This document shows, piece after piece, positions 1 through 64,000 of a stretch of DNA of 64,000 bases. This stretch comes from Anaerolinea thermolimosa (GTDB lineage: Bacteria > Chloroflexota > Anaerolineae > Anaerolineales > Anaerolineaceae): the NCBI RefSeq assembly GCF_001050195.2, contig NZ_DF967965.1, forward strand, positions 2,376,808-2,440,807. The letters run 5' to 3'. The notes beneath the pieces were generated by a model. That model worked only from the letters and a program-made list of their open reading frames with translations, did not search any database and had not been told where the DNA came from. How positions within the stretch are numbered: position 1 is the stretch's first letter; the number at the start of each line of letters is the position of its first letter. A program made the translations under genes and the position numbers.

Positions 1-2
1 GT

Positions 3-224
3 CCCACCCCGCCCGGGAACCAGCCCAGCCGCACTCCCACCAGCACATCCAATGCCACAGCTACTTTCACACCCACACCTGATGGCGGTGTCATCATCCC
101 TGTTACCGGTGCAGATTTGATCAACCCCGCTCTTCTCAGCAACTGGCTGATTAATCTTGGTCTCTTTTTCCTCGGCATGGGATTGGTGATCACTGCCTTC
201 ACCCGCAGAAATTCCTCCCTCTAA
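3..224 (+). CDS. C-terminal fragment of a sortase-anchored surface protein
   Basis: Only the last 73 codons are in the window; the start lies upstream. The visible part is a Thr/Pro/Ser-rich linker, then IPVTG (bases 96-110) followed by Ala-Asp, a short spacer, a hydrophobic segment of about 20 residues and a short tail with an Arg pair. This is the three-part layout of an LPXTG-type cell-wall sorting signal, with Ile in the first position. A sortase gene starts 62 bases downstream on the same strand, which supports the reading that this protein is its substrate. The function of the missing N-terminal part cannot be judged. Confidence 0.7.
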   Translation, partial: PTPPGNQPSRTPTSTSNATATFTPTPDGGVIIPVTGADLINPALLSNWLINLGLFFLGMGLVITAFTRRNSSL

Positions 225-236
225 CAGAGAAGCCGT

Positions 237-271
237 GGTAACCGGCGGGCACAGGATGTCCGCCGGTTACC
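237..271. other. Perfect 12-bp stem-loop between surface protein and sortase
   Basis: GGTAACCGGCGG (237-248) pairs perfectly with CCGCCGGTTACC (260-271) around an 11-base loop. No T-run follows on either strand, so it is not a classical terminator. It lies between the stop of the surface protein and the sortase start and may stabilise or process a shared mRNA, or act as a weak terminator that lowers sortase expression. Confidence 0.6.
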
Positions 272-286
272 CTGAGGGGTTCACAG

Positions 287-1021
287 ATGCGTAAGCTTTC
301 ACACCTTGCCCGATGGCTTTTTCTCATCCTTGGGGTGCTCTTTCTTGCACTGGGAGTGTTCCTTCGTATCCCGGGCATTTCCATTTCCTGGCTACCTTCC
401 GTAAATGCTGAAGCTCAGCCACCCTCACAGCCCTGGGATGAATTCGATCCCTATCTGGTATCGGTCTCTTTGCCACCATCTCCCGGGCAGACAAATCTCC
501 CGGATTCTTACGATAGCAGCGTCCTTCGCAGTGTGGTAGCCACCGCAACAGAGGGAGAAGCTCAATACTATATCCCGGAGCGAATCGTTATCCCTGCTAT
601 CGAGCTAGACGCACCCATCGTCCTGACCGGCGGGAAGCGCTACAACATTCGCGGTAAGATTTATGAGCAATGGATCGTTCCCGATACCTTCGCCGCCGGA
701 TGGAATCCCATCTCGGCCAGGCCGGGCGAGCCTGGCAACGTGGTGCTCTTCGGGCATCACAATGTCAACGGAGCGGTATTTGCGCGCCTCCACCTTCTGC
801 AAAGCGGCGATGAGATCTCCGTCTTTGCCGGTGGTCAGGAACATCGCTACCGGGTTGACGAAGTATTGAAACTCAAGGAAAAAAATGTAGGTTTTGATCA
901 AATGGTAGAAAATGCCCGCTGGATTGCCCCAACTCAGGATGAGCGCCTGACGCTGGTGACCTGCTGGCCCCCCTACGAAAGTACCTACCGTTTAATTGTT
1001 ACGGCCAAACCCATTTCCTGA
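287..1021 (+). CDS. Sortase (cysteine transpeptidase)
   Basis: A 244-residue protein with an N-terminal membrane anchor (about residues 9-27), a variable Pro/Ser-rich stretch to about residue 90, and a C-terminal sortase domain. The catalytic set is visible: His157 in GHHN, Cys226 in TLVTC, and Arg235 eight to nine residues after the Cys. Sortases cleave sorting signals between Thr and Gly and attach the protein to a cell-surface nucleophile. The preceding gene ends in an IPVTG signal and is the likely substrate. The ATG is preceded by GAGGGG. Class assignment is not possible by eye, and the acceptor in a Chloroflexota envelope is unknown. Confidence 0.9.
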   Translation: MRKLSHLARWLFLILGVLFLALGVFLRIPGISISWLPSVNAEAQPPSQPWDEFDPYLVSVSLPPSPGQTNLPDSYDSSVLRSVVATATEGEAQYYIPERIVIPAIELDAPIVLTGGKRYNIRGKIYEQWIVPDTFAAGWNPISARPGEPGNVVLFGHHNVNGAVFARLHLLQSGDEISVFAGGQEHRYRVDEVLKLKEKNVGFDQMVENARWIAPTQDERLTLVTCWPPYESTYRLIVTAKPIS

Positions 1022-1080
1022 TATAAATACATCATCTACCATTTCATTCTCTCTGCCTCCTCTTCAGCTGAAAGGGTGCC

Positions 1081-3228
1081 ATGACCGCATCAACTGCCAT
1101 CCGGCCAGAGACCATCGATCTTAATTCTCCCTCTCTCTACCTGAACCGCGAGCTAAGCCTGCTTGAATTTCAATGGCGAGTACTCGGTGAAGCTGTAGAC
1201 GAGTCCAATCCTCTCCTTGAACGGGTCAAATTCCTGGCGATCGTTGGCTCAAACCTGGAAGAGTTTTTTATGGTGCGTGTGGGTGGCCTGCGTATGCAAC
1301 GCGATGCCGGTGTTACAGAACCTTCTCCCGATGGGCTCACCCCCGCCAGGCAACTGGCGGAGATCCGAAAGAACGCTCAGAAGCTCATGGAAGCCGCGGA
1401 ATCGATCTGGCTCAACCGTCTTGTCCCCCAGCTCCGCCAGCAAGGGGTGTATATCCTGAATTATTCCGAACTGAGCCCCAAACAACGCGAGAATGCCAAT
1501 CACTATTTTGACGAAGTCATTTACCCCGTACTCACGCCACTGGCTTACGATCCCGGCCATCCCTTCCCGCATATTTCCAACCTCAGTTTGAATCTCGCGG
1601 TTATATTGCGTGGAAAGGACGAGATCAGGCGGTTTGCGCGAGTTAAAGTCCCCCCGTCCCTTCCCCAGCTCGTTCCCATTAAGCGTTCCTCCGGGGGAGT
1701 ACGTCGAGATGGTACCGCTCCCCGGCGGCATTATTTTGTCTGGATTGATCAACTCATCAAAGCCAACCTGTCGGCGCTCTTTCCGGGGATGGAAATACTC
1801 GAAGCCCACTCCTTCCATGTTACCCGCAACTCAGATATGGATATTCAGGAACTGGAAGCGCCCGACCTGCTTGAGGTGATCGAAGAAAGTGTGCGGCGGC
1901 GACGTTTTGGGGCTGTAACCCGATTAATGATCCATCCTTCCATGAGCAACGAGGTAAAGAAGATTCTCCTCGAAAACCTGCGCGCTGATCCTAACGATGT
2001 GTACGTACTTTCAGGGCCGCTGGCCCTGAGCAGCCTGATGGAACTGCACCGCATTGATCGCTACGATCTAAAGGATCGTCCCTTTCTGCCAGCTCTGCCT
2101 GGGCCTCTGCGTGATCTGGAGCGCGGTGAAGACACTCGATTCTTTGACCTCATCCGTTCTCGCAATATTCTCCTGCATCACCCGTACGATTCTTTCACCC
2201 CGGTGGTAGATTTTCTGCGCACAGCCGCCCGCGATCCTGACGTGCTGGCGATTAAGATGACCCTTTACCGGGTGGGTCGTAATTCCCCGGTCGTCAACAC
2301 CTTGCTCGAAGCCGTGCGGGATTATGGCAAACAGGTAGCCGTGCTGGTGGAATTGAAGGCCCGCTTCGACGAAGAAAGCAACATTAGCTGGGCGCGCATG
2401 TTAGAGCAGGAAGGAGTGCACGTCACCTATGGCCTGCTGGGCCTGAAAACACACTCCAAAATTGCCCTGGTGGTGAGGAAAGAAGGCGAACACATCAAGC
2501 GCTACGTCCATCTGAGCACCGGAAATTACAATCACATCACTGCCCAGGTTTACGAAGATATCGGGATGTTCACCGCTGACGATGATATCGGTGCGGATGC
2601 CTCAGATTTATTCAACTATCTGACCGGCTATTCCACCCGAGAAGACTACCGCAAGCTTTTCGTCGCACCGGTCAATATGCGCCAGAAATTTGAGCAACTT
2701 ATTCGCCAGGAAATAGAACATCAGACGGCTGGCCGGGGGGGATACTTACTTTTTAAAATGAATTCTCTGGTAGACATTCCAATGATCCGCCTGCTCTATG
2801 AAGCCTCTCAGGCCGGGGTGAAAATTGACCTGATCGTTCGGGGAATGTGCTGTCTCCGCCCGGGTATTCCCGGCCTGAGCGAGAATATTCGTGTGATCAG
2901 TGTGGTAGGGCGCTTTCTCGAACACAGCCGCATTTATTATTTTCATAACGCCGGCCATGAGATCGTCCTGATGGGAAGTGCCGATCTCATGCCACGTAAT
3001 TTAAATCAACGGGTTGAGGTGCTCTTCCCTCTCGAAGAACCGGCGCTCATTCGCCTTGTCCGGGATGAAATTTTAGAGACCTACCTCAACGATAACGTCA
3101 AGGCCCACGAAATGCTCCCCGACGGCACCTACCGGAAAATCCGCCCCTTACCCGACCAACCAGAGATCAACGCCCAGGAAACTTTTATCGCCCGCCGTCG
3201 CGTTCTTACAGATCTGGCAAGTGCGTAA
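1081..3228 (+). CDS. ppk1: Polyphosphate kinase 1
   Basis: A 715-residue protein of normal PPK1 length, which reversibly polymerises ATP gamma-phosphate into polyphosphate. It begins with the PPK N domain (YLNRELSLLEFQWRVL, then SNLEEFFMVRVGGL) and ends with the two phospholipase-D-like C domains. The autophosphorylated His is visible in GLKTHSKIALVVR, followed by HLSTGNYN. The second conserved block GSADLMPRNLNQRVEVLFP is intact. No exopolyphosphatase gene is adjacent. The ATG follows AAAGGG at suitable spacing, about 60 bases after the sortase gene. Confidence 0.96.
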   Translation: MTASTAIRPETIDLNSPSLYLNRELSLLEFQWRVLGEAVDESNPLLERVKFLAIVGSNLEEFFMVRVGGLRMQRDAGVTEPSPDGLTPARQLAEIRKNAQKLMEAAESIWLNRLVPQLRQQGVYILNYSELSPKQRENANHYFDEVIYPVLTPLAYDPGHPFPHISNLSLNLAVILRGKDEIRRFARVKVPPSLPQLVPIKRSSGGVRRDGTAPRRHYFVWIDQLIKANLSALFPGMEILEAHSFHVTRNSDMDIQELEAPDLLEVIEESVRRRRFGAVTRLMIHPSMSNEVKKILLENLRADPNDVYVLSGPLALSSLMELHRIDRYDLKDRPFLPALPGPLRDLERGEDTRFFDLIRSRNILLHHPYDSFTPVVDFLRTAARDPDVLAIKMTLYRVGRNSPVVNTLLEAVRDYGKQVAVLVELKARFDEESNISWARMLEQEGVHVTYGLLGLKTHSKIALVVRKEGEHIKRYVHLSTGNYNHITAQVYEDIGMFTADDDIGADASDLFNYLTGYSTREDYRKLFVAPVNMRQKFEQLIRQEIEHQTAGRGGYLLFKMNSLVDIPMIRLLYEASQAGVKIDLIVRGMCCLRPGIPGLSENIRVISVVGRFLEHSRIYYFHNAGHEIVLMGSADLMPRNLNQRVEVLFPLEEPALIRLVRDEILETYLNDNVKAHEMLPDGTYRKIRPLPDQPEINAQETFIARRRVLTDLASA

Positions 3229-3242
3229 TTGCCGAAGACTGG

Positions 3243-3248
3243 TAAAAT
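3243..3248 (+). promoter_or_regulatory. -10-like TAAAAT six bases before a start codon
   Basis: TAAAAT ends six bases before the ATG at 3255, and no Shine-Dalgarno sequence is visible in between. If it is a real -10 element, the transcript would start at or next to the ATG (leaderless). No good -35 is seen at 16-18 bases upstream. The same spacing recurs before two other genes in this window (45076 and 55153). Confidence 0.35.
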
Positions 3249-3254
3249 GGACTC

Positions 3255-3683
3255 ATGCCTTCTGATGATCAACGCGAGGTTACAGAATATATCATCCAGG
3301 CACTGGTAGAGGGACACAGCCGCGACGAAATAGTCCGGAATGTGGCCCAGCGTTACGATTTCAACCTCCGTCAGGCAGAGGGGCTGGTTTTACGCGTTGA
3401 AACCGTCTACGACCGGGATATTACTGCCCGGCGCAGTCCCATGTACTTTTGGATCAGCCTCTTAACCCTGATGGGCGGGGCGGCATTGATGATTTTCCCC
3501 ACTCTGGAAATCCTTCGCCCTTTATGGAGCAGCCTTGCAGCCGGACAAACCTGGGAACAGGCATCTTCTGCAGCCAGAGAAGTGCTTTTTACCAACATTC
3601 CTCTGTTACTGCTCGGCCTTGGGCTGGTCATTGCCGGAATACGCACCCTGCGGCGTTCTACCTGGCGCTTTCATCGTAAATAA
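3255..3683 (+). CDS. Small two-helix membrane protein, unknown function
   Basis: A 142-residue protein. The first 60 or so residues are charged and predicted helical (DDQREVTEYIIQALVEGHSR), resembling a short nucleic-acid- or partner-binding helical bundle. Two hydrophobic membrane segments follow (about residues 64-85 and 112-132), joined by a loop, and the C-terminus is very basic. I do not recognise a family. It lies 26 bases after ppk1 and is convergent with the methyltransferase gene. The start is taken as the ATG at 3255, which has no clear ribosome binding site but has a -10-like sequence just upstream. Confidence 0.7.
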   Translation: MPSDDQREVTEYIIQALVEGHSRDEIVRNVAQRYDFNLRQAEGLVLRVETVYDRDITARRSPMYFWISLLTLMGGAALMIFPTLEILRPLWSSLAAGQTWEQASSAAREVLFTNIPLLLLGLGLVIAGIRTLRRSTWRFHRK

Positions 3684-3719
3684 ATCCATCTTTTCAAGGG
3701 CCTGGACGTCTCACAGCCT

Positions 3720-4568
3720 TTATCGCCCGTTCCAATCCAGCCACTCAACCTCATTCACGCCAGCAAAGCGCTGACGCATCACCTCCAGCGCCGCGGGATT
3801 GTTATCAATCAAAATAAAACGCCGTCCCTGCTTCAGACAGCTCTCTCCCACCGTGCCGCTTCCGGCAAAAAAGTCCAGAACAAGGTCTCCAGGGTTAGAA
3901 GATGCCCGAATGATCCGATCAATCACTCCAAGGGGCTTTTGGGTAGGGTAGCCCGTTTTCTCACGGCTGTTCGTCCCCACAATAGTGTGCCACCAGACAT
4001 CGGTGGGCAGCTTTCCCCGGGCGGCTTTCTCAGCTCCCACCAGTCCGGGAGCCAGATATGGCTCGCGATCTATTGCTTCTACATTGAAGGTGAAGTGCCG
4101 GGGGTTTTTGGCGTAAAACAAAATGTTGTCGTGCTTGGCCGGCCACCGACTGCGAGGTTTACCGCCATAATCATACGCCCAGATGATTTCATTGATGAAA
4201 CTCTCCCGCCCAAAAATGCCATCCAGCAGAACCTTGCAGTAATGCACCTCGCGGTAATCAATATGGAAATAGAGTGAACCATCGGGCTTTAACAACCGGT
4301 AAGCTTCCAGCAAACGAGGCTCCAGAAAAGCCAGATAATCATCGAAGGCATCCACATAAGCACTGGATCCCACTCTGATGGTGACATAGCGCTGCCCACC
4401 AAACCCAGTACGGTCCCCATTTTCTGCCGAACGCACCGTGTGAATGCGGGTGCGCGCCTGTACCTTACCGGTATTGAAGGGTGGATCAATATAAATCAGA
4501 TCCACCGATTCGGCAGGCAGAGATTTCATTATGGCCAGGTTATCACCAAAATAAATCCGGTTAAGCAT
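3720..4568 (-). CDS. Site-specific DNA methyltransferase (beta-class, N6-adenine or N4-cytosine), apparently orphan
   Basis: A 282-residue SAM-dependent DNA methyltransferase. The catalytic motif IV, IDPPFNTGK, comes first (about residues 26-34). The SAM-binding motif I, DFFAGSGT, comes near the C-terminus (about residues 233-240), preceded by YPTQKPLGVIDRII. This order is that of the beta class. DPPF is the N6-adenine/N4-cytosine catalytic form. No restriction endonuclease, specificity subunit or mismatch nuclease is adjacent, so it may act as a solitary epigenetic methylase. The neighbouring nitroreductase lies upstream on the same strand 25 bases away. Confidence 0.88.
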   Translation of the reverse strand: MLNRIYFGDNLAIMKSLPAESVDLIYIDPPFNTGKVQARTRIHTVRSAENGDRTGFGGQRYVTIRVGSSAYVDAFDDYLAFLEPRLLEAYRLLKPDGSLYFHIDYREVHYCKVLLDGIFGRESFINEIIWAYDYGGKPRSRWPAKHDNILFYAKNPRHFTFNVEAIDREPYLAPGLVGAEKAARGKLPTDVWWHTIVGTNSREKTGYPTQKPLGVIDRIIRASSNPGDLVLDFFAGSGTVGESCLKQGRRFILIDNNPAALEVMRQRFAGVNEVEWLDWNGR

Positions 4569-4593
4569 GATAAGCTCTCATCAGGGGGCTATC

Positions 4594-5154
4594 TTAATCT
4601 TCCATCCAGGTAGTGCGATCAACAAAAGAAGGCCGCTCTACCTTTTGGGGAATTTCTTCTGGATATCCCACATAAACAAAAGCAATCAGCGGTTGATCTG
4701 CATTAAAACCGAGGAAGGCTTTCACCTCCGGATCGGTCGCTGGCGCCCCTGTGCGCCACATCGCGCCCAGCCCCAGGGCGTGAGCTGCCAGTAATAAATT
4801 CTCTACCGCCGCCGCTCCGGCACAAACATTTTCAATTTCCACGATTTTTGGATCATCCGCCCGATCGATCCCCACTGCAATGACCACCGGAGCCCGCAAA
4901 GGGCGTTTTCTCTCCACCTCCAAAGCCGTCTCCGGCGATTCCGGCGCCCGCCGGTGTAACGATTGCGCCATCACCTCGCCCAGCCTTTCGCGCGCCCTAC
5001 CCGTGAGCACAACAAACCGCCATGGACGGTTACGGTGATGATTGGGGGCCTGGACAGCTGCCCCCAGTAATTGCTCTATCAATTCAGGGGGAAGTGGGTC
5101 AGGCCTGACGCGGGGAACCGATTGGCGGGTATAAATCGCAGTCATGACGTCCAT
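4594..5154 (-). CDS. Nitroreductase-family flavoprotein
   Basis: A protein of 186 residues beginning MDVMTAIYTRQSVPRVRPD, the standard N-terminus of the FMN-dependent nitroreductase fold. Further blocks are QAPNHHRNRPWRFVVLTG, a mid-region ENVCAGAAAVENLLLAAHALGLGAMW and the C-terminal YVGYPEE. An upstream ATG (5181) is also in frame, but AGGAGG lies six to seven bases before the ATG at 5154, which is chosen. The protein likely uses NAD(P)H to reduce nitro, quinone or related substrates; substrate unknown. Confidence 0.88.
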   Translation of the reverse strand: MDVMTAIYTRQSVPRVRPDPLPPELIEQLLGAAVQAPNHHRNRPWRFVVLTGRARERLGEVMAQSLHRRAPESPETALEVERKRPLRAPVVIAVGIDRADDPKIVEIENVCAGAAAVENLLLAAHALGLGAMWRTGAPATDPEVKAFLGFNADQPLIAFVYVGYPEEIPQKVERPSFVDRTTWMED

Positions 5155-5234
5155 CGTTCTGCCTCCTGAAACGCATTTCACATAGCTCCATTATAAAGAA
5201 AATGGCGCTCAAGTAATGAAGACAGGGTAGTTTG

Positions 5235-5750
5235 TTACCCGCCACCATAAAGAAGCACCCCCGCCACGGCCGCAGCGCCGAGGATCAAGATCACCGGCAC
5301 ACGTTTCGTGAGCGCCAACCCCAGCGCAACCAGAGCAATCACCGCACCATACCCATCGGAAATAGCAGAACCAGCCAAGCCCAACGAAACAGCCGCCGCC
5401 AGGCCTACAACCCCCAGCGAAAGTCCCCGAGAGAAATCTTGCACAATCTGCAGGTGTTCAAGCCGATGATAAAATGCCGCGAGAACCAGCACCAGCAACG
5501 GCGGAATACTCAGCGCCACCGCCGCTGCAACGGCCCCCGCCCAGCCCCCCACCAGAAAACCCAGGCTGATACTCCACAAGCCGGTGGGGCCCGGGCTCAC
5601 CTGGCCTACCGCCAGTGCCGTTAGAAAATCCTCTTCGCTGGCCCACCCCAGACCCAGCAAATCGCGATGGAGTAACGGCAGGTTACCCAACCCTCCGGTG
5701 GTAAAGAGCGATGCTTTGAGAAACAGCCAGAAAAACAACCAGAGATTCAT
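5235..5750 (-). CDS. chrA: Chromate transporter, short-chain subunit (second half)
   Basis: A protein of 171 residues with about five or six hydrophobic segments. The hallmark N-terminal block of the CHR family is present: FLKASLFTTGGLGNLPLLHR, followed by GLGWASEEDFLTALAVGQVSPGPTG. CHR proteins are either one long protein or two short paralogues that work together. Here the two short forms are encoded in tandem with a 4-base ATGA overlap (start at 5750, upstream gene ending at 5747). Chromate/sulfate export is the family role; the true substrate here is inferred. Confidence 0.88.
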   Translation of the reverse strand: MNLWLFFWLFLKASLFTTGGLGNLPLLHRDLLGLGWASEEDFLTALAVGQVSPGPTGLWSISLGFLVGGWAGAVAAAVALSIPPLLVLVLAAFYHRLEHLQIVQDFSRGLSLGVVGLAAAVSLGLAGSAISDGYGAVIALVALGLALTKRVPVILILGAAAVAGVLLYGGG

Positions 5751-6391
5751 GGGGCATCTCTTCTACCATTTACAGGGAAAAAATTGAAAAGGGCGGCAGT
5801 TACCCCACCTCCCAGAAGGAGCACCAGCAGGGGCGAAGTGGCATTCCATGCCAGAAGCAATCCGGCAATCACAATCACCCCCAGGCTGATCCCAAGACGC
5901 ATCCACCCTTCACCCCGGGCGCGAGAGAGCAACGGGGTGGCCATCTGCACCCCCATCGCCAGGCTTAAGCCAAGGGCAGCAGGTAACACTCCTTTCAATA
6001 TTCCTTTCATGATCGGCAAAGAGCGAATAGCACTATAACCGGCCGTCATCAGAGCTGTAATAAAAACACTTGGCAAAAGCAATCCTCCTACAGCCGCCGC
6101 AATACCGGTTGCTCCCCGCAATTTGTTCCCGATGAGGATGGTTAACTTGATCAAATTAATCCCCGGAGTAACCTGCGCCAGGGCCCATGAGCGTACAAAC
6201 TCCTCCTCATCCATCCACCCATATCGGCGGCAGGCTTCATGAATCAGGTAAAACGTGGAAGATCCTCCGCCAAACGACTGCAATCCCACTCCAAGCAAGG
6301 TGCGAAAGATCAACCACAGACTCGATGAAGAGGGAGATGATGTTTTAATCACATTTTTTCCGAAGAATTTCATCAGCCCGGCCACTCTCAT
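5747..6391 (-). CDS. chrA: Chromate transporter, short-chain subunit (first half)
   Basis: First of the two short CHR-family proteins, about 214 residues. The family signature appears as RTLLGVGLQSFGGGSSTFYL and then WMDEEEFVRSWALAQVTPGIN; several membrane helices follow. Three starts are possible (TTG 6400, ATG 6391, ATG 6373). None has a strong ribosome binding site; the ATG at 6391 is chosen, and 6373 is a realistic alternative. It is translationally coupled to the second subunit by a 4-base overlap. Confidence 0.85.
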   Translation of the reverse strand: MRVAGLMKFFGKNVIKTSSPSSSSLWLIFRTLLGVGLQSFGGGSSTFYLIHEACRRYGWMDEEEFVRSWALAQVTPGINLIKLTILIGNKLRGATGIAAAVGGLLLPSVFITALMTAGYSAIRSLPIMKGILKGVLPAALGLSLAMGVQMATPLLSRARGEGWMRLGISLGVIVIAGLLLAWNATSPLLVLLLGGGVTAALFNFFPVNGRRDAP

Positions 6392-6401
6392 CGACAACAA
6401 A

Positions 6402-6437
6402 GGTTAGCCGAAAGTGTTCTTCATTTTTCGGCTAACC
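6402..6437 (-). terminator. Stem-loop after glnS, probable terminator
   Basis: GGTTAGCCGAAA (6402-6413) pairs perfectly over 12 bp with TTTCGGCTAACC (6426-6437). Read on the minus strand, the stem is followed by TTTGTTG, a weak T-rich tract. It lies between the end of glnS and the chromate transporter start, so it plausibly separates the two transcripts. Confidence 0.55.
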
Positions 6438-6511
6438 CTTGTGCCAGAACCCCAAGCAAATCTAAAAAGAACCTTCTTTGAGCTGAGAACGGTTTACCCA
6501 ACGCAGCCCCA

Positions 6512-8206
6512 TTAACCGCCCTGGAGTTCCCCTTCAATTTTAGCCCAGGTATCGCGCAGGGTAGCCGTCAGATTAAACACCGGATGACCGGGAGTAGAAT
6601 CAGGGTCTACACAGAAGTAACCCTTTCGCTCAAACTGGAAGCGATCTCCTGGAACAGCGTTCAGGAGTGACGGCTCCACCTTGCATCCCGTGAGCACTTT
6701 GAGGGAATCGGGGTTGAGATAGTCCAGGTACGTCTTTCCCTCTTCAGGTTTGCCAGGTTCAGGCACGGTAAATAACCGGTCATACAGCCGGACTTCTGCA
6801 TCAACTGCATGAAGTGCTGAGACCCAGTGAATGGTGCCTTTCACTTTTCGGCCATCGGGAGCATACCCACCGCGAGTTTCGGGATCATACGTACAGCGAA
6901 TCTCCACCACCTCTCCGGTTTGCGGGTCTTTGACTACTTCTTCACACCGGATAATATAACCATAGCGCAACCGAACCTCGCGCCCCGGAGACAAACGATG
7001 ATATTTTGGCGGCGGCACTTCACGGAAATCATCCCGTTCGATATAAAGCACCTTGCTAAAGGGCACCAGGCGTGTTCCTGCGGATTCGTCTTCGGGGTTA
7101 TTAACCGCCTCAAATTCCTCCACCTGTCCTTCGGGGTAATTGGTGATCACCACCTTCACCGGATCGAGAACACCCATCACCCGCGGAACGCGCTGGTTGA
7201 GGTCATCTCGCAGGATATGCTCGAGCAGAGAGATATCCACCAGACTCTCATTTTTGGAAACCCCAATCTGTTCAATGAAACGCCGAATGGCCTCCGGAGT
7301 ATAACCGCGTCTGCGCATTCCTCGCAGGGTGGGCATTCGGGGATCGTCCCATCCGCGAACATACCCCTGTTCGACCAGTTGCTTCAGATAGCGTTTACTC
7401 AAGATGGTATACGACAGGTTGAGGCGCGCAAACTCAATCTGGCGCGGATGGAAAATTTCAAGCTCATCCAGGAACCAGTCATAAAGAGGACGGTGATCTT
7501 CATAAGCCAGATCGCACAGCGAATGGGTCACCCCCTCAATGGAGTCGGACTGGCCATGAGCAAAGTCGTACATCGGGTAGATACACCATTGATCCCCGGT
7601 GCGATGATGGGTGGCGTGAATGATCCGGTACATGACCGGGTCACGCAGGTTCATGTTACCCGAAGCCATATCAATTTTTGCGCGCAACACCCTCGCCCCA
7701 TCCGGAAATTCGCCCGCACGCATCCGCTCAAACAGGTTCAGGTTTTCTTCTACCGACCGGTTGCGATAGGGGCTCTCCTTACCCGGCTCGGTGAGTGTAC
7801 CACGGTACTCACGAATCTGCTCCGGGCTCAGATCATCCACATAGGCTTTTCCTTTTTTTATCAGTTTGATGGCAAACTGGTACAGTTGCTCAAAATAATC
7901 TGAGGCATAAAATTCACGATCTTCCCAGTCAAAACCAAGCCAGTGAATATCCTCTTTAATCGCTTCTACATATTCCACGTCCTCTTTGACGGGATTGGTA
8001 TCATCAAAGCGAAGATTGCATTTTCCACCAAACGCTTCTGCCAGCCCAAAATCAATGCAGATAGCCTTGGCATGTCCAATGTGTAAATATCCATTCGGCT
8101 CTGGCGGGAACCGCGTTCGCACATAAGTAAATCGGCCCTGGCGAAGATCTTCTTCGATCGCTTCTCGAATAAAATTGCTTGCACTGCTTGAAGATTCGTT
8201 GGTCAT
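6512..8206 (-). CDS. glnS: Glutaminyl-tRNA synthetase
   Basis: A 564-residue class I synthetase that charges tRNA-Gln with glutamine. The Rossmann entry block is [17 protein letters not shown] with HIGH at residues 42-45. The KMSKS-equivalent appears as TILSKRYL. The block [26 protein letters not shown] with THSL nearby is GlnRS/GluRS-specific, and the C-terminal anticodon-binding beta-barrels give the family's usual length of about 550 residues. GAGGAG lies before the ATG at 8206. The window also holds a tRNA-Gln (62428-62498). Many bacteria lack GlnRS and make Gln-tRNA by amidation, so its presence is notable. Confidence 0.96.
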
Positions 8207-8326
8207 GAAGTCGGCTCCTCAATCCTTGGGATCATCCTGCCCAAACGCTGGTATCACCGGGTTCGCTAATTGTATAACAACCTGCGTCAGACGGGTAGAT
8301 ATCGACTCCGGAATCCAAAGACTACG

Positions 8327-8332
8327 TATAAT
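8327..8332 (+). promoter_or_regulatory. Possible -10 element of the epimerase operon
   Basis: A perfect TATAAT lies 38 bases before the epimerase ATG at 8371. The best -35 candidate, TCGACT (8302-8307), is 19 bases upstream and weak. It is the only promoter-like element seen between the divergent glnS and epimerase genes on this strand. Confidence 0.4.
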
Positions 8333-8370
8333 AAAGCTTGTTGCAACCCATCGAAACCCTGGAGGCATCT

Positions 8371-9390
8371 ATGCAGGTATTGATCACTGGCGGCTCTGGA
8401 TCTGTAGGCCGGGCTGTAGTGGAACGGCTTGTAAAAAAGGGCTACGCGGTACGCGTCATCGGGCGCACGCCAGATGTTTCCTTTGAAGGGGCGGAATACC
8501 GGGTTTGTGACGTAAATGATTACCCCGCCCTCCGCGAAGCTGTGAGAGGTTGTCAGGCCATTGTTCACCTCGCCGCCATTCCCAATCCTTCTGGTGGACC
8601 TCCCCAGGAACTCTTTCGGGTCAATTGTGGGGGCACGTTCAACGTTTTTCAGGCCGCTGCAGAAGAAGGCATTCAGCGTGTGGTTCAGGCCAGTTCCATC
8701 AACGCCGCCGGTCAGTTTTACGGCGTGAAACCCGCCCCCCTCCATTATTTGCCCCTGGACGAGGAACACCCTGTTTTCTCCACCGACGCCTACTCGTTCT
8801 CCAAAAACATCATTGAAGAAATCGGGCAATATTTTTGGCGGCGGGAAGGAATCTCCAACCTGGCCCTGCGCCTGCCCTGGGTGGCACCTGCTTCCCTTCA
8901 CGACAACCCAAACCCCAGGCGGTCTCTCATTACCGACCTGGTAGAGCAGCTCCTGAAGCGCCCCCCTGAAGAACGGCGCGCCTGGTTTGACCAGGCCTGG
9001 GAAAAGTACAACGCCTTTCGCGCCACTCGTCCTTACGAGAAGAACAACCCTGCCTTCGTTCGCGATGCAATGTCCACCCTGCCCGAAGAAGAACGGCTCA
9101 TGCTCCTTTCCATGACCAACCGGGTGAACTTCTTCACCATGCTGGACGAACGAGACTCGGCTCAGGCCATCGAAAAAGGCCTCACCGCTCAATTTGAGGG
9201 CAGCCATGCCCTCTTTGTGAACGATAAGTACAACTGGAGCGGCATCCCATCGAAAACCCTGGCCGAATTGTTCTATCCTGACGTACAAACTTTCAAGAAA
9301 GAACTGACGGGCACCGAAAGCCTGGTAAGCATCGATCGTGCCCGTCAATTGATCGGTTTTGAACCCGAATTTTCATTTGGAATTCCATAA
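8371..9390 (+). CDS. NAD-dependent epimerase/dehydratase (extended SDR)
   Basis: A protein of 339 residues. The N-terminus MQVLITGGSGSVGRAVVERL is the Rossmann NAD(P)-binding motif GGxGxxG. An active-site-like Tyr appears in DAYSFSKNI (YxxxK, here with Ser before the Lys), preceded by the Ser-rich VQASSINAAG. The start is the ATG at 8371 because GGAGG lies five bases before it; a further in-frame ATG at 8338 lacks this. It leads a three-gene operon with an enolase-superfamily enzyme and a PfkB kinase, suggesting catabolism of a sugar or sugar acid. Exact substrate unknown. Confidence 0.85.
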   Translation: MQVLITGGSGSVGRAVVERLVKKGYAVRVIGRTPDVSFEGAEYRVCDVNDYPALREAVRGCQAIVHLAAIPNPSGGPPQELFRVNCGGTFNVFQAAAEEGIQRVVQASSINAAGQFYGVKPAPLHYLPLDEEHPVFSTDAYSFSKNIIEEIGQYFWRREGISNLALRLPWVAPASLHDNPNPRRSLITDLVEQLLKRPPEERRAWFDQAWEKYNAFRATRPYEKNNPAFVRDAMSTLPEEERLMLLSMTNRVNFFTMLDERDSAQAIEKGLTAQFEGSHALFVNDKYNWSGIPSKTLAELFYPDVQTFKKELTGTESLVSIDRARQLIGFEPEFSFGIP

Positions 9391-9411
9391 CTTCACTGAA
9401 AGGTACCCGAA

Positions 9412-10794
9412 ATGTCTCATCAACCCCCCTCTGAAAACTACGAATCTGCCCTGAATCACGTCAACACTTACTCAAAGCCGTCTGACTTACGCATCACAGA
9501 TATGCGCTTTGTGGATATCGTCGGGGCACCCATGCATTGCACCCTGATGAAAATTTACACCAACCAGGGGCTGGTTGGTTTCGGCGAGGTACGCGATGCC
9601 GCCTCCAAGACTTACGCTCTGATGCTTAAGCGAGTTCTCCTGGGTGAAAACCCATGCAATGTGGATAAGCTATTCCGGCGGATCAAACAATTCGGCGGAC
9701 ATGCCCGGCAGGCTGGCGGTGTTTGCGGGGTTGAAGTCGCCCTCTGGGATCTGGCTGGCAAAGCCTATGGAGTGCCGGTGTATCAAATGCTTGGCGGGAA
9801 ATTCCGCGATAAAATCCGCATCTACTGCGATACCGACATAAGCGGCAAACCAGATGGCACCAAAATGGGGAAAGCCCTTAAAAAACGCATGGAAATGGGC
9901 TTCACCTTCTTAAAGATGGATGTGGGGATCGGCCTGATCGCCCATGAACCCGGCACACTCAGTTATCCGCTGGGGCTTTATGAAGAAATGGAAACCCTGG
10001 CCCGCTATGGCTGGAAATGGGATGTGAAAACACTTGAAGAACGCGAACTTCGTAACCGCGCTTATGATATCTACAACGTTCCCCATCCCATGACCGGAAT
10101 CCACCTGACCGAAAAAGGGATTGATATGCTCGAACAGTACGTGGCCGAGGTACGCGCCGAAATCGGTTACACTGTGCCCCTCGCCGCCGATCACTTCGGG
10201 CATATTGCCCTGGAAGATTGCATTCGCCTGGGGAAACGCCTGGAAAAATACAACCTTGCCTGGGTAGAAGACATGATTCCCTGGCAGTACACTGATCAAT
10301 ACGTACGCCTCAGCCAGGCCATCCACATTCCCGTTTGCACCGGAGAAGACATCTACCTGAAAGAAAACTTCAAACCCCTCCTTGAAGCCCGCGCGGTTTC
10401 GGTCATCCACCCTGATGTACTCAGTTCGGGTGGCATTCTGGAGAACAAGAAAATTGGTGACCTGGCCCAGGAACATGGAGTGGCTATGGCCGTTCACATG
10501 GCCGAAAGCCCCATCGGGTGCATGGCCGCTGTCCACAGTGTGGCGGCAACCGAGAATTTCCTGGCACTCGAATTCCACTCAGTCGATGTGCCCTGGTGGA
10601 ATGACATCGCTGTTGGTTTACCCAAACCGCTGGTAAACAAAGGCTTCATTGAAGTGCCCGATAAACCCGGCCTGGGCATTGACGATCTCAACGATGAGGT
10701 CATCGCCGAACACATTCACCCCAACATCCCTGGTTTGTGGGAGCCTACCGACCAGTGGAATGATGACTGGTCTCACGACCGTTTATGGAGTTGA
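9412..10794 (+). CDS. Mandelate racemase/enolase-superfamily dehydratase-like enzyme
   Basis: A protein of 460 residues. After a capping domain, the barrel shows FLKMDVG (second-strand Lys) and three metal-ligand positions: the Asp in PLAADHFG, the Glu in AWVEDMIPW and the Glu in VCTGEDIYL. His in MAVHMAESPIG is a likely acid/base. These are the marks of the MR/MLE group of acid-sugar dehydratases and racemases. It is longer than the usual 380-400 residues, with an insert between about residues 180 and 225. The flanking epimerase and sugar kinase fit a hexonate or deoxysugar pathway. Substrate cannot be assigned from sequence alone. Confidence 0.85.
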   Translation: MSHQPPSENYESALNHVNTYSKPSDLRITDMRFVDIVGAPMHCTLMKIYTNQGLVGFGEVRDAASKTYALMLKRVLLGENPCNVDKLFRRIKQFGGHARQAGGVCGVEVALWDLAGKAYGVPVYQMLGGKFRDKIRIYCDTDISGKPDGTKMGKALKKRMEMGFTFLKMDVGIGLIAHEPGTLSYPLGLYEEMETLARYGWKWDVKTLEERELRNRAYDIYNVPHPMTGIHLTEKGIDMLEQYVAEVRAEIGYTVPLAADHFGHIALEDCIRLGKRLEKYNLAWVEDMIPWQYTDQYVRLSQAIHIPVCTGEDIYLKENFKPLLEARAVSVIHPDVLSSGGILENKKIGDLAQEHGVAMAVHMAESPIGCMAAVHSVAATENFLALEFHSVDVPWWNDIAVGLPKPLVNKGFIEVPDKPGLGIDDLNDEVIAEHIHPNIPGLWEPTDQWNDDWSHDRLWS

Positions 10795-10800
10795 TACACT

Positions 10801-11736
10801 GTGACTTTTCTTACAGTAACCCTAAATGCCGCCTTAGATCATATTCTCTTCATTGAAGAGTTCATCCCCGGGAAGACTCTGCGTACCGGGAGTTATATCG
10901 ATTCGCTGGGGGGTAAAGGGCTGGCAATTTCACACGTCCAGCGCACCTTCAATCTGGATACGCTTGCCCTGGCTATTCTGGGCAAAGCCAACCAGAATCA
11001 GCTTCTGGAATTGATCCAGCAGGCCGATATTCCCACAGAAATTGTCCCGGTCGAAGGTGAAACCCGCATCTCTCATATCCTTGTGGAAACCGCCCATCGC
11101 CGCCATACACATGTGGTAACCGCAGGGTATGAAGTCAGCGATGAAGATATCGAAGCGTTCCTGGCTGCCTATCAGCGCCTGTTGCCCCAGGCCGGGTGGG
11201 TTATCCTTGCCGGATCATTACCCTCTGGTGCCCCGCCCGATCTCTATGCGTATCTTTGCCAGATGGCCAGAGAACTCGATAAACCCGTTCTCATCGATTG
11301 TTATGGCCCCCCGGCCAACGCCGCCATTCGGGCAAAACCGACCATCATGAAGATGAATCGCCGGGAAATGGAATTAACCTTCGGGCTGCCCTCTGAAACT
11401 GTGGATGAAATCCTCCATTCGGCAAGTTCCATCCGCGCCAAGTTTGGCTTGCAGAATCTGATCATCACCTGCGGTGACTACGGCATTCTTGCTTTGACCA
11501 CTGAAGGCAACTGGCGGGCTTTCAGCCCCCGCCAGGTTGAGGTTAACGGCGCTGGTGCCGGAGAAGCAGTCTCTGCAATGCTGCCCTGGCGTTTATCCCT
11601 GGGCGAGTCCTGGCCAATGGCTCTCCGCTGGGGGGCAGCTGCCGGAGCCGCCACAGTACTCACCCGGGGCACGGCAGAATGCCGCCCGGCTGACGTCATG
11701 CGCCTGTTACAGGAAACACAGGCCATCCCCATTTAA
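10801..11736 (+). CDS. PfkB-family (1-phosphofructokinase/tagatose-6-P kinase-like) sugar kinase, catalytic Asp replaced
   Basis: A protein of 311 residues with a GTG start six bases after the previous stop. Family features: N-terminal VTLNAALDHILFIEEF, the GGKG substrate motif at residues 37-40 (SLGGKGLAIS), and KMNRREMEL for the usual KPNxxE. At the C-terminal anion-hole/catalytic motif, where the family has GAGD with Asp as base, this protein reads NGAGAGEAVSAM (residues 249-260), so Glu255 or Ala253 stands in place of Asp. It may be a weakened or altered kinase. It is the last gene of the operon. Confidence 0.82.
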   Translation: MTFLTVTLNAALDHILFIEEFIPGKTLRTGSYIDSLGGKGLAISHVQRTFNLDTLALAILGKANQNQLLELIQQADIPTEIVPVEGETRISHILVETAHRRHTHVVTAGYEVSDEDIEAFLAAYQRLLPQAGWVILAGSLPSGAPPDLYAYLCQMARELDKPVLIDCYGPPANAAIRAKPTIMKMNRREMELTFGLPSETVDEILHSASSIRAKFGLQNLIITCGDYGILALTTEGNWRAFSPRQVEVNGAGAGEAVSAMLPWRLSLGESWPMALRWGAAAGAATVLTRGTAECRPADVMRLLQETQAIPI

Positions 11737-11765
11737 TCAACCCTGTGCGAAACCAGAAAGACCCT

Positions 11766-11804
11766 GATCCGGGGAGTGATGAGAGCCTTCCCCGGATCTT
11801 TTTT
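11766..11804 (+). terminator. Rho-independent terminator after the sugar-kinase operon
   Basis: GATCCGGGGA (11766-11775) pairs perfectly with TCCCCGGATC (11789-11798), followed at once by six T residues. It closes the epimerase-enolase-kinase transcript and insulates the CarH promoter downstream. Confidence 0.92.
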
Positions 11805-11869
11805 ATTCTCCCGGCAGGACTTTTCATAACAACCCCTCATGAGAATTTCATGAGAGTTTCTAAAAGAGC

Positions 11870-11905
11870 TTGTACATTATACGAACTGAGGATATACTAT
11901 GTACA
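11870..11905 (+). promoter_or_regulatory. Promoter of the photoreceptor operon with two TGTACA boxes
   Basis: TTGTAC (11870-11875) and TATACT (11893-11898) are 17 bases apart, a good sigma-70-type promoter. TGTACA occurs at 11871-11876, overlapping the -35, and again at 11900-11905, just after the -10. A variant pair recurs before the second receptor gene (12946 and 12964). Upstream, CATGAGA is repeated directly (about 11838-11857). CarH/LitR-type repressors bind promoter-overlapping boxes of this general kind, so autorepression in the dark is the inferred function. Confidence 0.7.
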
Positions 11906-11960
11906 ATCTTTGTCTAATTTGTGTGAATTGTATTTACCCGAAACATTTGAGGATGGAACC

Positions 11961-12926
11961 ATGTCCACCATTGACGAACTATCCGATCTACCAAAATACA
12001 CCATTAAAGCCGTCGCCAGCCAGACAGGCATTCGCCCGGTCACTCTCCGCGCCTGGGAACGCCGGCATGAGATACTCACTCCTCATCGCTCAGAAAATCA
12101 GTATCGTCTTTATTCTGATCGTGACATTGCTATTTTACGCTGGTTGAAAAACCGGGTGGATAATGGGATTTCCATCAGCAATGCCGCCGCTGAATTCCGC
12201 GCCATGGTTAATCAGCAATTGTGGCCCGAGGCCATCCCTTCCCTGCCCGAACGTCGCACCGGGGGACAGGCACATTCACCCAACTGGTATGCCAGCCAGT
12301 TAACCACCGCCCTGATGCAGCACGATGAGCAGACCTCTGCCACTTTGTTGCGCGAAGCCCACGCTCTCTTTGACCTGATGACCGTCTTCATGGATATTCT
12401 GGTGCCGTCCCTGGTAGAGATCGGTGAAGCCTGGTACACCGGGCGAATTCGTGTCACCACAGAGCATTTTGCCAGTGCTTTTTTACGCGGAAAGCTTTTA
12501 TCCCTTCTCCAGGCTTACCCCATCCGGCGTAACGCCCCCTACATTCTCCTGGGATGCGCCCCCATGGAACAGCACGAACTCGGCCCGTTGATGATCGCGG
12601 TACTCCTGCGAAGCGCTGGCTATCGGGTGGAATTTCTCGGGCCTGATTTACCCATTGATGACCTGGTAGATTACGCCACGTATGAGCGCCCCTCGATGAT
12701 CGTTCTCTCCGCCACTTCCGCCTCATCAGCCCTGGAGATGAAAACCATGCAACAAAAGTTAAGGAAAATGCGTCAGGCGCCCTTGTTTGGATACGGCGGC
12801 CGCGCCTTCGACCTGGATCCATCTCTGACCCGACAGGTACCGGGAATCTACCTCGGCAACACTCTGGAAAAAGCCACCCGGAAAATTAAAGAACTGCTCA
12901 ACCAGCCTGAAAAACGCCCGGCCTGA
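11961..12926 (+). CDS. CarH-type B12-dependent photoreceptor repressor, paralogue 1 (Tyr at the light-state His position)
   Basis: A protein of 321 residues: MerR-type winged-helix DNA-binding domain (about 10-80; TLRAWERRH), a helical-bundle domain and a C-terminal cobalamin-binding Rossmann domain. The photosensory signature W-x9-EH is present (Trp158, Glu168, His169), as is the cobalamin lower-ligand motif ExHxxG (Glu203, His205, Gly208). The residue after Trp158 is Tyr159; in Thermus CarH the equivalent is His132, which ligates cobalt after light. The ATG at 11961 has GAGG upstream; an earlier in-frame ATG (11745) would run through the promoter and is rejected. Expected role: AdoB12-dependent dark repressor of carotenoid genes. 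Confidence 0.85.
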   Translation: MSTIDELSDLPKYTIKAVASQTGIRPVTLRAWERRHEILTPHRSENQYRLYSDRDIAILRWLKNRVDNGISISNAAAEFRAMVNQQLWPEAIPSLPERRTGGQAHSPNWYASQLTTALMQHDEQTSATLLREAHALFDLMTVFMDILVPSLVEIGEAWYTGRIRVTTEHFASAFLRGKLLSLLQAYPIRRNAPYILLGCAPMEQHELGPLMIAVLLRSAGYRVEFLGPDLPIDDLVDYATYERPSMIVLSATSASSALEMKTMQQKLRKMRQAPLFGYGGRAFDLDPSLTRQVPGIYLGNTLEKATRKIKELLNQPEKRPA

Positions 12927-12945
12927 GCCATCCCTCGACAAACCT

Positions 12946-12969
12946 TGTGCAAAAAGTCGCGATTGTACA
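12946..12969 (+). promoter_or_regulatory. Second pair of TGTACA-like boxes
   Basis: TGTGCA (12946-12951) and TGTACA (12964-12969) lie in the 65-base gap between the two photoreceptor genes, 23-46 bases before the second ATG. The same boxes flank the promoter of the first gene. A clear -10/-35 pair is not seen here, so it may be an auxiliary operator or an internal promoter under CarH control. Confidence 0.5.
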
Positions 12970-12991
12970 TGGATTGGGTTAAGATGATTGG

Positions 12992-14074
12992 ATGATCGCT
13001 GAGCAACCGCTTCCCGAACCTGAAACCAGTCCTCCGGCTTTGAACAACCCGCATGGCGGTGAACACTCACCGCTCTATAATATCAAGGCAGTCTCCCGGT
13101 TGGTGGGTCTGCTCCCCGTGACCCTGCGAGCCTGGGAACGGCGGTATGGTCTGCCGCAGCCCCGGCGAGGGGAACAGGGGTATCGGCTCTACTCCGAATA
13201 CGACCTGCGCATCCTGCGCTGGCTGATCCGTCAGGTGGAATCTGGTCTGAGCATCGGACGTGCCGTTCGGTATCTAGAAGAATTACGTCGCTCCGGACAG
13301 GATCCGGCAACGAACGCCGCCCCCAGCCTGACAGGATCGGTGATGCCGTCTTCAAAGATTCACTCTACCGCCTGTGAAAACCTGGGTGCCGAATTGCTGG
13401 ACGCTATGGTTCATTTTGACGAGCCAACCGCTATGGAAGTGATCCGACGGGCCTTTGCCCTGTACCCGGTGGATCAGGTGTTGATAAACATTTTCGCCCC
13501 GATGATGGTCCAAATCGGAGAAATGTGGCATACTGGCCACCTGCCCATTGCTACCGAGCATTTTGCTTCGCAATGGGTTATTCAGCAATTGATGAGTATG
13601 CTGGCGGCAACCGGCCTGCCATCGCGTCCCGGATTGATTGTGGCCGCCTGTGCTCCGGGAGAAACCCATCAAATCGGGTTATTAATGCTGGTGGTCATCC
13701 TGCGCTGGCGGGGATGGAATGTCAGATACCTCGGCCCAGATCTCAGTCTGGAGCGATTAGAAGAAGCTCTGGCTCCCATCCACCCGACACTCTTGATGTT
13801 CTCTGCCAACCGACCTGAAACCGCGCGGAACCTGGAAGGGATTGAGAAAATTCTGAGACGGTTTCCCCAACCCTCTCCACTGGTCGTGGTGGGCGGAGCC
13901 GCATTTGATCATTTTCGCCTCGCCGAGTCGGTGCCGGTGATATATCTGAACACCCCGCCTGAAGAGACCATCTCCACTCTGGAAAACCTCCTCATGCAGT
14001 ATGCCCCATCCTCGCATTCTGTGCAGAGAAGTACTTCTTCCTCAGATCGCCCTCGAAGGAAAAACCATGTATAA
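12992..14074 (+). CDS. carH: CarH-type B12-dependent photoreceptor repressor, paralogue 2 (canonical)
   Basis: A protein of 360 residues with the same architecture as its neighbour. It has an N-terminal extension of about 25 residues, a MerR-type HTH (TLRAWERRYGLPQPRRGEQG), a linker of about 30 residues, a helical bundle and a B12-binding domain. The light-sensor residues match Thermus CarH fully: Trp179-His180, Glu189-His190, then Glu224, His226 and Gly229 in ETHQIG. With adenosylcobalamin it should form a DNA-bound tetramer in the dark that light breaks up. Tandem placement with a diverged paralogue suggests division of labour or mixed oligomers. The downstream MFS gene overlaps its 3' end by 8 bases. 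Confidence 0.88.
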   Translation: MIAEQPLPEPETSPPALNNPHGGEHSPLYNIKAVSRLVGLLPVTLRAWERRYGLPQPRRGEQGYRLYSEYDLRILRWLIRQVESGLSIGRAVRYLEELRRSGQDPATNAAPSLTGSVMPSSKIHSTACENLGAELLDAMVHFDEPTAMEVIRRAFALYPVDQVLINIFAPMMVQIGEMWHTGHLPIATEHFASQWVIQQLMSMLAATGLPSRPGLIVAACAPGETHQIGLLMLVVILRWRGWNVRYLGPDLSLERLEEALAPIHPTLLMFSANRPETARNLEGIEKILRRFPQPSPLVVVGGAAFDHFRLAESVPVIYLNTPPEETISTLENLLMQYAPSSHSVQRSTSSSDRPRRKNHV

Positions 14075-15326
14075 AAACAACAAAGCACTCGCCTCAATCA
14101 TCCTTGTCGTCTTCATTGATCTCCTCGGTTTCAGCCTGATTTTGCCCCTTTTACCCTACCTGGCACGTACTTTTCAGGCCAACGATGTGCAAATTGGTCT
14201 GCTGGTGGCCATCTACGCTGCCGCCCAGCTGATTGGCGCTCCCATTCTGGGCAGGCTCTCTGACCGTATTGGCCGCTGCCCCATCCTGCTTATTTCCATT
14301 GCTGGCAACGCTCTGGGTTTTTTACTCTTAGGATTGGCCAACAGCCTGGAAATGATCTTTTTCTCACGCCTTCTCGCCGGGTTGACCGCCGCGAATATCT
14401 CCGTCGCCCAGGCCTATGTCAGTGACGTGACCGACCGTCAAAACCGCGCCCGTGGCCTTGGCTTGATTGGCGCGGCTTTTGGTCTGGGGTTTATCATTGG
14501 CCCTGCCGCCGGTGGAGTATTGAGTCAGTTTGGTTACAGCCTGCCGGCATTCATGGCCGCCGGGCTTTCGGTGATGAATTTCTTCCTGGTTAGTTTCTGG
14601 CTGCCCGAATCGCTCACCCCGGAACAACGCGCAGCAAGCCCTCTCCATCAGCGGTCTCCCCTTTCCCTTCCAGCCCTGATCGAGGCCCTTCGCCGCCCAC
14701 TCACCGGCCCTCTATTGCACACCCGCTTCTTCTTCGGGCTGGCTTTTTCGCTCCTTCAAACTATTTTTTCCCTGTATGCGCTTTCGCGCTTCAACCTGGG
14801 AGCCCAGAGTACGGGATACATTCTGGCCTACGTTGGAATTCTTTCTGTGGTCACCCAGGGCGTTCTCGTCGGGCGGCTAACAGCACGTTTTTCTGAAACC
14901 CGGTTAATCCTTTCGGCCACCGTGTTGATGGCTGTGGGTTTATTAGGGTGGGGGCTTGCTCCCAGTGTGAGCGTCCTGCTGGTGGCACTGATTCCCACCG
15001 CCATCAGCGGCGGGCTGCTGAATACGGTCATCAATAGCGCACTCAGCAAAACCGTACCCCCTGAGCAGGTAGGTGGAATCCTGGGGCTCTCCACTTCTCT
15101 CGAAGCCTTCACCCGGGTTATTGCCCCATCTCTGGGCGGCGTACTTTTGGATGTGGTGGGAAAACGTTACGGAGTTATGGCCGGGACAGCAGCACCGGGA
15201 GTGCTTGCTTCGGGAATCTTAACCTGGCTTTCGTTTTACATTTATCGCTATATCTACCGTCCCCAGATTCGCGCGCAACAGACAGCCATGGAATCTATCG
15301 GTGCCCCCGCTGACCCGGATTGTTAA
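14067..15326 (+). CDS. MFS transporter (TetA/multidrug-efflux-like)
   Basis: A protein of 419 residues with about 12 membrane segments. Loop 2-3 carries the MFS signature GRLSDRIGRCP. Helix 4 has FFSRLLAGLTAANISVAQAY and helix 5 GLGLIGAAFGLGFIIGPAAGG, the motif C typical of drug:H+ antiporters. The ATG at 14067 has GAAGGA upstream and lies inside the end of the photoreceptor gene (8-base overlap), so it is co-translated with it and probably light-controlled. Cargo unknown; TetA-like efflux is the closest resemblance. Confidence 0.88.
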   Translation: MYKNNKALASIILVVFIDLLGFSLILPLLPYLARTFQANDVQIGLLVAIYAAAQLIGAPILGRLSDRIGRCPILLISIAGNALGFLLLGLANSLEMIFFSRLLAGLTAANISVAQAYVSDVTDRQNRARGLGLIGAAFGLGFIIGPAAGGVLSQFGYSLPAFMAAGLSVMNFFLVSFWLPESLTPEQRAASPLHQRSPLSLPALIEALRRPLTGPLLHTRFFFGLAFSLLQTIFSLYALSRFNLGAQSTGYILAYVGILSVVTQGVLVGRLTARFSETRLILSATVLMAVGLLGWGLAPSVSVLLVALIPTAISGGLLNTVINSALSKTVPPEQVGGILGLSTSLEAFTRVIAPSLGGVLLDVVGKRYGVMAGTAAPGVLASGILTWLSFYIYRYIYRPQIRAQQTAMESIGAPADPDC

Positions 15327-15389
15327 TCCATTTCTAACGTGCGGATGCCCAAAAACACGCTATGATATAGCCTGAGAAAGGAAGAATCC

Positions 15390-15575
15390 ATGCCTCAAGA
15401 GAATCAGGTGAAAAAGCCCGGAAGGAATTCCCGGCATGGGATGCAACGTACCCTCGAAGGGATTCTGGAACGCCTGCGTCAGGGGCTGGAAGAATTGGCC
15501 GGTCAACTGACCCAACGCCCACCTCAACCCGTTCCTATCCCCATTCCTGTCCATCGTCGATCACGCAGAGGGTAA
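15390..15575 (+). CDS. Small basic protein, unknown function
   Basis: A protein of 61 residues with about a dozen Arg and two Lys. The middle segment (about residues 18-40) is an amphipathic helix with heptad-like Leu spacing, and the C-terminus is Pro-rich and Arg-rich. The ATG is preceded by AAAGGA at suitable spacing. A -10-like TATGAT sits at about 15361. No family recognised. It may be an RNA- or membrane-associated small protein; that it is expressed is an inference from the ribosome binding site and position at the end of the photoreceptor operon. Confidence 0.5.
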   Translation: MPQENQVKKPGRNSRHGMQRTLEGILERLRQGLEELAGQLTQRPPQPVPIPIPVHRRSRRG

Positions 15576-15589
15576 TCTTCTGCCGGAGG

Positions 15590-15676
15590 GTGGTGCTGGT
15601 GCATGATGAGAGTTTGCTTCGAGAGACCCTGGCGGCTTTCTGCAACCCTGCAGGTTTAAACGGGCAAACTCCATAG
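15590..15676 (+). pseudogene. Possible fossil of a response-regulator N-terminus
   Basis: A 29-codon open stretch encodes VVLVHDESLLRETLAAF and then runs off into unrelated sequence and a stop. This resembles the first strand, acidic pocket and helix 1 of NarL-type receiver domains (typically VLLVDDHxLLREGLxAL). No phospho-acceptor region follows in any frame. It may be a decayed gene remnant or a chance match. The rest of the 400-base gap up to crtI holds no other gene that I can support. Confidence 0.3.
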
Positions 15677-15732
15677 ATGATGTCCATGCGCCCATACCCG
15701 GAAACATCTGACTACCATTCTTTTTGAATGCT

Positions 15733-15763
15733 CCATTCCCGGCCCCAAAGTGACCGGGAATGG
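15733..15763. other. Stem-loop in the gap before crtI
   Basis: CCATTCCCGG (15733-15742) pairs perfectly with CCGGGAATGG (15754-15763) around an 11-base loop; TTGCATTT follows on the plus strand. It may be a weak terminator for the photoreceptor-MFS transcript. Confidence 0.5.
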
Positions 15764-15894
15764 TTGCATTTCATCCCGGCCTACGTTTTCAAACACTCTC
15801 CCCACACGACCAGAAGGACGATACTCCCTTATACAATACGCGTGAAAAACCCACCTCGGATGATACAAACCTTCCTCAATCCCTCTACAATCTG

Positions 15895-15924
15895 TTGAAC
15901 TCGTTGCCTCGAATGTCTTATGAT
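15895..15924 (+). promoter_or_regulatory. Putative promoter of crtI-crtB
   Basis: TTGAAC (15895-15900) and TATGAT (15919-15924) are separated by 18 bases, 52 bases before the crtI ATG. No TGTACA box is seen here, so direct CarH binding at this promoter is not supported by the motif found at the receptor promoter. Confidence 0.5.
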
Positions 15925-15975
15925 GTTGGTATTCAGAGATGAGCAAGAAGCACCATAATCCATGGAGAGGGAATC

Positions 15976-17460
15976 ATGAGCAAGAAAATCATCATTATTG
16001 GGAGTGGTTTTGGTGGGCTTGGGGCGGCTGTGCGTCTGGCCGCCCGCGGGCACCAGGTGGAGATTTTTGAAAAACGAGATAAACCCGGGGGGCGGGCCTA
16101 TGTATATGAGATCAATGGTTTCAAATTCGACGGCGGCCCCACAGTTATAACCGCTCCATTCATGTTTGATGAGTTATTCGCCCTGGCAGGACGCCGCCGT
16201 GAAGATTACCTGACATTTGTGCCCTGTAACCCCTTCTACCGCATTTTTGACCACAAGGGGCGACAATTTGATTACAACAATGACCCCCGGATGATTCTGG
16301 AACAAATTGAGCAATGGAACCCTGCGGACAAAGAGGGATACCAGAAATTCATCCAGACCACGCGCCCAATCTTTGAGAAGGGGTTCATCGAACTGGCAGA
16401 CCAACCCTTTCTCCATATCACAGACATGTTACGTATTGCCCCTGATCTGATTCGCCTGCAATCGTACCGTTCCGTGTATGGATATGTATCCCAATTCGTG
16501 AAACATCCCTTTCTGCGAATGGTTTTCACTTTCCACCCTTTGCTGGTGGGAGGAAATCCCTTTGATACCACCAGTATCTATGCCATGATCCATTACCTGG
16601 AACGGGAATGGGGCGTCTATTATGCCATGGGGGGCACGGGCGCTATTGTCAACGCTCTGGTTCGGCTTTTCACCGAGCTCGGCGGGAAAATCCATCTCAA
16701 TTCCAGCGTGGAAGAAATCCTGGTGGGAGAAAAACGCCGGGTAAAGGGCATTCGTTTGAGTGACGGCAGTGTGCACCTTGCCGATGACATCATCAGCAAC
16801 GCGGATGTCGCCTGGACTTATCGGAACCTGATCCCCGCATGGGCTCGCAGGGTCAATTCTAACGCCCGCTATGATCGTATGCGCTATAGCATGTCGTTGT
16901 TTGTCATTTACTTCGGCACCCGAAGGCGCTACCTCGACAGCCGGCTGGCACATCACAATATTATCCTCAGTAACCGGTACCGAGATTTGCTTGATGATAT
17001 CTTCCATCGGAAAAAGCTGGCCGACGACTTCTCCCTTTACCTCCACATGCCCACCATTACCGACCCTTCTATAGCCCCGGAAGGATGCGAATCCTTTTAT
17101 GTCCTATCGCCGGTTCCGCACCTCGAAAGTGACGTTGACTGGCGCCGGATGGCTCCTGTGTATAAAGAAAAAATCCTCACCTTCCTGGAACAGCGCTATC
17201 TTCCTGACCTGCGGGCAAACATTATTGCCGAACACACAATCGATCCGTTGCATTTTGAGAACGAGCTTAACAGTTTTCGCGGTGCGGCCTTCTCGGTGCA
17301 ACCTATTCTCACCCAGTCCGCCTGGTTTCGGCCTCACAACCGCTCCGAAGACTTTGACAACCTCTATTTTGTAGGTGCTGGAACCCATCCCGGCGCTGGC
17401 CTCCCGGGAGTTCTGTCGTCATCAATCATTGCTGAGAAACTCATCCAGGAAACCGCCTGA
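15976..17460 (+). CDS. crtI: Phytoene desaturase-type carotenoid oxidoreductase
   Basis: A flavoprotein of 494 residues, the usual CrtI length. The N-terminal dinucleotide-binding motif [21 protein letters not shown] is followed by [12 protein letters not shown] and FDGGPTVI. The C-terminal signature [17 protein letters not shown] is intact. CrtI enzymes desaturate 15-cis-phytoene stepwise to neurosporene or lycopene at the membrane. Related enzymes act on diapophytoene; the neighbouring phytoene synthase favours a C40 substrate. GGAGAGGG precedes the ATG. crtB follows 28 bases after the stop. Confidence 0.92.
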
Positions 17461-17488
17461 AAAGGATCGGATGAAGAGAGGAGTTAAC

Positions 17489-18427
17489 ATGCCGTTCACT
17501 TCTGGAAGCCAATCGATCAGAACCTCGCCCAGATTACAGGCTGCACTGACAGCCACCGAAGAGGTCATCCGTAAACATTCCAGGACCTTTTTCTTCGCAA
17601 CTTCTCTGCTTCCCTTTCCTGAACGGTTAGCAATCCGGAGCCTGTACGCATTTTGCCGCGCCAGTGACGACCTGGTTGATTGTGCCAATACCACCCCCGC
17701 TGACCTGGAAGCCTGGCGAGCCCGGGTCAACCTCCCGTCTGAACAACAAACCGATCCCATTCTCCTCTCCTGGGCTCTGGTACGCGAACAGTATCCGATT
17801 GATCGCCAGTACGAGGGTGAACTTCTGGACGGAATCGCCATGGATCTTTCCTTTCGCCCGTACCCCACCTGGGAGACCCTCCAACATTATTGCTACCGTG
17901 TAGCCGCCACGGTGGGATTGCTTTCCATACCGGTGATTGGCCTGGCTCCGGGTGTAACCTTCGAACAGGCGGCTCCTTATGCCATTCGTCTGGGAATTGC
18001 CCTGCAACTTACCAACATCCTTCGCGATGTTGGTGAAGATGCTGACCGCGGACGGGTTTACTTTCCCCTTGAAGACCTTGCCCGATTTCATTTATCCATG
18101 AAGGATATCCTCAACCATGTATATGATGAGCGTTTTATCGCTCTGATGCAATTCGAAATCCGGCGAACCCGGCAGCTCTTCGAAGAATCATTACCTGGCA
18201 TCACCCTGCTAAGCCGGGTGGCACGCCCGGCTGTAGGGGCAGCATCTCTTCTCTACCGTGCCATTCTGGATGAAATCGAAGCCATTCATTACCAGGTTCA
18301 CGAAAAAAGGGCCCACACCAGCGCCTGGAAAAAGATCAGCATGTTGCCAAAAATTCTCTACTGTGTGTCTACCCTGGAGCGCCCCTCTTCCCTTCACCCT
18401 GCCCGCTTCCCAGAAACCGCGGGGTGA
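17489..18427 (+). CDS. crtB: Phytoene/squalene synthase family, likely phytoene synthase
   Basis: A protein of 312 residues. The first Asp-rich site appears as YAFCRASDDLVD, the second as LTNILRDVGEDADRGRVYFP, with HSRTFFFAT near the N-terminus: all standard for head-to-head prenyl synthases. It condenses two geranylgeranyl diphosphates to phytoene. Two upstream in-frame ATGs exist (17375, 17471), but AGAGGAG lies six bases before the ATG at 17489, which is chosen. With crtI it forms the minimal lycopene-type pathway; no cyclase is in the window. Confidence 0.92.
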   Translation: MPFTSGSQSIRTSPRLQAALTATEEVIRKHSRTFFFATSLLPFPERLAIRSLYAFCRASDDLVDCANTTPADLEAWRARVNLPSEQQTDPILLSWALVREQYPIDRQYEGELLDGIAMDLSFRPYPTWETLQHYCYRVAATVGLLSIPVIGLAPGVTFEQAAPYAIRLGIALQLTNILRDVGEDADRGRVYFPLEDLARFHLSMKDILNHVYDERFIALMQFEIRRTRQLFEESLPGITLLSRVARPAVGAASLLYRAILDEIEAIHYQVHEKRAHTSAWKKISMLPKILYCVSTLERPSSLHPARFPETAG

Positions 18428-18636
18428 ATCACTTTCCTGTTCGGAGGACAGGCATTGTTCCACTCCCTGTTCCCGGACGCTGATCTTCCAAAGGTATAGC
18501 TCTCCACTCCTCCGGATGGCAATCATCGGATGGAGCGGCATTGCCAACCTGTTTGGCTGGGCGCACCGGGCCGGCCTCCGCATCAGGCCTCATCTCCATC
18601 CCGGCAGAGAAAAAGCCCCCTCTGAACCAGGCAGGG

Positions 18637-19620
18637 TCAGTCGGCCAGTTGACCGTTCTCGCGGAGGAGTTCTTCCCTGCGCCGCCGATAGGCCAGGATG
18701 ATCCGATCTCCCTGTACGAATTTCTCTCCATTTCGTAAGGAAGTCTTCTTGGGAACCTGCCGGCTGACTACCCGTTTATCCTGGTTGGCGATATACCGGC
18801 TGCCGATGACACCGATCCAATTAAACAACGTGCGTAATACCGGAAGGCGAACAATACGCTGGTAATAACGCAGGTATAAAATCCCGTTTTCCTCATCCAC
18901 AGGTACAAAAGCTACAAAAATTCGCATATCATCTGAAATGCGGTTCTGCCAGATATTTGGGAAAATAAATTCCAGGAAGGGGGGGCGGTTTGGGGCAGGG
19001 AGTTCTTCCGGTTTACGCGGAGGTGTTCCGTCATCCAGGCGATTATAAACCCACATTCGAAGGATATCCTCCTCCAGAGTTACCAGGGGGCCATCCACCA
19101 CCACCCGATGACCTCTTCCAATGGTGTTGTAATGCACGTGGGGCAAATGCATCACATCCATCTGGTTCTCAACCATGCGCGAATAATGCACTGGCCATGG
19201 ATCACGGTATCCTGCATACGTAAATCCATCATCAAGATCGAAGAAACGTGGGGGGCGAACGGCTTTTTCTGTTTCCCCCCAGAAAATCCAGATCAGCCCA
19301 TGAGCTTCATAGGTGAGATAAGAGTCTACCCGCATGGCCCTGGGAGGAATTCCATTCCTGCCCAGTGAGGGAATATACTGGCATTGCCCGCTGGCATCGT
19401 ATTCAAAAGCATGGAAAGGACAGGCCAGACGGTCATCCGGGCTAATTTTTCCCTGACAAAGACTGGCTCCCAGATGAGCACACCGGTCTTTCAAACATAC
19501 CACTTTCCCATCTCGGCGCCGCCAGAATACCAGTTTCTCTCCCAGGCGCGTCACACCCACCGGGCGCCCGGCTTTTACCTCATTTGACTCGAGTACAACA
19601 TACCACTGGTTGCGAATCAT
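18637..19620 (-). CDS. Rieske non-heme iron oxygenase
   Basis: A protein of 327 residues. The Rieske 2Fe-2S ligands are Cys47-x-His49 and Cys67-x2-His70 (RCAHLG and ACPFHAF). The mononuclear iron site lies in the segment ENQMDVMHLPHVHYNTIG, with an Asp and several His. This is the layout of alpha subunits of ring-hydroxylating or demethylating oxygenases, which need O2 and an electron-transfer partner (none adjacent). It sits convergent with crtB and just downstream of photolyase on the same strand, so modification of a carotenoid or another photoprotective compound is a reasonable guess, not shown by the sequence. Confidence 0.85.
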   Translation of the reverse strand: MIRNQWYVVLESNEVKAGRPVGVTRLGEKLVFWRRRDGKVVCLKDRCAHLGASLCQGKISPDDRLACPFHAFEYDASGQCQYIPSLGRNGIPPRAMRVDSYLTYEAHGLIWIFWGETEKAVRPPRFFDLDDGFTYAGYRDPWPVHYSRMVENQMDVMHLPHVHYNTIGRGHRVVVDGPLVTLEEDILRMWVYNRLDDGTPPRKPEELPAPNRPPFLEFIFPNIWQNRISDDMRIFVAFVPVDEENGILYLRYYQRIVRLPVLRTLFNWIGVIGSRYIANQDKRVVSRQVPKKTSLRNGEKFVQGDRIILAYRRRREELLRENGQLAD

Positions 19621-19661
19621 AGCTCCTCCCCGATCTGACCTTTTATTGAGTTTACTCCTTT

Positions 19662-21053
19662 TTATTTTTCAGCTCTACTCCGAAACCAACGCAATGCTCT
19701 CTCCCGGGCCAGCGCATGGTCAATCATCGGCATCGGATAATCGACCCCAATTCGAACCCCACATTTTCGTTGAATATCCTGAGGCATCAACCATGGAGAA
19801 TGAATATAGTCTGAAGGCACAGTCTCCAGTTCTGGCAGCCAACGGCGAATAAAAACCCCCTCCGGATCAAATTTCTTTCCCTGGAGCACGGGGTTAAAAA
19901 TCCGAAAAAACGGAGCGGCATCTGTGCCCACCCCGGCTGTCCATTGCCAGCCGCCAAGATTAGACGCCAGATCTCCATCGATCAGGTGACGCATAAACCA
20001 GCGCTCTCCTTCTCGCCAGTGAATAAGCAAGTCTTTGGAAAGGAAAGAAGCGACAATCATCCTTCCCCGGTTATGCATCCATCCTGTGGCAATTAACTGA
20101 CGCATACAGGCATCCACTACCGGGTAGCCTGTCTGACCGAACTGCCAGGCGGCCAGTTCTGCTTCAGAGTGTCGCCATGGCATTGCGCGCATCATCGGTT
20201 GGAAAGCAGTGTCGACCACAAAAGGGAAATGAAACAGAACGCTGTGGTAGAAATCTCTCCAGATGAGCTCGTTCAACCAGGTTTCGCACCCTCTTTGCCC
20301 CACCGGGTTGGTGACCTGACAGGATAACTCCAAAACACGGGTGGCTGCCAAACGCGGTGAAAGCATCCCGAACCTGAGGTAAGGCGAAAGTTTTGAAGTA
20401 CCCTCAAGGTCGAGGCGATCACGCACTTCGTGGTACATCCAAACGTCATTCCCGAGAAAATCCTCCAATCTCTGGCGTGCACTGAGCTCTCCCGGAATAA
20501 ACAACCCGTTCGTATCATTCACCTCCGGTAAAGACTCAGTTGTCAGTGCCGGGAGCGGAGGAAAACGTTCCGGGAGATCCACTCTGGGTGGGGGTATCGG
20601 CAGGGCCTTCCAGGCTTTGCTGAAAGGCGTAAACACCGTATAAGGCTTGCCATCCGGTTGTCTTATTGCCTGCGGTGGATGAACAGTGATTCCTCCCACA
20701 AGCTTTAAAGGCAAAATACGAGCCACCCGCTCATCTCGCCTGTTCGCGTAGGGGCCAGTATCATGTACGGCAAAAATCAACTCTGCACCGGTTTCTTCAA
20801 CCAGCCGATTGAGCACCATTTCGGGCGGGCCGCTACGAATGATTAATTGACTACCCCGCTTGCGTAATTCGGTATCCAGCTCCCTTAATCCACCGAACAG
20901 GAAAGCCTGCCTGGCTAACGCTTCTCCCCTCAAAAGATAGGGATCAAGGATAAATAATGGAACGAGGAACCCCCCGGTTTCCAGTGCAGCCTGGAGAGCT
21001 TCATTATCCTGGAGACGTAGATCTCTCCGGGTCCACCAGATCACCACACTCAT
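19662..21053 (-). CDS. phrB: Deoxyribodipyrimidine photolyase (class I)
   Basis: A protein of 463 residues. The N-terminal antenna domain starts VVIWWTRRDLRLQDNEAL. The FAD-binding C-terminal domain shows WRDFYHSVLFHFP, GWMHNRGRMIVASFLSKDL and DGDLASNLGGWQWTAGVGTD. It repairs UV-induced cyclobutane dimers with blue light. AAGGAGGGTGA immediately precedes the ATG. It is upstream of the Rieske gene on the same strand with a 41-base gap, so the two are probably co-transcribed. A photolyase beside CarH and crt genes is a recurrent light-defence arrangement. Confidence 0.95.
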   Translation of the reverse strand: MSVVIWWTRRDLRLQDNEALQAALETGGFLVPLFILDPYLLRGEALARQAFLFGGLRELDTELRKRGSQLIIRSGPPEMVLNRLVEETGAELIFAVHDTGPYANRRDERVARILPLKLVGGITVHPPQAIRQPDGKPYTVFTPFSKAWKALPIPPPRVDLPERFPPLPALTTESLPEVNDTNGLFIPGELSARQRLEDFLGNDVWMYHEVRDRLDLEGTSKLSPYLRFGMLSPRLAATRVLELSCQVTNPVGQRGCETWLNELIWRDFYHSVLFHFPFVVDTAFQPMMRAMPWRHSEAELAAWQFGQTGYPVVDACMRQLIATGWMHNRGRMIVASFLSKDLLIHWREGERWFMRHLIDGDLASNLGGWQWTAGVGTDAAPFFRIFNPVLQGKKFDPEGVFIRRWLPELETVPSDYIHSPWLMPQDIQRKCGVRIGVDYPMPMIDHALARERALRWFRSRAEK

Positions 21054-21194
21054 TCACCCTCCTTCTCAACCAGGCCATCTGCCACACGGATACCAGCAAG
21101 AAAACCCGCGCAGGTTTCTCCATTTCTTCTTCACTATAGCGTTAAATCCTTACTTCCGCCACTTCTCGTACAGTCCTCTTATATTCGATTAAGC

Positions 21195-21278
21195 GAAGAA
21201 GCCACCCATGCGGGTGACTTCTTCATTGGGTTGCTGCGGCACTCTCGGTTAGAGGACAACCAGGAGGGGTGCCGCAGC
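21195..21278 (-). other. Two tandem stem-loops downstream of and overlapping a tiny ORF
   Basis: Stem 1: GCTGCGGCAC (21233-21242) with GTGCCGCAGC (21269-21278), perfect 10 bp. On the minus strand its 5' arm is formed by codons 9-12 of the 17-residue ORF. Stem 2: GAAGAAGCCACCC (21195-21207) with GGGTGACTTCTTC (21212-21224), 13 positions with one mismatch and a 4-base loop. Stem 2 may terminate the short transcript, though no long T-run follows. Confidence 0.65.
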
Positions 21279-21302
21279 CATCATACGCTTACTACTATCC
21301 AT
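21249..21302 (-). CDS. Candidate 17-residue peptide ORF with a near-perfect ribosome binding site
   Basis: The ORF encodes MDSSKRMMAAAPLLVVL: a polar, basic start and a hydrophobic C-terminal half. AAGGAGGTGG lies 8-17 bases before the ATG, the best Shine-Dalgarno in this window. A sigma-70-like promoter lies upstream (21379-21407), an upstream hairpin can mask the ribosome site (21316-21359), and two stem-loops follow. It may be a membrane-active peptide, a leader peptide or the dual part of a regulatory RNA. No family recognised; its translation is inferred. Confidence 0.45.
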   Translation of the reverse strand: MDSSKRMMAAAPLLVVL

Positions 21303-21315
21303 TGTAGACACCACC

Positions 21316-21359
21316 TCCTTATCCTTTAAGATAGCAAAAGAATTTAGAGAAGATAAGGA
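21316..21359 (-). promoter_or_regulatory. Hairpin that can mask the ribosome binding site of the 17-codon ORF
   Basis: TCCTTATC (21316-21323) and GATAAGGA (21352-21359) are perfectly complementary over 8 bp. On the minus-strand RNA the 3' arm covers AAGGA of the AAGGAGG ribosome binding site. This would make translation of the small ORF conditional on opening the hairpin. Confidence 0.5.
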
Positions 21360-21378
21360 TGGTTATTTGATTTGCATT

Positions 21379-21407
21379 AGTATTCCATATTCGGTGAACA
21401 AAGTCAA
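21379..21407 (-). promoter_or_regulatory. Sigma-70-like promoter of the short structured transcript
   Basis: Read on the minus strand, TTGACT (21407-21402) and AATACT (21384-21379) are 17 bases apart. The -35 matches consensus in five of six bases. Transcription would run toward the 17-codon ORF and its stem-loops, and then toward photolyase. It starts just after the terminator of the upstream signalling operon. Confidence 0.6.
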
Positions 21408-21410
21408 GCA

Positions 21411-21435
21411 AAAACGGACAGTTTAATAAAACTGT
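21411..21435 (-). terminator. Terminator of the signalling operon
   Basis: ACAGTTT (21418-21424) pairs with AAACTGT (21429-21435) around a four-base loop. On the minus strand it is followed by CCGTTTTTGC, giving a T-run. It lies ten bases after the stop codon of the alpha/beta-hydrolase-fold gene. Confidence 0.75.
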
Positions 21436-21444
21436 TAACTCTTC

Positions 21445-22233
21445 CTATCGTACGCGGCGCTTCCATTCTTCTTTCAGTTGAAGTTGCCGCGGGCTTTCAC
21501 CGGGGCCCAGGGCCAGAAAATCAATCAGGAGGCGATTAAACTTACTGCTCTCATCCAGCATCGGGAAATGTCCGGAAGCCTCAAAGTGAATTCCGTGGAT
21601 GAGCTCAGGAAGGCGAGCGAGTATATCCAGTTCAGGTGCAGCAACGGCAGGGTCATTCACTCCATGCACCAGCAGGCAGGCGCGGTTCATATTCTGCCCC
21701 GCCATACGAACTTCCGGGGAGCTTAAACCCGCCAGCGAGGTAAGAATCGCCTGAGGATCTGTCTTGGGGGCTTCTACTCTCACCGGTTCGGTAAGCGGTG
21801 ACTTTTCCAGAAGCCAGTCAGCCAGATCGAGCGGGTTTCCCGCCCGCAAACGGGCATGGATTCGCGATTCATCCAGCGGGTAAGCAATGGCCATCACCCG
21901 GTCAACCACTTCAGGGTGCCGTAAGGCAAGCAAAACCGCCACCACCGCCCCCAGCCCGTGTCCCACCAGCGCCACCCTGCCAATTCCCATTTGTTCCAGA
22001 AAACGTTCCACAAGGCTTACCTGGCCATCCAGAGTATATCGGAGTGGCACCTTGGCGGTATCCCCAAAACCCCACAGGTCCAGGGCATAGGTGCGGAATG
22101 AGACGGAAGCCGCTTGCATCACTGGAATCCAGTACCTCCATGACCCAACCCACCCATGCAGGAAGATCAGCGGACGGCCCCGCCCCAGTACTTCATAATG
22201 GACAATCTGTGCATCGAGCAGAATGGCACTCAT
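21445..22233 (-). CDS. Alpha/beta-hydrolase-fold protein lacking the nucleophile Ser
   Basis: A protein of 262 residues with a clear alpha/beta-hydrolase frame: LIFLHGWVGSWRYW (oxyanion region) and LDLWGFGDTA. The nucleophile elbow reads VALVGHGLGAVVA (residues 88-98), where the family has GxSxG. Gly93 replaces the Ser, and the DNA reads GGG without ambiguity. Candidate Asp (VHGVNDPAV) and His (EASGHFPMLDE) remain. It may be a pseudoenzyme, a sensor or a cofactor-independent enzyme of unusual mechanism. It is the last gene of a four-gene signalling operon, 21 bases after a CheY-like regulator, suggesting a signalling link. Confidence 0.85.
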   Translation of the reverse strand: MSAILLDAQIVHYEVLGRGRPLIFLHGWVGSWRYWIPVMQAASVSFRTYALDLWGFGDTAKVPLRYTLDGQVSLVERFLEQMGIGRVALVGHGLGAVVAVLLALRHPEVVDRVMAIAYPLDESRIHARLRAGNPLDLADWLLEKSPLTEPVRVEAPKTDPQAILTSLAGLSSPEVRMAGQNMNRACLLVHGVNDPAVAAPELDILARLPELIHGIHFEASGHFPMLDESSKFNRLLIDFLALGPGESPRQLQLKEEWKRRVR

Positions 22234-22254
22234 TCGCTCGCGCTCCCTTCTGTA

Positions 22255-22632
22255 TTACAGCTTCCCGAATTTTTGTAATAATTCATTCACACGTTGGCTC
22301 AACTCCATGGGAGCAAAGGGCTTTAATAAATATTCAGCGGCACCCATTTCCAGTCCGGTTTGAATTTCCGCTTCCTGTCCTTTAGCCGAGAGAAACACCA
22401 CAGGAATGTCACTGGTAAGCGGGTCAGCCTTCATGGCGGCACAGGCTTCGTAGCCGGTCATGCGTGGCATACGCACATCCATTAAAATAAGGTCGGGTTG
22501 CTCGATGCGGGCTGCTTCTACGGCTTCAGCACCATTACCCACTGCAACTACCTCGTGCCCGGCATAACTCAGGGTAAATTTCACCAGGTCGCGAATATCA
22601 GGTTCATCTTCTGCAATCAATATCTTTGCCAT
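22255..22632 (-). CDS. Single-domain CheY-like response regulator
   Basis: A protein of 125 residues comprising only a receiver domain. The acidic pocket is Glu8-Asp9-Glu10, the phospho-acceptor Asp52 (LILMDVRMPRM), the conserved Ser/Thr in FLSAKGQ and the Lys in YLLKPFAP. With no output domain it should act through protein contacts, as a phosphate sink or relay. Its start is 8 bases after the stop of the large histidine kinase, so it is the likely cognate partner. Confidence 0.93.
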   Translation of the reverse strand: MAKILIAEDEPDIRDLVKFTLSYAGHEVVAVGNGAEAVEAARIEQPDLILMDVRMPRMTGYEACAAMKADPLTSDIPVVFLSAKGQEAEIQTGLEMGAAEYLLKPFAPMELSQRVNELLQKFGKL

Positions 22633-22640
22633 GCGATTGA

Positions 22641-25600
22641 CTACTCCAGATTCTGATCAAGAGGTAAGGTGAACGAAAAGGTACTTCCTTCACCCGGAAT
22701 GCCCGGGCTGGTAAACCAGATGCGTCCACGGTGCATTTCTACCAGCGTTTTGGCCACTGCCAGTCCCAGGCCAGTTCCTGCAGTGGCCAGCACAAGCGGA
22801 TGCTCGCCGCGGTAAAACCGCTCGAACATGCGGGGCTGCTCATCGGGGGCAATGCCGATGCCCGTATCCTTTACATCCACCTGAATTTCTCCATTTTGAT
22901 GGCTCAGAACCACCGTCACTGTGCCGTTTGCAGGGGTATAGTTATACCCGTTACTGACCAGATTACCAATCACCTGCCGAATACGCTCCAGGTCGCCCAT
23001 CACCTGCGGAAGATCATCCGCCGCCTGCAGGGCAAAGGTCATGGGCTTGTTCTCTTCTCGTGAACGGCGCTGTACATCGAGGATCACCTCGTGGGCAATT
23101 TCCCGCAAATCAAGCCACTGGTAATTTAACTTCACCCGCCCCGACTCAATCCGCGAGAGATCGAGCAGGTCATTGACGAGGGTGCCCAGGCGCTCAGTGT
23201 TACTGCGTACGATTTCAAGGAAATGGCGCTGCTGAGCGGTCAACTCACCTGCCGCCCCCATCAGCATGATTTCCACGTACCCTTTAATCGAGGTCATCGG
23301 GGTGCGTAATTCGTGGCTTACATTCGCCACGAACTCTGATTTCATCCGGTCTACCTGCACTTCGTGGGTAATGTCGCGCAAGATGGAAACCGTTCCCAGG
23401 AACTGTGAACGCCAGAAAACCGGAGCAAGATGAACCGCGATGACACTCCCGGTATCCAGGTCAAATTCATCGGCAAAATCATCCCCTTTGTACGACTGCG
23501 GGTCCTTCAACCATTGTTGAATCGTGCGTACCCAGCTCAGGCTGGAACGTCCCCAGACCCCGGTAAAGGCGTCCAGCCTCTTTCCGATCACCTCATTAAC
23601 CGGCAGATCAAGAATACGTTCTGCTGAAGCATTAAAAAGGGTGACCTGACCGCTGGCATCGGTCACAATAACTCCATCAGCCACAGCTTCTAGAATCGCC
23701 CGCGAGCGGCTGGCCTCAATTTGTTGCTCACGCAGCATATTCCCAAGGTTTTCCGATTGATCACGGATCAGGTTGAACAATTCAGCATTGTTAATCGTGA
23801 TGGCAATCTGCCGGGCAGTTGCCTCTACAAGCCCCAGCTGCGAAGCCTGGAAGAACCCCGCCTCCCGGTGAAACAACAACAGAGCTCCGAGGGCATCTTC
23901 TCCCATGATAAGTGGAGCCGCCAGCACACTCCGGTAGGCAGGTAAGCTCGAGCCTTCTTCCAGCCAGTGGCTTTCCTTTGCAATATCTTCGATAAGGAGA
24001 GATTGCCGCGAGCGGGCCGCCTCACGCATGATCCGCCTCTCCAGCGCCAGACCATTCTCAGCCGCCCCACCCGCTGAGGTCAATGCCTCACCGGCCCGAT
24101 AGGGCTTCTGGGTGCTTTCCAAAAGCATCGCCAGGCTCTCCTGAGACCCAATCGATTCATTGATCACCATTAAGGCACGGCTCATCACCAACCCCATATC
24201 CAAGCTGGTCGAAAGTTCACTGATAATCCGCAGGAGCGTCTGCGAATTCTGATGTTCTCTGCGTAACTCGCTGGTACGCTCTTCGACGCGCCGTTCCAGG
24301 AACTCGCTCAGAGTGCGCGTTTCTTCAAAGAGCCGTGCATTCTGAATGGCAATAGCGGCCTGGTTACATACCGTACGTGCCAGCTCAATTTCGGAAACCG
24401 TAAAGCGGTAGCTCACATTTTTTTGCACCATGAGCCACCCATAAAGCGTTCCACCTGCCAGCAGGGGCACAATAAGAACCGAGAGAATACCGCGTGGGGC
24501 AAAGTACGCCTCAAACATCGGCGCCAGGTCTGGCTCACCAGAGACCTGAACGGTGGAGAAAATTCCCTTTGAGTCTTTCAAACGGTCAAACAATGGCACA
24601 TCCAGCAGGGCCATGGGTAAATGGGCCCTCTGTGGGGGGGTTTCTATCTCCAGAATGTACTTATCCCCCGGGCCAATCATCACCCCTGCCACTATGGATG
24701 CATTCAACGCCCCAAGCATGTGCTCGGCAGTCACCTGGAGAATCGTCCCCATTTCCAGAGAAGCCCCTAATTCTTCAGACAGCCGGTTAAGCAGCGCCAG
24801 CCTTCGGGAGCGCTGGTCCAGTTCGCCAGCCCGACGCAGGCTTTCTTCAAACAGACGGGCGTTCTCCAAAGCTGCCGCCACCTGCCCGGCAAAGGTAGCA
24901 GCGGCGTGAATGTGCTCAGGAGAATAGAAACCTGCTTCACGTTTCTCCAGCGCCAGCAACCCGATGACTTCCCCTTTGACAATCAGCGGCATTCCCAGCC
25001 AGGAAAGATTTTCTGGCTCTACCAGAGATGGGAAGCGTGGATCAGCACGCACATCCCGCACCGTGACAGGCTCTCCCGTCTGAATCATTTCCCGGAACAG
25101 GGCACTGTCTTCTACCGCGGCGGTAAGGCCAATACGGCTCTCATTATCCTCAAAGCCCTGAGCGGCAAGGATCGAAAGAACATTTCCGCGCCGCATCCAG
25201 AGGGTTGCCGTCTCATAGGGGATGACCGTCGCCAGGTAATCGAGGAGCGAACCAATGAGCTCTTCCTGTCGCAGGCTGGCCGTCAATTTGGCCGAAGCGC
25301 GGGTAAGATTGAGCAATTGATCAGCGCGCGACTCGGCTGCCTGGAAGAGACGGGCATTATCCAGAGCCAGAGCCGCCTGTTGAGCAAATGAATAGGCCAG
25401 CGCCTCATCTTCTGGAGAAAACGCACCGCTGGTCTCAAAATTCTCCAATACCAGCACCCCACTGATCCGGTCTGCCGGACGCAAAGGCAGTACCATACAG
25501 GAGACCGGCAGTTTACCCCGCGTGGCCTGACGGTAGCGCATGAGGTCTTCTGACGAAAGCTGGTATTGCGTGGCAAAATCCACCTCGGCAACTCGCAGCG

Positions 25601-28600
25601 GTTCACCGGAACGTAAAACCCGAAGCAACAACAGGCGCGGTTCCTCGCCAAGAATCCCCGTCGCACTCACCAGGCTGTAGCGAATCATCCGATGGGCTTC
25701 ATCATCTGCATACCCCCTTGAAACCTGAGGGATGACCGTCAATTGTTGTTCGTGAATCATTCCTGCCCAGGCAGCCTGGGCCTGCGGCAAAACTTTTCTT
25801 ACATTTTCAACCAGGGTGGTAAGGATACTCTCCGGTTCCAGGCTTCCCAGGCTTCGGCTGAACTCCAGCAAGAGATTGACTTCATCCAGCCGCCGTTTGG
25901 TCTCGGTGAGCAGACGCAGGTTCTGCAAGGACGTACCCACCTGATCGGCCACCTGCCTGAAAACTCGGTAATCCTCTTCCGAAAACACTCCCAGATTGCG
26001 CCGCCCAACCGCCATTACCGCCGTGGGGTTTTCGGTACCGGTCAATCGAAGGGCGATGACGCTTCGTGCTCCAAGGGCCGAGAGAAGCGGTGTTCCATGC
26101 CAGTCAGGATCGTTTTCCAGGCTTGAAATGAGCAACACACCCCTGGCTTCCTGCCCTTCCTGAAGCAGCCAGTGGAAAGGATTCCGCTGCCCCATCAAGG
26201 CTTCAGGGTTTGTGCCTTCCGGGACTGTGCCCAGTGTATCCACCAACCGAACACCGCCAGACGAAGCCTCGGCGATCAGCGCCGTTTGCATCGCAAAGTG
26301 CATCAGCAAGCCCCGGCAAAGGGTTTGTAAAACAGCCGAAGCTTCTTCTTCAGCCGCGGCTTGAGCCGCGATCTCAAGCAGGGCACGAATACGCTCGATG
26401 CGGTTGCTGAGATCTTGCAAAGCGAGGGTTTGCTCCAGGTCTTTTCGTAACAGGACAGGTAAATTCTGACGGGCAGTCTCAGCTACGTGCATCAGTTGTT
26501 GCCGGGTATTTTCCAAAACAGCAACCCGACTTTCAAGCGATGAAGTTCGCCGGTGATTCTCAATCATCAGCCCGGCCTGCAGGCCAAACACATCCAACGC
26601 CTCAAAAGTAGGACGATCCGGTCTGCGGCCATCGGATGGTGCATCCACACTGATTAATCCAATCGGCTCATTAGACGAGTCATATAACGGCACCAGCAAA
26701 AAGTCATCGGCATTCCAGGCATCCGGTGAATGAGAATCCCCTCCCGGGGTTACTGGTAAAGTATGCACTTCTGGCGGAATTATGGGGGTCTGGTCAGCCG
26801 GAATAAAGTACACACTCCCGTTTCTAAACTCGGGCCGAAGCAGGTTTTTCAACCCACTCCAGGGCTGACGATGACTCCGCAACTCTTCCCACTGCTCCGG
26901 TGAGAGGCCACTTCCTACCACCCTGCGGAGATGCCCATCCTGTGCATCCACCACACTGATCACCACTACCTGGAAAGGCGTGGCCTGCCGGATGGCTTCA
27001 CTGATAGTAATCAGTGATTCCTCCAGCGGCAGGGTTGGTTTGAGCAGACGCGAGACCCGCAACAACTCAGCCAGCGTATCCAGCTCACGCTTGAGCAACA
27101 GGTTGCGCTGGGCCTGTTCCTCCGCCTGGATCAGGTTCCCCATGGCCGCCCCCACCTGCATCGCCAGAGTCTGCATGGTTTCTAAAGCGGATTCATCCAG
27201 GCCATTCTCCGACCTGCTATGAAGGCTTATCAACCCGATCACCCGCTGACGGTGGAAGAATGGCACACTGAGACATGCCAGAACCCCCTCGTGAGGTGGT
27301 TCTTCGGCTTCCTGGTGAATACTTCGTACCAGGATCGAACTGTTCCGGGCTAAAACTTTCCTCTCCACCCAGGTCAGTCCAGGCTGGCAGGTCAACCCAA
27401 AAGCTTCGCGCACAGACGGAAGACCATCTTCGCCCACTCTGTCCTGAAATACCAGAAGGATGCCGCAATCAGCCCGTGTTAGTTGCAGAGCTTCTGTATG
27501 AACGCGCTGGATCAAATCACTCAGGCGGGAAAAACCATTCAACTCCCGGCTCAGTCGGGTGATTGCGGTCAACTGTTCCAACCGCCGCCGCAACGATTCG
27601 TCGGTTTGCGAACGCAGGGCCATTTGCTCTACCGATCCGGCCAGTTGCCCGGCGGCGGTGGCGATCATTTGCACATCAGCGTGGTCAAAGAAATGCGCTT
27701 CGCGGCTGACAAACAGCAACTCACCGATCCCCTCGCTACGCACGATGAGAGGCACCCCGATAACTGACTGAGCCCCCCACACCTTGAAAGCCTCCCGATA
27801 AAATGGGATTACGGCATCCGAGTCAGAGAGGGAGTCAATCTTCAACAGGCGTTGTGAACCGGTAATGGTGAAAGGAAATTCTGGCTGATCGACAAGCAGC
27901 TGCCTGCATTCATCTGGCAGAGAAGCCGCACCAAACAGAGAAGCCTGGTGTAGCTGTAACTGCGAGGATGAGGGATCCAGCAAATAGATCGCCCCTACAT
28001 CGGCACGTAAAAGACGGGTAAACTCCTGAATGGAATATTTGAGAATCTCATCCAGCGTCGCCGCCGACCCTGCCAGGCTGGAAATTCGACGTAAGGCTTC
28101 AGCCCGCTGAGCTCTTTGCCGCGCCTGTTGCACCAGGGTGGCATTTTCAATGATCGAGGCTGCCTGATTGGCAATGATGGTTAACAAATGGAGCTCAGAA
28201 GGAGAAAACGACCCGCCCCCCGGGTGATTGGCGGCCTGCAAATATCCCAGCATTTGGCCGCCCGAATTTAACGGCACCAGCACCGTCTCGCGCAGACTGG
28301 CCGCCTGGGCCACAAAAGAAAGTCCCAGTGCTTCCCATTGAGGGTCGCTGGAGGCATCCTCAGAAATAAGCACATCCTGGTCAAGAAGCATTTGCTCTGC
28401 CGCCGAGTTTACCGGTACGGGAGCCCGATAAAGTTCCACAATCTGGTCGGGCAACCCATGAAACGGAATCTGAGCCTCCAGCATCCGTTGATTTTCGTTG
28501 TAAAGGATAAAGCCAAGGATCTCAACCCGGAGAAGAGGAGCAATGGATTCTACCAGTCGAGAAAACAGATTCCTGGGATCACGTACCGAACCAAACGCCT

Positions 28601-29597
28601 GAGCCAGCTGAGAAAGCCCGCTCAGCTCAGCACTGCGCTCTTTTTCCTCCCGGTAGATCAGCGCATTGTGAATGGCAACTGCCGCCTGCCCGGAAAGCAA
28701 GCGAAGCAGAGTAAGATCGGCTTCATGGAAAGCCTCAGGAGTGCGCGAGCCCAGCTCCAGCGTACCTACAAATTCCCGCCCTACCATGAGAGGCACACCC
28801 AGGTACGACCGCACTCCCGGCATCCTTTCGGATTCTGGGTGAAGGTCTGAGCGCTGAATTACGTCTTGAATCCACAGGGGAGAGCGTTCACGGTACAAAT
28901 AGCCACTGGTTCCCTCAACATGGCGGTAGGGCGGCGAAACCTTAAGTAACCCCCGCTGAGAAGTCGACTGCCAGCCATAACGGTAAGGGGTCAATTGCTG
29001 GGTATCCGCATTCCAGATCGTGATCTCAAGAAAATCGGCGGGGATCAGCTTTTCCACATTCTCCATGACCGCCTGAATCGTCTCTTCCACATCCAGACTG
29101 GCGGCCATAGCCGCGCTCAGTTCCGTAAAGATACGCAGAGTCTGAGCACTGGCGCCTGTTTCCTGCCCGGTAAGCTCTGCCGCCAGCTCTGGAAAACGAA
29201 GGGCCACCACGATCAGCGTTTCCTGCGAAAAAACCAGGCGATACGAGGTAGCTTCAACAAAACGATCATCGAGGGTAAAATGCGCCTGGCCTTCGGCAGC
29301 ACACAGGTTGAGAAATGCATCCGGTGGACGAATTCGCCGCACCAGCCGTTCCAGATCGGGCAATTCTTCCGCTTCCAGACCAAAAACCTGGCGCGCCCGT
29401 TCGTTCATCGCCGAGACCCGCCCTCCGGATCGAACTACCAGGACGGCATCTTCCAGGTTCCCCTGCAGGCTCTGGGCAACGAGAAGGTCATTCTCTCTTG
29501 GGCGCAAGGCAGGGGTGGCACGTGTCACCAGAAAGGCTGTTGCAAAAAAGAACAGCCCGACGAGCACCAACCCCAGGCCCAGATGAAGAGTGTCCAC
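22641..29597 (-). CDS. Giant hybrid-sensor histidine kinase with about ten GAF domains
   Basis: A protein of 2318 residues. It has one N-terminal membrane helix (about 6-26) and a PAS-like domain (about 45-130). About ten GAF domains follow in series (about 150 to 1960), each ending in a recognisable strand such as SYLGVPLMVGREFVGTLEL or SWLGMPLIVKGEVIGLLAL; some are joined by coiled coils (for example FLERRVEERTSELRREHQNS). Next come a PAS domain (about 1980-2080), HisKA with His2095 (VANVSHELRTP) and HATPase_c with N, DTGIGI and TGLGLAV boxes. There is no receiver domain. It is flanked by two response regulators in one operon. The GAFs carry no obvious bilin Cys, so the ligands are unknown. 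Confidence 0.93.
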   Translation of the reverse strand: MDTLHLGLGLVLVGLFFFATAFLVTRATPALRPRENDLLVAQSLQGNLEDAVLVVRSGGRVSAMNERARQVFGLEAEELPDLERLVRRIRPPDAFLNLCAAEGQAHFTLDDRFVEATSYRLVFSQETLIVVALRFPELAAELTGQETGASAQTLRIFTELSAAMAASLDVEETIQAVMENVEKLIPADFLEITIWNADTQQLTPYRYGWQSTSQRGLLKVSPPYRHVEGTSGYLYRERSPLWIQDVIQRSDLHPESERMPGVRSYLGVPLMVGREFVGTLELGSRTPEAFHEADLTLLRLLSGQAAVAIHNALIYREEKERSAELSGLSQLAQAFGSVRDPRNLFSRLVESIAPLLRVEILGFILYNENQRMLEAQIPFHGLPDQIVELYRAPVPVNSAAEQMLLDQDVLISEDASSDPQWEALGLSFVAQAASLRETVLVPLNSGGQMLGYLQAANHPGGGSFSPSELHLLTIIANQAASIIENATLVQQARQRAQRAEALRRISSLAGSAATLDEILKYSIQEFTRLLRADVGAIYLLDPSSSQLQLHQASLFGAASLPDECRQLLVDQPEFPFTITGSQRLLKIDSLSDSDAVIPFYREAFKVWGAQSVIGVPLIVRSEGIGELLFVSREAHFFDHADVQMIATAAGQLAGSVEQMALRSQTDESLRRRLEQLTAITRLSRELNGFSRLSDLIQRVHTEALQLTRADCGILLVFQDRVGEDGLPSVREAFGLTCQPGLTWVERKVLARNSSILVRSIHQEAEEPPHEGVLACLSVPFFHRQRVIGLISLHSRSENGLDESALETMQTLAMQVGAAMGNLIQAEEQAQRNLLLKRELDTLAELLRVSRLLKPTLPLEESLITISEAIRQATPFQVVVISVVDAQDGHLRRVVGSGLSPEQWEELRSHRQPWSGLKNLLRPEFRNGSVYFIPADQTPIIPPEVHTLPVTPGGDSHSPDAWNADDFLLVPLYDSSNEPIGLISVDAPSDGRRPDRPTFEALDVFGLQAGLMIENHRRTSSLESRVAVLENTRQQLMHVAETARQNLPVLLRKDLEQTLALQDLSNRIERIRALLEIAAQAAAEEEASAVLQTLCRGLLMHFAMQTALIAEASSGGVRLVDTLGTVPEGTNPEALMGQRNPFHWLLQEGQEARGVLLISSLENDPDWHGTPLLSALGARSVIALRLTGTENPTAVMAVGRRNLGVFSEEDYRVFRQVADQVGTSLQNLRLLTETKRRLDEVNLLLEFSRSLGSLEPESILTTLVENVRKVLPQAQAAWAGMIHEQQLTVIPQVSRGYADDEAHRMIRYSLVSATGILGEEPRLLLLRVLRSGEPLRVAEVDFATQYQLSSEDLMRYRQATRGKLPVSCMVLPLRPADRISGVLVLENFETSGAFSPEDEALAYSFAQQAALALDNARLFQAAESRADQLLNLTRASAKLTASLRQEELIGSLLDYLATVIPYETATLWMRRGNVLSILAAQGFEDNESRIGLTAAVEDSALFREMIQTGEPVTVRDVRADPRFPSLVEPENLSWLGMPLIVKGEVIGLLALEKREAGFYSPEHIHAAATFAGQVAAALENARLFEESLRRAGELDQRSRRLALLNRLSEELGASLEMGTILQVTAEHMLGALNASIVAGVMIGPGDKYILEIETPPQRAHLPMALLDVPLFDRLKDSKGIFSTVQVSGEPDLAPMFEAYFAPRGILSVLIVPLLAGGTLYGWLMVQKNVSYRFTVSEIELARTVCNQAAIAIQNARLFEETRTLSEFLERRVEERTSELRREHQNSQTLLRIISELSTSLDMGLVMSRALMVINESIGSQESLAMLLESTQKPYRAGEALTSAGGAAENGLALERRIMREAARSRQSLLIEDIAKESHWLEEGSSLPAYRSVLAAPLIMGEDALGALLLFHREAGFFQASQLGLVEATARQIAITINNAELFNLIRDQSENLGNMLREQQIEASRSRAILEAVADGVIVTDASGQVTLFNASAERILDLPVNEVIGKRLDAFTGVWGRSSLSWVRTIQQWLKDPQSYKGDDFADEFDLDTGSVIAVHLAPVFWRSQFLGTVSILRDITHEVQVDRMKSEFVANVSHELRTPMTSIKGYVEIMLMGAAGELTAQQRHFLEIVRSNTERLGTLVNDLLDLSRIESGRVKLNYQWLDLREIAHEVILDVQRRSREENKPMTFALQAADDLPQVMGDLERIRQVIGNLVSNGYNYTPANGTVTVVLSHQNGEIQVDVKDTGIGIAPDEQPRMFERFYRGEHPLVLATAGTGLGLAVAKTLVEMHRGRIWFTSPGIPGEGSTFSFTLPLDQNLE

Positions 29598-29612
29598 AGC
29601 AGTTCCCCTGCC

Positions 29613-30512
29613 CTACTTACTCAGTGAATCCTGCCGGCGTTCCTCTGCTGCAAGTTCAGTAATTTCCCGAATATCCGCAAAATAATGCGTGGCTGGAGAG
29701 ACAACCCCCACCGCAAGGGTCATCAATGGGGTAGGCTCGATGTGGCCATCCGAGTCCGGAGCAAGGATATACCCCTGCTGACGATCCATAAAATTGTAAT
29801 GGGTGACCACTTCATCACGAAAACGCTCTTTGAGGCGGCGTTTAATCGCATCGGCGCGGTCTTCAGCCGTCAGGATCACAAAATTATCTCCACCAGCATG
29901 GCCAAGAAAGTCATTGGGGGTACCCAGTTCATCAATCACCTCGCCCAACAGCATGGCCGCGAAACGCAAGACATCTCCCGCTGCAATAAACCCGTAGACA
30001 TTTTTAAACGGCTCAAAATGATTGATCCTCACATCCAGAAATGCCCAGCCAGCAGGTTTGCGAATGGCCTGTCGGAGCTGATCTTCGATCATCCGCCCGG
30101 CAGGCAACCCCGTTTGCGGGTCGGTCAGACTTTCACGCTCCGAGCGGGCAATGGCATTCTGCACCCGCAGTTTCAATTCGTCGATGTCAAAGGGTTTGGT
30201 AATATAATCATCGGCGCCCAGTTCTAATCCCTGTAAACGGTCACTCCGCTCGTCTTTCTGCGTCAGGAAAATAACCGGAATATGGCTGGTTCGAGTGGTC
30301 GTCCGCAGAATGCGGCACACCTCATATCCGTTAATGTCAGGAAGCATAATATCCAGTACGATGAGATGAGGCATGCTCTGCCGGGTTTTTTCCAGTGCGT
30401 CCTGGCCGCGCAGGGCTGTTTCCACATCATACCCCTGGCTGGCGAAGTAGATCTTCAACATATTGGAGATATCAATATCGTCTTCGACGATCAAAAGACG
30501 AGCTTTTCCCAT
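29613..30512 (-). CDS. Response regulator with degenerate GGDEF domain
   Basis: A protein of 299 residues. It has an N-terminal receiver (Glu10-Asp11-Asp12, Asp54, Lys106) joined by a short helix with SLTDPQTGLPAGR (the start of a GGDEF domain) to a C-terminal diguanylate-cyclase fold. The active-site loop reads GGDNF (residues 207-211) instead of GG[DE]EF, and the region before it is divergent, so catalysis is doubtful. It more likely binds GTP or a partner. First gene of the operon with the giant kinase, starting 15 bases before it; the kinase could phosphorylate both regulators. Confidence 0.88.
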   Translation of the reverse strand: MGKARLLIVEDDIDISNMLKIYFASQGYDVETALRGQDALEKTRQSMPHLIVLDIMLPDINGYEVCRILRTTTRTSHIPVIFLTQKDERSDRLQGLELGADDYITKPFDIDELKLRVQNAIARSERESLTDPQTGLPAGRMIEDQLRQAIRKPAGWAFLDVRINHFEPFKNVYGFIAAGDVLRFAAMLLGEVIDELGTPNDFLGHAGGDNFVILTAEDRADAIKRRLKERFRDEVVTHYNFMDRQQGYILAPDSDGHIEPTPLMTLAVGVVSPATHYFADIREITELAAEERRQDSLSK

Positions 30513-30669
30513 GTCAGCCTCCCGAAATGGTTTTCCTGAAGCAAAATTCTATCAAAACGAGACGCCAGACTCCATTGTATAACATTTTGCATCACTGCAC
30601 CTCAACAGAACCCCGTCACACAAGAATCTGTTAGTCAACTGTAAGATGAGCAATCCTTCTGAAAAGGTC

Positions 30670-30733
30670 TTGACATGCTCGCTTGCTTACGCTATACTGT
30701 AACTTGTAATTACATTATGACACAGTAATGTAA
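30670..30733 (+). promoter_or_regulatory. Strong promoter and palindromic operator of the sugar operon
   Basis: TTGACA (30670-30675) and TATACT (30693-30698) are 17 bases apart, near consensus. Starting 12 bases after the -10 is a perfect interrupted palindrome, TTACATTA (30710-30717), eight bases, TAATGTAA (30726-30733). It covers the likely +4 to +28 region, where a bound repressor would block initiation or clearance. No regulator gene is adjacent, so the binding protein is unknown. Confidence 0.82.
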
Positions 30734-30988
30734 TACCTTCGCCTTGGGTCATCCGGATCCTCTTTGAGGCATGTGCACCTGGGTGCATCTCTTCATCGAT
30801 TTCCTTCGCCTTCCCGCTTCTTCTGAGGATACCTTTCGTCGCGATATGAGTAATCCACCCGGCCTGATCCAAACGCCATCAAGAACTTCTGTAAAACCAC
30901 TTCAGCCTCAGGGAAGCCCACGCTTGAAGTTGGAGTGTTTTATACCGTTCGGGTTCTCTATTTTTTCAGTGTTCACAGGAGGAAAGAA
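30734..30988 (+). other. Long untranslated leader of the sugar operon
   Basis: About 255 bases between the operator and the binding-protein ATG. I see one short self-complementary segment (TGCACCTGGGTGCA, about 30773-30786) and the ribosome binding site AGGAGG at its end. No known riboswitch consensus and no convincing small ORF were found. On the other strand this region and the 140 bases before it must hold the promoter of the response-regulator operon. Confidence 0.4.
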
Positions 30989-32332
30989 ATGAGTAAGGAT
31001 CTTCAAAAAGTGTCGCGTCGTAACTTCCTCAAGGTTGCGGCGGGGTACACAGCCGGTGCCGCCAGTTTATCTGTCCTGGCCGCCTGCGCCCCCAAGAGCA
31101 CCCCGGCACCTGCCGCAGGAGGCGAAGAAAAGCCCGCCACAGCCCCGGCTGCTTCTGGCGAGAAAAAGAAAATCGTCATCTGGACCTGGTATACCGAAAC
31201 CGAGAAACAGCTTAACGCGGCGGTAGAAGAATACAACCAATCCCAGGATAAGGTCGTCGCCGAGAACCGGGTATATGGCTCTTCCGAATACCTGCAGGTG
31301 CTCGAAGCGGCCATCGCCGGTGGAAAAGCCCCCGATATTTTCGGCCCCCACGTACACGCCATCGAATATGGCCTGGCCGGGCAAACCATCGATCTGATCC
31401 CTGCCTTCGGAGAAGAATTCCTTTCCAAATTCTTCCCCTCCACCCGCCGACAGTTCACGGCAGAAGGCAAGCAATTTGCCATTGGGTGGATGGCCCAAAC
31501 TTTCGGGTTCTTCTACAACCCGGCGCTCTTCGAACAGGCAGGCGTCAAAGACCTGCCCGAAACCTGGGACGACATCATCGCCATTGCTCCCAAGTTCATC
31601 GAAGCCGGCATCATTCCCTGGGCGTTCAACAACGCCGATAAATGGCTTGGCGCCGACTTCTTCCTGCCCCTGATCACCCAGGCAACCGACAACCCCGACC
31701 TGGTCTATGACCTGGACGAGCACACCAAGCCCGGTGTAAGTTGGGACAGCGAGCCCGTCATCGAATCCCTGCGGCTGGTAGAGAAGCTCGTGAAGGGCAA
31801 AGTCTTCCAGGATGGTGTCAATGGCACCGATTGGAGCCAGTCTACCGCGCTCTTCTACTCCGGGAAGGCCGCCATGTTCTTCGCCGGTTCCTGGGTGCCC
31901 GCCGGTATTATCGCTGATGCTTCGCCAGAATTCGCCGAATCCTATCGTGTCTTCAAGACACCCGCATGGGCAAAAGGAAAACGCCACTGGTGCGGTAACC
32001 AGGCTGGTGCTGCGCTGTCCGTCTACGCCAAGGGGAACATCACCGAATCCATCGAATTCTTGAAATTCCTCTATGATGACAACCGCTATTCCAAGATCAT
32101 GAATGAGTCCTTCAGTATGCCGTCCACCATCGAGGCGGCCAAGCTGGTAGAGCACCCCATCATGAAGGAAATGACCTCCTGGCTGCCCGATGGCGCTCCG
32201 CACATCCTCTTCGGCAAAGGCTCCTGGGATGCCGTCAGCAACAATGTTCAGTCTGTCACCGGTCTGCTGGCCACCCCCGAAGCCGCTGCCAAGCAAATGG
32301 AAGCTGATGTCGTTGCAGCCCGCAGTCGGTAA
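30989..32332 (+). CDS. Sugar ABC transporter substrate-binding lipoprotein
   Basis: A protein of 447 residues. The signal peptide carries a twin-arginine-like SRRNFLK motif followed by a hydrophobic stretch and a lipobox ending SVLAAC, so the mature protein is probably a lipid-anchored Tat substrate. After a Pro/Ala linker comes a family-1 solute-binding fold (IVIWTWYTETEKQLNAAV). AGGAGGAAAGAA precedes the ATG at 30989; the earlier in-frame ATG at 30935 is rejected. The downstream dehydrogenases and glucosidase suggest a glucoside, disaccharide or inositol-like sugar. Confidence 0.92.
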   Translation: MSKDLQKVSRRNFLKVAAGYTAGAASLSVLAACAPKSTPAPAAGGEEKPATAPAASGEKKKIVIWTWYTETEKQLNAAVEEYNQSQDKVVAENRVYGSSEYLQVLEAAIAGGKAPDIFGPHVHAIEYGLAGQTIDLIPAFGEEFLSKFFPSTRRQFTAEGKQFAIGWMAQTFGFFYNPALFEQAGVKDLPETWDDIIAIAPKFIEAGIIPWAFNNADKWLGADFFLPLITQATDNPDLVYDLDEHTKPGVSWDSEPVIESLRLVEKLVKGKVFQDGVNGTDWSQSTALFYSGKAAMFFAGSWVPAGIIADASPEFAESYRVFKTPAWAKGKRHWCGNQAGAALSVYAKGNITESIEFLKFLYDDNRYSKIMNESFSMPSTIEAAKLVEHPIMKEMTSWLPDGAPHILFGKGSWDAVSNNVQSVTGLLATPEAAAKQMEADVVAARSR

Positions 32333-32353
32333 GGTGGTTTTTTAATCCAATCG

Positions 32354-32394
32354 GGAAAGGAAGGTGCCATACTATACAGGTACCTTCCTTTTCC
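32354..32394 (+). terminator. Intercistronic hairpin between binding protein and permeases
   Basis: GGAAAGGAAGGTGCC (32354-32368) pairs with GGTACCTTCCTTTTCC (32379-32394) with one G-U pair and one bulge. It is only weakly followed by T. Hairpins here in sugar ABC operons typically protect the binding-protein mRNA or partly terminate, giving more binding protein than permease. Confidence 0.7.
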
Positions 32395-32431
32395 TTGATC
32401 TGGCTCGTTTTCTTACTCAAGAGAGGTGACC

Positions 32432-33376
32432 GTGCAATCTTCCTCACCATTCTCCAGCCGCTGGCAATCTCTTTTTCACATGACCGAAACAAAGCGTCGG
32501 GCTTTGTACGGCTATCTCTTCATTTTGCCGACCGTGGTTTTCTTCCTGGTGTTCATTGCGTTCCCATTCTTCCGCGCCATTGGCATCAGCATGACCGAAT
32601 GGGCCGGATACGATCAACCTCGTTTCATCGGGCTGAAGAACTTCATCAACATGATGAATGATCGTATCTTCTGGATTGCCCTTAAGAACACCTTTTTCTT
32701 TATGGTCGCCACCACCATCCTGCAAACCATCATCCCTCTGCTGGTCGCCGTCTTACTCAACGCTGGCTGGCGTGGTGATGTTGCTTATCGCACCATCCTT
32801 TTCCTGCCAAATATCATCTCCCTGGTCGTGACCGGCCTGCTCTGGAGGATGATTTATGATGGCAACTTTGGCATTCTCAACAGTGCCTTAACCACCCTCG
32901 GGCTTGCCGCCCTCAAACGTCAATGGTTGGCCGATCCCTCTACCGTCATGCCGGCCATCATTGTAGTATCGCTCTGGGCATCCCTCGGCTTCTACATGGT
33001 GATCTTTTTCGCCGGTTTACAGAGCATCCCCCCCGAACTCTACGAAGTAGCCAGCATCGACGGGGCAAACTCCTGGCAGAAACTGGTCCACATCACCATT
33101 CCCATGCTCTGGCCGGTAACCACCGTCGTCATGGTGATTAACATCATCGGGGGTATTAAAGTCTTTGATGTGGTCTATGTGATGACCACAGGCGGACCCA
33201 ACCACGCCTCTGAAGTGCTTGGCACCTACCTTTATGTAACCGCTTTCGGCGCTACAGGCGGGGGGTCTCCATCCATGGGATATGCCTCTGCCGTGGGTGT
33301 CGTTATCCTCATCCTGAGCATGATTGGTACCGCCATTCAACTTCGCCTGACGGGAAGGAGAACCGATGTCTACTAG
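32432..33376 (+). CDS. Sugar ABC transporter permease (MalF-type)
   Basis: A protein of 314 residues with six membrane segments. The ABC-permease EAA loop is visible as YEVASIDGANSWQKLVHITIPMLWP, with the conserved Gly. Two GTG codons can start it (32426, 32432); GAGAGG five bases before the second favours 32432. It pairs with the next permease. No ATP-binding subunit is in the operon, so a shared MsmX-type ATPase elsewhere must energise it. Confidence 0.92.
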   Translation: MQSSSPFSSRWQSLFHMTETKRRALYGYLFILPTVVFFLVFIAFPFFRAIGISMTEWAGYDQPRFIGLKNFINMMNDRIFWIALKNTFFFMVATTILQTIIPLLVAVLLNAGWRGDVAYRTILFLPNIISLVVTGLLWRMIYDGNFGILNSALTTLGLAALKRQWLADPSTVMPAIIVVSLWASLGFYMVIFFAGLQSIPPELYEVASIDGANSWQKLVHITIPMLWPVTTVVMVINIIGGIKVFDVVYVMTTGGPNHASEVLGTYLYVTAFGATGGGSPSMGYASAVGVVILILSMIGTAIQLRLTGRRTDVY

Positions 33377-34268
33377 TTCAACCACCCCGACTCACTCCCT
33401 GCCTGTGGTTTCAGGAGGGGACATGAAAAACCCCGCCTCTTACAAAACCATCCATCTCCTTTCGCGCATCGCTGGCTATTTCATTCTGATTGGCCTGACC
33501 CTGGCCTCGATCTTCCCACTGGTCTGGATGATTTTAATGTCTCTGAAAGATCGTTCCGAGACTTACAGCGGAAGCTTCTTCCCCTCCAAAGTGACATTCA
33601 GCGCCTATGAATACGTCTTCGAAAACCTGAATATCACCCTTTACTTCTGGAACAGCATTAAAATCACCCTGGTCACTGTTCTGGCAGTGGTTTTTCTGGC
33701 CACACTCGCAGGATATGCTTTTGCTCGTATCGAATTTCCCGGGAAACAGATCATTTTCTTGATCCTGCTTTCCACGCTGATGCTTCCCGGCGCGGTCTTG
33801 ATCATCCCGCTCTTTTTACAGCTCACCGATCTCAATTTAATCGATACCCATTACGGGTTGATCCTGGCGTATGTCGGCGGCGGGCTGCCATTCTCGATGT
33901 TCCTGATGCGTTCCTTCTTTCAAACTTTACCCTCCGAACTGGTAGACGCCGGGCGCATTGACGGAGCAAGCGAGTTTGGCATTTTCTGGAAGATCATGCT
34001 CCCCCTGGCGCGCCCCGGCATCGCCACAATCACCATCTTCCAGTTCATGAGCACCTGGAACGAATTTATTTTTGCCGCCACCTTCATCCATGACCCTCTC
34101 ATGCGCCCGCTCCAGCCTTCCCTCTTTGCTATGGTCGGGCGGTATTCTACCAACTGGCCTGCATTGACCGCCGCACTCACCCTTTCCATTCTCCCCATCG
34201 TGATCGTCTACATCCTCATGCAACGTCAGTTCGTAGCCGGGCTAACCACAGGTGCCCTTAAAGGCTGA
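33366..34268 (+). CDS. Sugar ABC transporter permease (MalG-type)
   Basis: A protein of 300 residues with six membrane segments. The EAA loop reads ELVDAGRIDGASEFGIFWKI followed by MLPLARPGIA, and the C-terminal QRQFVAGLTTGALKG is the typical MalG-like end. The ATG lies 11 bases inside the previous gene, with GAAGGAG before it, so translation is coupled. It forms the heterodimeric membrane channel with its neighbour. Confidence 0.93.
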   Translation: MSTSSTTPTHSLPVVSGGDMKNPASYKTIHLLSRIAGYFILIGLTLASIFPLVWMILMSLKDRSETYSGSFFPSKVTFSAYEYVFENLNITLYFWNSIKITLVTVLAVVFLATLAGYAFARIEFPGKQIIFLILLSTLMLPGAVLIIPLFLQLTDLNLIDTHYGLILAYVGGGLPFSMFLMRSFFQTLPSELVDAGRIDGASEFGIFWKIMLPLARPGIATITIFQFMSTWNEFIFAATFIHDPLMRPLQPSLFAMVGRYSTNWPALTAALTLSILPIVIVYILMQRQFVAGLTTGALKG

Positions 34269-34315
34269 TCCATATCTGGAGAATTTTGATATTCTTGTCC
34301 AACCGGAGGTTTGCA

Positions 34316-35215
34316 ATGAATCAAAGTAAAGGTTTTATTCCAGGCTTTAAAGATTTCCAGCATGTAACCGTATCCGTCAGTAATGTAGACCGGGCACTGG
34401 CCTTTTACCGTGACCTGCTCGGCTTCCCCGTTTTAGGGCGTCTGTATTACCCCAATCAGGTAGGTCTGGTCATCGACTTCCTCGATATTGGCAACAATGG
34501 GATTCTCGAAATTTTCAGCTTCAAGGTACCTACCAAACCTGCCGAATGGATACCGGATGATTTACAACTTGGGATGCGCCATATTGCCTTTAAAGTGCAG
34601 GACGTAGATACCACCTCTGCCCGTCTCAAGGCAGCCGGTGTTGAGTTCACCCTTGAGCCAACCGACGCCACTGGCGGAGTGCGCATTGCATTTTTCAAAG
34701 ACCCCGACGGCACCCTGCTGGAAATCATCCAGGGCGACCTGACGTACCACGTTCCCGGGCAGGCCCCCCTCCCCACCCCACCCGCAAGCGGGGCGCCCGC
34801 CGGCAGTGAACTGTGTTACGATCACGTCACCCTGACTGTATCTAACCTGGACAAAGCTCTGGCCTTCTATCAGGGCATTCTCGGGTTCCCGGTGCTGGGT
34901 CAGTTGAACATGAACGATGATCGTGGGTTTGTCATCACCTATCTCCAGTTTGGCAATTCAGTGCTCGAGCTCTTCTCCTTTACCAAACCCACCATCGACC
35001 ACACCTGGAATCCTGACGAGACCGTTCTCGGCCTGAAACATATTGGCATGCTGGTGGATGATGTCTTTGCCGTGGCCGACCGCCTTAAATCGGCCGGTGT
35101 TCGCATCATCTACCCACCCAACCACGCTCTGGGAGGGGTAGATACCTGCTTCTTTGCCGACCCGGACGGAAATGCCCTGGAGCTGATTAACGGGACCTGC
35201 ACGTATGACGAATAA
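34316..35215 (+). CDS. Double VOC (glyoxalase/dioxygenase-like) protein
   Basis: A protein of 299 residues with two VOC modules (about 8-145 and 168-297) joined by a Pro-rich linker. Each shows the pattern FQHVTVSVSNVDRALAFYRD or YDHVTLTVSNLDKALAFYQG and ends in a DPDG(T/N) box with Glu (DGTLLEIIQG, DGNALELING), giving His and Glu metal-ligand candidates. VOC enzymes are metal-dependent isomerases, lyases or epimerases. Within a sugar operon an isomerase or epimerase role on a sugar intermediate is possible. CGGAGG precedes the ATG at 34316. Confidence 0.85.
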   Translation: MNQSKGFIPGFKDFQHVTVSVSNVDRALAFYRDLLGFPVLGRLYYPNQVGLVIDFLDIGNNGILEIFSFKVPTKPAEWIPDDLQLGMRHIAFKVQDVDTTSARLKAAGVEFTLEPTDATGGVRIAFFKDPDGTLLEIIQGDLTYHVPGQAPLPTPPASGAPAGSELCYDHVTLTVSNLDKALAFYQGILGFPVLGQLNMNDDRGFVITYLQFGNSVLELFSFTKPTIDHTWNPDETVLGLKHIGMLVDDVFAVADRLKSAGVRIIYPPNHALGGVDTCFFADPDGNALELINGTCTYDE

Positions 35216-36251
35216 ACCACCCTTCCAACGCCCTCTGCGTGTTGGGCTGGTAGGCACAGGCATCGGCTCATTGCATGCCGCCGGAATTGCCCGGATGCCT
35301 CAGCTTGCCACCCTGGCGGCCATTTGCGGACTCGATGCCGCCGCTGTCAATGCCCTGGCCACGCGTTACGGGGTAGAAAAAACCACCTCGCGTTACGAAG
35401 ATTTATTGAGTGATCCATCCCTTGACGTCATTGATCTGTGTGTTCCTCACGATGAGCACATGCCCATGGCCATAGCCGCCGCCCGGGCCGGGAAACATAT
35501 CCTCATCGAAAAACCTCTGGCCCGCACCCTGGAAGAAGCCGATGCCATCCTCGAAGCCGTGCAAAACGCCGGTGTAACCCTGATGATGGGACATAACCAG
35601 CGCTACTATGCCCATCACGCCAGGGCCAAAGCATTGATCGATGCCGGGGTCATCGGCAAGCCCTATCTGATCGTAGCCTCAGTTCATGTGCATGGACAGA
35701 TCGATGGATTTCGCCGCTTTCTCAAACATGCCGGGGGTGGCACCCTGATCGATTCGGGAGTTCACCGCTTTGACCTCATCCGCTGGATCATGGGTGAAGT
35801 TGAGACCGTCTTTGCTCAGACGGGGCGCTTCCTCCAGATGCAAATGGAAGGGGAAGACTGTGCCGTAGTCACTCTCCGTTTTCGCAGTGGTGCCATCGGG
35901 AGCTTCTCATGCAGCTGGAGTGCCAAAGGCCCCGCACCGGAAGAAACATTGCAAATCTTTGGCCCTTACGGTTCGATCTACACTGAAGACCATACCCGCA
36001 CCTTACGCCTCTTTACCGAAAGACCCACCCCCGAGTTGGAAGACGTACGGCAGTTCGTCTTCCCGGTTGATCAGGCCGAGTCGATCCGCCGCATGCTCGA
36101 AGCGCACTTTACCCACCTGCAACAGGGATTGCCCCCTCCGATCACCGGAATGGACGGACGCGCTTCTCTTGAGCTCAGTATGGCATCCTATCGATCGGCT
36201 CAAACCGGCCAGCCCGTTCATCTTCCTCTGCAGGGAGAAAACCAGAGATGA
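35205..36251 (+). CDS. Gfo/Idh/MocA-family oxidoreductase (first of two)
   Basis: A protein of 348 residues. It has an N-terminal NAD(P)-binding fold (LRVGLVGTGIGSLHAAGIARM) with the hallmark EKPLA (HILIEKPLARTLEEADAI) and a C-terminal substrate domain containing GGGTLIDSGVHRFDLIRWI, the GG..D..H motif of sugar dehydrogenases. It starts 11 bases inside the VOC gene. These enzymes oxidise sugars or inositols at one carbon; paired with the next gene it may perform reversible oxidation during glycoside cleavage. Confidence 0.9.
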   Translation: MTNKPPFQRPLRVGLVGTGIGSLHAAGIARMPQLATLAAICGLDAAAVNALATRYGVEKTTSRYEDLLSDPSLDVIDLCVPHDEHMPMAIAAARAGKHILIEKPLARTLEEADAILEAVQNAGVTLMMGHNQRYYAHHARAKALIDAGVIGKPYLIVASVHVHGQIDGFRRFLKHAGGGTLIDSGVHRFDLIRWIMGEVETVFAQTGRFLQMQMEGEDCAVVTLRFRSGAIGSFSCSWSAKGPAPEETLQIFGPYGSIYTEDHTRTLRLFTERPTPELEDVRQFVFPVDQAESIRRMLEAHFTHLQQGLPPPITGMDGRASLELSMASYRSAQTGQPVHLPLQGENQR

Positions 36252-37285
36252 GCCCGATGCGCGTTGCGGTCATTGGCGCCGGACAAATTGCCCAGCGCGG
36301 CCATTTACCAGGGCTTCTGGAAGCCGGTGCTGAAATTACCGCCCTGTGCGATAATTCTCACCCTCAGCTTGAAGAGATCGGCGCAACTTATCATGTTCGC
36401 CAGGTCTATCGTGACTGGCGCGCCATGCTGGATGCCGGTGGATTCGAAGCCGTCACCATTTGCACTCCACCTTTCCTCCACGCCGAAATGGCCATAGAAT
36501 GTGCCCGTAGAGGGTTACATGTGCTGGTAGAAAAGCCCATGGCTGTAAGCCTCGAACAATGCGATCAAATGATCGCCGCTTCTGAACAGGCTGGAACGAT
36601 TTTAATGATCTCCCATAACCAGCGCTTTATGGCGGCCCATCGTCTGGCTAAAGAAATTCTCGATGCCGGCCTCCTCGGTCGACTCTATCTGGCGCACGGG
36701 GTTTTTGGTCACGGCGGCCCGGAAATTTGGAGCCCTTCCCAGCAGTGGTACTTCCGGCCTGATCGTGCTGGCGCGGGAGTGATCGCCGATTTAGGTTATC
36801 ATAAACTCGATCTGGTGCGCTGGCTCACCGGCCAGGAAATCACCGCAGTTGGGGCCCTGGGAGCTACCTTCGAAAAGCAAACCTCCCTCGAGGACTCTGC
36901 GGTGATGATCGTTCATCTTTCGGGAAATACCCTCGCCACCATCCAGGTAAGCTGGGTGTTCAGGCCCGACTGGGAAAACAGCCTGGTCCTTCGGGGAGAA
37001 CGGGGCGTGCTTTTCATCCCCACAGAGGCTTCGCAACCCCTGCGGCTATCGTACAGGTCTTCTTCGGGGCAAGTCATCGAAAGCACCCATCGTTGCGCTT
37101 CAAGCGATACCTCCGGCTGGTTCGGAGCCATCCGGGCATTTCTCACCGCTATCGAAACAGGGGCACCTGCCCCCATTGACGGAAAAGAAGGACGTGCGGT
37201 CATGGCAGCAGTCCTGGCTGCCACGCGTTCCATCCAAAAACAGACTCTTATTCCTGTCACTGAGGTAGAAACCATCCATGACTGA
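36248..37285 (+). CDS. Gfo/Idh/MocA-family oxidoreductase (second of two)
   Basis: A protein of 345 residues, same fold as its neighbour: MRVAVIGAGQIAQRGHLPGL for NAD(P) binding, LVEKPMAVSLEQCDQM, and GAGVIADLGYHKLDLVRWLTG for the catalytic Asp/His/Lys region. ATGA overlap with the previous gene shows coupling. The two are diverged paralogues, probably oxidising and reducing successive intermediates. Confidence 0.9.
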   Translation: MSPMRVAVIGAGQIAQRGHLPGLLEAGAEITALCDNSHPQLEEIGATYHVRQVYRDWRAMLDAGGFEAVTICTPPFLHAEMAIECARRGLHVLVEKPMAVSLEQCDQMIAASEQAGTILMISHNQRFMAAHRLAKEILDAGLLGRLYLAHGVFGHGGPEIWSPSQQWYFRPDRAGAGVIADLGYHKLDLVRWLTGQEITAVGALGATFEKQTSLEDSAVMIVHLSGNTLATIQVSWVFRPDWENSLVLRGERGVLFIPTEASQPLRLSYRSSSGQVIESTHRCASSDTSGWFGAIRAFLTAIETGAPAPIDGKEGRAVMAAVLAATRSIQKQTLIPVTEVETIHD

Positions 37286-38624
37286 CAATCGTTTTCCAAA
37301 AGGTTTCATCTGGGGAACCGCTACGGCGTCTTTTCAAATTGAAGGTGCCACCCGCGAAGATGGCCGGGGCGAATCCATCTGGGACCGCTTCTGCGCCACG
37401 CCGGGCAAAATTGTCACGGGCGAAACTGGTGATCCCGCCTGCGACTCCTATCATCGTTACCCCGAAGACATTGCCCTGATGAAGGCTATGTCGCTTAACG
37501 GTTATCGCTTTTCAATTGCCTGGCCTCGTGTCATCCCTGATGGAGACGGCAAAGTTTGTCAGGCCGGGCTTGACTACTACGATCGCGTGGTAGACGCCCT
37601 CCTGAGGGAGAATATCGAGCCCTTTGTCACCCTGTACCACTGGGATCTGCCCCAGGCACTGCAGGATCGCGGCGGCTGGGGTAATCGCGCCACGGTCGAC
37701 GCATACGCCCGTTATGTAGATATCGTGGTTTCTCGCCTGGGCGACCGCGTCAAGTACTGGATGACCCATAACGAACCCTGGTGCGTCTCCATCCTGAGCC
37801 ATGAGCTCGGTGAACACGCCCCCGGCCTGAAGGATCGAAAACTGGCCCTCCAGGTGGCCCACCATCTCCTCGTTTCTCACGGTCTGGCCGTGCCCATTAT
37901 CCGTCAGCATTGTAAAGATGCGCAGGTTGGCATCGTGTTGAACTTTTCTCCCGCTTACCCGGCCACCGATAGCCTGGCCGACCAGATTCTCACCCGGCAG
38001 CACCATGCCCGCTTTAACCTCTGGTTCCTCGACCCCATCGCCGGGCGCGGCTACCCGCAAGATGCCTGGGAAGGATACGGAGCCGATGTGCCATCCGTAC
38101 AGCCTGATGACATGCAGATCATCGCCGCTCCCATTGATTTCCTGGGGGTCAATTTCTACAGCCGGGCGGTCTGCCACGATCCGGCTGGAGGCGAGGGTTC
38201 CAGGGTGCTCAATGTACGCAGTAAAACCGAGGCCACCGACCGGGATTGGGAAATTTACCCTCAGGCGCTCTACGACTTATTGATCTGGATCCATAACGGA
38301 TATAACTTCAGGGATATTTATATAACCGAGAACGGCGCCTCGTACAACGATGTAATCTCTCCGGATGGGAAAGTGCACGATCCCAAACGCATTGACTACC
38401 TGAAACGCCATCTGGCCATTGCCCTGCGGGCCATCGAAGCGGGGGTTCCATTGCGCGGTTATTTCTGCTGGAGTTTGATGGATAACTTCGAATGGGCTAT
38501 GGGCACCAGCAGTCGCTTCGGTCTGGCCTACACCGATTTCACCACCCAGAAGCGCATTCTCAAGGATAGCGGTCTCTGGTTTGGTGAAGTGGCACGAGCC
38601 AATGCCTTAATCGACCATCCCTGA
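37278..38624 (+). CDS. bglA: GH1 beta-glucosidase
   Basis: A protein of 448 residues, standard for GH1. The N-terminal signature FIWGTATASFQIEGATREDG is followed by the acid/base Glu in MTHNEPWC and the nucleophile Glu in YITENGASYND. It is cytoplasmic (no signal peptide) and hydrolyses imported beta-glucosides or galactosides. It is the last gene of the operon (8-base overlap with the previous gene). No clear terminator is seen before the TPP riboswitch 84 bases downstream. Confidence 0.95.
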   Translation: MTDNRFPKGFIWGTATASFQIEGATREDGRGESIWDRFCATPGKIVTGETGDPACDSYHRYPEDIALMKAMSLNGYRFSIAWPRVIPDGDGKVCQAGLDYYDRVVDALLRENIEPFVTLYHWDLPQALQDRGGWGNRATVDAYARYVDIVVSRLGDRVKYWMTHNEPWCVSILSHELGEHAPGLKDRKLALQVAHHLLVSHGLAVPIIRQHCKDAQVGIVLNFSPAYPATDSLADQILTRQHHARFNLWFLDPIAGRGYPQDAWEGYGADVPSVQPDDMQIIAAPIDFLGVNFYSRAVCHDPAGGEGSRVLNVRSKTEATDRDWEIYPQALYDLLIWIHNGYNFRDIYITENGASYNDVISPDGKVHDPKRIDYLKRHLAIALRAIEAGVPLRGYFCWSLMDNFEWAMGTSSRFGLAYTDFTTQKRILKDSGLWFGEVARANALIDHP

Positions 38625-38707
38625 TCGTATCCTCTTCGGAGAAACATTCAGCCAGCCCAAACATTGACGTAGAAACACGTTCACCATATAATAACGTCAA
38701 CAATTCA

Positions 38708-38790
38708 ACGGGGAGCCCGTAGGACGGGCTGAGAGGAGGGTAGCTACCCTCGACCCGCAGAACCTGATCCGGGTAATGCCGGCGGAGGGA
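38708..38790 (+). ncRNA. TPP (thiamine pyrophosphate) riboswitch aptamer
   Basis: All conserved blocks of the THI element are visible: ACGGGGAGCCC at the 5' end, GGGCTGAGAGG (the CUGAGA core), the variable P3 arm, then ACCTGATCCGGGTAATGCCGG and GCGGAGGGA. It precedes thiN-thiB-thiP, which fits thiamine salvage. A terminator hairpin follows 17 bases later, so it is an OFF switch that binds TPP. Confidence 0.97.
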
Positions 38791-38807
38791 AAACAGCCAG
38801 ACCTTTT

Positions 38808-38835
38808 AAAGACCCTCCCCGGCGGAGGGTCTTTT
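38808..38835 (+). terminator. TPP-controlled terminator that also holds the thiN ribosome binding site
   Basis: AAAGACCCTCC (38808-38818) pairs with GGAGGGTCTTT (38824-38834) around CCGGC, followed by T residues. The GGAGGG in the 3' arm is 8 bases before the thiN ATG and is the only Shine-Dalgarno there. The nonamer GGCGGAGGG occurs both at the aptamer 3' end (38781-38789) and here (38821-38829), so the CCCTCC arm can pair with either copy. This suggests mutually exclusive antiterminator and terminator. Confidence 0.85.
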
Positions 38836-38837
38836 GT

Positions 38838-39494
38838 ATGTCACCGAAACGTGCTTTAATTTTTGCCAACGGCCAGCTTCCAGATTTATCTGCCGCTGCC
38901 GCTCTGATACAGCCAGATGATCTGCTCATCGCCGCAGATGGCGGGGCGCATACCCTTCTGGCGCTGGGAAAAACGCCACATGCCATCATCGGTGATCTGG
39001 ACAGCCTGCTTCCCAGAGAAGCCTCCTCCCTGCAACAAGCCGGAGCCTTAATCCTCCGGTATCCACCCGAAAAAGATGAAACAGACCTCGAACTGGCCCT
39101 TCAGTACGCCCTGCAACAGGGGTGTACTACCATACGGGTAGTTGGAGGGCTGGGCGGGAGAATTGATCAGACCCTGGCCAATATCTTCCTGCTCGCCTCA
39201 CCCGCGCTCTCTGCGACCGATATTCGCCTCGATGATGGTCGGGAGGAGGTTTTCCTCATTCGTTCCGCCGCCATTCTTCATGGTAGTGGAGGCGATACGG
39301 TCTCTCTCTTACCCCTTGGCAGCCCGGCCAGAGGAGTAACCACTGGCGGCCTGCGTTACCCCCTCAAAGATGAAAACCTCTGGCCCGATCGCTCACGGGG
39401 TGTAAGTAATGAAATGACGGAAGATGAAGCTTTTGTTCGCCTCAGTGAAGGAATCCTGATCTGTATTCATACCAGAAAGGCAGGTAACTTATGA
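38838..39494 (+). CDS. thiN: Thiamine pyrophosphokinase
   Basis: A protein of 218 residues. ADGGAHTLLALGKTPHAIIGDLDS is the family signature, followed by DETDLELALQYAL and the GGLGGRIDQTLAN motif. It transfers pyrophosphate from ATP to thiamine, making TPP. As first gene after the TPP riboswitch it closes a feedback loop: its product represses its own expression. Normal length for the family. Confidence 0.93.
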   Translation: MSPKRALIFANGQLPDLSAAAALIQPDDLLIAADGGAHTLLALGKTPHAIIGDLDSLLPREASSLQQAGALILRYPPEKDETDLELALQYALQQGCTTIRVVGGLGGRIDQTLANIFLLASPALSATDIRLDDGREEVFLIRSAAILHGSGGDTVSLLPLGSPARGVTTGGLRYPLKDENLWPDRSRGVSNEMTEDEAFVRLSEGILICIHTRKAGNL

Positions 39495-40678
39495 ACCCCT
39501 TATTTGTATCCAAGATTCACCCCACCAGGGCCACCCGCCGAAGCCCCCGGTCAGGATGGATGATCCTGGCATTGATTTTCATCCTGTTGAGCGCCTGCGC
39601 CCCGGCAGCACCCACCACTGCTGTTCCAGCCTCAACTTCCATCTCACCAACACCCACGGCAGTTCCATTCTCAACTGCTACTCCACCAGAACCCACCCCG
39701 GCTGAGCCAGTGGAACTCGTCGTCATGACCCATGATTCCTTTGCCGTGACCGAGTCCCTCATTCGAGAATTTGAGCAGACCCACAATGCCAGAATCACCT
39801 TCCTCAAGAGTGGTGACACCGGCAGTGCTCTGAATCGCGCCATCCTCACCAAAGAGTCACCTCAGGCTGATGTATTCTACGGTGTTGATAACACCTTCTT
39901 ATCACGTGCGCTGGACGAGGGCATTTTTGAGCCTTACGACTCGCCCAAACTCACCCAGATCCCCGATCAATTCAAACTGGACGCCTCCCACCGTGCTCTC
40001 CCGGTCGATTATGGCGACGTTTGCATCAATTACGACAAAACCTATTTTGCCAGCAAAGGCCTGGCTGTGCCTCAATCTCTGGAAGACCTCACCCGCCCGG
40101 AATATCACGGGTTATTAGTGGTAGAAAATCCCGCTACATCATCGCCAGGGCTGGCCTTTTTACTGGCAACCGTGGCTCACTTTGGAGAAGGCACCTACCT
40201 CGATTACTGGGCCAGCCTTCGCAACAACGGCCTAGTCGTAGTCAATGACTGGGAGACTGCCTACTATACCAATTTCAGTGCGTCTTCGGGTAAGGGCCCT
40301 CAGCCAATGGTAGTTTCGTACGCTTCCAGCCCGGCCGCGGAGGTCATCTTTGCCGAAAGTCCGCTCAGCGAAGCTCCCACTGCTTCAATCCTCGCCCCCG
40401 ACACCTGCTTCCGGCAGATTGAGTTCGTAGGGATTCTCAAGGGAACTGCAAAACGCGCCCTGGCCGAGCAATTTGTCGATTTCATGCTCGATGTTCCCTT
40501 CCAGGAAGACATTCCCCTGCAGATGTTTGTCTACCCCGTCAACAGCCAGGCAAAACTGCCGGAAGAATTTCTCAAATATGCACAGGTGCCTGAAAAACCC
40601 GCTTCGCTTGATCCCGCGCTGATCGCCAGCAAGCGGGAAGAATGGCTGAAAGCCTGGAACGAGACGGTGCTGCGGTGA
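39491..40678 (+). CDS. thiB: Thiamine ABC transporter substrate-binding lipoprotein
   Basis: A protein of 395 residues. The signal peptide ends in a lipobox (LLSACAP), followed by a Thr/Pro linker and a binding-protein fold: ELVVMTHDSFAVTESLI, FYGVDNTFLSRALDEGIFEPY, ALPVDYGDVCINYDK and NPATSSPGLAFLLATV, all characteristic of ThiB/TbpA. Overlaps thiN by 4 bases. It captures thiamine (or its phosphates) outside the cell and delivers it to ThiP. Confidence 0.93.
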   Translation: MNPLFVSKIHPTRATRRSPRSGWMILALIFILLSACAPAAPTTAVPASTSISPTPTAVPFSTATPPEPTPAEPVELVVMTHDSFAVTESLIREFEQTHNARITFLKSGDTGSALNRAILTKESPQADVFYGVDNTFLSRALDEGIFEPYDSPKLTQIPDQFKLDASHRALPVDYGDVCINYDKTYFASKGLAVPQSLEDLTRPEYHGLLVVENPATSSPGLAFLLATVAHFGEGTYLDYWASLRNNGLVVVNDWETAYYTNFSASSGKGPQPMVVSYASSPAAEVIFAESPLSEAPTASILAPDTCFRQIEFVGILKGTAKRALAEQFVDFMLDVPFQEDIPLQMFVYPVNSQAKLPEEFLKYAQVPEKPASLDPALIASKREEWLKAWNETVLR

Positions 40679-42366
40679 CCCATTCACGCGGGAAGGCCGC
40701 TGAAGCACTCCTTTTTCTGCTCCTCTGGCTGCTGCCAGCGGCCTTCCTGTCAGTGTTTTTCGTTCTGCCTCTGGGGCGCATCTTTGCGCTGACGTTTGGC
40801 GCATTTATCGATCAGGCCTCTTCGCTCCAGGAGCTCTGGCAGGCAGTGCGCCGCCCGCTGGGGTTTACATTCTATCAGGCCATCCTTTCCACCCTGTTAA
40901 CTCTGCTCATGGGGCTTCCCATGGCCTTCGTCTTTGGACGCTACCACTTCAGGGGGCGCCGTTTACTTCGCGTCCTTTCTACCCTGCCCTTCATCCTCCC
41001 AACGGTGGTCGTCGCCGCCGGGTTCAATGCCCTGTTAGGCCCGCGCGGCTGGCTGAACCTCCTCTTCATGGACTGGTTCAACCTCTCTCAACCACCCATC
41101 CTTTTTCTCAACACCCTTTCAGCCATCCTCACGGCACATGTCTTTTACAATCTGACAATCGTCCTGCGAGTAGTAGGTGGGGCATGGGAAAATCTCGATC
41201 CGCGCCTGGAGCAGGCTGCTCGGACTCTGGGAGCCTCGGAATGGCGTGCCTTCTGGGAAGTTACCTTCCCTATTTTGCGTCCCTCCATCCTGGCGGCCAC
41301 TCTGCTCGTATTCCTGTTCGATTTTTCCAGCTTTGGGGTCATTCTGCTCATGGGTGGTCCGCGGTTTGCCACCCTGGAAGTGGAAATCTATATTCAGGCG
41401 CTTCAACTGCTTAACCTGCCTCTGGCCGGGGTGCTTTCGGCCATCCAACTCCTCTGCACCCTGCTCATCACCCTGGCTCATCACCGCCTCACGGGTGGCC
41501 AGCAGGTGCAACTTACACCTCGCCTCAAGGGTGAGGGCCTTCGCCCGGCCCGAAAATGGGCCGAGAAACTGGCCGTCACAGCGCTGCTGATCACCCTTAC
41601 TGCCTTCATCCTTTCTCCGCTCACCGCGCTGAGCGTTCGCTCGGTCACCCGGCTGGAGGCCAACCGGGGGGAGCGTGGAGCGGTTCAGACCGGTCTCACC
41701 CTGGATTATTATCGAGAACTTTTCATTAACCGGCGCCAGTCATTGTTTTACGTTCCACCGGTCGCCGCCGCCAGAAATTCTCTGGTTTACGCGCTTGAAA
41801 CCATCGCGCTTTCACTCGGGCTCGGGCTTCCGGCTGCCTATGCTCTCAACCGCGGGGGGAGTGCCCGTCGCTGGCTGGACGCACTGCTCATGTTGCCTCT
41901 GGGAGCTTCAGCCGTGACACTGGGGCTGGGGTATGTCCTCACCTTCAACCGCCCACCGCTGGAAGTTCGTTCCTTCCCTCTGTTGATCCCCATGGCTCAC
42001 AGTCTGGTAGCTCTGCCTTTTGTAGTTCGCACCCTGCGACCGGCCATCTCAGCCATTCCACCCAGCCTCTCCCAGGCCGCCCGCACCCTTGGTGCCCCAC
42101 CGGCCCGTGCCTGGCTGGAGGTCGATCTTCCTATCCTCTCCCGGCCCCTGCTTGCCGCTACAGTGTTCTCTTTCACGGTTTCTCTGGGAGAATTTGGGGC
42201 AACTTCTCTGCTTGCCCGCCCCGAGTTTCCCACCCTGCCCATTGCCATCTATCGCTTTCTTTCTCAGCCAGGGGCCCTTAATTACGGACAAGCCATGGCC
42301 ATGGCAACCCTGCTCATGCTTCTCTGTGGCATCTGCGTTTTCCTGATCGAGAAAATCACCGTATAA
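40675..42366 (+). CDS. thiP: Thiamine ABC transporter permease (fused, two-domain)
   Basis: A protein of about 563 residues with about 12 membrane segments: two permease domains fused, as in ThiP/FbpB proteins. EAA loops are seen in both halves (LEQAARTLGASEWRAFWEV and LSQAARTLGAPPARAWLEV). The GTG at 40675 shares GTGA with the thiB stop and is preferred; an ATG at 40642 is also in frame. No ThiQ ATPase gene follows, so the ATPase must come from elsewhere. Confidence 0.9.
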   Translation: MTHSRGKAAEALLFLLLWLLPAAFLSVFFVLPLGRIFALTFGAFIDQASSLQELWQAVRRPLGFTFYQAILSTLLTLLMGLPMAFVFGRYHFRGRRLLRVLSTLPFILPTVVVAAGFNALLGPRGWLNLLFMDWFNLSQPPILFLNTLSAILTAHVFYNLTIVLRVVGGAWENLDPRLEQAARTLGASEWRAFWEVTFPILRPSILAATLLVFLFDFSSFGVILLMGGPRFATLEVEIYIQALQLLNLPLAGVLSAIQLLCTLLITLAHHRLTGGQQVQLTPRLKGEGLRPARKWAEKLAVTALLITLTAFILSPLTALSVRSVTRLEANRGERGAVQTGLTLDYYRELFINRRQSLFYVPPVAAARNSLVYALETIALSLGLGLPAAYALNRGGSARRWLDALLMLPLGASAVTLGLGYVLTFNRPPLEVRSFPLLIPMAHSLVALPFVVRTLRPAISAIPPSLSQAARTLGAPPARAWLEVDLPILSRPLLAATVFSFTVSLGEFGATSLLARPEFPTLPIAIYRFLSQPGALNYGQAMAMATLLMLLCGICVFLIEKITV

Positions 42367-42407
42367 TCTGCATTCATGGAATTTTTCGATGCGGAGAACA
42401 AAAGTGT

Positions 42408-43175
42408 ATGCCTGCCTGGATAACGGGCTGGGATGGCTTATTCTGGTTGCTGGTCTTTGTTAGCCTGTTGTTGTTCGTTCAACGCAGGTTGCACTTCGAG
42501 TTGCAGGCGGTTTTCCTCATTCTCACCCGGCGTCGAGAAACAGCTCTGGGGCTGTTTGCCTTGCTCTTCTTCCCGGGGGTCTTCCTGCACGAAGCCAGCC
42601 ATTACCTCATGGCGCGGCTCCTTGGGGTACGTACAGGGCGGTTTTCACTTTTACCGCGCGTCATTTCAGATGGGCAGTTGCAACTCGGTTTTGTTGAAAC
42701 CGCTTCCGCCGACCCACTCCGCGATGCCTTAATCGGTGCTGCACCTCTCCTGAGCGGGGGCGCTGTGATTGCCTTTCTGGGTCTCCACCGGCTGGGGTTG
42801 CTCCCGCTGGCAACTTATTTCCTCGCCCGGGACTGGAACGGGCTCTTCAAGGCCTGTTCCTCTCTGCCAGAATTACCTGATTTTTGGGTCTGGTTCTATC
42901 TGGCCTTTGCCATCAGCACCACCATGCTCCCCTCCGCCGCCGACCGGCGCGCCTGGCTCCCTTTAGGGCTGGTATTGTTGGCCCTCATCGCACTTGCCCT
43001 TTTAGCAGGCGCCGGCCCCTGGATGATTGAACACCTGGCTGCCTGGCTCAACCAGGTGTTCCGCGCTCTGGCTGTTGTGTTTGGCATCAGCCTTGTCCTT
43101 CATCTCACCCTGTGGCTCCCTCTGCGGCTCCTGCGCGGTCTGCTCGTGTTTGTCCCATATCTGGTTGGTTTTTGA
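42408..43175 (+). CDS. Membrane zinc metallopeptidase-like protein (M50-like)
   Basis: A protein of 255 residues with about six hydrophobic segments. The motif HEASH (residues 61-65, FLHEASHYLMARLLG) is an HExxH zinc site inside or beside a membrane helix, as in M50 intramembrane proteases. No clear downstream LDG motif is seen, so it is a divergent member. A GGAG lies 11 bases before the ATG, and a perfect TATAAT sits at 42362-42367. Role and substrate unknown. Confidence 0.7.
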   Translation: MPAWITGWDGLFWLLVFVSLLLFVQRRLHFELQAVFLILTRRRETALGLFALLFFPGVFLHEASHYLMARLLGVRTGRFSLLPRVISDGQLQLGFVETASADPLRDALIGAAPLLSGGAVIAFLGLHRLGLLPLATYFLARDWNGLFKACSSLPELPDFWVWFYLAFAISTTMLPSAADRRAWLPLGLVLLALIALALLAGAGPWMIEHLAAWLNQVFRALAVVFGISLVLHLTLWLPLRLLRGLLVFVPYLVGF

Positions 43176-43182
43176 TTGCTTG

Positions 43183-43235
43183 CCACATATGGTGATAAAA
43201 AGTTGTAAATCAGGTGGATTTGCCCCCATATGTGG
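43183..43235. repeat. Inverted repeat CCACATATGG before moaA
   Basis: CCACATATGG (43183-43192) and its exact reverse complement CCATATGTGG (43226-43235) are 33 bases apart in the gap between the peptidase gene and moaA. The pair could be two operator half-sites or a long hairpin. No known molybdenum-cofactor riboswitch consensus is present. Confidence 0.55.
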
Positions 43236-43339
43236 GGTTTCAAAAGTCGCCCACCATTTTTGGGACAGACACGTCTGCTCTGCCAGCTCACCGGTACCCG
43301 GCTTCGGTGATACAATAATTTTCTGGAGACAATCAAACT

Positions 43340-44326
43340 ATGCTCATGGATTCGTGGGGGCGACAGATTACCTACTTGCGTATTTCGGTCACCGACCGTT
43401 GCAATCTGCGGTGCGTCTACTGTATGCCGCCCGAAGGCATCCAGCTTCAAAATCACGAGACCATTCTGCGTTACGAGGAAATTGCCTCTGTGGTGCGGGT
43501 GGCCGCCGAGCACGGAGTGACCGAAGTTCGCCTCACAGGGGGCGAACCTCTAACTCGCCCCAACCTGCCCGCTCTGGTGGGAATGTTATCGGTCATTCAA
43601 GGCATTCGTGATATCAGCCTCACCACCAACGGCCTCCTGCTGGAGCGCTATGCGCTTCCTCTGGCCGAGGCAGGGCTTAAACGCATCAATGTCAGCCTTG
43701 ATACGCTTCGCCCCGAACGCTTTGCCCGCATTACCCGCGGCGGGTCGTTCGAAACAGTCTGGCGCGGCATCCTGGCAGCCGAAAAAGCCGGGCTGGCACC
43801 CATCAAGATCAATGTGGTGGCCATGCGCGGGGTCAACGATGACGAACTGCTCGATCTGGCGCGCCTGGCTCTCGACCACCCCTGGCAGGTACGTTTTATT
43901 GAAGTGATGCCCGTGCGGAACGAAGCCTCATGGGGCGAAAACCTGCCCAATTCTGAAGAGGCCTTCCTGCCAATCGCGGAAATTAAAGAGCGTCTTGCTT
44001 CTCTTGACCTTCAACCCGCCACCGGAAAGACGGGGAGCGGCCCGGCCCGTGAATATTTTCTTGCTGGAGGGCCCGGACGAATTGGTTTCATCTCTCCCAT
44101 CAGTGACCATTTCTGCGGCGAATGCAACCGACTGCGCCTGACCGCCGATGGGCATCTGCGCCCCTGTCTCCTCAGTGACCTGGAAATCCCCATCCTGCCA
44201 GCGCTCCGTCGCGGAGAGCCCGTCTTACCTCTCCTGCAACAGGCGGTGGCTCTCAAACCAGAATCCCATGAGCTGGTTCAAAATCACCGCCCCGTGACGC
44301 GTTGTATGCTTCAGATTGGCGGGTGA
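43340..44326 (+). CDS. moaA: GTP 3',8-cyclase (molybdenum cofactor biosynthesis protein A)
   Basis: A radical-SAM protein of 328 residues. The first [4Fe-4S] cluster is Cys21-x3-Cys25-x2-Cys28 (TDRCNLRCVYCMPPEG). The GTP-site cluster uses the Cys pair in HFCGECNRLRLTADG and a later Cys (HLRPCLL). The C-terminal Gly-Gly tail essential for the reaction is intact. GGAGAC precedes the ATG. It converts GTP to 3',8-cH2GTP, the first step to Moco. No other moa gene is in the window. Confidence 0.96.
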   Translation: MLMDSWGRQITYLRISVTDRCNLRCVYCMPPEGIQLQNHETILRYEEIASVVRVAAEHGVTEVRLTGGEPLTRPNLPALVGMLSVIQGIRDISLTTNGLLLERYALPLAEAGLKRINVSLDTLRPERFARITRGGSFETVWRGILAAEKAGLAPIKINVVAMRGVNDDELLDLARLALDHPWQVRFIEVMPVRNEASWGENLPNSEEAFLPIAEIKERLASLDLQPATGKTGSGPAREYFLAGGPGRIGFISPISDHFCGECNRLRLTADGHLRPCLLSDLEIPILPALRRGEPVLPLLQQAVALKPESHELVQNHRPVTRCMLQIGG

Positions 44327-44950
44327 TCACCCCGTTCCAAACTGACGATCGCCCGCATCTCCTAACCCGGGCACAATGTACCCCTTCTCGTTCAACCGTT
44401 CATCTATGGCCGCCAGATAAATAGGCACATCGGGATGATGTTGCTGCATCAACGCAATCCCTTCTGGAGCGCCAATGATCCCCACAAATTTAATTTTCTT
44501 AACCCCCCAGTTTTTAAGAATGTCGGTAGTAGCCACAGCCGATCCACCTGTGGCCAGCATGGGGTCGAGTATCAGGCACACCTGCACGCGCGGCTCAACT
44601 GGAAGTTTGTTGTAATATTGCACCGGCTTGAGGGTCTTTTCATCCCGGTACACACCAATATGCCAGACTTCAGAAGACGGCATCAGCTCCCAGATACCTT
44701 CCACCATCCCCAACCCGGCACGAAGAATGGGCACCAGCCCGATTTTCTCCTGCAATTCCCGGCAGTGAGCCACGGCCAGGGGGGTTTGTACCTCTACCGG
44801 GACGGTATCCATGTCGGCGGTAGCCTCATAAGTTAAAAGAGCCGCCAGCTCGCGTGTGAGTTGGCGGAACTTTTTCGGTTCGGTGTTCACATTTCGTAAA
44901 ATGCTCAACTTATGCTGAATGAGGGGGTGGTTGGAAACATGGACAGACAT
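44327..44950 (-). CDS. upp: Uracil phosphoribosyltransferase
   Basis: A protein of 207 residues, typical length. Markers: [13 protein letters not shown] near the N-terminus, [13 protein letters not shown], and the PRPP loop [20 protein letters not shown]; the C-terminal [16 protein letters not shown] is the uracil-binding flag. It salvages uracil to UMP with PRPP. GGGAGGTC precedes the ATG, and TATAAT (about 44970-44980, minus strand) is a candidate -10. Its stop abuts the moaA stop exactly. Confidence 0.97.
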
Positions 44951-45062
44951 TCAGACCTCCCGGGAAATTTCCTTGAATTATAACCAGTTCTTTCCCGTTT
45001 TCACTGCACACTTTCCCTGAGACGATGAATCCCCTCCCGTTATATCCCCGTTTTCTTGATGG

Positions 45063-45068
45063 TATAAT
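45063..45068 (+). promoter_or_regulatory. -10 element TATAAT seven bases before the ruvB ATG
   Basis: A perfect TATAAT ends seven bases before the ATG at 45076, where transcription would be expected to start. There is no room for a ribosome binding site, so ruvB is likely translated from a leaderless mRNA. The -35 (TTATAT, 45040-45045) is weak. Confidence 0.55.
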
Positions 45069-45075
45069 CGAACAC

Positions 45076-46110
45076 ATGAGCGATACCCAGAATCGCCTGG
45101 TAAGCCCTGCCCCCCGGCCCGATGAAAGCTTCGACCCGGCTCTGCGGCCGGTGCGCCTGGTGGATTTCATCGGCCAGGATCAGGTGAAAGAGAACCTGGC
45201 CATTCTCATTCAGGCTGCCCGTCAGCGTCACGAACCGCTGGAACACGTGCTTTTCTATGGCCCGCCGGGGTTGGGAAAAACCACCCTGGCCCATGTCCTT
45301 GCCAATGAGATGGACGTAAACATTAAAATCACCGCTGGCCCGGCCATTGAAAAAGCCGGCGACCTGGCCGCCATTATCACCAACCTCAAAGGGGGAGATA
45401 TTCTCTTCATTGACGAAATTCACCGTCTGGGGCGAGCGGTAGAAGAGATTCTCTACCCTGCCATGGAAGACTTCGCCCTCGATATCATGATCGGAAAAGG
45501 CCCGGCGGCACGTTCCATCCGCCTTAAACTGCCACGCTTCACGGTCATCGGTGCCACTACCCGGCTGGCGTTAATCTCTGCGCCACTCCGGGCGCGCTTT
45601 GGGGCTGTTTACCGCCTCGATTATTACGACTCAAAGGCCATCGAGAGCATCCTCCGCCGTGCGGCAAGCAAGCTCAATATCGAGATTCATCCAGACGGAT
45701 TTGAGGAAGTGGCCCGCCGTGCCCGCGGCACCCCACGCGTAGCCCTGCGCCTGTTACGCCGCGTGCGCGACTATGCCCAGGTGCGCGGTAATGGCGGTTC
45801 GGTCTCGCGCGAGATTGCCGCTGAAGCCCTTAACCTGCTTAATGTCGACCCGCTTGGGCTGGACGAAGTTGACCGCCGGGTGCTCCACACCATCATTGAA
45901 AAATATTCCGGGGGGCCGGTTGGCCTGAACACCATTGCCGCCTCCATCGGAGAAGAACCCGATACGATTATGGACGTGGTTGAACCCTACCTCCTCCAGC
46001 TGGGGTTCCTCGACCGCACCCCCCAGGGCCGAGTGGCCACCCGGCGAGCCTATGAGCACCTCTCGATCCCCTATCCTGACTCTACTCAAAACCAGGCACG
46101 TTTATTTTGA
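45076..46110 (+). CDS. ruvB: Holliday junction branch-migration helicase RuvB
   Basis: A protein of 344 residues. Walker A is GPPGLGKTT, Walker B DEIHRL, sensor 1 GATTR, and the C-terminal winged helix includes [20 protein letters not shown]. As a hexameric AAA+ motor it drives branch migration with RuvA (not in the window). An upstream ATG at 45025 would cross the TATAAT and is rejected. queA follows with an overlap, a common ruvB-queA pairing. Confidence 0.97.
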
Positions 46111-47126
46111 AAACCTCCGATTTCGACTACCACCTCCCCCCTGAACGCATCGCTCAGACCCCGGTTGAGCCGCGCCATGCCTCGCGTCTGCTGGTCCTCC
46201 ATCGTAATACGGGGGAACTGGAACACACCATTTTCCGAAACATCGGGCAGTTCCTCACCCCGGGTGACCTGCTGGTCGTCAACCAGACGCGGGTCATTCC
46301 AGCCCGTCTCTTCGCCCGCAAAGAGACGGGAGGCCGGGTAGAAGTGCTCCTCCTCCGCCGCGTAGACTCCCTCACATGGGAAGGGCTGGTAGGCGGAAAG
46401 CGTCTGACCCGCGGGAAGCGCCTGCAGGTAGAAAACGGTCCCGCTGTTGAAATTCTCTCCGATCTCGAAGGGTCGCGGCGCCTGCTGCGCTTCGAAACCC
46501 CCATTGAAGAAATGCTGCCACACATCGGGCAAATGCCCCTGCCCCCATACATTCACGAACCGCTCAGAGACCCCGAACGTTATCAGACAGTGTATGCCAC
46601 TGCCCCCGGTTCAGCGGCGGCACCGACAGCCGGATTGCACTTTACCCCTGAATTAATCGCCGAACTGAAGGCTCAGGGCATCGGTTTTACCACAGTTACC
46701 CTGCACGTAGGCCTCGATACGTTTGCCCCGGTTACCGAAGAAGATCCCCGTGAACATACCATCCACACCGAATGGTGTGAGGTATTACCTGCGGCAGCCG
46801 AGGCCATCAATGCCACACGCCGTGCTGGCAGGCGCATTGTGGCCGTGGGCACCACAAGCGTCCGCACCCTCGAAACCGCCGCCCGCAATGCCAGAGAAGG
46901 CGATACCGTAGCTCCCTTCAGCGGCCCCACCGATTTATACATCCTGCCCGGGTACACCTTCCGCGCTGTGGACGCTATGGTAACCAATTTTCACCTTCCC
47001 CGTTCCTCTCTCATCATGCTGGTGAGCGCCTTTGCTGGCCTCGAATTGACCCTGGCCACTTATCGTAAAGCAATCGAAATGGAGTATCGCTTCTATTCTT
47101 TTGGCGACGCCATGCTCATTTTATAA
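46107..47126 (+). CDS. queA: S-adenosylmethionine:tRNA ribosyltransferase-isomerase
   Basis: A protein of 339 residues with a TTG start that shares TTGA with the ruvB stop. QueA signatures: [55 protein letters not shown] and [18 protein letters not shown]. It transfers the ribosyl moiety of SAM to preQ1 in tRNA, making epoxyqueuosine. The other queuosine genes are not in this window. Confidence 0.96.
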
Positions 47127-47170
47127 AAACCTCTCCTGAAGAAGCACTTCTTCAGGAGAGGAAGGTTTTA
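47124..47170. terminator. Bidirectional terminator between queA and the GH1 gene
   Basis: CTCTCCTGAAGAAG (47131-47144) pairs perfectly with CTTCTTCAGGAGAG (47147-47160). AAAACC precedes and GGTTTT follows, giving T-rich tails on both strands. It ends both the ruvB-queA transcript and the convergent glucosidase. Confidence 0.88.
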
Positions 47171-47177
47171 ATCGGTC

Positions 47178-48452
47178 TCAATCGACCAGCCGATTCTGGC
47201 GGGCAATTTGTCCGAGAAGCCGGGCACTCGGCTTGAGAGTTCTTTCCTGGGTAATACGATCGACCGCCACAAGCCCAAATTTTGGTCGGTATCCAAGCAT
47301 CCACTCAAAGTTATCGAGCAGTGACCAGTACATGTAACCGCGTACGTCTAACCCGTCTGCCAGGCAGCGCAGCACACCTTTCAAAGCCCGCCGGATGAAC
47401 TCCACTCGCCGCGAGTCATCTTCAGTGCCAATGCCATTCTCGGTTACGATCATGGGTTTACCGGCCTGAGCTACCATCCGAATCACCCCTTCAAGGGCTT
47501 CAGGGTAGAACTCGTAGTTCATCTGGGTTAATTCCATTCCTTCTTCGTTAGGAAGGACCCCCTGCGGCCCCACGCGCATCCGGGTGTAATTTTGCACCCC
47601 GATGAAATCATCGCCAGCCATCGCCGGGAGAAATTGCTCATAGAGGGCATAGCGGAGTCGAGCGGCCATCTCCTCACCGCCCGGTTGGGGTTGGATCTCG
47701 CTCAGTGCAAGCGTGATGCCCACCTGGGCCTCTGGCCGAACAGCTTTAACCGCCTCCCGCGCCTGTTCATGGGCCTGCTTGACCACCGCAATCGCCGCGT
47801 CAGTGGCCGAGAATAGGAAGTTTTTCACCCGCTCCGGTGTGGAATTGAGTTCTCGAGCGCAGGCTTCCATCCATGCATTGTAAGCCTTCTGGCGCTCACT
47901 GACCTCCATACCCACCGGCGCCTGTCCATCCTGCCCGCTATTGAAGCGCATGAGTTGTAAAAGCACCCCGATATTCGCCTCGTTAATCGTGCAAACGTAA
48001 GGGATCAGAGTACCCAGCTCGCGCATCACCGCTTCGGCGTAAGCTGCAAAGCGTGCGGGGGTTTCCGGGCTTTCCCAGCCGCCCATCTTCATCAGCCAGC
48101 GCGGGCTGGTAAAATGGTGCAGGGTAACCAGCGGGGTAACTCCATACTCATGACAGGTTTCCAGCACTTCTCGGTAATGATAAAGCGACGCCCGCGAAAT
48201 GAACCCCGGCTCAGGTTCCACTCTCGCCCACTCGATGGAGAAACGATAGGCGTTCAGGCCTAACTCATGAAGCATCTGGATGTCTTTGCGGAAGAGGCGG
48301 TAATGATCGCAGGCGTCACCGCTCGGTTCAGCAAAGATGGTTCCCGGCGTATGCTCGAAAACCCAGAAGTCACTGTTGATGTTGTTCCCTTCCACCTGAT
48401 GCGCCGCAGTTGCCGCACCCCATAAAAACCCTTCTGGAAATTCGTTCATCAT
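47178..48452 (-). CDS. GH1 beta-glycosidase (intact copy)
   Basis: A protein of 424 residues. N-terminal [20 protein letters not shown], acid/base Glu in CTINEANIGVLL and nucleophile Glu in IVTENGIGTEDD are all present. The ATG at 48452 has AGGAGG six bases upstream and is preferred to one at 48524. Its first 99 codons (from 48156 up) are part of a 1011-bp tandem duplication shared with the gyrB 3' end, but this copy is complete. It is only distantly similar to the GH1 at 37278. No adjacent transporter. Confidence 0.93.
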   Translation of the reverse strand: MMNEFPEGFLWGAATAAHQVEGNNINSDFWVFEHTPGTIFAEPSGDACDHYRLFRKDIQMLHELGLNAYRFSIEWARVEPEPGFISRASLYHYREVLETCHEYGVTPLVTLHHFTSPRWLMKMGGWESPETPARFAAYAEAVMRELGTLIPYVCTINEANIGVLLQLMRFNSGQDGQAPVGMEVSERQKAYNAWMEACARELNSTPERVKNFLFSATDAAIAVVKQAHEQAREAVKAVRPEAQVGITLALSEIQPQPGGEEMAARLRYALYEQFLPAMAGDDFIGVQNYTRMRVGPQGVLPNEEGMELTQMNYEFYPEALEGVIRMVAQAGKPMIVTENGIGTEDDSRRVEFIRRALKGVLRCLADGLDVRGYMYWSLLDNFEWMLGYRPKFGLVAVDRITQERTLKPSARLLGQIARQNRLVD

Positions 48453-49166
48453 GTTTCCTCCTGCGGATAATTCTAACTCGAAATTAAAAATCTCCGGCTC
48501 AGCCCAATCCTCAGAGACAAGCAAAGGCCCTCTTCAGGTAAAAAATGGCGGTAACAAACAGCCCGCTTCAGGAAAGAAAGCGGGCTGTTTTTCAGCGTGT
48601 ACCAGACAGTTTTAAGGTTAAATATCCAGGTTTCTCACATCGCGGGCGTGTGTGGTGATGAACTTGGTGCGCGGAGGAACTGCCGCCCCCATCAGCATAT
48701 CAAAAGTGCGGTCGGCCGCAGCTGCATCCTCAATACTCACCGAGAGCAAAGTCCGGTTCTCAGGGTTCATTGTCGTCTCCCACAGCTGGGTGGGATTCAT
48801 CTCACCAAGGCCCTTATACCGCTGAAGCGAGACTTTATCGGCAGACACGCCCAATTCCTTGAGCACACGAGATAGGTCGGCCTCGGTATAAGCATAACGC
48901 ACCTGGTTTCGATACGCCACCCGGTAAAGCGGCGGCTGAGCAATGTAAAGATGGCCTTCTTCGATGAGGGGCTGCATATAGCGGAAAAAGAAGGTCAGCA
49001 GAAGGGTACGGATATGACTTCCGTCAACATCTGCGTCTGTCATGATCACCACCCGCCCATAACGCAATCCAGAAAGGTCAAACGAGTCGCCAATGCCCGT
49101 GCCCAGCGCTGAGATCAAAGCCTTGACCTCATTATTGGAAAGGATTTTATCCAGCCGGGCGCGCTC
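48156..49166. repeat. Tandem duplication A, copy 1 (1011 bp)
   Basis: This block (5' part of the GH1 gene, the intergenic terminator and the last 549 bases of gyrB) is repeated directly at 49167-50177 with no difference seen. The breakpoint has the three-base match GGT at 48156-48158, 49167-49169 and 50178-50180. Confidence 0.95.
48556..48590 (-). terminator. Terminator after gyrB (copy 1)
   Basis: AAACAGCCCGCTT (48556-48568) pairs perfectly with AAGCGGGCTGTTT (48578-48590); T residues follow on the plus strand and TTTGTTACC on the minus. It lies between gyrB and the GH1 gene. An identical copy exists at 49567-49601 through duplication A. Confidence 0.85.
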
Positions 49167-49463
49167 GGTTTCCAGCACTTCTCGGTAATGATAAAGCGAC
49201 GCCCGCGAAATGAACCCCGGCTCAGGTTCCACTCTCGCCCACTCGATGGAGAAACGATAGGCGTTCAGGCCTAACTCATGAAGCATCTGGATGTCTTTGC
49301 GGAAGAGGCGGTAATGATCGCAGGCGTCACCGCTCGGTTCAGCAAAGATGGTTCCCGGCGTATGCTCGAAAACCCAGAAGTCACTGTTGATGTTGTTCCC
49401 TTCCACCTGATGCGCCGCAGTTGCCGCACCCCATAAAAACCCTTCTGGAAATTCGTTCATCAT
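48618..49463 (-). pseudogene. In-frame fusion ORF: GH1 N-terminus joined to GyrB C-terminus
   Basis: A 281-residue ORF created by the junction of duplication A. It starts at the copied GH1 ATG with its intact AGGAGG site, encodes about the first 99 glucosidase residues up to [10 protein letters not shown], then continues in frame into the GyrB TOPRIM C-terminal part from [10 protein letters not shown] to the natural GyrB stop. It contains [21 protein letters not shown] but none of the ATPase. Almost certainly not a functional evolved gene; it may be an assembly product. Confidence 0.8.
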
Positions 49464-50177
49464 GTTTCCTCCTGCGGATAATTCTAACTCGAAATTAAAA
49501 ATCTCCGGCTCAGCCCAATCCTCAGAGACAAGCAAAGGCCCTCTTCAGGTAAAAAATGGCGGTAACAAACAGCCCGCTTCAGGAAAGAAAGCGGGCTGTT
49601 TTTCAGCGTGTACCAGACAGTTTTAAGGTTAAATATCCAGGTTTCTCACATCGCGGGCGTGTGTGGTGATGAACTTGGTGCGCGGAGGAACTGCCGCCCC
49701 CATCAGCATATCAAAAGTGCGGTCGGCCGCAGCTGCATCCTCAATACTCACCGAGAGCAAAGTCCGGTTCTCAGGGTTCATTGTCGTCTCCCACAGCTGG
49801 GTGGGATTCATCTCACCAAGGCCCTTATACCGCTGAAGCGAGACTTTATCGGCAGACACGCCCAATTCCTTGAGCACACGAGATAGGTCGGCCTCGGTAT
49901 AAGCATAACGCACCTGGTTTCGATACGCCACCCGGTAAAGCGGCGGCTGAGCAATGTAAAGATGGCCTTCTTCGATGAGGGGCTGCATATAGCGGAAAAA
50001 GAAGGTCAGCAGAAGGGTACGGATATGACTTCCGTCAACATCTGCGTCTGTCATGATCACCACCCGCCCATAACGCAATCCAGAAAGGTCAAACGAGTCG
50101 CCAATGCCCGTGCCCAGCGCTGAGATCAAAGCCTTGACCTCATTATTGGAAAGGATTTTATCCAGCCGGGCGCGCTC
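49167..50177. repeat. Tandem duplication A, copy 2 (1011 bp)
   Basis: Direct repeat of 48156-49166. This copy is continuous with the rest of gyrB at its right end (GCTCGGTATTGAG), so its right edge is the natural sequence, while its left edge is the junction into gyrB sequence at 49166. Confidence 0.95.
49567..49601 (-). terminator. Terminator after gyrB (copy 2)
   Basis: Same 13-bp stem as at 48556-48590, displaced by 1011 bases. It directly follows the complete 3' end of gyrB at 49629. Confidence 0.85.
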
Positions 50178-51297
50178 GGTATTGAGAATCTTCCCGCGCA
50201 ATGGTAGAACAGCCTGAAAGTGCCGGTCACGCCCCTGTTTGGCTGAACCACCAGCGCTATCTCCCTCTACAATGAAAAGCTCGGTCTTTGTGGCATCACG
50301 CTCCGAACAATCCGCCAGCTTGCCGGGCAAAGTCAGGCTCTCTAAAGTAGATTTACGGATCACCAGATCGCGCGCTTTACGGGCGGCATCTCGCGCACGC
50401 GCCGAGGTAAGACACTTCTGCACGATGGCCCTTGCCGCTGAGGGGTTTTCTTCCAGGAAGGTACTGAATGCCTCGCCCACCACCTGCTGTACGTAGGTTT
50501 GCACTTCCGGATTCATCAGCTTGACTTTCGTCTGGCTTTCGAACTGCGGATCAGGATGTTTAATGCTGATGATAGCCGTCAGGCCTTCCCGGGTATCGTC
50601 CCCTGAAAAGTTCGGATCACTCTCTTTCAATAACCCTGTCCGGCGCGCATAATCGTTGATCACCCGTGTCAGAGCGGTGCGCAGCCCGGTGAGGTGCGTA
50701 CCGCCGTCAATTGTATTGATGGTATTAGCAAAAGAATATACCGACTCGGCATAGGCATCGGTATACTGAATGGCGGCCTCCACACCGATACCATCTACCT
50801 CTTTCTCGGCATACACCACCGGGTGCAGGATTTCGCGGTTACGATTGAGGTAGCGTACGAAGGAGATGATGCCACCCTCAAAATAGAAAGTCATTTCGCG
50901 GCTGGCGCGTTCATCCACCAGTCGGATCATCACCTTACGGGTGACGAAAGCCATCTCGCGAAACCGTTGCGCCAGAGTCTCAAAACGATAATCCAGATCC
51001 CCTTTAAAAATGGTAGGGTCAAAGCGAAATGTGGTGCGTGTTCCCGTCTGCCTGGGGCTGCATTGACCGATGACCTTCACCGGTTCCTGGGGCACACCCC
51101 GTTCATATCGTTGAAAATAACGCTGACCGTCGCGGCAGACCTCCACTTCGCACCATTCTGAGAGCGCATTCACCGCCGATACACCCACCCCGTGCAACCC
51201 ACCGGAGACCTTGTAGCTCCCTGAGCCAAATTTTCCACCGGCATGAAGGATGGTCATTACCACTTCCAGTGCCGATTTCTTTTTCTCCGGATGAATA
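49629..51297 (-). pseudogene. gyrB: gyrB 3' part, cut off from its 5' end by duplication B
   Basis: This block carries GyrB from within the ATPase domain ([22 protein letters not shown]) to the natural C-terminus, including the transducer, the TOPRIM motifs EGDSAGG and DADVDGSHI, and the terminal LDI. It has no start codon or ribosome site of its own: the first 90 or so residues lie on the other side of the junction at 51297/51298. The longest ATG-initiated frame here (from 51263) begins inside the ATPase domain. Confidence 0.85.
50192..51297. repeat. Tandem duplication B, copy 1 (1106 bp)
   Basis: Internal gyrB segment repeated directly at 51298-52403 with no difference seen. The three-base match TCC occurs at 50192, 51298 and 52404. 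The unit length is not a multiple of three, so the duplication shifts the gyrB frame. Confidence 0.95.
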
Positions 51298-52654
51298 TCC
51301 CGCGCAATGGTAGAACAGCCTGAAAGTGCCGGTCACGCCCCTGTTTGGCTGAACCACCAGCGCTATCTCCCTCTACAATGAAAAGCTCGGTCTTTGTGGC
51401 ATCACGCTCCGAACAATCCGCCAGCTTGCCGGGCAAAGTCAGGCTCTCTAAAGTAGATTTACGGATCACCAGATCGCGCGCTTTACGGGCGGCATCTCGC
51501 GCACGCGCCGAGGTAAGACACTTCTGCACGATGGCCCTTGCCGCTGAGGGGTTTTCTTCCAGGAAGGTACTGAATGCCTCGCCCACCACCTGCTGTACGT
51601 AGGTTTGCACTTCCGGATTCATCAGCTTGACTTTCGTCTGGCTTTCGAACTGCGGATCAGGATGTTTAATGCTGATGATAGCCGTCAGGCCTTCCCGGGT
51701 ATCGTCCCCTGAAAAGTTCGGATCACTCTCTTTCAATAACCCTGTCCGGCGCGCATAATCGTTGATCACCCGTGTCAGAGCGGTGCGCAGCCCGGTGAGG
51801 TGCGTACCGCCGTCAATTGTATTGATGGTATTAGCAAAAGAATATACCGACTCGGCATAGGCATCGGTATACTGAATGGCGGCCTCCACACCGATACCAT
51901 CTACCTCTTTCTCGGCATACACCACCGGGTGCAGGATTTCGCGGTTACGATTGAGGTAGCGTACGAAGGAGATGATGCCACCCTCAAAATAGAAAGTCAT
52001 TTCGCGGCTGGCGCGTTCATCCACCAGTCGGATCATCACCTTACGGGTGACGAAAGCCATCTCGCGAAACCGTTGCGCCAGAGTCTCAAAACGATAATCC
52101 AGATCCCCTTTAAAAATGGTAGGGTCAAAGCGAAATGTGGTGCGTGTTCCCGTCTGCCTGGGGCTGCATTGACCGATGACCTTCACCGGTTCCTGGGGCA
52201 CACCCCGTTCATATCGTTGAAAATAACGCTGACCGTCGCGGCAGACCTCCACTTCGCACCATTCTGAGAGCGCATTCACCGCCGATACACCCACCCCGTG
52301 CAACCCACCGGAGACCTTGTAGCTCCCTGAGCCAAATTTTCCACCGGCATGAAGGATGGTCATTACCACTTCCAGTGCCGATTTCTTTTTCTCCGGATGA
52401 ATATCCACCGGAATACCGCGGCCATTATCTTCCACGGTGACCGAACTATCAGGGTGGATTGTCACAGTGATGCGATCACAGGCGCCAGCCAGGGCTTCAT
52501 CAATCGAGTTATCCACCACCTCGTAAACCAGGTGATGCAACGCTTTGAGATCGGTACCACCCACATACATACCAGGCCGGCGCCGGACGGCTTCCAATCC
52601 TTCCAGCACCTGAATATCTTTCGCACCATACGAACTGGTAACAGGAACTGCCAA
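51257..52654 (-). pseudogene. gyrB: gyrB 5' part, truncated by duplication B
   Basis: Encodes the GyrB N-terminus ([20 protein letters not shown], ATPase and transducer domains, start of TOPRIM with [18 protein letters not shown]). It then leaves the frame at the junction after VLPLRG and stops after a few foreign residues ([13 protein letters not shown]). The TTG at 52654 is chosen as start because GGAGG lies five bases before it. Removing one 1106-bp copy gives one continuous gyrB of about 639 residues, the normal length. Confidence 0.88.
51298..52403. repeat. Tandem duplication B, copy 2 (1106 bp)
   Basis: Direct repeat of 50192-51297, continuous at its right end with the gyrB 5' region. 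Only 14 bases (50178-50191) separate duplication A from duplication B. Confidence 0.95.
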
Positions 52655-52730
52655 CCTTACCTCCAAAAAATGCCCACCCGGTGCTTTTCATCCCGCCTTT
52701 GTTCAGCAGTGAAATGCACCGGCAGACGAA

Positions 52731-53720
52731 TCATCCACGCGTCAAAGATTCGCGGCGCATGGCTTCCACCCATTGCACCGCCTTACGGTAATACACAAAA
52801 CTTGCCGCAAGCAACCCTGTGGTTATAAATGCATTTCCCAGAATCCCCGCCAGCATCAACCACGAAGTTTCGGGTGGAATGTGCCACAGATAGCCCATCC
52901 CTTGCGTCAACACCAGCGCCGCCAGCAAGAACATCATCACCCCAGGGAACAGCAACCTCACTACCCGCGCACTGATTAACATTGCCTGCATTACCCCCTG
53001 ATGAGCGGCAAAAATGCCATGCGGTGAGAACACAAGGGGGATCAACAGCCATAACAGAACAAAACTCATCAGCAGCAGGGCCAGCTGCGCCAGTGCCGGA
53101 TTAATCAACGCAAGGATCAACGACACCACTGAGATCGGGATCGAGAGCAACATCAAAATAACAATGAGCAGAATGGTCAGGGAAAAGACCTGACCAAATT
53201 CCCAAATGGCCTGGGGCAGAGAGTAAGGAAGGTCTTCCTGAGCCGTCGAGCGCGCGATCATGCTGAAGTACAGGCTGCCTGCCACCAGCCCCAGCAGACT
53301 GAAAAGCAGCCATCCGCTCAGCGCCTGTCCCCAGGAATGAATCTCATAAACCGGCGGTTCACCCAGGGGGGTACGAACGGGCAACACCCCCGCCAGCAGG
53401 CTGGGCACACCTACCGGCATTGAGCTTAAAAAGGTAAGCAGATTAAAACGTTCCAGAACCGTCGTCCATAACTGCTGGAGTGCCCCGGTCATTCCCAGCA
53501 AATCATTCCCACCGGTGGCTTGCAGGCTATCCACCCAATCCTGAACCAGGGGTTGCATCAGTTGCTTGAGACGAAATCGAGGGCCAAACCACAGCAGTAA
53601 ATCCAGCCCCACCGGCAGAAGAATCAAATAGGCTCGCGCGGCAACCAGGTTAAACCCGGCCGTCAGCGATGCAATCAGGCGCGGCGGCGCTATGGTATTG
53701 GTCTTCAGGGTCTCGTTCAT
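52731..53720 (-). CDS. Polytopic membrane protein, unknown function
   Basis: A protein of 329 residues with about six strongly hydrophobic segments (around 29-48, 138-158, 175-200, 205-235, 255-275 and 285-310). No motif recognised. The N-terminal hydrophilic extension begins MNETLKTNTIAPPRLIASL. It starts 13 bases after the stop of the glycosyltransferase-like gene on the same strand, so the two are probably co-transcribed, suggesting a shared envelope role. Confidence 0.75.
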   Translation of the reverse strand: MNETLKTNTIAPPRLIASLTAGFNLVAARAYLILLPVGLDLLLWFGPRFRLKQLMQPLVQDWVDSLQATGGNDLLGMTGALQQLWTTVLERFNLLTFLSSMPVGVPSLLAGVLPVRTPLGEPPVYEIHSWGQALSGWLLFSLLGLVAGSLYFSMIARSTAQEDLPYSLPQAIWEFGQVFSLTILLIVILMLLSIPISVVSLILALINPALAQLALLLMSFVLLWLLIPLVFSPHGIFAAHQGVMQAMLISARVVRLLFPGVMMFLLAALVLTQGMGYLWHIPPETSWLMLAGILGNAFITTGLLAASFVYYRKAVQWVEAMRRESLTRG

Positions 53721-53733
53721 CCGAATTTTAATT

Positions 53734-55020
53734 TTACCACGTTTGACTGAACATTTCTTCTATTCTCATCCCATTTTGAACCTGTGCTACCACGCCTGAG
53801 TAAGGTCGAAGTAGAAAGCTCACCCCCTGCGCCACCAGAATCACCACCGAAACCACCCACAGAACGCGCTGTAACAGCGGCCATCTCGAAAGTCGCGGAA
53901 ACCATCCTTCAGCCAAAGCCTGAGGGAAAGTGAAAGCCGTTGAAAAGAGCGGAACCATCACCGGCAACCAGTAATGATCGGGCTTGACCGCTACAAACCA
54001 CAATAAATACACCGCTTGAGGGATGATATACGTCAGAATGAGCCGGTTGAGCTGCCGGTTGGGCCCCCACACACACCCTGCCACCAGAGAAAGCCCAAGG
54101 AAGGTTAAAAAGAACGGGTGCCCATACCAGGTAGAAAGAGTCCAGTTCCAGAAAGCCGGGCCTTTTTGATAATAGGGCGAATCATCTTCATAACCACTAC
54201 CCAGCACATCGGTCTTCTCAGTTTGAATACGGATCAATTCCTGACGCGCCCCAGCATTGTAAAGGAATGGGTTAGAAACCACCAGCGCCAGCAATGCCAC
54301 CCCCGTAAAAAGCAGTGCCTTCCCCATCGCCTGACGCAGGGTGAGCTTCTTTTGCAGCATTCCTGCGAGTAAATAATATGGAATGGTCAGGACAAAAAAT
54401 ACCCCGGCCAATTTGATCCCCACAGCCAACCCGCAGGCTACGGCGGCGAACAAAAAATTTCGCCCAAATCGAAAATCATCCCGCCGCAGGAAAACGAAGA
54501 CCAGCGTCACCGAAAGTACCGAAAGTGCGTCCGGGTGCCACCACTGAATATGGTTGCGCACAATGGCCGGCACAATGAACATAAAAATGGTCAACCCAAC
54601 CGACTGCCAGAGAGACCGGAAGCGTGTTTGCTCATAAACCCAGAAGATCATGGCCGCCAGCATGGGCAATACACTGACCAGCTGGCGTAAAAGCAGTAAA
54701 TTGACCGCTGTATAGTTGGTGAACTGCCCACCGTAGATTAACCGCACCGGCAACACAGCCAGTGCTGAAAAGAAATAAAAGGGGTATCCATAGTGATAAT
54801 CGCCATAAATGATCCAGCGGCTGAAGAGATCCTTAAAATCTCTGGCTGGTGTAAGCATGCGAACCACATGCGGATAAGTAACCGGCTCATCGAGCGACGT
54901 TACCAGCAACATCTTCTCACTTTGTGCACCCCGCGCATTAGGAAAAATCAGGGCTGCAAAACATACCAATCCCAGAAAGAGCACCCAGAACCCGTTTCGC
55001 TTCTGATCCCGAACCATCAA
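53734..55020 (-). CDS. GT-C-type membrane glycosyltransferase-like protein
   Basis: A protein of 428 residues with about ten membrane segments. The first periplasmic loop carries an Asp-Glu pair (TSLDEPVTYPHVVRML), the position of the catalytic acidic motif in GT39/ArnT-like enzymes that use polyprenyl-phosphate sugars. HIQWWHPDALSVLSVTLVF and DHYWLPVMVPLFSTAF are further family-like features. Likely transfers a sugar to an envelope lipid, glycan or protein; acceptor unknown. Confidence 0.7.
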   Translation of the reverse strand: MMVRDQKRNGFWVLFLGLVCFAALIFPNARGAQSEKMLLVTSLDEPVTYPHVVRMLTPARDFKDLFSRWIIYGDYHYGYPFYFFSALAVLPVRLIYGGQFTNYTAVNLLLLRQLVSVLPMLAAMIFWVYEQTRFRSLWQSVGLTIFMFIVPAIVRNHIQWWHPDALSVLSVTLVFVFLRRDDFRFGRNFLFAAVACGLAVGIKLAGVFFVLTIPYYLLAGMLQKKLTLRQAMGKALLFTGVALLALVVSNPFLYNAGARQELIRIQTEKTDVLGSGYEDDSPYYQKGPAFWNWTLSTWYGHPFFLTFLGLSLVAGCVWGPNRQLNRLILTYIIPQAVYLLWFVAVKPDHYWLPVMVPLFSTAFTFPQALAEGWFPRLSRWPLLQRVLWVVSVVILVAQGVSFLLRPYSGVVAQVQNGMRIEEMFSQTW

Positions 55021-55138
55021 CCCGCCTCAAAAATTGAAATACAGAGCCTGGCCAACCGACCTCTCTCAAGCTTTTGGCTTAAAAATACGAACAGTCTGCA
55101 AAATTCATCGAACCCCTTCATTGTAGCATGGTTGGCGA

Positions 55139-55144
55139 TATAAT
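55139..55144 (+). promoter_or_regulatory. -10 element TATAAT eight bases before a start codon
   Basis: A perfect TATAAT ends eight bases before the ATG at 55153, with no room for a ribosome binding site. This again suggests a leaderless transcript. The -35 region (CTTCAT) is weak. Confidence 0.5.
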
Positions 55145-55152
55145 TTTGAACG

Positions 55153-55971
55153 ATGGATGAACACCGCCACCTGCCAGATATCAACCGTCTGAGTGTGCTC
55201 TCAGCGGTTATTTTACTGGCCTATGCCGTGACTCCCTTTATTCAATTACCCTCCCGTTTGATACAGCTCCAGCTTCCCGGTTTCCTTTTGAACATTAATC
55301 TGAATTTTGCCACGTTTACTTCTCTGCTCGCTGCCGCGCTCTCTGGAGTGGGGGCAGACTGGTTAATCCGCGGCCACCCCCGTTACCAGGAAAAAGGTAC
55401 AAGCACCCGCCACTGGCTATTACCTGCCCTTACGGCCTGGGTGATCAGTGTTCCCCTCAACCGTTTAGAGGTCAGCCTCTCATGGTGGGGTATCTTTTTA
55501 TTCGGCGGGCTTCTCTTGCTGGCAGTCGTTGTTTCAGAATACATTGCCCTCGACCCTGGCGATATTCGTTACGCCCCCGCCGTCGTCGTCCTGAATGCAG
55601 TGGCCTTTGCCCTCTTTCTCGTCCTGGCCGTGGCCCTGAGAGCAGCAGGGCTTCGCTTATACAGCATCCTTTCCGCCCTGTCAGTGGCAGTTTTTCTGGC
55701 CAGCCTCCGAACGTTATACCTGCGTTTGGGCGGGAGATGGGTCTGGAAATGGCCACTGGTGATTACCATTGTGATCGGGCAGATAGTTATGGGCCTGCAT
55801 TACTGGCCGCTCACCCCCCTTCAGTTTGGCCTGATTCTGGTTGGGGCTACCTACGCCCTGGTCAGCACGGCAGTAGGGCTGGAAGAAGGACGAAGCGGAC
55901 GAGCTTTGCTGATAGAGCCGCTGATAATGATCCTCCTGTCCTGGATCATGGCCATCCTGGTGCGCGGATGA
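55153..55971 (+). CDS. Polytopic membrane protein, unknown function
   Basis: A protein of 272 residues with about eight hydrophobic segments from residue 15 to the end, short loops and few charged residues. No motif recognised. Divergent from the glycosyltransferase gene and overlapping the JAMM peptidase gene by 4 bases (ATGA), so the two are translationally coupled. The start is the ATG just after a TATAAT. Confidence 0.7.
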   Translation: MDEHRHLPDINRLSVLSAVILLAYAVTPFIQLPSRLIQLQLPGFLLNINLNFATFTSLLAAALSGVGADWLIRGHPRYQEKGTSTRHWLLPALTAWVISVPLNRLEVSLSWWGIFLFGGLLLLAVVVSEYIALDPGDIRYAPAVVVLNAVAFALFLVLAVALRAAGLRLYSILSALSVAVFLASLRTLYLRLGGRWVWKWPLVITIVIGQIVMGLHYWPLTPLQFGLILVGATYALVSTAVGLEEGRSGRALLIEPLIMILLSWIMAILVRG

Positions 55972-56372
55972 ACATTCGACTGACTCGCTCTCACCTTCAG
56001 CAAATGGTAGACCACGCCACCCAATGCCTGCCTGAAGAAGCCTGTGGCCTGATCGGAGGGGTGGAAGGGGAAGCCCGGCTAATCGTTCCGGTGACCAACA
56101 GCCTGCACAGCGCGGTACGCTTTCGTATGGAGCCGCATGAACAGCTCCGCGCTTTTCAACGCTTCGAAACCGAAGGCCTGGAACTTCTGGCCATTTATCA
56201 TTCTCACCCCACCGGCCCCCCTACCCCCTCTGAGACCGATCGGGCAGAGTTCTCCTACCCTGGGGTTGCTTATATCATCCTTTCGGGCGCCTCTTCAGGT
56301 TGGCAGTGGAATGCCTTTCAACTGGATAACCAAAAGGTTACCCCCTGTATGCTAGAAATTGCCGATGATTAA
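55968..56372 (+). CDS. JAMM/MPN+ metallopeptidase
   Basis: A protein of 134 residues. The JAMM zinc site is complete: Glu24 (PEEACGLIGG), His78 and His80 (YHSHPTGPPTP), Ser88 and Asp91. Stand-alone bacterial JAMM proteins of this size cleave ubiquitin-like sulfur carriers (ThiS, MoaD or CysO type) from cysteine or other adducts. No ubiquitin-like gene is adjacent, though moaA is elsewhere in the window. The frame is open further upstream, but the ATG at 55968 matches the domain start. Confidence 0.92.
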   Translation: MNIRLTRSHLQQMVDHATQCLPEEACGLIGGVEGEARLIVPVTNSLHSAVRFRMEPHEQLRAFQRFETEGLELLAIYHSHPTGPPTPSETDRAEFSYPGVAYIILSGASSGWQWNAFQLDNQKVTPCMLEIADD

Positions 56373-56455
56373 CCTTTCATAATCTCATTCTATTTTTAAC
56401 TGGATCACGTATCCTTACCACCCGAACAGGGTTATCTGAAAAAGAGGTAGAAAAA

Positions 56456-57190
56456 ATGCTTGTGGTTCAAATTGCGGCTGTCTTAATCTTATCCTATCTG
56501 GTGGGATCGATCCCGGTGGGATGGCTTATTGTGAAAATCTCCACCGGGCGAGATGTACGCACCATTGAAAGTGGGCGTACCGGTGGCACCAACGTCATGC
56601 GCGCCGCTGGTACCTTCGCCGGGATACTTACCGCAATCGGGGATGTTTTAAAGGGATATTCCACCCTGTGGATCGTCAACTGGCTCATTCCCCCCGATTC
56701 ACCCTGGAAGGTCTGGCTTCAGGTTGCTGCACCTCTCCTGGCCATCCTGGGCCACAATTATTCCATTTACCTGCTCGAGAGGCGCGCCGACGGGAAAGTT
56801 CAACTGCGGGGCGGAGCTGGTGGTGCCACCTGCTTTGGCGGGGCGCTCGGTTTATGGCTGCCCAGCGGATTGATCATCCTGCCGGTTGGATTGCTGGTTT
56901 TTCTGCTTGTAGGATATGCCTCGCTTACAACCATCAGCATTGCTTTAAGCACCACCGTTATTTTCGCTTACCTGGCACTTTTCAAAGGATATCCCTGGCA
57001 GTACATTCTCTACGGAGCAGCCAGTCTGATGGCTCTGTTATGGGCCTTACGGCCTAACCTGGTGCGCCTGGCGAACGGTACCGAACGCGTTGTGGGTTTA
57101 CGCGCCGCCCTCCAGAAAAAACGCACCGCCGGGAAACGGCAAGAAAACCCTACCCGACCCGTTAATAAAAAACAAAACGCTACCCACTGA
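56456..57190 (+). CDS. plsY: Acyl-phosphate:glycerol-3-phosphate acyltransferase PlsY
   Basis: A protein of 244 residues with five or more membrane segments. PlsY motifs: SYLVGSIPVGWLI with the following SGRTGGTNVMRAAG, GDVLKGYSTLWIV, LGHNYSIYL and GGAGGATCFGG. It makes lysophosphatidic acid from acyl-phosphate at the membrane, the first step of phospholipid synthesis. The 40-residue C-terminal tail is unusually long and very basic. AGAGGTAG precedes the ATG. Confidence 0.94.
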   Translation: MLVVQIAAVLILSYLVGSIPVGWLIVKISTGRDVRTIESGRTGGTNVMRAAGTFAGILTAIGDVLKGYSTLWIVNWLIPPDSPWKVWLQVAAPLLAILGHNYSIYLLERRADGKVQLRGGAGGATCFGGALGLWLPSGLIILPVGLLVFLLVGYASLTTISIALSTTVIFAYLALFKGYPWQYILYGAASLMALLWALRPNLVRLANGTERVVGLRAALQKKRTAGKRQENPTRPVNKKQNATH

Positions 57191-57195
57191 TCTTC

Positions 57196-57230
57196 AACCA
57201 AAAAGCCGGAAATTATCCGGCTTTTTGGTT
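57196..57230. terminator. Bidirectional terminator between plsY and the MBL gene
   Basis: AACCAAAAAGCCGGA (57196-57210) pairs perfectly with TCCGGCTTTTTGGTT (57216-57230) around five bases. A- and T-runs inside the stem give T-tracts on both strands. It abuts the stop codon of the convergent gene. Confidence 0.92.
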
Positions 57231-58100
57231 TTAATCCAGAAGTTCTTCCTCGCGAACCATCGGCTCAGATTCGGAGGTCTGCAGCGTACGGAACAGGTAC
57301 CTCAGATTACGGCGATGTAATTCTTCGGCCAGCCCGCCCAGGTAAACACGGCTCTTCCCGCAGGATTCAAGGTCGATCATCGCCAGGGCATCTACCGGGT
57401 TGCGCTTTTTCATGGCCGCGCGCACCTGTTTACGAATGGAAGCCAGGTAAGTCAGGTTTTCCTTCACGGCATCGTCAATCTCACCGCGCAGAATGATATC
57501 CCCATGCCCTTGAATGATATTCTCCAATCCCATCTTTCCGATCTTTCGGATGGTCTCGGCTAATGTGTCGAGATCCCCATCCACCACATAAGGCAAAGGC
57601 AAAAAGGCATCACCGGCAAAGAGGACACGGTCTTCCTCTACCAGGACAGAAATTCCGTCCTGGCTGTGGCCTGGTGTACAGGAAAGAATCAGGTTCTTTT
57701 TCCCGACCCTCAACATGACCGTTCCGTCATTAAAAGTTATATGGGGAGGGACAATCTTGACCTGTTTAAAAATAGGGTTTTGTTTACGCGCCGCTTCAAG
57801 AGAACTCTGTCCCTTTTCCAGCATGAATTCACGGCAGAGAGCATGCCCGAGGATCGTTGCCCCCGGGAAAAAGCAATTTCCCCAGGAATGATCGGCATGG
57901 TAATGGGTATTAATCACGTAACGAACAGGCACTCCCAACTCTTCCTCAATAAAGGAACGCATGGCAAGCGTTTCGTCGGGGATGGCCAGGGTATCAATCA
58001 CCACCGCCCATTGAGGGCCAGTCACTGCGCCAGCAGTGACCTGAGCATAGATTTCGCTCTGGAACCAGTAGACATTTTCAGAAATGCGTTCGCGCTGCAT
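57231..58100 (-). CDS. Metallo-beta-lactamase-fold hydrolase
   Basis: A protein of 289 residues. The zinc motif HxHxDH is complete (NTHYHADHSWGNC, His66, His68, Asp70, His71), followed by LSCTPGHSQDGISVL, LFAGDAFLPL and a later His in IIQGHGDIIL. These are typical of glyoxalase II/ quinoprotein-relay-type MBL hydrolases. The ATG at 58100 has CAGGAA upstream and fits the domain start; an ATG at 58142 adds a hydrophobic stretch of doubtful meaning. Substrate unknown. Confidence 0.9.
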   Translation of the reverse strand: MQRERISENVYWFQSEIYAQVTAGAVTGPQWAVVIDTLAIPDETLAMRSFIEEELGVPVRYVINTHYHADHSWGNCFFPGATILGHALCREFMLEKGQSSLEAARKQNPIFKQVKIVPPHITFNDGTVMLRVGKKNLILSCTPGHSQDGISVLVEEDRVLFAGDAFLPLPYVVDGDLDTLAETIRKIGKMGLENIIQGHGDIILRGEIDDAVKENLTYLASIRKQVRAAMKKRNPVDALAMIDLESCGKSRVYLGGLAEELHRRNLRYLFRTLQTSESEPMVREEELLD

Positions 58101-58193
58101 GGAATATTCCTGCCTGAAGATTAACAGGCACAAGAATAGCACAAATGAATCGAAAAGTCAAAAAAACGCTTCCTCCCCGGGCTATCATCGTCC

Positions 58194-60800
58194 TCATGAC
58201 GGGGATTTCCGCCGTAAAAACAGGAACCAGGTCAGCCCGAATACCGCACTTCCACTCAGGGCCAGGCCAAGCACCAGGCTGATCCAGTCTGAAGCATTAC
58301 GCCTGCTTTGGGTGACAGCCGGTAATATTGTGGGGGTTGGGGTAAGCACTTCTGACACTTGTGTTGGAGTAGCTGAAACTTCCCGGGTCTCTCCCTCAGA
58401 AGTGCCTGCCGGTGGATATCCTGAAGGATGCGGGGAGCCGGTCAGTCCGGGGGTGAAATCTGTCTCCTCAGGGCCAGCATACGCCGGGATCGTCGCCGTG
58501 ACGGAACCAGTGGAAGGGATAAAAAAGGGAGTAGGTGTGGCAGTGAGACTTCCCAGGGTAGAACGCGTAGGAGTGAATGGCAGACGCGTGAGTGTTGGGA
58601 AACGGGTAGGGGTCGGCAGGCGGAAAAAAGGTGTGAAGGTAGGCCGGGGGGTGATCGTACGAGTGGGGGTCAACGTGGGGGTAACCGTTGCCGGGTTTGG
58701 AATGATGGAAAGGATATCAGAGTAGAAAAATGAGTTATCAGTACGGACGATCTTCAACCGGTAGTAATTCGTCACCCCGTTGGTTCGACCACGATCGACA
58801 AAGATGTAGTCTCCTCCAGCCAGCGCAGAACCTTTTCGGGCGATCAGATCACTGACGGGATCAAACGGCCCGTTAGGTGCAAGGCTGCGCATGACATAAA
58901 AACCGCTTAAATCCGTTTCACTGGTCGTCGTCCAGCGCACCGTGACCGTCTGGTCACTGGCCAGCGTCTGAAAAGTAACCGGTACAATCACCCCCACTAC
59001 AAACGGTGTAAAACCCAGATCACTGGACAGCGCCGGGCGCCCCGAATTATCGAGAGTCACGGTCACTTCATCCAGAGCCAGGTTGCAGCTGGTACTCTGC
59101 CCGCTGACCCCACCGGCCCCGCTACCCGCAGGGTTTTGGCCAGTGGTATCCCATCCGGCAGTAACCTGTCCGGCCGGGTCATACCACCACAGAGGATATT
59201 TGGCGCTGGAAGCCGTTTGCCCGCAATACTGACTCGACTCGATCGCTGCCACACAGGCAGAAGAACGGTTGTATTTAAGCGAAAGCTCCAGTGAGCCACT
59301 CGCAACTGCCCCATCGGCCAGGAACACATCCCAGTAGTCACTGCAGGGATTTGGACTACCCGCAAAGGAGTTTGTAAACGGAACTGCATCCGGCACGGAT
59401 GCTCCGTGGTCTACCAGATAAAGATCAAAATCCCCTCCATCTGCCGAACGTTTGACGGCGATCTGGTTATTAAAACGATAGATTTTGTTCGTGGTCACCG
59501 TCATTCGTTCTGCCAGAACACCCGCGCCTGCCGGGTTAAGGGCAATTGGGGCACCGAGCTGTTTTCCGGCACCCACCACACAATGCGTAGAAGCCTGCGC
59601 CGGTGCTGAAACCCCGCCCCAGTAATTGTGATCGATCCGTCGGTTGGCAACCACAGCCGTCGCTCCGGCGGAGCACTCCACAGGATCACCCGAACGATTT
59701 TGTATCACATTGTTGGCCACCATCATCAGACTGCCTCCGGGTGAACCGCTACCCCAGTACAGAGCATAGCCACTGTTGCCCTGAATATGGTTATAACGGA
59801 CGGTGAGATTCCCGGTGTTGTTCACTACCCGGATGGCATCCCCCCCACCGGTCAGATCATTCGACTCGAGGATCACATCTGCAGGAGAATTGACCGAAAC
59901 CAGGGTACGGTCAGGCGCAGTACAGGATCCATCGTTAAGGTTGAGTCCCCGCAGAGCACCTCCGGCAGAAAACTCCAGCATGGGATTACTGCATCCTCCG
60001 CTGGAGGTCAGAGTGGCTTCACCGCTGCCTTCGATAGAAACCTGCCGGTTAATCTGCACGGGATTACTTTTGAGGGCCACCGTTCCCAGAACAATAATGC
60101 GGGCCCCGGCCGGGGCGGCGTCCACCGCATCTTTCAGGCCGGTTCCAACCCCGCCTGGTAGATCATCACTGCTGTTGATATAGCAGGGTGACCCCGTGCA
60201 ACTTGCCGCATCGCTGGCCACATAAAGGGTGGCCGCAGGCGAGACCGGGGTCATTTGCGGGGTGAAGACCTGCGCCGTCCGCGTCCAGCCTGCAGGCGTA
60301 AGTTCAAAAACCCGCATGAGCACACTACCCGGAGCGGTGGCAGTACTGGCCATGCGAAAGCTAAAGCCAAGAGAGTCGTGAAAAACAAAAACATTATTAA
60401 AAACCGCCTCACCCGCTGCCGCAAGGATGTAACCGGTGGGCGGGACCAGATCCTGCGAGCATCCGGTCGTGGATACCACATTATTGTATGAACCACCCGT
60501 GATCCCCCCCACCGCATCGAGCGCTACCGTCGATGAGTCATACCAGTTACTCGGAATATAGACACAAACCTTCACATTGGGGACCACCTGCGAAGCGTCG
60601 TACGCACCCAGCTCAAATTCAAGCTGATAGCTCAATCGCTGCCCGGCCGCACATCCTCCCGGAGGGCAGGAAGAAGGAGCAACCAGCCGGATCACCGTAT
60701 TCTGCTGCACTCCTGCCCCCCGGGCTGTCTCTGCTGCCCACCCGGAACACAGCATTGCCAGGCAGACCACCCAACTCGCAAAGAAAACGCGCATCTTCAT
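58194..60800 (-). CDS. Large secreted beta-helix surface protein with Thr/Pro stalk and C-terminal membrane anchor
   Basis: A protein of 868 residues. Signal peptide (about 1-28), an immunoglobulin-like region (about 35-190), a right-handed parallel beta-helix region (about 200-420, with repeated Asn-rich turns such as VILESNDLTGGGDAIRVVNN), a second globular part and an FN3-like domain (about 600-700). Then comes a stalk rich in TPT repeats (about 710-830), a hydrophobic helix and the tail FLRRKSPS. It lacks an IPVTG-type signal, so it is probably anchored by its helix. Many Cys pairs suggest disulfides. Function (adhesion or glycan binding) is inferred. Confidence 0.85.
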   Translation of the reverse strand: MKMRVFFASWVVCLAMLCSGWAAETARGAGVQQNTVIRLVAPSSCPPGGCAAGQRLSYQLEFELGAYDASQVVPNVKVCVYIPSNWYDSSTVALDAVGGITGGSYNNVVSTTGCSQDLVPPTGYILAAAGEAVFNNVFVFHDSLGFSFRMASTATAPGSVLMRVFELTPAGWTRTAQVFTPQMTPVSPAATLYVASDAASCTGSPCYINSSDDLPGGVGTGLKDAVDAAPAGARIIVLGTVALKSNPVQINRQVSIEGSGEATLTSSGGCSNPMLEFSAGGALRGLNLNDGSCTAPDRTLVSVNSPADVILESNDLTGGGDAIRVVNNTGNLTVRYNHIQGNSGYALYWGSGSPGGSLMMVANNVIQNRSGDPVECSAGATAVVANRRIDHNYWGGVSAPAQASTHCVVGAGKQLGAPIALNPAGAGVLAERMTVTTNKIYRFNNQIAVKRSADGGDFDLYLVDHGASVPDAVPFTNSFAGSPNPCSDYWDVFLADGAVASGSLELSLKYNRSSACVAAIESSQYCGQTASSAKYPLWWYDPAGQVTAGWDTTGQNPAGSGAGGVSGQSTSCNLALDEVTVTLDNSGRPALSSDLGFTPFVVGVIVPVTFQTLASDQTVTVRWTTTSETDLSGFYVMRSLAPNGPFDPVSDLIARKGSALAGGDYIFVDRGRTNGVTNYYRLKIVRTDNSFFYSDILSIIPNPATVTPTLTPTRTITPRPTFTPFFRLPTPTRFPTLTRLPFTPTRSTLGSLTATPTPFFIPSTGSVTATIPAYAGPEETDFTPGLTGSPHPSGYPPAGTSEGETREVSATPTQVSEVLTPTPTILPAVTQSRRNASDWISLVLGLALSGSAVFGLTWFLFLRRKSPS

Positions 60801-60857
60801 CAAACTTCACCTGTTCTGCATATTGTACACGCATCTACCCTGATGAGCATCGTTTTC

Positions 60858-60886
60858 TTGACAGTCCTTGATGGCTTTACTATACT
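60858..60886 (+). promoter_or_regulatory. Strong promoter of the copper-chaperone gene
   Basis: TTGACA (60858-60863) and TATACT (60881-60886) are exactly 17 bases apart, the same hexamers and spacing as the sugar-operon promoter at 30670. Transcription would start about 28 bases before the ATG at 60922 and may continue into thpR. Confidence 0.85.
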
Positions 60887-60921
60887 TTATGGCAGCCACT
60901 TTTCAACCTTTAAGGAGTGCA

Positions 60922-61353
60922 ATGCCCCCTACCTTCTCACGAATCCTCGCCTTAAGCCTGGCCATTCTCCTGATTCTCACGGCTTGCAGCCCCAAAAACC
61001 TTCAGGTGACCCAGCCCTGGGCACGCCCTGGAGCAGCAGGAGATAATAGTGCCATTTATCTGGTTATCGATAACCCCACTTCAGAAGCCGATACCTTGCT
61101 TGGCGCCGAAACGGATGTTGCCGGTTCTACTGAACTGCACCGGAGCAGTATGGAAAACGGCATGATGATGATGGAACCGCAGGAGAAAGTCTCTATCGAT
61201 GCTAAAAGTCGGGTAGTCTTTGAACCGGGCGGGCTGCACGTGATGCTTGTTGGTCTGAAGCAGGACCTTCACGCTGGCGATACGATCCGCCTTACCCTTA
61301 ACTTCGAGAAAGCTGGCGCCATCACGCTGGATGTGCCTGTCAAGGAGCCTTAG
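60922..61353 (+). CDS. PCuAC-family copper chaperone lipoprotein
   Basis: A protein of 143 residues. The signal peptide ends in a lipobox (LILTAC), so it is a surface lipoprotein. The copper motif H-(M)-x10-M-x21-HxM is approximated by ELHRSSMENGMMMM and GGLHVML. These proteins carry Cu(I) to the Cu-A centre of heme-copper oxidases, so an aerobic respiratory chain is implied. AAGGAG four bases before the ATG fixes the start at 60922. Confidence 0.9.
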   Translation: MPPTFSRILALSLAILLILTACSPKNLQVTQPWARPGAAGDNSAIYLVIDNPTSEADTLLGAETDVAGSTELHRSSMENGMMMMEPQEKVSIDAKSRVVFEPGGLHVMLVGLKQDLHAGDTIRLTLNFEKAGAITLDVPVKEP

Positions 61354-61362
61354 AGAAGAACT

Positions 61363-61941
61363 ATGGATGCCATCCGGGCTTTCATTGCCATTCCACTTCC
61401 CGTTGAAATCCGGAACAGGCTCGGAACCATCATTGACCAGTTGCAGCGGAAAACCCCATCAGTGGTGCGCTGGGTAACCCCGGAGAACATGCACCTTACC
61501 CTTAAATTCCTGGGAAACATTTCTCCGGGAAATCTTGACCATCTGAAACAAGTTCTCGCCAGCGAAGCTGCACATCATACCGCTTCCACCCTGTGCCTCG
61601 AAGGCCTGGGGGCGTTCCCCAACCGCAATCGTCCACGGGTTATCTGGGTGGGTGTCAAAGCGCAACCCGCGCTGTTCGAACTGCAACAGAGCATCGACCG
61701 TGAAACAGCCCGCCTGGGATACCCCTCCGAAGAGCGTGATTTTTCACCGCATCTGACTCTGGGACGTATTTCGCCCCACGCCGGCCCCGGTGAGATACGC
61801 CAGATCGCCGAAGCACTGGCCACTCATCAGGTAGGTGAAGTAGGTACAGCTCCAGTAGCCGAAATCATTCTCTTCCGCAGCGACCTGCGCCCCGGAGGAG
61901 CAATGTATATCCCGCTTTTTAAAGCACGCCTGAAAACTTAA
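61363..61941 (+). CDS. thpR: RNA 2',3'-cyclic phosphodiesterase (2'-5' RNA ligase family)
   Basis: A protein of 192 residues. The two HxTL catalytic motifs are MHLTLKFLG (about residues 43-51) and PHLTLGRI (about 127-134), and the N-terminus IRAFIAIPLP is typical. It opens 2',3'-cyclic phosphates on RNA and can join 2'-5' ends. It is ten bases downstream of the copper-chaperone gene. Confidence 0.94.
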   Translation: MDAIRAFIAIPLPVEIRNRLGTIIDQLQRKTPSVVRWVTPENMHLTLKFLGNISPGNLDHLKQVLASEAAHHTASTLCLEGLGAFPNRNRPRVIWVGVKAQPALFELQQSIDRETARLGYPSEERDFSPHLTLGRISPHAGPGEIRQIAEALATHQVGEVGTAPVAEIILFRSDLRPGGAMYIPLFKARLKT

Positions 61942-62016
61942 AATCCATGCAGATCTTCGGGGTCATGACACCTTTTTTATGCTACAATTTTCCCAAAATT
62001 TTGATTGAGGTGAAGC

Positions 62017-62361
62017 CTGAACGCTATTGAAATCGCCCGCAGCACGGTGGATGTGCTGGAAGAGAAAAAAGGAGAGCAAATTCTTCTCCTGGATATTCAC
62101 GAAATTGCAACCTTTACCGATTATTTTGTGTTCTGCAACGGAACCAGCGACCGCATGTTAAACAGCCTCGCCGAGGCGGTTGCCGAGAACGCCCACAAAA
62201 AATTCCAGCTTGAGGTACGCATTGAAGGGCGCGCCGAGGACGGCTGGATGCTGGTTGACCTGGGAGATGTCATTGTCCATCTCTTCTCCCCCGATCAGCG
62301 GGAGTACTACCAGCTCGAAACGCTGTGGCATCGCGGAAAGATTCTTTTGCGCCTGCAATAA
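62017..62361 (+). CDS. rsfS: Ribosomal silencing factor RsfS, CTG start
   Basis: A protein of 114 residues. The core IHEIATFTDYFVFCNGTSDRM, EGWxxxDLGDVIVHLF (here DGWMLVDLGDVIVHLF) and YYQLETLW are RsfS hallmarks. It binds L14 and blocks subunit joining in starvation. An in-frame TGA at 62011 limits the start. GAGGTG at 62007-62012 sits four bases before CTG 62017, which restores the usual N-terminal helix (NAIEIARSTVDVLEE). The first GTG (62047) would truncate that helix and has no ribosome site. Confidence 0.88.
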   Translation: MNAIEIARSTVDVLEEKKGEQILLLDIHEIATFTDYFVFCNGTSDRMLNSLAEAVAENAHKKFQLEVRIEGRAEDGWMLVDLGDVIVHLFSPDQREYYQLETLWHRGKILLRLQ

Positions 62362-62387
62362 ATGGGGTATCCTGATCAATTTCCTCA

Positions 62388-62415
62388 TTGTCAGGGGCAA
62401 TAAATCTGGTAAAAT
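62388..62415 (+). promoter_or_regulatory. Promoter of tRNA-Gln
   Basis: TTGTCA (62388-62393) and TAAAAT (62410-62415) are 16 bases apart and end 12 bases before the mature tRNA 5' end. Confidence 0.65.
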
Positions 62416-62427
62416 CACACTCAACAG

Positions 62428-62498
62428 TGGGGCGTGGTGCAATGGCAGCACACCAGACTTTGGATCTGTGGATCTTGGTTCGAATCCAGGCGCCCCAG
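62428..62498 (+). tRNA. tRNA-Gln (anticodon TTG)
   Basis: A 71-base cloverleaf. Acceptor TGGGGCG/CGCCCCA with discriminator G, D-stem GTGC/GCAC, anticodon loop CTTTGGA with TTG (reads CAA), T-arm CTTGG-TTCGAAT-CCAGG. The anticodon stem has one mismatch at its outer pair. CCA is not encoded. The weak T1-A72 pair and G73 match identity elements used by GlnRS, whose gene is also in this window. Confidence 0.95.
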
Positions 62499-62510
62499 CT
62501 CAAGCACCAG

Positions 62511-62534
62511 AAGGACGGAACCCCGTCCTTTTTT
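62511..62534 (+). terminator. Terminator after tRNA-Gln
   Basis: AAGGACGG (62511-62518) pairs with CCGTCCTT (62523-62530), followed by a run of T to 62534. Confidence 0.92.
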
Positions 62535-62742
62535 AATGGATACAATCGCCTTAAATCCACGGGTTCCTCTTTTATACTGACGAACCTTCCGCCCGTAATA
62601 CCACAAAATAAAATATAATGAGGGCACTCAATGAAATGCCGTCGTTTGAGAAAGAAGGAACGTTGATTCGGTTATCCCTTTTCTTCGCTCAAACGGCTAT
62701 CGCCGATTAACAACCTCTCAGAGAACGAAGGAGAATCTTTCG

Positions 62743-64000
62743 ATGCACCTTACACCCATCGTCCTGGCCGCTGGAAAAGGAACACGCATGCGCTCTCGCC
62801 TTCCGAAAATGCTCCATCTCCTGGCCGGGAAACCCCTTGTCCTTCACGCACTGGAAATTGCCGCCAGTCTGGGCGGAGAGAAACCCATTCTGGTTGTAGG
62901 GCATGGAGAAGACGCTGTCAGGCAGGCAGTGGGTGAAGCAGCCCGCTTTGCCGTTCAGGAAGAGCAACTCGGAACCGCCCATGCCGTCCTCGCTGCAGAA
63001 CCCCTGGCTGCCGGTGAGGCAGAGTTCGTCATGGTCACGTATGGAGATATGCCCCTCTTAAGACCTGAAACCCTCCAGAAGCTGGTCGCCATGCAACAAA
63101 ACAACCCTGGCCCCTTTACCCTGCTCACCGTAGAAATGGACGATCCTCACGGTTTCGGACGGGTAATACGCTCCCCGGAGGGTACAGTCAGGGCCGTGGT
63201 GGAAGAAGCCGTAGCCACACCTGAACAGCTGGCCGTGCGCGAGCTCAATGTGGGAGTGTACTGTTTCCGCGCCAGCTGGTTGTGGCCAGCGTTGCGCCGG
63301 ATTCAGAAATCTCCCAAGGGAGAATATTTCCTGACCGACCTGGTAGAAGTGGCCACCCGCGAAAACCTTCCCATCCAGGCGTTGAAAACCGACGACCCTG
63401 ATGAAGCCATCGGCATTAATACCCGTATCCATCTGGCAGAAGCCGAGGCCGTGCTGCGTAAGCGCATCAACACCCGCTGGATGCTCGAAGGAGTAACCAT
63501 CATCGACCCTGCCTCCACCCATATTGAGCCGGGCGTCACGATTGGCATGGATACCATCATCTGGCCCAACACCTATTTACGTGGAAACACTGTCATTGGC
63601 GAAGGTTGTACCCTCGGTCCGGACACGATCATAGAGAACACTCGCATCGGCGATCGCTGCCGCATCCTGGCATCCTACCTCGAAAGCTCCATCCTGGAGG
63701 ATGACGTCAAAATGGGGCCTTTCTGCCACCTGCGACCTGGAGCCCATCTGGCACGTGGAGTAAAGATGGGAAACTTCGGCGAGGTGAAAGGGTCTTACCT
63801 GGGAGAAGGAGTTCACATGGGCCACTTCTCGTACATCGGCGACGCAGTGGTTGGCGCCCATACGAACATCGGAGCAGGGACAATCACCTGCAATTTCGAC
63901 GGGGTTCATAAACATAAAACCGAAATCGGAGAAGGAGCGTTCATTGGCAGTGACACCATGCTTGTTGCTCCGGTAAAAATTGGCAGGAATGCGCGCACCG
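62743..64000 (+). CDS. glmU: Bifunctional N-acetylglucosamine-1-phosphate uridyltransferase / glucosamine-1-phosphate acetyltransferase (3' end missing)
   Basis: 419 codons are visible; the gene runs off the window. The pyrophosphorylase domain starts PIVLAAGKGTRMRSRLPKML, with EQLGTAHAVL and VTYGDMPLL; the C-terminal left-handed beta-helix of hexapeptide repeats follows (IGEGCTLGPDTIIENT, KMGNFGEVKGSYLGEG, IGAGTITCNFDG). It makes UDP-GlcNAc for cell-wall precursors. GAAGGAG precedes the ATG. Upstream, TATAAT (62614-62619) is a possible -10, and GTTTGAG/CTCAAAC (62644-62650 / 62688-62694) forms a leader hairpin. Confidence 0.96.
   Translation, partial: MHLTPIVLAAGKGTRMRSRLPKMLHLLAGKPLVLHALEIAASLGGEKPILVVGHGEDAVRQAVGEAARFAVQEEQLGTAHAVLAAEPLAAGEAEFVMVTYGDMPLLRPETLQKLVAMQQNNPGPFTLLTVEMDDPHGFGRVIRSPEGTVRAVVEEAVATPEQLAVRELNVGVYCFRASWLWPALRRIQKSPKGEYFLTDLVEVATRENLPIQALKTDDPDEAIGINTRIHLAEAEAVLRKRINTRWMLEGVTIIDPASTHIEPGVTIGMDTIIWPNTYLRGNTVIGEGCTLGPDTIIENTRIGDRCRILASYLESSILEDDVKMGPFCHLRPGAHLARGVKMGNFGEVKGSYLGEGVHMGHFSYIGDAVVGAHTNIGAGTITCNFDGVHKHKTEIGEGAFIGSDTMLVAPVKIGRNART

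Follow-up and report, generated by a model that had tools for sequence, protein, structure and literature searches.

Locking of the light state by His132 is the textbook last step of light sensing by CarH and of the optogenetic tools built on it. The locus described here raises the question of what a tyrosine does at this position. The title of a 2016 paper by Takano reportedly refers to a 'semi-conserved histidine' of the LitR light-sensing domain. The DNA analysed, 64,000 nucleotides of Anaerolinea thermolimosa (NZ_DF967965.1; hereafter the window), carries two paralogous MerR-B12 genes, the upstream P1 with tyrosine and the downstream P2 with histidine.

Two paralogues that differ at the His132 position

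P1 is a MerR-B12 regulator encoded on the + strand at 11961 to 12926 by a single open frame of 321 amino acids, and P2, of 360 amino acids, follows on the same strand after a gap of 65 bp (12992 to 14074). The assignments come from Pfam, phmmer, motifs and a structural model for P1, and from Pfam, alignment and motifs for P2. In both proteins the Pfam domains MerR_1, B12-binding_2 and B12-binding scored over cut-off, and both have the CarH/LitR class I layout of a MerR DNA-binding domain, a four-helix bundle and a Rossmann B12 domain. The Wx9EH motif of P1 runs from W158 to E168-H169 and has Tyr159 directly after the tryptophan (codon 12435 to 12437, + strand, placed by residue number and alignment), and from E203 the protein matches the strict motif [DE]xHxxG-x41-SxT-x22-27-GG, inside which lies the predicted lower ligand His205. 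The gapless phmmer alignment to solved structures sets P1 GEAWYTGRIRVTTEH against TtCarH GEAWHRGEIGVAEEH, so that Tyr159 corresponds to His132 and His205 to His177. In P2 the motif starts at W179, followed by His180 and E189-H190; the lower histidine is His226, and the strict long motif is interrupted by SAN where SxT/V is expected. Translation and phmmer thus bear out what the earlier note had read at this locus, namely Trp158-Tyr159 in P1 where Thermus CarH has Trp131-His132, and Trp179-His180 in P2. The histidine after the tryptophan, which serves class I CarH/LitR proteins as upper ligand in the bis-His light state, is present in P2 and absent from P1.

The window P1 has the equivalents of Trp131, Glu141, His142 and His177, and its histidines are at positions 36, 42, 105, 121, 134, 169 and 205. 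It does not match the signature GxxW, EH, GxxH, GxxxP published in PMC11796333, having Met for Gly in GxxH, and both paralogues remained far short of the cut-off of the NCBIfam CarH equivalog NF052513 (149.4 bits for P1 and 151.3 for P2, cut-off 400). The AlphaFold model of P1 (pLDDT 90) ends after the Rossmann domain; it matched the B12 domain of TtCarH with a Z of about 23 (rmsd 1.7-1.8 Å) and the photocobilin SasPcob with a Z of 23.5 (2.1 Å). In the recognition helix P1 reads RAWERRH (His36; window 12066-12068) where CarH has RxWERRY; this position is His in 16 and Tyr in 14 of the 30 P1 proteins with a lower histidine, and Tyr in 19/19 P2 proteins.

The two proteins share 38% identity, and with P1 as query (E up to 0.001) the genome yielded P1, P2 and two weak B12-domain matches only, in open frames of 1214 and 225 amino acids. 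A recent tandem duplication was rejected on this identity and on the AU test of P1 plus P2 as one clade (p 0.002; 79-row subset, the group having been defined once the first tree was known); the P1 and P2 clades are not sisters in the tree. Conservation of P1 was similar to that of P2 in all three domains, which indicates that P1 genes belonging to pairs are not undergoing decay and, as far as sequences can tell, points to purifying selection.

Tyrosine and histidine among the homologues

We aligned 187 non-redundant MerR-B12 homologues, most of them from Anaerolineae and the rest from other Chloroflexota or, as eight outgroups, from plasmids. They were drawn from 207 matches after 16 near-duplicates had been removed along with 4 B12 matches that were partial or unrelated; the scan of named genomes contributed its best 80 matches (79 loci), and the plasmid-borne sequences are 8 of 60 among the matches listed. 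All counts below concern related sequences and not independent events, and absences weigh little because many of the genomes are drafts. At the His132 position we found Tyr in 90 homologues, His in 53, Ala and Glu in 10 each, Phe in 9 and Arg in 4, the rarer states being Ser (3), Gln (2), Leu (2), Asp, Val, Thr and Cys (1 each). In this sample weighted to Anaerolineae, Tyr/Phe is thus the commonest state (99) and His the second, and the earlier view of P1 as the deviant paralogue shifts accordingly. The tree, computed with the His132 column removed, recovered a P1 clade of 39 proteins (support 86; Tyr 32, Phe 5, His 1, Ala 1) and a P2 clade of 19 (support 98; His 18, Gln 1). Since 37/39 of the one are Tyr/Phe and 18/19 of the other are His, the tyrosine is no chance single change, and the difference is, at the level of sequence, an old one kept between two lineages.

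The tree requires at least 10 changes of Tyr/Phe. A single origin of the tyrosine, with P1, four basal rows and the globin-type rows described below as one clade, was rejected (AU p 0.005), a result that row L127 (globin-type, placed near P2 in the tree) may alone cause. The largest difference among the columns ranked was Pro at the 160 position, found in 96/99 Tyr/Phe rows and 28/88 others; the alignment is uncertain there, as Pro lies one residue later in several P2 proteins. Gly160 of TtCarH is a proposed hinge in the part of the literature available. A coupling of Tyr/Phe132 with Pro160 was dropped as independent contrasts showed nothing (6 supported pairs, mostly without difference). The four-part signature, with GxxxP placed by our own assignment at Tt199-203, was found in 39/187 homologues, in 0/39 P1 and in 2/19 P2 proteins.

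Outside the P1 clade, 61/62 of the Tyr/Phe proteins carry an extra C-terminal helical domain. Among the 70 proteins with this domain, 61 have Tyr/Phe (4 of them Phe), 7 His and 2 Leu; among the 59 without it and outside both clades, there is one Tyr and no Phe. The domain had no Pfam match in 13/14 members (one match was marginal) and no convincing match to PDB sequences. Its model (pLDDT 85) matched best smURFP and allophycocyanin (Z about 14), followed SasPcob over 114 residues (Z 12.9, 2.2 Å) and AbDPcob with a Z of 11.9, and nearly all of the 50 rows shown were bilin-binding globins. Helical models can score Z 13-14 without true relation, and the globin-like call hence relies on the consistency of the rows. 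These long regulators, of which the protein at L074:4898-5362 and 69 other Anaerolineae homologues are members, possibly represent MerR-type photocobilins, judging from the models. According to PMC10979010, in the part available, earlier work had proposed that transcription factors are regulated by photoglobin domains coupled to B12 domains, and MerR-photocobilin architectures may already be listed there. A profile of the domain matched 0/39 P1 and 0/19 P2 proteins, so that the globin of photocobilins is absent from P1. Sequences and models together suggest that Tyr at position 132 goes, in this phylum, with photocobilin-like regulators, P1 being the only large Tyr family that lacks the extra domain.

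The remaining cofactor residues were then compared within the P1 clade. The full core of Trp, Glu, His142 and His177 is present in 28/39 proteins (14/16 from tandem loci and 14/23 from single ones), and the Wx9EH tryptophan in 38/39. The lower axial histidine is missing in nine of the 39 (Asp 3, Arg 2, Gln 2, Lys 1, Asn 1), and in four of these nine Arg takes the place of Glu141 as well. Gly174, the glycine of the published GxxH element, is absent from 38/39 proteins, the window protein included. Because of these losses, part of the clade may be light-blind. Tyr/Phe is retained in all nine proteins without the lower histidine, and its survival at a broken cobalt site points to packing and not to metal binding; the five Phe proteins show that the hydroxyl is not required. 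Within the B12 domain, most P1 proteins share just two histidines apart from His205, namely His121 (Tt94, where TtCarH has Gly) and His169 (Tt142). His121 is a trait of P1, found in 24/30 proteins with the lower histidine and in 0/19 P2, and it also occurs in 7/9 of those lacking the lower histidine. The alignment check for a substitute histidine, proposed earlier, therefore yielded two conserved candidates, His121 and His169, which sequence neither establishes in that role nor eliminates. A subclade of P1 (L047-L055 and L191) has mostly lost the lower histidine, with Arg for Glu141 in four members; its genes often lie directly downstream of a PGA_cap lipoprotein gene. This linkage, in a subclade mostly without the lower histidine, suggests another role there.

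Neighbouring genes, distribution of the pair and operator-like repeats

Downstream of the pair, all on the + strand, lie an MFS transporter gene (14001 to 15326; its first ATG overlaps P2 and a later start is possible), a crtI-family phytoene desaturase gene (15976 to 17460; TIGR02734, 598 bits, cut-off 238) and a crtB-type phytoene/squalene synthase gene (17375 to 18427; PF00494 over cut-off). A DNA photolyase-family gene is found on the - strand at 19662 to 21053 (PF00875 over cut-off, NCBIfam equivalog cut-offs missed). The MFS transporter gene adjoins the pair in several relatives as well. The literature searched contained no paper on CarH and carotenoids in Chloroflexota. Further along the window we noted a frame of 2318 amino acids on the - strand (22641-29597), histidine-kinase-like and with many GAF-like repeats by eye, an adjoining response-regulator-like gene (29613-30512, -), a TPP riboswitch (38699-38808, +) and a tRNA gene (62428-62498, +).

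The distribution of the pair was surveyed in 37 genomes of the family, searched with P1 (E up to 1e-15). Both paralogues were present in 11/37, P1 alone in 9/37 and P2 alone in none. The earlier suggestion that the Tyr protein is a dedicated dark-state partner is thus half right: the two occur together in 11 genomes and P2 never alone, but P1 occurs by itself in nine and must work there without P2. In 9/11 pair genomes a crtB gene is found no more than 4 kb from the pair; a crtB-type gene was found in 2/9 P1-only genomes and was not adjacent. P2 therefore goes with the carotenoid cluster, and P1 is more widespread. Photolyase genes were detected in 9/11 pair genomes and 4/9 P1-only genomes. 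A PF01923 cobalamin adenosyltransferase gene is present in the window's genome and in 30/33 genomes searched. A haem-copper oxidase gene, also present in the window's genome, was found in 15/33, with no clear association with the pair (7/11) as compared with P1 alone (4/9) that would speak for a link to oxygen.

Tandem pairs had been put forward for a survey, and the 16 that we collected all have P1 before P2 on the same strand. In 14/16, P1 has Tyr/Phe and P2 the full set of Trp, His132, Glu, His142 and His177. In one further pair (L038:3974-6004) P1 has His132 and His177 and P2 lacks His177, the roles being seemingly swapped; in another (L019) neither protein is complete, P1 lacking Trp and His177 and P2 having Gln132. 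None of the 16 pairs combines two complete bis-His receptors.

A candidate CarH-type operator, made of three perfect tandem 11-bp TnnACA repeats, lies on the - strand at 11900 to 11927 and ends 33 bp before the ATG of P1; it is the sole triple with zero mismatches in the window. The 11-bp TnnACA repeat is reported as the operator unit of TtCarH and BmCarH (PMC9304148, part of the text). A weak two-repeat site precedes P2 (12935 to 12951, +; 7/8 bases of the consensus), and operator-like repeats precede crtI (15862 to 15889, +; 10/12 bases, a score reached by 0/60 shuffles of the region). Across the window, triples with at most two mismatches numbered 4 (2.24 expected; 19/100 shuffles reach 4) and perfect pairs 3 (0.86 expected; 7/100 shuffles reach 3). 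Because these counts show no excess, the case for the operator rests on where the site lies and on how the loci compare. In the 170 bp upstream of the gene, a perfect repeat pair was found for P1 in 9/16 tandem loci and for P2 in 8/19, as compared with 0/23 loci with P1 alone and with 2% of a set of 3000 random windows; the difference between tandem and P1-only loci (Fisher p 5e-5) ignores relatedness. It is missing at 7/16 tandem P1 loci, and all these operators are predicted by consensus match. The statement that P1-only genomes have lost the operator proved too strong, with two counterexamples: in the P1-only genome G029, P1 directly follows a fasciclin gene (L187:8600-9460) that is itself preceded by several TnnACA repeats, and the basal relative G046 has a perfect triple before its gene. 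A fasciclin gene also lies upstream of P1 in L186, and another adjoins a MerR gene on an Eleftheria plasmid.

Light state predicted for P1 and competing explanations

Several B12 photoreceptors without the upper histidine are described in partly available reports. At the His132 position CtMerR has Arg, SasPcob Gln and AbDPcob Tyr, and green light bleaches these three proteins and TaCarH to a form peaking at 356 nm, interpreted as hydroxo- or water-ligated cobalamin (PMC11796333). The light structure of SasPcob shows Co(III) ligated by water or hydroxide, the bis-His rearrangement being absent (PMC10979010), and the light form of TtCarH H132A is hydroxylated Co(III) absorbing at 352 nm instead of 359 nm (PMC10442372). 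The position was thus already known to vary, and a tyrosine there has a precedent. By analogy, the default expectation for a Tyr protein is a light state other than bis-His, and the different photoproduct predicted by the earlier note is likely, backed by the 356-nm forms and by the 352-nm form of H132A. Tyr probably marks a different light-state chemistry and not a unique oddity. The slower or reversible response that the note also considered gained no support here, and the published effects on the oligomer are less uniform: light takes CtMerR from tetramer to monomer and leaves the AbDPcob domain, assayed without biliverdin, a dimer (PMC11796333), and TtCarH H132A was mostly tetrameric in the light although an earlier report had disassembly (PMC10442372). 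Because of the H132A tetramer and the AbDPcob dimer, a Tyr protein might conceivably bleach without releasing DNA.

On balance, we think it somewhat probable that P1 is an AdoCbl-binding repressor of the CarH/LitR type, with a water- or hydroxo-ligated light state and no bis-His lock, paired with a His-type CarH. For the pair we infer AdoCbl binding, photochemistry, oligomer state, repression and shared operators alike. In the dark, P1 would bind AdoCbl base-off through His205, with the adenosyl group stacked on Trp158, and would oligomerise and occupy the 11-bp repeats that precede its gene and, perhaps, those ahead of the carotenoid genes downstream. In the light, breakage of the Co-C bond would leave cobalt unoccupied by residue 159 and produce water- or hydroxo-Co(III); release from DNA would come through the lost adenosyl contact, as proposed for SasPcob, and not through a His132 lock. 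P2, with His180, would reach the oxygen-dependent bis-His state of classical CarH while acting on operators identical or related to those of P1, and a single operon would then hold two B12 switches with different light states.

The main rival reading takes P1 as a CarA-like, light-blind and B12-independent regulator whose B12 domain serves oligomerisation or docking, light acting through P2 or another protein; we regard it as a serious possibility, though an unlikely one. The tandem order is that of myxobacterial carA-carH, with the non-canonical gene upstream (PMC9304148, part of the text), and the erosion of the P1 clade (the lower histidine lost in 9/39, Arg for Glu141 in four, the GxxH glycine gone in 38/39) fits such a role, as does the subclade mostly without the lower histidine, in which PGA_cap often precedes P1 and crtB is absent from the one genome tested (G019). 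However, the window protein and 28/39 of the clade keep the full cofactor core, the tryptophan that CarA has lost (PMC9304148) is kept in 38/39, and P2 cannot be the sole light input where it is missing, in the nine family genomes with P1 alone. Two further readings retain light sensing and give cobalt another upper ligand. That His169 (His142) or His121 (Tt94) replaces His132 appears improbable: a model of 2015 put H132 and H142 both near the upper face, and the P1-specific His121 sits, in the P1 model, in the loop that joins bundle helices 107-119 and 123-136, where the topology probably brings it to the same end as Trp158/Glu168; yet TtCarH H132A retains H142 and still gives hydroxylated Co(III) (PMC10442372, part of the text), and the presence of His121 in seven of the nine proteins without the lower histidine unties it from cobalt. 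A tyrosinate ligand from Tyr159 itself we consider very improbable. Its position would be right and 32/39 of the clade have Tyr, but Phe stands there in 5/39 P1 and 4/70 globin-type proteins, Tyr/Phe persists in 9/9 proteins without the lower histidine, and for AbDPcob, itself a Tyr protein, the reported ligand is hydroxide or water (PMC11796333, part of the text).

Set beside known systems, P1 shares with class I CarH/LitR of Thermus thermophilus the MerR domain, the two-part B12 domain, Wx9EH and ExHxxG, and the window locus shares with it the 11-bp TnnACA repeats and nearby crtB and photolyase genes; P1 differs in its Tyr for His132, its non-Gly residue at the Gly of GxxH, an identity of about 30% and its tandem with a second, non-sister paralogue. 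The other comparisons draw on partly available texts. SasPcob and AbDPcob have the same B12 fold (Z about 23) and no upper histidine (PMC10979010, PMC11796333), but the studied photocobilins combine a bilin-binding globin with no MerR domain, whereas P1 has MerR and no globin. CtMerR of Chloracidobacterium thermophilum is, like P1, a MerR-family B12 protein without the upper histidine; it responds to light with Arg where P1 has Tyr, and the available text of PMC11796333 does not describe it as one of a pair. The myxobacterial CarA-CarH pair resembles P1-P2 in its tandem MerR-B12 genes at a carotenoid operon, its non-canonical upstream member and its 11-bp repeats, but CarA is without the Wx9EH tryptophan kept as Trp158 in P1, gene duplication is inferred by the authors whereas P1 and P2 do not form one clade, and it is the canonical gene that is found alone in myxobacteria, as opposed to the non-canonical P1 in the family surveyed here (PMC9304148).

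A wider proposal, tentative and in our estimate doubtful, would see the pair as a two-chemistry switch. It would join a Tyr-type receptor (water/hydroxo, photocobilin-like and possibly re-chargeable with fresh AdoCbl) to a His-type one with the locked, oxygen-dependent bis-His state, on shared 11-bp operators and perhaps in mixed oligomers; in this family the Tyr type would act as core regulator, with the His type accompanying the carotenoid genes. Linked to this, the Anaerolineae would hold a large, mostly Tyr-type group of bilin-globin-like MerR regulators, that is, photocobilin-like transcription factors.

The replacement of His by Tyr alone is a known kind of variation; what is new is the kept Tyr/His pairing in an operator-linked operon and the link to photocobilin-like MerR proteins. 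A Tyr-type beside a His-type receptor in a natural operon, with a readable operator, offers a test bed for the purpose of His132. With His in a minority (53/187) and the four-part signature in 39/187, screens that demand either would overlook many possible B12 regulators of the phylum.
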